A stretch of DNA of 11,046 nucleotides from Bacillota bacterium. Lineage in GTDB: Bacteria > Bacillota > Clostridia > Peptostreptococcales > Anaerovoracaceae. The position numbers were made by a program, and so were the translations under genes. Under the pieces are notes generated by a model. It did not search any database, was not told the origin of the DNA, and saw only the letters and a program-made list of their open reading frames with translations. Within the stretch, counting starts at the first letter, position 1; every line of letters begins with the position of its first letter. Location of the stretch: contig JAFYIC010000132.1 of assembly GCA_017538845.1 (NCBI GenBank), forward strand, positions 1-11,046. Direction: 5' to 3'. Positions 1-11,046 of the stretch are shown here, one piece after another.

Positions 1-208
1 AACAAATATTAAATCCGGAACAGTTAAACTGACCCTGTACCGCGGCAAGAAAAAGATCGATACAACTAAAGTGCACAATGGCGAAAAGTGGTCATATAAA
101 GTTACTTACGGTACCACGTGGTATAAAGCCAACAGGGGAACATATTACATCAAGGTACACAAGTCCAAGAAAGCAACGGGACAGTACAGGATCAAGTATT
201 CAAAATAG
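1..208 (+). CDS. C-terminal end of a probable exported/surface protein (partial)
   Basis: An open frame enters from the left edge (first full codon at 2) and ends at TAG 206-208, giving about 68 residues. The peptide is rich in Lys, Thr and Tyr and alternates short beta-strand-like segments, for example VKLTLYRGKKK, GTYYIKVHK and GQYRIKYSK. This pattern resembles the last strands of small extracellular beta-sandwich domains such as the bacterial pre-peptidase C-terminal (PPC) type, where GTYYIKV and GQYRI-like strands close the fold. That assignment rests on pattern only. No catalytic motif, anchor signal or membrane segment is visible in this fragment, and the N-terminus with any signal peptide lies outside the window. 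A secreted or cell-wall protein is likely but its function cannot be given. The gene ends 51 bases before the nitroreductase start. Confidence 0.6.
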   Translation, partial: TNIKSGTVKLTLYRGKKKIDTTKVHNGEKWSYKVTYGTTWYKANRGTYYIKVHKSKKATGQYRIKYSK

Positions 209-243
209 CAGGTCATTTGCGAATGACACGGAACAAACGGGAT

Positions 244-251
244 GAAGGAGG
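244..251 (+). promoter_or_regulatory. Ribosome binding site that fixes the nitroreductase start at 260
   Basis: GAAGGAGG lies 8 bases before the ATG at 260. An earlier in-frame ATG at 242 overlaps this Shine-Dalgarno sequence and would add six residues not expected in the family, so 260 is the better start. Confidence 0.8.
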
Positions 252-259
252 ATAAAAGC

Positions 260-805
260 ATGGATGCGTTACAATGCATAGCGACACGCCACAGCTGCAG
301 GAAATTTGCAGATAAAGAAGTGTCCGATGAGACGATCAAAGAACTCATCTCTTACACTAAGAACGCGCCTACATGGAAGAACGTGCAGGAAGTGCGCTAC
401 TACGCAGTGAAGAATGATGAGATCAAAAAGAGGATAGCCGAAGAGGCAGTTCTCGGATTCGTCTACAACACAAAGACCATATCCAGAGCTCCGGTACTCA
501 TGGTAGAGACCGTGGTAAAGGGCATTTCGGGATATGAAAAGGACGGGACTCCCACCACGCCGCAGGACAGCCACTGGCAGTCATTTGACGCAGGCATATC
601 CGCAGGGACCCTTGAACTGGCAGCATTTGCCATGGGCCTGGGCTCGGTTATTATGGGTATCTACGATGACTCGATCGTAAAGGGTATACTGGATATTCCT
701 GAGAACGAGACAGTATCGGGACTCATCGCTGTAGGATGGCCCGCTGCTGAAGGAGAAGGCCCGGAGAAGAAAGACGTAGACGAGATCCTTTCATTCAGAG
801 AGTGA
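260..805 (+). CDS. Nitroreductase family flavoprotein
   Basis: A 181-residue protein of the FMN-dependent nitroreductase family, a cytoplasmic enzyme group that reduces nitro compounds, quinones or flavins with NAD(P)H. The usual length is 170-220 residues. Visible family features are the N-terminal FMN-phosphate-binding stretch RHSCRKF (residues 10-16, family form RRSxRxF), followed by the helix VSDETIKELI. Next comes the segment NAPTWKNVQ (35-43), which matches the usual APSxxNxQ flavin contact but with Trp-Lys in the variable positions. The central helix SAGTLELAAFAMGLGSV (114-130) and the C-terminal GLIAVGWPA (154-162), equivalent to the family's IPVGYP strand, complete the fold. The start at 260 is set by the GAAGGAGG site. 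The gene appears to be transcribed alone or with the upstream gene and ends at a strong terminator. The physiological substrate cannot be inferred from the sequence. Confidence 0.9.
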   Translation: MDALQCIATRHSCRKFADKEVSDETIKELISYTKNAPTWKNVQEVRYYAVKNDEIKKRIAEEAVLGFVYNTKTISRAPVLMVETVVKGISGYEKDGTPTTPQDSHWQSFDAGISAGTLELAAFAMGLGSVIMGIYDDSIVKGILDIPENETVSGLIAVGWPAAEGEGPEKKDVDEILSFRE

Positions 806-822
806 TCTGTGGTAAGACAATG

Positions 823-864
823 AAAAAACCTTGCAGCCGCGAAAACGGTACTGCAAGGTTTTTT
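823..864. terminator. Bidirectional intrinsic terminator between nitroreductase and tRNA-Arg(CCG)
   Basis: Perfect 14-bp inverted repeat: AAAAAACCTTGCAG (823-836) and CTGCAAGGTTTTTT (851-864). The 14-base loop can form an inner CCG/CGG pairing (837-839 with 846-848). The T-run on one strand and A-run on the other give a poly-U tail in both directions. It ends the nitroreductase transcript on plus and the tRNA-Arg(CCG) transcript on minus, where it begins 5 bases after the CCA end. Confidence 0.9.
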
Positions 865-868
865 GTAA

Positions 869-944
869 TGGTACCCCCGATAGGAATCGAACCTACGACG
901 CATGGCTTCGGAAGCCATCGCTCTATCCTCTGAGCTACGGGGGC
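869..944 (-). tRNA. tRNA-Arg, anticodon CCG
   Basis: Read on the minus strand, this 76-nt gene folds as a full cloverleaf. The acceptor stem is GCCCCCG with CGGGGGT, the D-stem GCTC/GAGC, the anticodon stem ATGGC/GCCAT with loop TTCCGAA, the variable loop GCGTC, and the T-stem GTAGG/CCTAT with loop TTCGATT. The discriminator is A and CCA is encoded (plus 869-871). Anticodon CCG (plus 909-911) reads the Arg codon CGG. The first acceptor pair is a G1-U72 wobble. The gene has its own promoter at 965-993 and a terminator at 823-864. Confidence 0.97.
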
Positions 945-964
945 ACGTTTTTCAACGCTCTTGT

Positions 965-993
965 ATGATAACACAGCGCAGGCGGGGCTTCAA
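965..993 (-). promoter_or_regulatory. Promoter of tRNA-Arg(CCG)
   Basis: On the minus strand, -35 TTGAAG (plus 988-993), 17-base spacer, -10 TATCAT (plus 965-970). It lies about 20 bases upstream of the mature tRNA 5' end. The -35, -10 and start region are almost identical to those of the neighbouring tRNA-Arg(CCT) promoter at 1181-1209, which strongly supports both. Confidence 0.8.
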
Positions 994-1043
994 ATACATT
1001 TTGCCGGCTGTGCGGTACAGATCCGCACGGAGGCTTTTACGGG

Positions 1044-1074
1044 AAATAAAAACGCAGCCGCTGTGTACGGCTGC
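1044..1074 (-). terminator. Intrinsic terminator of tRNA-Arg(CCT)
   Basis: On the minus strand, stem GCAGCCG/CGGCTGC (plus 1068-1074 and 1054-1060), a 7-base loop, and a following GTTTTTATTT tail (plus 1044-1053). It starts about 10 bases after the CCA end of tRNA-Arg(CCT) and separates it from the promoter of tRNA-Arg(CCG), so the two tRNAs are separate transcription units. Confidence 0.8.
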
Positions 1075-1084
1075 ATTTTGTTTC

Positions 1085-1160
1085 TGGCACCCCCGAGATG
1101 ATTCGAACATCCGACGCACGGTTTAGGAAACCGACGCTCTATCCCCTGAGCTACGGGGGC
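1085..1160 (-). tRNA. tRNA-Arg, anticodon CCT
   Basis: A 76-nt cloverleaf on the minus strand. The acceptor stem is GCCCCCG with CGGGGGT (again G1-U72), the D-stem GCTC/GAGC, the anticodon stem TCGGT/ACCGT with loop TTCCTAA, the variable loop GCGTC, and the T-stem GGATG/CATCT with loop TTCGAAT. The discriminator is G and CCA is encoded (plus 1085-1087). Anticodon CCT (plus 1125-1127) reads AGG, a codon used often in this window's genes. The outermost anticodon-stem pair (27-43) is a T-T mismatch. Acceptor stem, D-arm and promoter match the neighbouring tRNA-Arg(CCG), pointing to an old tandem duplication. Confidence 0.97.
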
Positions 1161-1180
1161 ACATTTTTCAACGCTCTTGT

Positions 1181-1209
1181 ATGATAACACAGCGGGGCTT
1201 TTGCTTCAA
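1181..1209 (-). promoter_or_regulatory. Promoter of tRNA-Arg(CCT)
   Basis: On the minus strand, -35 TTGAAG (plus 1204-1209), 17-base spacer, -10 TATCAT (plus 1181-1186). The region from -10 to near the tRNA 5' end (plus 1164-1193) repeats the 948-977 sequence upstream of the other tRNA essentially base for base. The upstream half of the spacer differs, yet the 17-base length is kept. Confidence 0.8.
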
Positions 1210-1252
1210 TGATTTTTTGTGCCGCAAAGCTTTTTACCGGCAGTATGAAAAA

Positions 1253-1281
1253 AGGACAAATTGATAAGACTGTGATATAAT
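1253..1281 (+). promoter_or_regulatory. Extended -10 promoter of the gdpP-rplI-dnaB operon
   Basis: Perfect -10 TATAAT at 1276-1281 preceded by TGA (1273-1275), the TGn extended -10 element. A partial -35, AGGACA (1253-1258), sits 17 bases upstream. Transcription would begin near 1288, about 40 bases before the gdpP start. It diverges from the tRNA-Arg(CCT) promoter. Confidence 0.7.
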
Positions 1282-1329
1282 AACTGCGTGTAACCATATT
1301 GACGGGGTATGGGGACGCAAGGTGAAAAA

Positions 1330-3129
1330 ATGACAGAGCAAAATACGGACTTTGCATATGAAAATGCAGAGAAGATAATTACAGAACATGCGTCACTTCC
1401 GCTGTGTATCATCGACAAAGACGGCAAGATAACTGCCGCCGGTTCCAGGATCGAGGAGGTTTTCGTGTACGACGGGATCATAGATTCCAAAATCTATGCG
1501 CTGACCGGATTCAGGAACGATACCATACGCAATGCGGCGAAAGACGGGAAGTCCCTTCTGCTTGTGAGAAACAGCAGGACCTTTGAAGTCCATGCCGATT
1601 TTCTTTATGACGCTGAAGATTCACCGGTCACACTTACCTTCGTGGACGTGACCGCGTACGAAAGGCTGAAAAAGCAGTACGAAGATGAAAGAACGGCCAT
1701 GGCTATCGTCCATGTGGACAATTTCGATGAACTTACGGAGAGCGTTTCTGAAGAAGCAAGTCTCACGGTAGCCTCGGAGATAGACAAGATACTGCGGCAG
1801 TGGGGCGCGGCAGCCAATGCTTCGGTCACCAGATACAAGGACGACTGCTATTTCGTGATCCTTCAGACCCATGAACTTGAAAAGATCAAGCAGGGCAAGT
1901 TTGCCATACTGGATGAAGCCCGGCAGATAGATACGGAGAACGATTTCCCGGTGACCATAAGCATGGGAATAGGAATGGGCGGCAGGACGTTGTACGAGAA
2001 TGAAAGATATTCCATCGACGCCTTCGATCTGGCTCTTGGAAGAGGCGGAGACCAGGTGGTCATAAAGAACGTGGACAATATCGAGTACTACGGCGGCAAG
2101 ACCCAGACCGTGGAGAAGACCAACAAGGGCAAATCCAGAATAATCGCCCATGCGCTCAGACATCTGATGGAACAGTCAGACCACGTGATCATCATGGGAC
2201 ATCAGAGTCCGGATATGGATTCCTTCGGCGCGGCAGTGGGAGTTCACCGCTTCTCGAGACTCTGTGAAAAAGAAGCGTTCATCATAATAAACGATTACAA
2301 CGAAGGACTTGCGGACATATACCAGGCAGCCAGGGAGATCGATGAATACAATTTCATTTCTTCCGAAAGAGCCATCGACATGGCGGACGCGGGCTCACTT
2401 GTCATAGTAGTGGACACCAACAGGCAGAGCAGAGTTGAATGCCCGGAACTTCTGGATATAACGGAGAAGATCGTAGTCATTGACCATCATAGAAAGGCTA
2501 CGGACTTTATCGACAACGCAGTGCTGGAATACACCGAACCCTATGCGTCATCGGCTTCGGAACTGGTAACGGAGATCATACAGTACGCAGGCGGGAAAAG
2601 GACTCTCAGCAGATTCGAGGCGGAAGCCCTGCTGGCGGGCATAACCGTAGACACCAACCGTTTCGCTATAAAGACAGGAGTGCGTACGTTTGAGGCGGCA
2701 TCCTGGCTCAGACGTTCAGGAGCCGACACCACGGAAGTCAAGAGATATTTCCAGTCCGACATGGAAATGTTCAAAACGAGGGCGGCATGTATAGCCAACG
2801 CTACGTTCAACGATGACGGCGTGGCCATGTCCATATGCCCGGGCGAGAACATCAACGCTCAGATAGTCAATTCCCAGGTGGCGGACGAACTGCTGACCAT
2901 AAAAGGCGTACAGGTAAGTTTCGTCGCCGGCAAGAACGAATGCGGACAGACCGTAGTCAGCGCAAGATCACTGGGAACGATAAACGTCCAGACCATAATG
3001 GAGGAACTGGGCGGAGGCGGACATCTTACCACTGCGGGAGCACAGGTGGATATGTCACCGGAAGAGGCTCTGGAGGTACTGTCCGAAAAACTCAAGGCGA
3101 TATTTGAAAAAGAAAAGCAGGAGGACTGA
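1330..3129 (+). CDS. gdpP: Cyclic-di-AMP phosphodiesterase GdpP-like (PAS-degenerate GGDEF-DHH-DHHA1), no membrane helices
   Basis: A 599-residue protein that should hydrolyse the second messenger c-di-AMP to pApA. Domains in order are a PAS-like region (about 15-110), a degenerate GGDEF domain (about 120-255) in which the GGDEF position reads RYKDDCY (168-174), and a GdpP signature [11 protein letters not shown] (237-247) then YYGGK. The DHH domain (about 270-450) has metal-binding residues H291, D295, D297, D362, D385-H386-H387 and D441. DHHA1 carries GGGGH (561-565). All phosphodiesterase residues appear intact. GdpP proteins usually have two N-terminal transmembrane helices and about 650 residues. 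Here the PAS region starts at once and no hydrophobic segment precedes it. The start at 1330 is chosen for AAGGTG (1319-1324), five bases upstream. An in-frame ATG at 1309 has a poorer site. The stop is 2 bases from rplI, so the two genes are translationally linked. Confidence 0.93.
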
Positions 3130-3131
3130 TA

Positions 3132-3575
3132 ATGATAGTAATATTACTCAAAGACGTAAAAGGCGCAGGCAAAGCAGGCGAAGTAGTAAAGGTGAGCGAC
3201 GGATACGCCAGGAACATGCTCATACCGAAGGGTTTTGCCAAAGAAGCAACTGAGGGAAATGTCAGGAATCTGGAAAAGCAGAAGGCTATAATGGCTGAGA
3301 AACAGGCTGAAGCAAAAGCAGCCGCGGAAGAACTGGCAGATAAAATCAGTCTGATCGCAGTGGATATCAAAAGCAAAGGCGGCGAAGGCGGAAGGCTTTT
3401 CGGCTCCATAACATCGAAGGATATATCAGAAGCTCTTGAAGAGCAGCACGGTATAAAGATTGACAAGAAAAAGATCGTACTGGACGCGCCGATCAAACAG
3501 GTCGGTGATACGGAAGTGACCGTCAAGGTCTATCCGGAAGTGCAGGCTCAGCTGAAGGTGTCGGTCACAGTCTGA
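3132..3575 (+). CDS. rplI: 50S ribosomal protein L9
   Basis: A 147-residue protein, the standard L9 length, which binds 23S rRNA near the L1 stalk base of the large subunit. The N-terminal rRNA-binding domain (1-52) is canonical: [19 protein letters not shown], then the [15 protein letters not shown] block (22-36). A long connecting helix rich in Ala, Glu and Lys (about 41-75) follows. The C-terminal domain (about 77-147) has [12 protein letters not shown] and ends in beta strands. AGGAGG (3119-3124) inside the end of gdpP lies 7 bases before the ATG, and only two bases separate the gdpP stop from this start, so the genes are co-transcribed. Placement between gdpP and dnaB is the conserved Firmicutes order. 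Confidence 0.98.
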
Positions 3576-3598
3576 CATAGCGGGACGCGATATGACAT

Positions 3599-3634
3599 GC
3601 CGGAAACGATCCGGCCCGGCGGATACCGGCCGCC
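3599..3634 (+). other. Two adjacent small hairpins in the rplI-dnaB gap
   Basis: GCCGG-AAACGAT-CCGGC (3599-3615) is followed after two bases by GGCGG-ATACCGG-CCGCC (3618-3634). Each has a 5-bp GC stem and a 7-base loop. No T-run follows, so they are not a standard terminator. They could act as an mRNA processing or stability point, or weakly attenuate dnaB relative to rplI. Only the inverted repeats are seen; the role is inference. Confidence 0.45.
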
Positions 3635-3675
3635 AACTGATCACGTAATAACACGAGAAGGAGTATATATACGAA

Positions 3676-5001
3676 ATGGAAGAAAGAATCCCTCCGCAGA
3701 ATCTGGACGCGGAAAAATCAGTGCTAGGAGCAGCGATGCTCAGCAAAGATGCTCTCATGGACGTTGTGGAAGTCGTAAGACCTGATGATTTTTACAACAA
3801 TAACAACAGAGAGATATTCAGCGCCATATGCAAACTGAATCAGGAAGGTTCCCCGGTAGATACCATAACAGTTTCCGAGGAACTTAAGAGAAGAGCCGTG
3901 CTGGATTCGGTGGGCGGCCGTGTTTACGTGGCTTCCCTGGCGGCAGATGTGCCTTCCACATCCAATGCGGTTGAATACGCCCGTATCATAGCGGAGAAAG
4001 CCACACTGAGAAGGCTCATAGAAAAAGGCGGGCAGATATCGGAAAAGGCTTTTGATTCCGATGCTTCGGCCGGAGAAGTCCTGGAATTCGCGGAAAAAGA
4101 GATCTTTGATATCGGACAGAGACGTCAGAGGAAAGACTTTGTCCACATAAAAGACGTCCTCGTGGATAATATCGAAGCTATCGACAAAGCTTCCCAGATA
4201 GAAGGGAACCTGATAGGGATCACAACGGGTTTCAAGGACCTGGATGACAAGACCACAGGCCTTCAGAACGGCAATATGGTCGTTGTTGCGGCCCGCCCCG
4301 GTATGGGAAAGACCGCATTCGCGCTCAGCATCGCTCAGGCAGCGGCAATAAAAGGCAAAGGCACCGTGCTCATATTCAGCATGGAGATGACCAGAAACGA
4401 CTTGGGCCAGAGACTTCTTTCCATGGATTCCAAAGTCGATCTACAGAAGATCAAGACCGGAGATCTGGAGAGGAGAGACTGGGATCAGATAAATCTGGCT
4501 CTTGATGAACTGTCTCAGGCGGATATAAACATAGACGATTCGTCCAGGACCATGGTGGAGATACGTAACAAGTGCAGGAGGCTTAAAGCCGCGAGAGGTC
4601 TGGATCTGGTGATCGTCGACTATCTGCAGCTGATGAATTTCGAAGGCCGTTCGGAAGGCAGACAGCAGGAGATCACGACCATATCCAGATATATGAAGCA
4701 GCTGGCCATGGAGATGGAATGTCCGGTAATGGCGCTGTCACAGCTTTCGAGAAAACCAGAAGAACGTCCGAACCACAGACCGCTCCTTTCCGATTTGCGT
4801 GAATCCGGCGCCATAGAACAGGACGCCGACCTGGTACTGTTCCTTTACAGGGATGATTTTTACAACGGGGAAAACAGCGAGAGACCCGGCGAGTGCGAAG
4901 TAATCATATCAAAGAACAGAAGCGGTCCGGTGGGAACGGTATACGTTACATGGATCGGTAAATACACTAAATTTGCAGATAAAAGCGGTTATTCCAAATA
5001 G
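3676..5001 (+). CDS. dnaB: Replicative DNA helicase DnaB
   Basis: A 441-residue hexameric replicative helicase (DnaB; called DnaC in Bacillus subtilis), the usual family length. The N-terminal domain (about 1-150) begins with the canonical RIPPQNLDAEKSVLGAAM, which binds primase and sets up the collar. The C-terminal RecA-type motor (about 175-441) has Walker A ARPGMGKT (206-213), catalytic Glu in SMEM (E237), Walker B VIVDYLQLM (312-320, D315), the SQLSRKPEERPNHRPLLSDLRESGAIEQ-type block (355-382) and the KNR motif (413-415) that supplies the trans-acting finger residues. AGAAGGAG (3656-3663) is the likely ribosome site; its 12-base spacing to the ATG is long. The gene lies 100 bases after rplI and 23 bases before the DUF1858 gene in the same operon. 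Confidence 0.98.
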   Translation: MEERIPPQNLDAEKSVLGAAMLSKDALMDVVEVVRPDDFYNNNNREIFSAICKLNQEGSPVDTITVSEELKRRAVLDSVGGRVYVASLAADVPSTSNAVEYARIIAEKATLRRLIEKGGQISEKAFDSDASAGEVLEFAEKEIFDIGQRRQRKDFVHIKDVLVDNIEAIDKASQIEGNLIGITTGFKDLDDKTTGLQNGNMVVVAARPGMGKTAFALSIAQAAAIKGKGTVLIFSMEMTRNDLGQRLLSMDSKVDLQKIKTGDLERRDWDQINLALDELSQADINIDDSSRTMVEIRNKCRRLKAARGLDLVIVDYLQLMNFEGRSEGRQQEITTISRYMKQLAMEMECPVMALSQLSRKPEERPNHRPLLSDLRESGAIEQDADLVLFLYRDDFYNGENSERPGECEVIISKNRSGPVGTVYVTWIGKYTKFADKSGYSK

Positions 5002-5011
5002 CACATCAGAC

Positions 5012-5017
5012 AGGAGG
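5012..5017 (+). promoter_or_regulatory. Ribosome binding site of the DUF1858 gene
   Basis: AGGAGG lies 7 bases before ATG 5025. It is a near-perfect site that supports real translation of this very short gene. Confidence 0.8.
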
Positions 5018-5024
5018 TAAAGCC

Positions 5025-5222
5025 ATGAGTGAGATCACAAAAGATACGATGGTATGCGATATCGTTGCGATCAGCACCGAAATGGAAAAAGTCCTCGTAT
5101 CCTATGGTCTGAGCTGCTGCGGCTGTCCGGGGGCCAACGTAGAGACCCTTGAGCAGGCGGCGGAAGGACACGGTGTGGATCTTGGGGCTCTGTTGGCCGA
5201 TCTGAACAGCAAACTGAAGTAA
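5025..5222 (+). CDS. DUF1858 / hybrid-cluster-protein-associated redox disulfide domain protein
   Basis: A 65-residue stand-alone protein of the DUF1858 type, a short helical domain also described as a hybrid-cluster-protein-associated redox disulfide domain and related to the N-terminal part of ScdA/RIC iron-sulfur repair proteins. The diagnostic pattern is MxITKDxxVxDIV, then VLVSYGLSCCGCPGA (23-37) and ETLEQAAEGHGVDLGALLADLN. Cysteines lie at 11, 31, 32 and 34. The usual family motif is HCxGCP, so C31 and C34 are the conserved pair and C32 is extra. No partner hybrid cluster protein is encoded here. It sits 23 bases after dnaB and 25 bases before the DnaD-family gene, within the operon. 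A redox-sensing or thiol-exchange role is inferred from the family; a role in replication is unproven. Confidence 0.88.
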   Translation: MSEITKDTMVCDIVAISTEMEKVLVSYGLSCCGCPGANVETLEQAAEGHGVDLGALLADLNSKLK

Positions 5223-5247
5223 GAAGTTATCGCAGAAACAGACACAG

Positions 5248-6492
5248 ATGAACAACAGGAGAAAAACTACAAAAGAATACTATCTCTTTGACACGAACGT
5301 GGAGAACATGTTCATCAACGAGTATATGCCCAATGCGCCGGGAGATTACGTCAAGGTGTATCTCTTTGCGTTGATGTATGCGGATCTGGATCAGCCTATG
5401 ACTGACGAGATGCTTGCCAAGGAACTGGGCATGCAGGAGGAAGACGTGCGGGAAGCATGGGACTACTGGGAGGAACTGAAGGTGATCCACAGGACGGCTT
5501 ACGGTGAAGAAGGCGTCCGTATCGAGTTCCTCAGCCTCAAAGAGCAGTTCTACGGCAAGAGCAACAGAAACGGTGGCGATGACGTGGAAGGGGCAATGCC
5601 TGTTCCGCCTGACGGCGTATATTCACAGGACGATCTGAAAAGCATGTTCGAATATCTCGAAAAAGTTGCGGGCAAAGCCTTCAGCGGCACCGAGATAATC
5701 GAGATACTCAACTGGGTCAATGAAACGGGAGCGGCGCCGGAAGTGGTAATGTATGCTTACCGGTACTGCTATTCGAAAAAGAAGACTAGCATAAAGTATA
5801 TAGCCACGGTAGTTCAGCAATGGACAGAGAAGGGCCTGCGCGACGTGGAGGCGGTGGATGATTATCTGGCGGATACCGATCAGAGGAGATATCAGTACAG
5901 GCGGATATTCAGAGCCCTGGGCTTCATAGGAAGAGCTCCCACGGAGGAGGAGATGCGTAGGATGGACAGCTGGTTTGACGAAATGGGCTTTACCATAGAC
6001 AAGGTTCTTGACGCTTGCAGTAAGACCAGCGGTATATCCAATCCGAACATCAACTACGTGGATTCAGTTCTTAAGAACTGGAAGAAGGAAGCGGACCAGC
6101 CGGGCAGCCGATCTGCGGCAGCCGTAGGCAAATACTATGAATATATAAGGGAAGAAGCGGAAAAAGACGCGGAGAAACGTCGCAGGGAAGTTCTGAAGAA
6201 ACTCCCGCGGATACAGGAGATCGATGACGAACTCAACGAACTGAGCCGCGAGGCCACGAAGCTGATACTTTCCGGGTCGGACGCCAAGAAGGGCGCTCTA
6301 GACGCCAGGGTCAACGGGCTGCTGGAGGAAAGAGCCGTGCTCATGACGGACAACGGATTCCCGATGGACTATATGGATGTGAAATATCAGTGTGACAAGT
6401 GCAGGGATACCGGATTCACGGACACCGGTGAAAGGTGCAGCTGCTACGAAGAACGGGCGCGTGAAGCGGCAGTTTGGGAAAGCAAGTCCTAG
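5248..6492 (+). CDS. DnaD-family replication protein with a C-terminal DnaC-type zinc module
   Basis: A 414-residue protein acting in replication initiation or helicase loading. The N-terminal winged-helix region (about 10-100) contains VENMFINEYMPNAPGDYVKVYLFALM, the usual start of clostridial DnaD proteins. Two DnaD (DnaB_2) domains follow, each ending in the YxxxIxxxW-type motif: Y184-V188-W192 and Y270-V274-W278. From about 295 a charged coiled-coil-like stretch (KRRREVLKKLPRIQEIDDEL) leads into NGFPMDYMDVKYQCDKCRDTGF and a cysteine set C382-x2-C385-x11-C397-x-C399. That arrangement resembles the N-terminal helicase-binding zinc region of clostridial DnaC/DnaI loaders, but the protein stops where the AAA+ ATPase would begin. 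ATG 5248 has only a weak upstream ribosome site, so coupling to the previous gene is likely. Clostridial DnaD proteins normally lack the cysteine module. Confidence 0.9.
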   Translation: MNNRRKTTKEYYLFDTNVENMFINEYMPNAPGDYVKVYLFALMYADLDQPMTDEMLAKELGMQEEDVREAWDYWEELKVIHRTAYGEEGVRIEFLSLKEQFYGKSNRNGGDDVEGAMPVPPDGVYSQDDLKSMFEYLEKVAGKAFSGTEIIEILNWVNETGAAPEVVMYAYRYCYSKKKTSIKYIATVVQQWTEKGLRDVEAVDDYLADTDQRRYQYRRIFRALGFIGRAPTEEEMRRMDSWFDEMGFTIDKVLDACSKTSGISNPNINYVDSVLKNWKKEADQPGSRSAAAVGKYYEYIREEAEKDAEKRRREVLKKLPRIQEIDDELNELSREATKLILSGSDAKKGALDARVNGLLEERAVLMTDNGFPMDYMDVKYQCDKCRDTGFTDTGERCSCYEERAREAAVWESKS

Positions 6493-6516
6493 TCTCACAG
6501 AACATTAAGATAATAC

Positions 6517-6605
6517 AAAGAGCGGTAATACCGTGCTGATTGGCTGCCTCCGCAGGCGAAGCCGAGGACCGCAGTCAGTCAGTATGGTATTACCGCTCTT
6601 TTTTA
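6517..6605. terminator. Long structured bidirectional terminator between convergent genes
   Basis: A perfect 16-bp outer stem pairs AAAGAGCGGTAATACC (6517-6532) with GGTATTACCGCTCTTT (6586-6601), followed by a T-run to 6604. The 53-base loop is itself paired: CTGATT with AGTCAG (one G-U), GGCT with AGCC, and a GCCT-CCGC-AGGC hairpin. It terminates the gdpP operon on plus and, through the A-rich other end, probably the flavodiiron gene on minus. The large structured loop is unusual for a simple terminator. Confidence 0.85.
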
Positions 6606-6629
6606 TTGCCTTTAAGAAGTGTGGTGTTT

Positions 6630-9179
6630 CTAGATCTTGCTTACCAGTTCCTCTATCGGAAGTTTCTTCTCGTATGCTTTGAGCAGTTCTGCTGAGGCGG
6701 TCACGTCACCCATAAGGATGCCGCCGCAGAACCTTCCGTTGAGGAAGTAGAGTTTCTTGTATATCTTCTTGGCGTTGTCGCTCAGTTCCAGAGTCTTGTA
6801 GACCTGATCCTTCTTGCCGCCGTTATCGCCTATAGCGAAGAGGGAAAGTCCGAATCCTGTGAATGCGTTGGACGGTGTGACAGGTGTGTATTCAACTTCG
6901 TCACCTGCCGCGTTAGCTCCCGCAACAGCACCCATTTCCAGAGCCTGATTGTAGATGCCTACGCTTACGCCGTTTACTGCGGCGCAGTCTCCGCATGCGA
7001 ATACGTCAGCCGCGCTGGTTCTCATTCCGCTGTCCACTTCGATGAACCTGTCCACTTCGATGCCTGCCGCCGCGGCAAGTTCAGTGTTGGGTTTGTTTCC
7101 TGCGGAAACGATGATCATCTGCGCAGGATATACTTTTCCGTCCTTAGTCTTTACGCCTGTGACGGAATCGCCGCCTTCGAAGCACTCTACGGAAGCCTCA
7201 GTTACGAGGGTAGAGCCGCTTTCGTTTACGGCTGCCAGCAGTTTCATTGAGCCCGGGCCGTCAAGCTGCTTCTTCATGGGGCCTGTGCCTCTGTCCAGTA
7301 TGGTCACGTTCTTTCCCGCACGGTTAAGTTCCCATGCGGCTTCCAGACCGAGGACGCCTGCGCCGACAACGACTACGTCCTGTACGGAATCCAGGTTTTC
7401 TCTTATAGCGTTTGCATCGGAAAGTTTCCTTATAACGAATACGCCTTCTTTATCGTTGCCCGGAGTAGGTGGCATGTTGCACTCCGCGCCGGATGCGATT
7501 ATGAGTTTGTCATATTTTCTTTCTTCACCGTTGTCAAGGGTAAGATTCTTGGACTGTGTGTCTATGGCTGTTACTTCCGTATCAAGAGTAAGCCTTATCT
7601 TGTTTTCCTGATACCATTCAAGCTGTTTGCTGAAGAAACTGAGAGCATCGAATTCCGACAGAAGTCCCTTTGTCAGCTGTGGTCTGTTGTAGCAGAATAC
7701 CGGCTCGTTGGAGATTATCTCTACAGGAGCAAGAACGTTTCTCTTTCTGATGGCTTCTGCCGCGGAAAGTCCCGCGATGCCGCCGCCAATGATCACGATG
7801 CTGTCCGTGTTCTGTGAAACGAATTCTATTTCCTTGTCTTCTACCGCAACGAACTGCTCAGGACCTACGCCGCATACCGGACATGATTCCGGAGGCTTCG
7901 GTCCCTCGATGATCTCGCCGCAGACAAGACATTTCCACTTGCCGCTTCCCGCAGGAGCCGTTTCCGGTTCAACGATCTTTCCTTCCAGTACGGAAAGGCC
8001 GAAGTTGTATCCGAATTCATAGGCTTCCTGAAGCTGCGCCGGTGACGGCTTGAAGCGTATTCTCAAGCCTTCTCCGAAGACCTGCATCTTCAGCTGGCGC
8101 AGTCTTTCGATTATGTGGGGAACGCCTTCGCCGCTCCAGCCGTATGAACCGAAAGCGGATGCGATCTTCTTTCCGTGGGTGCCGGCGAACATGCCTATGG
8201 TCAGGTTCCAGATAGGCTCCAGAGCTTCTCCCAGAATGGTCGGTGTTCCAAGCAGTATGCCGTCTGCCCAGTAGAGTTCGCCCCTGACTTCCGCTTCATC
8301 GGAATATACCATATCGTAAAGCTTCACGTCGATATCGCCGGAAGCCTTGATACCTTCTGTGATCTTGTCGGCCAGTTCTTCCGTGTAGCCGTAAGCCGAA
8401 ACGTAAGGAACGACAACTGTCTTTTTCTCATTGGGGTTTACTTCCGTGGACCACTGTCTGCATATCTCGACGATCTTCCACGGATCATCATCCAGTACGG
8501 GACCGTGTCCCGGGCATATCATGTCGATGTCCAGATCTTTGATCTTCTGTATTCCGGAAAGGAGGTAACTCTTGAAAGGTCCGAGGATATTGTCAAAGTA
8601 ATATTTCAGAGCCCGCATGTAGCCTTCCTCGTCGGTGACCTTTGAATGGAGTATCCCGTCAAAGCTGTAGTGGGATCCGAAGGAATCGCATGTGATGAGC
8701 GTCTTGTCCTCTTCCACGTATGTGTACATGGTGTCCGGCCAGTGAAGATTAGGCGCGGTTATGAAACGGAGAGTCTTGTCACCAAGCGAAAGAGTGTCCC
8801 CGTTCTTTACGACTATGGATACGAAATCCGTGTTGGTGATCTCTTTGATGAACTTGATGGCTGTGGCTGTACCCACCAGTTTGATCCCCGGGTTCATCTC
8901 GATCAGTTTCACCGCTGAACCCGCGTGATCCGGCTCGGTATGGTTCACGATTATATAGTCTATGTCTTTGATGTCCGAAAGGGATTGGAGACTGTCGATA
9001 TACTGATCCATGAATTTGGCTTTGGCTGTCTCGAATATGGCGGTTTTCTCGCTTCCTTTCAGCATGTAGGAGTTGTACGTGGTGCCGAATTCAGTGTGCA
9101 TGATTATATCGAACACATCCAGGTCCGGGTCCAGTACTCCCGTCCAGTAAAAGTTCTGTTTCAGTTCCAGAGTTTTCAT
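6630..9179 (-). CDS. Class F flavodiiron protein (FDP-rubredoxin-NADH:rubredoxin oxidoreductase fusion)
   Basis: An 849-residue cytosolic enzyme that should reduce O2 (possibly NO) using NADH through a built-in electron chain. The metallo-beta-lactamase domain (1-250) has the complete diiron set H80-x-E82-x-D84-H85, H146, D165 and H225. The flavodoxin FMN domain (about 254-400) shows VPYVSAYGYTEELAD, LGTPTI and FGSYGWSGEG. A rubredoxin (413-448) binds iron by C417-x2-C420 and C433-x2-C436 with only 12 residues between the pairs, the short-spacer form. The C-terminal NADH:rubredoxin oxidoreductase (about 459-849) has FAD-binding IIGGGIAG (463-470), NAD-binding VVGAGVLG (604-611) and VFACGDCA (726-733). 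This order is that of class F enzymes such as the characterised Clostridioides difficile NADH:O2 oxidoreductase. AAGGAGG lies 7 bases before the start. It follows rpsR in the same direction after a terminator. Confidence 0.96.
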   Translation of the reverse strand: MKTLELKQNFYWTGVLDPDLDVFDIIMHTEFGTTYNSYMLKGSEKTAIFETAKAKFMDQYIDSLQSLSDIKDIDYIIVNHTEPDHAGSAVKLIEMNPGIKLVGTATAIKFIKEITNTDFVSIVVKNGDTLSLGDKTLRFITAPNLHWPDTMYTYVEEDKTLITCDSFGSHYSFDGILHSKVTDEEGYMRALKYYFDNILGPFKSYLLSGIQKIKDLDIDMICPGHGPVLDDDPWKIVEICRQWSTEVNPNEKKTVVVPYVSAYGYTEELADKITEGIKASGDIDVKLYDMVYSDEAEVRGELYWADGILLGTPTILGEALEPIWNLTIGMFAGTHGKKIASAFGSYGWSGEGVPHIIERLRQLKMQVFGEGLRIRFKPSPAQLQEAYEFGYNFGLSVLEGKIVEPETAPAGSGKWKCLVCGEIIEGPKPPESCPVCGVGPEQFVAVEDKEIEFVSQNTDSIVIIGGGIAGLSAAEAIRKRNVLAPVEIISNEPVFCYNRPQLTKGLLSEFDALSFFSKQLEWYQENKIRLTLDTEVTAIDTQSKNLTLDNGEERKYDKLIIASGAECNMPPTPGNDKEGVFVIRKLSDANAIRENLDSVQDVVVVGAGVLGLEAAWELNRAGKNVTILDRGTGPMKKQLDGPGSMKLLAAVNESGSTLVTEASVECFEGGDSVTGVKTKDGKVYPAQMIIVSAGNKPNTELAAAAGIEVDRFIEVDSGMRTSAADVFACGDCAAVNGVSVGIYNQALEMGAVAGANAAGDEVEYTPVTPSNAFTGFGLSLFAIGDNGGKKDQVYKTLELSDNAKKIYKKLYFLNGRFCGGILMGDVTASAELLKAYEKKLPIEELVSKI

Positions 9180-9186
9180 ATTGTGG

Positions 9187-9193
9187 CCTCCTT
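9187..9193 (-). promoter_or_regulatory. Ribosome binding site of the flavodiiron gene
   Basis: On the minus strand AAGGAGG lies 7 bases before ATG 9179. It sits only about 3 bases after the A/T arm of the upstream terminator, so the leader is very compact. Confidence 0.85.
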
Positions 9194-9196
9194 CCT

Positions 9197-9232
9197 AAAA
9201 AATCAGGCCGACTAAAAGCCGGCCCGTTTTTT
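9197..9232 (-). terminator. Terminator of the rpsF-ssb-rpsR operon
   Basis: On the minus strand, stem GGCCG/CGGCC (plus 9220-9224 and 9206-9210) with a 9-base loop, followed by TGATTTTTT (plus 9197-9205). An opposing T-run at plus 9227-9232 extends the hairpin by A-T pairs. It starts 12 bases after the rpsR stop and directly precedes the flavodiiron ribosome site, so the flavodiiron gene depends on readthrough or on a promoter hidden in this gap. Confidence 0.75.
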
Positions 9233-9244
9233 ACATATTAATCA

Positions 9245-9481
9245 TCAGTCAGCTGAGTATGGCAGAAGCGCAACCACTCTTGCCCTCTTAACAGCTGTTG
9301 TAACGTCTCTCTGATGTATTGCACATGTTCCCGTGATCCTCTTAGGAAGGATCTTGCCTCTCTCGGTTATGTACTTTCTCAGTTTTTCAACGTCTTTATA
9401 ATCTACAGTTTCTGCTTTATCGGCGCAGAACTGGCATACCTTTTTCCTGCGCATGCCGCCGCGTCTTTTGTTATCAAACAT
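9245..9481 (-). CDS. rpsR: 30S ribosomal protein S18
   Basis: A 78-residue S18, which binds 16S rRNA as a pair with S6 on the platform of the small subunit. The core [19 protein letters not shown] (26-44), LPKRITGTC and [12 protein letters not shown] are canonical. Cysteines C16-x2-C19 and C53-x2-H56 form a CCCH set, the metal-binding (C+) version of S18; many bacteria have lost it. ATG 9481 is chosen because AGAGGAG (plus 9490-9496) lies 8 bases upstream and the product begins MFDNKRRGG. An in-frame TTG at 9499 would lie inside the end of ssb. The ribosome site overlaps the ssb stop codon, indicating translational coupling. Last gene of the rpsF-ssb-rpsR operon. Confidence 0.97.
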
Positions 9482-9495
9482 GGTCTGTTCTCCTC

Positions 9496-10038
9496 TCAAA
9501 ATGGTATGTCATCATCATCGATGGCTGTGAATCCCGCGGGTACGGAATTGTTTGCCGGCTGGCTGTCCTGCTGCGGAGCCTGAGGTTCCTGAGCGAAGCC
9601 GCCCTGCGGAGCCTGCTGGTTCTGCTGGAAACTCTGTTCCTGACCAAAACCGCCCTGGTTCGTCTGACCGTATCCCTGGTTATTTCCCTGGAAACCGCCC
9701 TGACCGCTGTCATTCCGGTCTCCCCATTCAAGGAATTCCACTCTATCTGCAACTACGTCTGTAGTATAGATTTTTACGCCATCTTTGTTGGTGTAACTAC
9801 CTGTTTGTAATCTGCCGTGTACGCCTACGAGTCTGCCTTTTTTCAGGAAGCGTTCGCAGTTTTCAGCCTGTCTGCCGAACACTACGATGTTCGGAAAGTC
9901 AGTCTGCTGTTCGCCGCCGTCCCTGCGGGGCGGTCTGTCGATAGCGATGCTGAACCTTGCTACTGCCATCTGTGTCTCGGCTGTGTAGCGTACATCCGGG
10001 TCTCTTGTGAGTCTTCCTATCAATGATACGCTGTTCAT
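9496..10038 (-). CDS. ssb: Single-stranded DNA-binding protein
   Basis: A 180-residue SSB that coats single-stranded DNA during replication, repair and recombination and recruits partner proteins by its tail. The OB-fold (1-107) starts [19 protein letters not shown] and contains [31 protein letters not shown] and [15 protein letters not shown], all standard. Residues 110-170 form a disordered linker rich in Gln, Gly and Asn with GGF-type repeats. The C-terminal acidic tip DDDDIPF (174-180) is the conserved interaction peptide. Ribosome site AAAGAGGT (plus 10044-10051) lies 5 bases before the start. There are 14 bases from rpsF upstream and 14 bases to rpsR downstream, the classic operon that couples SSB supply to S6/S18. 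Confidence 0.98.
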
Positions 10039-10052
10039 TTTGTACCTCTTTC

Positions 10053-10340
10053 CTATCTCTGGTCTTTGTTGACGATGAGATGTCTCATTACAACGTCAGA
10101 GATCTTAAGTCTTCTGTCGAGTTCCTTAGGTAACTCCGGATTTGCCTCGAACTGGATGACTACGTAGTAGCCTTCATTCTTCTTCCAGATCGGATATGCA
10201 AGCTTCCTCATTCCCCAAGTGTCTACTTCGGAGACAGAACCATCAGCTTCGATGATACCTTTTACAGTTTCGATCGCAGCTTCCTTCTTCTCGTCTTCGA
10301 GAGCAGGGTCGATAATGAACATAAGCTCGTAATTTGTCAT
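10053..10340 (-). CDS. rpsF: 30S ribosomal protein S6
   Basis: A 95-residue S6, partner of S18 on the small-subunit platform. Standard features are MTNYELMFIIDPALEDE at the start, the WGMRKLAYPIWKKNEGYYVVIQFEA block (RKLAY-I-K-EGYY is diagnostic) and LDRRLKISDVVMRHLIV near the end. ATG 10340 is chosen because AGGGAGGTG (plus 10347-10355) ends 6 bases upstream. A GTG three codons earlier lies within that ribosome site and is rejected. First gene of rpsF-ssb-rpsR, transcribed from the promoter at 10412-10439, with a leader hairpin that may bind the S6:S18 pair for feedback control. Confidence 0.98.
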   Translation of the reverse strand: MTNYELMFIIDPALEDEKKEAAIETVKGIIEADGSVSEVDTWGMRKLAYPIWKKNEGYYVVIQFEANPELPKELDRRLKISDVVMRHLIVNKDQR

Positions 10341-10367
10341 TCTTTTCACCTCCCTGTGGACTAAATG

Positions 10368-10389
10368 GCGCTTCCCCTCACGGAAGCGC
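10368..10389 (-). promoter_or_regulatory. Leader hairpin of rpsF, candidate S6:S18 binding site
   Basis: On the minus strand GCGCTTCC-GTGAGG-GGAAGCGC forms a perfect 8-bp hairpin in the short rpsF leader, between the promoter and the ribosome site. Many bacterial rpsF leaders carry an S6:S18-binding motif with a conserved CCG that mimics the 16S rRNA site. Here a CCG (plus 10381-10383) lies at the top of the stem, followed by TGAGGGG. No T-run follows, so it is not a terminator. The hairpin is clear; its identity as the S6:S18 element is inferred. Confidence 0.5.
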
Positions 10390-10411
10390 AGAGATTTTTG
10401 CGTGCTTAAAC

Positions 10412-10449
10412 ATTATACACGAAATAGTTGACATTTCAAACACTTTTTT
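10412..10449 (-). promoter_or_regulatory. Promoter of the rpsF-ssb-rpsR operon with A-tract UP element
   Basis: On the minus strand, -35 TTGAAA (plus 10434-10439), 16-base spacer, perfect -10 TATAAT (plus 10412-10417). AAAAAAGTG directly upstream of the -35 (plus 10441-10449) looks like an UP-element A-tract, usual for ribosomal protein promoters. Transcription would begin near 10405, giving a leader of about 65 bases. Confidence 0.85.
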
Positions 10450-10474
10450 GCCGGTAAAAAAGGCCTTCTGACGG

Positions 10475-11046
10475 TTATTTCCACAGTTTTTCCGGGTAGA
10501 GGCCCTTATCCTTCATGGACTGGAGGGCAGAGACCACATCATCGCGGTCCTCTTTGTATGTCACTCCGTACCATTTATCTTTGGAAGAGAGCACTTTTAC
10601 CGTGGCTTTTCCTTCTTTGATCAGAATGTCGGGTATGCTTGGCAGGAAGTACTCTCCCTTAAGAGGATCCTCTGCCAGAGCTTTGTCGAGAAACGCCGGG
10701 AACCTTGCCACCATCTCATCCATCAGGCTCTTTGTGAAGCCCCAGAAGTTCATGGAAACTATGGTGTCTTTCGCAAGAGGCGACCAGGTCTCGCCCTTGT
10801 CTTCGCTGAAGCATATCTCGTCTCCCCGCGGCATTATCATTGTGCGCTCTGTGATCCCTGTTAGAAATCCTTCATCGTCGGTCTCGCACACGCCCCTGGA
10901 AACGTATCCGTTCTCGGTGATTGTCTGAGCAAGATCGAATCCTACCATGGACCAGCGAAATTTATCATCGTCTTCGGCCTTGAGCAGCTCTTCGTAGATC
11001 AGCTGAAACGCCTCGTGACCGTAATAATCGTCTGCGTTTATCACAA
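10475..11046 (-). CDS. Sugar-nucleotide-type nucleotidyltransferase, C-terminal part (5' end outside window)
   Basis: The last 190 or so codons of a gene that continues past the right edge. The fragment starts VINADDYYGHEAF, the conserved metal/substrate block of a clostridial nucleotidyltransferase family related to NTP_transferase sugar-1-phosphate enzymes. In that family the N-terminal GxGxR nucleotide-binding loop would lie about 100 residues upstream, outside the window. Later family features are SMNFWGFTKSLMDEM, GEYFLPSIPDILI and KWYGVTYKEDRDDVVSAL near the C-terminus. It is a cytoplasmic enzyme, likely making an activated sugar or related head group for cell-surface polymers; the substrate is not deducible. 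GTG at 11044 is an internal valine, not the start. The gene ends 35 bases before the rpsF promoter elements and no convincing GC-stem terminator follows it. Confidence 0.85.
   Translation of the reverse strand, partial: VINADDYYGHEAFQLIYEELLKAEDDDKFRWSMVGFDLAQTITENGYVSRGVCETDDEGFLTGITERTMIMPRGDEICFSEDKGETWSPLAKDTIVSMNFWGFTKSLMDEMVARFPAFLDKALAEDPLKGEYFLPSIPDILIKEGKATVKVLSSKDKWYGVTYKEDRDDVVSALQSMKDKGLYPEKLWK

Follow-up and report, generated by a model that had tools for sequence, protein, structure and literature searches.

In the Anaerovoracaceae, a family of gut and sediment bacteria, DnaD carries at its C-terminus a domain homologous to the N-terminal part of a clostridial helicase loader, and the AAA+ motor of that loader is missing. 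These bacteria probably load the helicase ring without the usual motor. The finding is larger than the first-pass annotation of this DNA had stated: it is confirmed as a family-wide, motorless helicase-loader fusion which, judged from sequence comparison, appears to have arisen at least twice in Clostridia, and for which helicase docking and ATP-independent loading are the predicted functions. What is new is the way in which known parts are combined; no new fold is involved.

The window, by which we mean the whole stretch of DNA analysed (11,046 nucleotides), is one entire 11-kb contig of a genome that is 71% complete. The ORF at 5248-6492 of the forward strand encodes a DnaD protein of 414 amino acids with a loader-type tail, and the stretch 6133-6492, to which the first-pass annotation had drawn attention, corresponds to residues 296-414 plus the stop codon. 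The genes rplI, dnaB, a DUF1858 gene and the fusion gene follow one another on one strand (Table 1); the DUF1858 gene lies between dnaB and the fusion gene, with gaps of 23 and 25 nt. On the 3' side an inverted repeat is followed by a convergent multidomain flavodoxin/rubredoxin/oxidoreductase gene.

Table 1. Coordinates of the fusion gene, its parts and its neighbours in the window.
Feature	Position	Strand	Support
rplI (ribosomal protein L9), upstream gene of the cluster	3132..3575	+	PF03948/PF01281
dnaB, replicative helicase, presumed client of the fusion protein	3676..5001	+	PF03796 E 4.4e-101, PF00772 E 1.9e-33
Small DUF1858 protein, 65 aa, between dnaB and dnaD	5025..5222	+	PF08984 E 1.3e-15
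dnaD::dnaC-NTD fusion gene, 414 aa	5248..6492	+	ORF, Pfam, NCBIfam
DnaD N-terminal winged-helix part (DDBH1), residues 1-106	5248..5565	+	
First DnaB_2 (DDBH2) domain, residues 134-206	5647..5865	+	
Second DnaB_2 (DDBH2) domain, about residues 217-283	5896..6096	+	Two Pfam stretches; bounds inferred from the alignment
Tail homologous to the clostridial DnaC N-terminal domain, residues 291-404	6118..6459	+	NF005304 E 3.9e-27
Putative zinc module C382-x2-C385-x11-C397-x-C399	6391..6444	+	Four conserved Cys
Inverted repeat and T-run, probable terminator between convergent genes	6517..6601	.	31-nt arms, 87% complementary, 23 nt apart

Several further features of the window may be recorded. The 65-aa DUF1858 protein (PF08984, 5025-5222) bears the motif SCCGCPG, and small ORFs resembling its gene occur near the helicase gene in many loci of the window's family as well as in loci of other families. 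The convergent gene (6630-9179, reverse strand) encodes 849 amino acids with metallo-beta-lactamase/ODP, flavodoxin, rubredoxin-like and pyridine-nucleotide oxidoreductase parts, and its product resembles a flavodiiron protein and its reductase joined in one chain. Two tRNA-Arg genes with anticodons ccg and cct are located at 869-944 and 1085-1160 (reverse strand), and a 189-aa ORF without Pfam match at E <= 1e-6 (10475-11044, reverse strand) runs to the contig end.

The DnaD nature of the larger part is evident from the presence of the N-terminal winged-helix oligomerisation domain (DDBH1), two stretches of PF07261 (DnaB_2/DDBH2; Pfam, E 6.5e-28) and TIGR01446 (DnaD_dom; NCBIfam, E 3.2e-18). 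The tail contains the motifs RRREVLKKLPRIQEIDDELN, NGFPMDYM and YQCDKCRDTGF quoted in the first-pass annotation, and the codons of C382, C385, C397 and C399 start at 6391, 6400, 6436 and 6442. The likeness of this stretch to the zinc module of a loader, proposed there, is borne out by a profile search: residues 291-404 align with positions 7-122 of the 330 positions of NCBIfam NF005304/PRK06835 (E 3.9e-27), and the tail cut out on its own matches the same profile with E 3.5e-28, which is far beyond chance. The complete fusion protein scores 95.2 bits and does not reach the curated whole-protein cut-off of PRK06835 (215 bits). This family is titled 'ATP-binding protein' and its members adjoin dnaD in the order; we take it to be the clostridial DnaC-type helicase loader, of which CD3654 of Clostridioides difficile is presumably the studied example. 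That the AAA+ motor is missing likewise holds: the match stops at profile position 122 of 330, the ORF ends 10 codons past the last matched residue, no ATPase follows downstream, and ORF, Pfam and NCBIfam scans detect no AAA+ ATPase domain with Walker A/B in the 414 amino acids. The tail is missed by ordinary annotation because no Pfam-A model reaches its cut-off on it and no PDB chain matches it significantly in sequence; homologues, where their source names them, are called 'DnaD domain protein' or 'DnaD/phage-associated'. Neither DciA (PF05258) nor lambda P/DopE (PF06992) is among the Pfam matches of the fusion protein listed up to E 10.

The fusion is not peculiar to the source genome; a survey of relatives reveals it as the standard state of the Anaerovoracaceae. 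A first set of 119 relatives comprised 72 genomes of the window's family (f1), three of a second family (f9) and 44 of other families. DnaD, whole or in part, and the tail share one frame in 67 of the 72 f1 genomes and in all three of f9; one further f1 genome (G042) has them on separate contigs, and in four (G026, G056, G061, G064; 80-89% complete) neither part was found. Full-length DnaC over the cut-off is present in 41 of the 119, all of them within the 44 genomes of other families. An order-wide survey of 322 genomes (at least 90% complete, the window's own genome included as well), in which the six best candidates per genome were scored, yielded full DnaC over the cut-off in 0/166 genomes of f1, 0/3 of f9 and 149/153 of the other families; among f1 genomes of at least 95% completeness, the own genome added, the count is 0/92. 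The four exceptions in other families more likely lack the whole locus than have truly lost the gene, because DnaD is absent as well from three of them (G114, G186 and G194, without any match to the fusion profile) and the fourth (G331) holds only a 79-aa frame. A fusion-profile match is also wanting in G108, G116 and the f1 genomes G026, G056, G061, G064 and G221; the whole locus seems to be missing in such genomes, although a divergent DnaD could be overlooked too.

The other families encode DnaD and the N-terminal part of DnaC in separate genes; dnaD and dnaC are adjacent on the same strand in 29 of the 30 loci compared (the best 30 of the 41 full DnaCs), the thirtieth (L027) being an incomplete locus. 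According to the first-pass annotation, a tail common to all DnaD proteins of the clade would have spoken against its reading. Within the family the tail is indeed standard, but it is absent from the separate DnaD proteins of other families; the reading as a derived fusion stands because those families keep a separate dnaD and a full dnaC. Fusion loci occur in named genomes of, among others, Anaerovorax odorimutans, Emergencia timonensis, Sinanaerobacter and Bacilliculturomica, genera that belong to the Anaerovoracaceae (order Peptostreptococcales), and in the tree Anaerovorax sp. IOR16 adjoins an f1 genome (G156); we infer that f1 is the Anaerovoracaceae. The near relatives of the f9 protein are labelled at most 'Peptostreptococcales bacterium' or 'Clostridia bacterium'. 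In the single-contig genome G131 the fusion gene (L204, 9646-10969) is split over three reading frames, by sequencing error or decay, and G021 and G054 each have one stop codon inside the matched stretch.

How the fusion came about can be followed at a site beside purA, where genes were named by eye from their translations. In G084, a genome of another family (f3), rplI, the helicase gene, DUF1858 and purA are followed by dnaC and dnaD on the other strand. The f9 genome G090 has the same rplI, helicase, DUF1858 and purA, followed by the fusion gene alone on the other strand, and G079 (f9) is arranged like G090, with no DUF1858 gene among the ORFs listed. It is one and the same site, at which the dnaD-dnaC pair has been replaced by a single gene in f9. 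In a tree built from 129 sequences, fusion tails together with N-terminal domains of DnaC, one branch (support 100/93) divides the tails from the DnaCs, and f9 is placed next to f1; the columns are few and many forks are left unresolved. Taken together, sequence, synteny and trees make a convincing case that an adjacent dnaD and dnaC collapsed into one gene, whereby the motor was lost and the N-terminal domain became the C-terminal tail of DnaD.

Frames long enough for a complete dnaD-dnaC fusion, a conceivable intermediate, were also inspected: none of the ten selected (about 680-770 aa; L220-L227, L229 and L230) is a fusion. At nine of these loci a dnaD-like frame is accompanied by its own, unfused dnaC of 323-338 aa, and L225 holds a separate dnaC of 327 aa along with DnaD. 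Long DnaD proteins of 501-635 aa beside a full dnaC were observed in f13, f44, f51 and f62 (L216-L219, L228), the one at L217 having four DnaB_2 stretches. In a further family, f45 (e.g. G398, G420 and G473), DnaD does not match at E <= 1e-5 in 11 of 19 genomes (up to four best candidates scored in each), and the remaining eight give weak matches, 4.0e-11 at best; DnaD of this family appears to be either very divergent or lost.

A second fusion lineage was found in a separate order of Clostridia. Of seven genomes, at least 85% complete, from one family (f42) in the order of G407, six carry the loader N-terminal domain inside DnaD frames of 408-458 aa and none has a full DnaC; the seventh (G719) shows neither the DnaD part nor the DnaC N-terminal part. 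The protein of G407 ends 11 residues past the zinc motif, and near relatives of the f42 protein are labelled 'Clostridia bacterium'. The DnaD tree joins f42 (100/100) to G510, a genome of family f59 with separate dnaD and full dnaC, and the branch leading to the pair is long (1.83). Holding all fusions together is rejected by this tree (log-likelihood lower by 99, p-AU 0.0009). The shorter tree of N-terminal domains also separates f42 from the other fusions, and there a single clade is not rejected (p-AU 0.371). Since a single origin is rejected on DnaD, the better reading of these phylogenies is that dnaD and dnaC collapsed independently at least twice, in separate orders of Clostridia. Further fusion lineages beyond f1, f9 and f42 may exist, and the genome survey gives an at-least count.

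What would such a protein do? We consider it probable, from its composition and distribution, that the fusion is the chromosomal helicase loader of the Anaerovoracaceae, derived from the dnaD-dnaC collapse and working without ATP hydrolysis by the loader. In Bacillus subtilis the factors are recruited in the order DnaA, DnaD, DnaB, DnaI, helicase (PMC13326638), and DnaD is described as a tetramer that contacts DnaA and binds single-stranded DNA (PMC10201434), while C. difficile is reported to lack the co-loader DnaB and to have a three-domain DnaD gene adjoining the loader gene (PMC5204125, PMC12548448). By analogy, DnaA at the unwound origin would recruit the DnaD part of the fusion, single-stranded DNA would be handled by DnaD's own DNA-binding region, and the tails of the DnaD oligomer would bind the DnaB helicase at its C-terminal face; the helicase would then be handed to the DNA without ATP hydrolysis by the loader, and its release may be brought about by primase or by entry of single-stranded DNA. 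The chain from DnaA over DnaD and loader to helicase would thus be shortened to DnaA, DnaD::NTD and helicase, with a division of labour in which DnaD provides origin and DNA contact and the tail provides the grip on the helicase. Published accounts of loaders make such a shortcut conceivable: the zinc-bearing N-terminal domains of DnaI are credited with about 1197 square angstrom of helicase contact and its AAA+ domains with about 548 (PMC3791466), helicase binding is reported not to be lost fully in Walker mutants of the C. difficile loader (PMC5204125), and lambda P is described as loading DnaB with no ATP binding or hydrolysis (PMC6391071). Because the eviction of lambda P, according to the same source, requires the host chaperones DnaK/DnaJ/GrpE (PMC6391071), the absence of a loader ATPase may mean that the energy comes from elsewhere.

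Alternatively, the fusion might be an adaptor only, which recruits or positions the helicase and leaves ring opening or assembly to DnaA, to the helicase itself or to another factor. This possibility overlaps with the loader reading and differs from it in the last step only. It would agree with descriptions of the C. difficile and Bacillus helicase systems as ring-makers (PMC5204125, PMC6391071) and of B. subtilis DnaD as a scaffold downstream of DnaA (PMC10201434), as well as with the failure to find a full AAA+ loader in genomes of the family, and nothing speaks directly against it; we nevertheless hold it for distinctly less likely. An ATP-independent adaptor role, as had been suggested in the first-pass annotation, would fit the evidence. 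Returning to the loader reading, the motor has gone from a large family whose order otherwise bears dnaC, while DnaD there has kept the N-terminal domain, and the same has happened in a second order of Clostridia. We regard it as fairly likely, if less so than the loader role itself, that chromosome replication in the Anaerovoracaceae, in a related family and in a separate clostridial order relies on an ATPase-free helicase loader; the AAA+ part of DnaC-type loaders would then be dispensable once the docking domain is tied to the initiator-bound DnaD. The fusions represent a natural deletion experiment on what ATP hydrolysis by the loader serves and on whether docking plus origin recruitment suffices for helicase loading.

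It could be objected that the tail is a relic, a zinc-binding appendage that has lost its helicase binding and has a new role or none. Its conservation makes this improbable. The cysteines C382, C385, C397 and C399, which form a putative zinc-binding module, are invariant in 29/29 aligned fusion proteins (29 of the 30 best-matching loci, L053 with its odd start being excluded), and so are Y380, D387, G389, G394 and P320; the four-Cys pattern recurs in 80/80 loci of named genomes (the best 80 of 308 found). A motif count of 101/101 is circular, its rows having been selected by that motif, and for alignment A3, pre-filtered in the same way, the invariance of Cys, Asp and Gly is partly circular. 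Column conservation in 61 fusion tails vs 18 DnaCs correlates with a Spearman rho of 0.58 over 121 columns (motif-filtered rows). Eight positions conserved in DnaC are free in the fusions: 401, 402, 404 and 405 form the junction to the lost motor and are released as predicted if the motor went and the domain stayed, while 294, 329, 372 and 390 lie inside the domain and argue mildly against full retention of its contacts, which is the point in favour of a relic. The remaining domain retains the constraint pattern of DnaC, and a new role is hardly indicated, because a single position, 374, is conserved in the fusions and not in DnaC. An AF2 model of the tail (pLDDT 95.3) has three long helices, then the Cys stretch and one more helix at the end; compared with PDB folds it has no significant match (best Foldseek E 1.0).

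A separate, divergent AAA+ loader, with the fused tail as its competitor or regulator, is a further candidate explanation, and competition with a separate DnaC had been considered in the first-pass annotation. The single-contig genomes G131, G146 and G156 (97, 99 and 98% complete) speak against it. Among 13 family genomes in which all candidates were scored against PF01695 at E <= 0.01, these three gave 12 matches, namely three DnaA, three PhoH-like proteins, two ClpX, two Lon and two sigma-54 activators, and thus no DnaC-like AAA+ protein. A DnaC would have been detected, because two genuine DnaCs of the order match this model with E 1.9e-14 and 5.3e-12. In the window's own genome (71% complete) there is no PF01695 match, and even DnaA was not detected there. 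Across 92 family genomes PF01695 matches in 91, in 88 of them over its cut-off; it is nearly ubiquitous because the model also picks DnaA (about 450-470 aa) and IstB-like proteins (about 250-270 aa), which were sorted by length only. What favours a separate loader is that DnaC-like AAA+ proteins without a match to the N-terminal domain, their frames measuring about 260-335 aa, are encoded in at least 18 of the 92, and that five copies match 'DnaC-like helicase loader' of PHROGs. The surroundings of six loci were examined, five of them from these genomes (G060, G012, G130, G047 and G032) and the sixth from G071; the PHROGs matches are those of all six but G012. All six look as if they lie among mobile genes: the G060 copy is near a MobQ relaxase and apparent serine recombinases, the G012 copy is near-identical to it over the 70 residues compared, and the other four have prophage-like surroundings, judged by eye. 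The loci of G060 and G012 (L198/L199), from two genera, share this near-identical loader and a similar upstream gene and are probably a mobile element shared within the family. With full-length DnaC in 0/166 family genomes, we regard a separate AAA+ loader as quite improbable. An unrelated loader of another kind in the fusion-bearing genomes is possible; DciA was found in 0/60 family genomes (7/14 control genomes positive) and lambda P in 0/60 (control 1/14).

An assembly error, frameshift or contig end that hides a dnaC running on past the stop might be suspected in a window that is a whole contig of an incomplete genome, but such an artefact is refuted for practical purposes by the similar end point in 29 aligned proteins and in the single-contig genomes G146 and G156, by the convergent gene and inverted repeat directly 3' of the fusion ORF, and by the surroundings of 80 fusion genes, 933,654 bases in all, which contain no homologue of the DnaC AAA+ part.

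Helicase handling without a loader ATPase has precedents. DciA handles DnaB in this way, as the fusion is proposed to do; both DciA and lambda P (DopE) differ from the fusion in their domains, and neither occurs in the 60 family genomes searched. For lambda P the handling of DnaB without a loader ATPase is described in PMC6391071, and on the current view bacteria mostly depend on one of two kinds of loader, DciA or an AAA+ protein that came from phages (DnaC/DnaI) (PMC5109545). Among the open-access full-text papers searched, we recognised no report of a DnaD-DnaC fusion or of the loss of the AAA+ loader in Anaerovoracaceae. Like the tail with its putative zinc module and presumed docking role, the N-terminal domain of the B. 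subtilis loader DnaI is described as bearing zinc and contacting the helicase (PMC3791466). The likeness to DnaC/DnaI that the first-pass annotation had suggested is established as homology for the clostridial DnaC type; as to the Bacillus DnaI domain, the tail gave no Pfam or PDB sequence match and its model no significant fold match. The three-domain clostridial DnaD, represented by CD3653 with its DDBH1-DDBH2-DDBH2 order, shares domain order and helicase gene neighbourhood with the fusion (PMC5204125); the separate DnaDs of the order end with a short tail after the second DDBH2, where the fusion adds the loader domain. The chimera of DnaD and a loader N-terminal domain, backed by profile match, conservation, synteny and trees, is closest to the clostridial DnaC-type loader, which has the same N-terminal domain with CxxC...CxC and whose gene likewise adjoins dnaD, but which bears a C-terminal AAA+ ATPase, whereas the fusion is without this motor and carries the domain at the C-terminus of DnaD instead.
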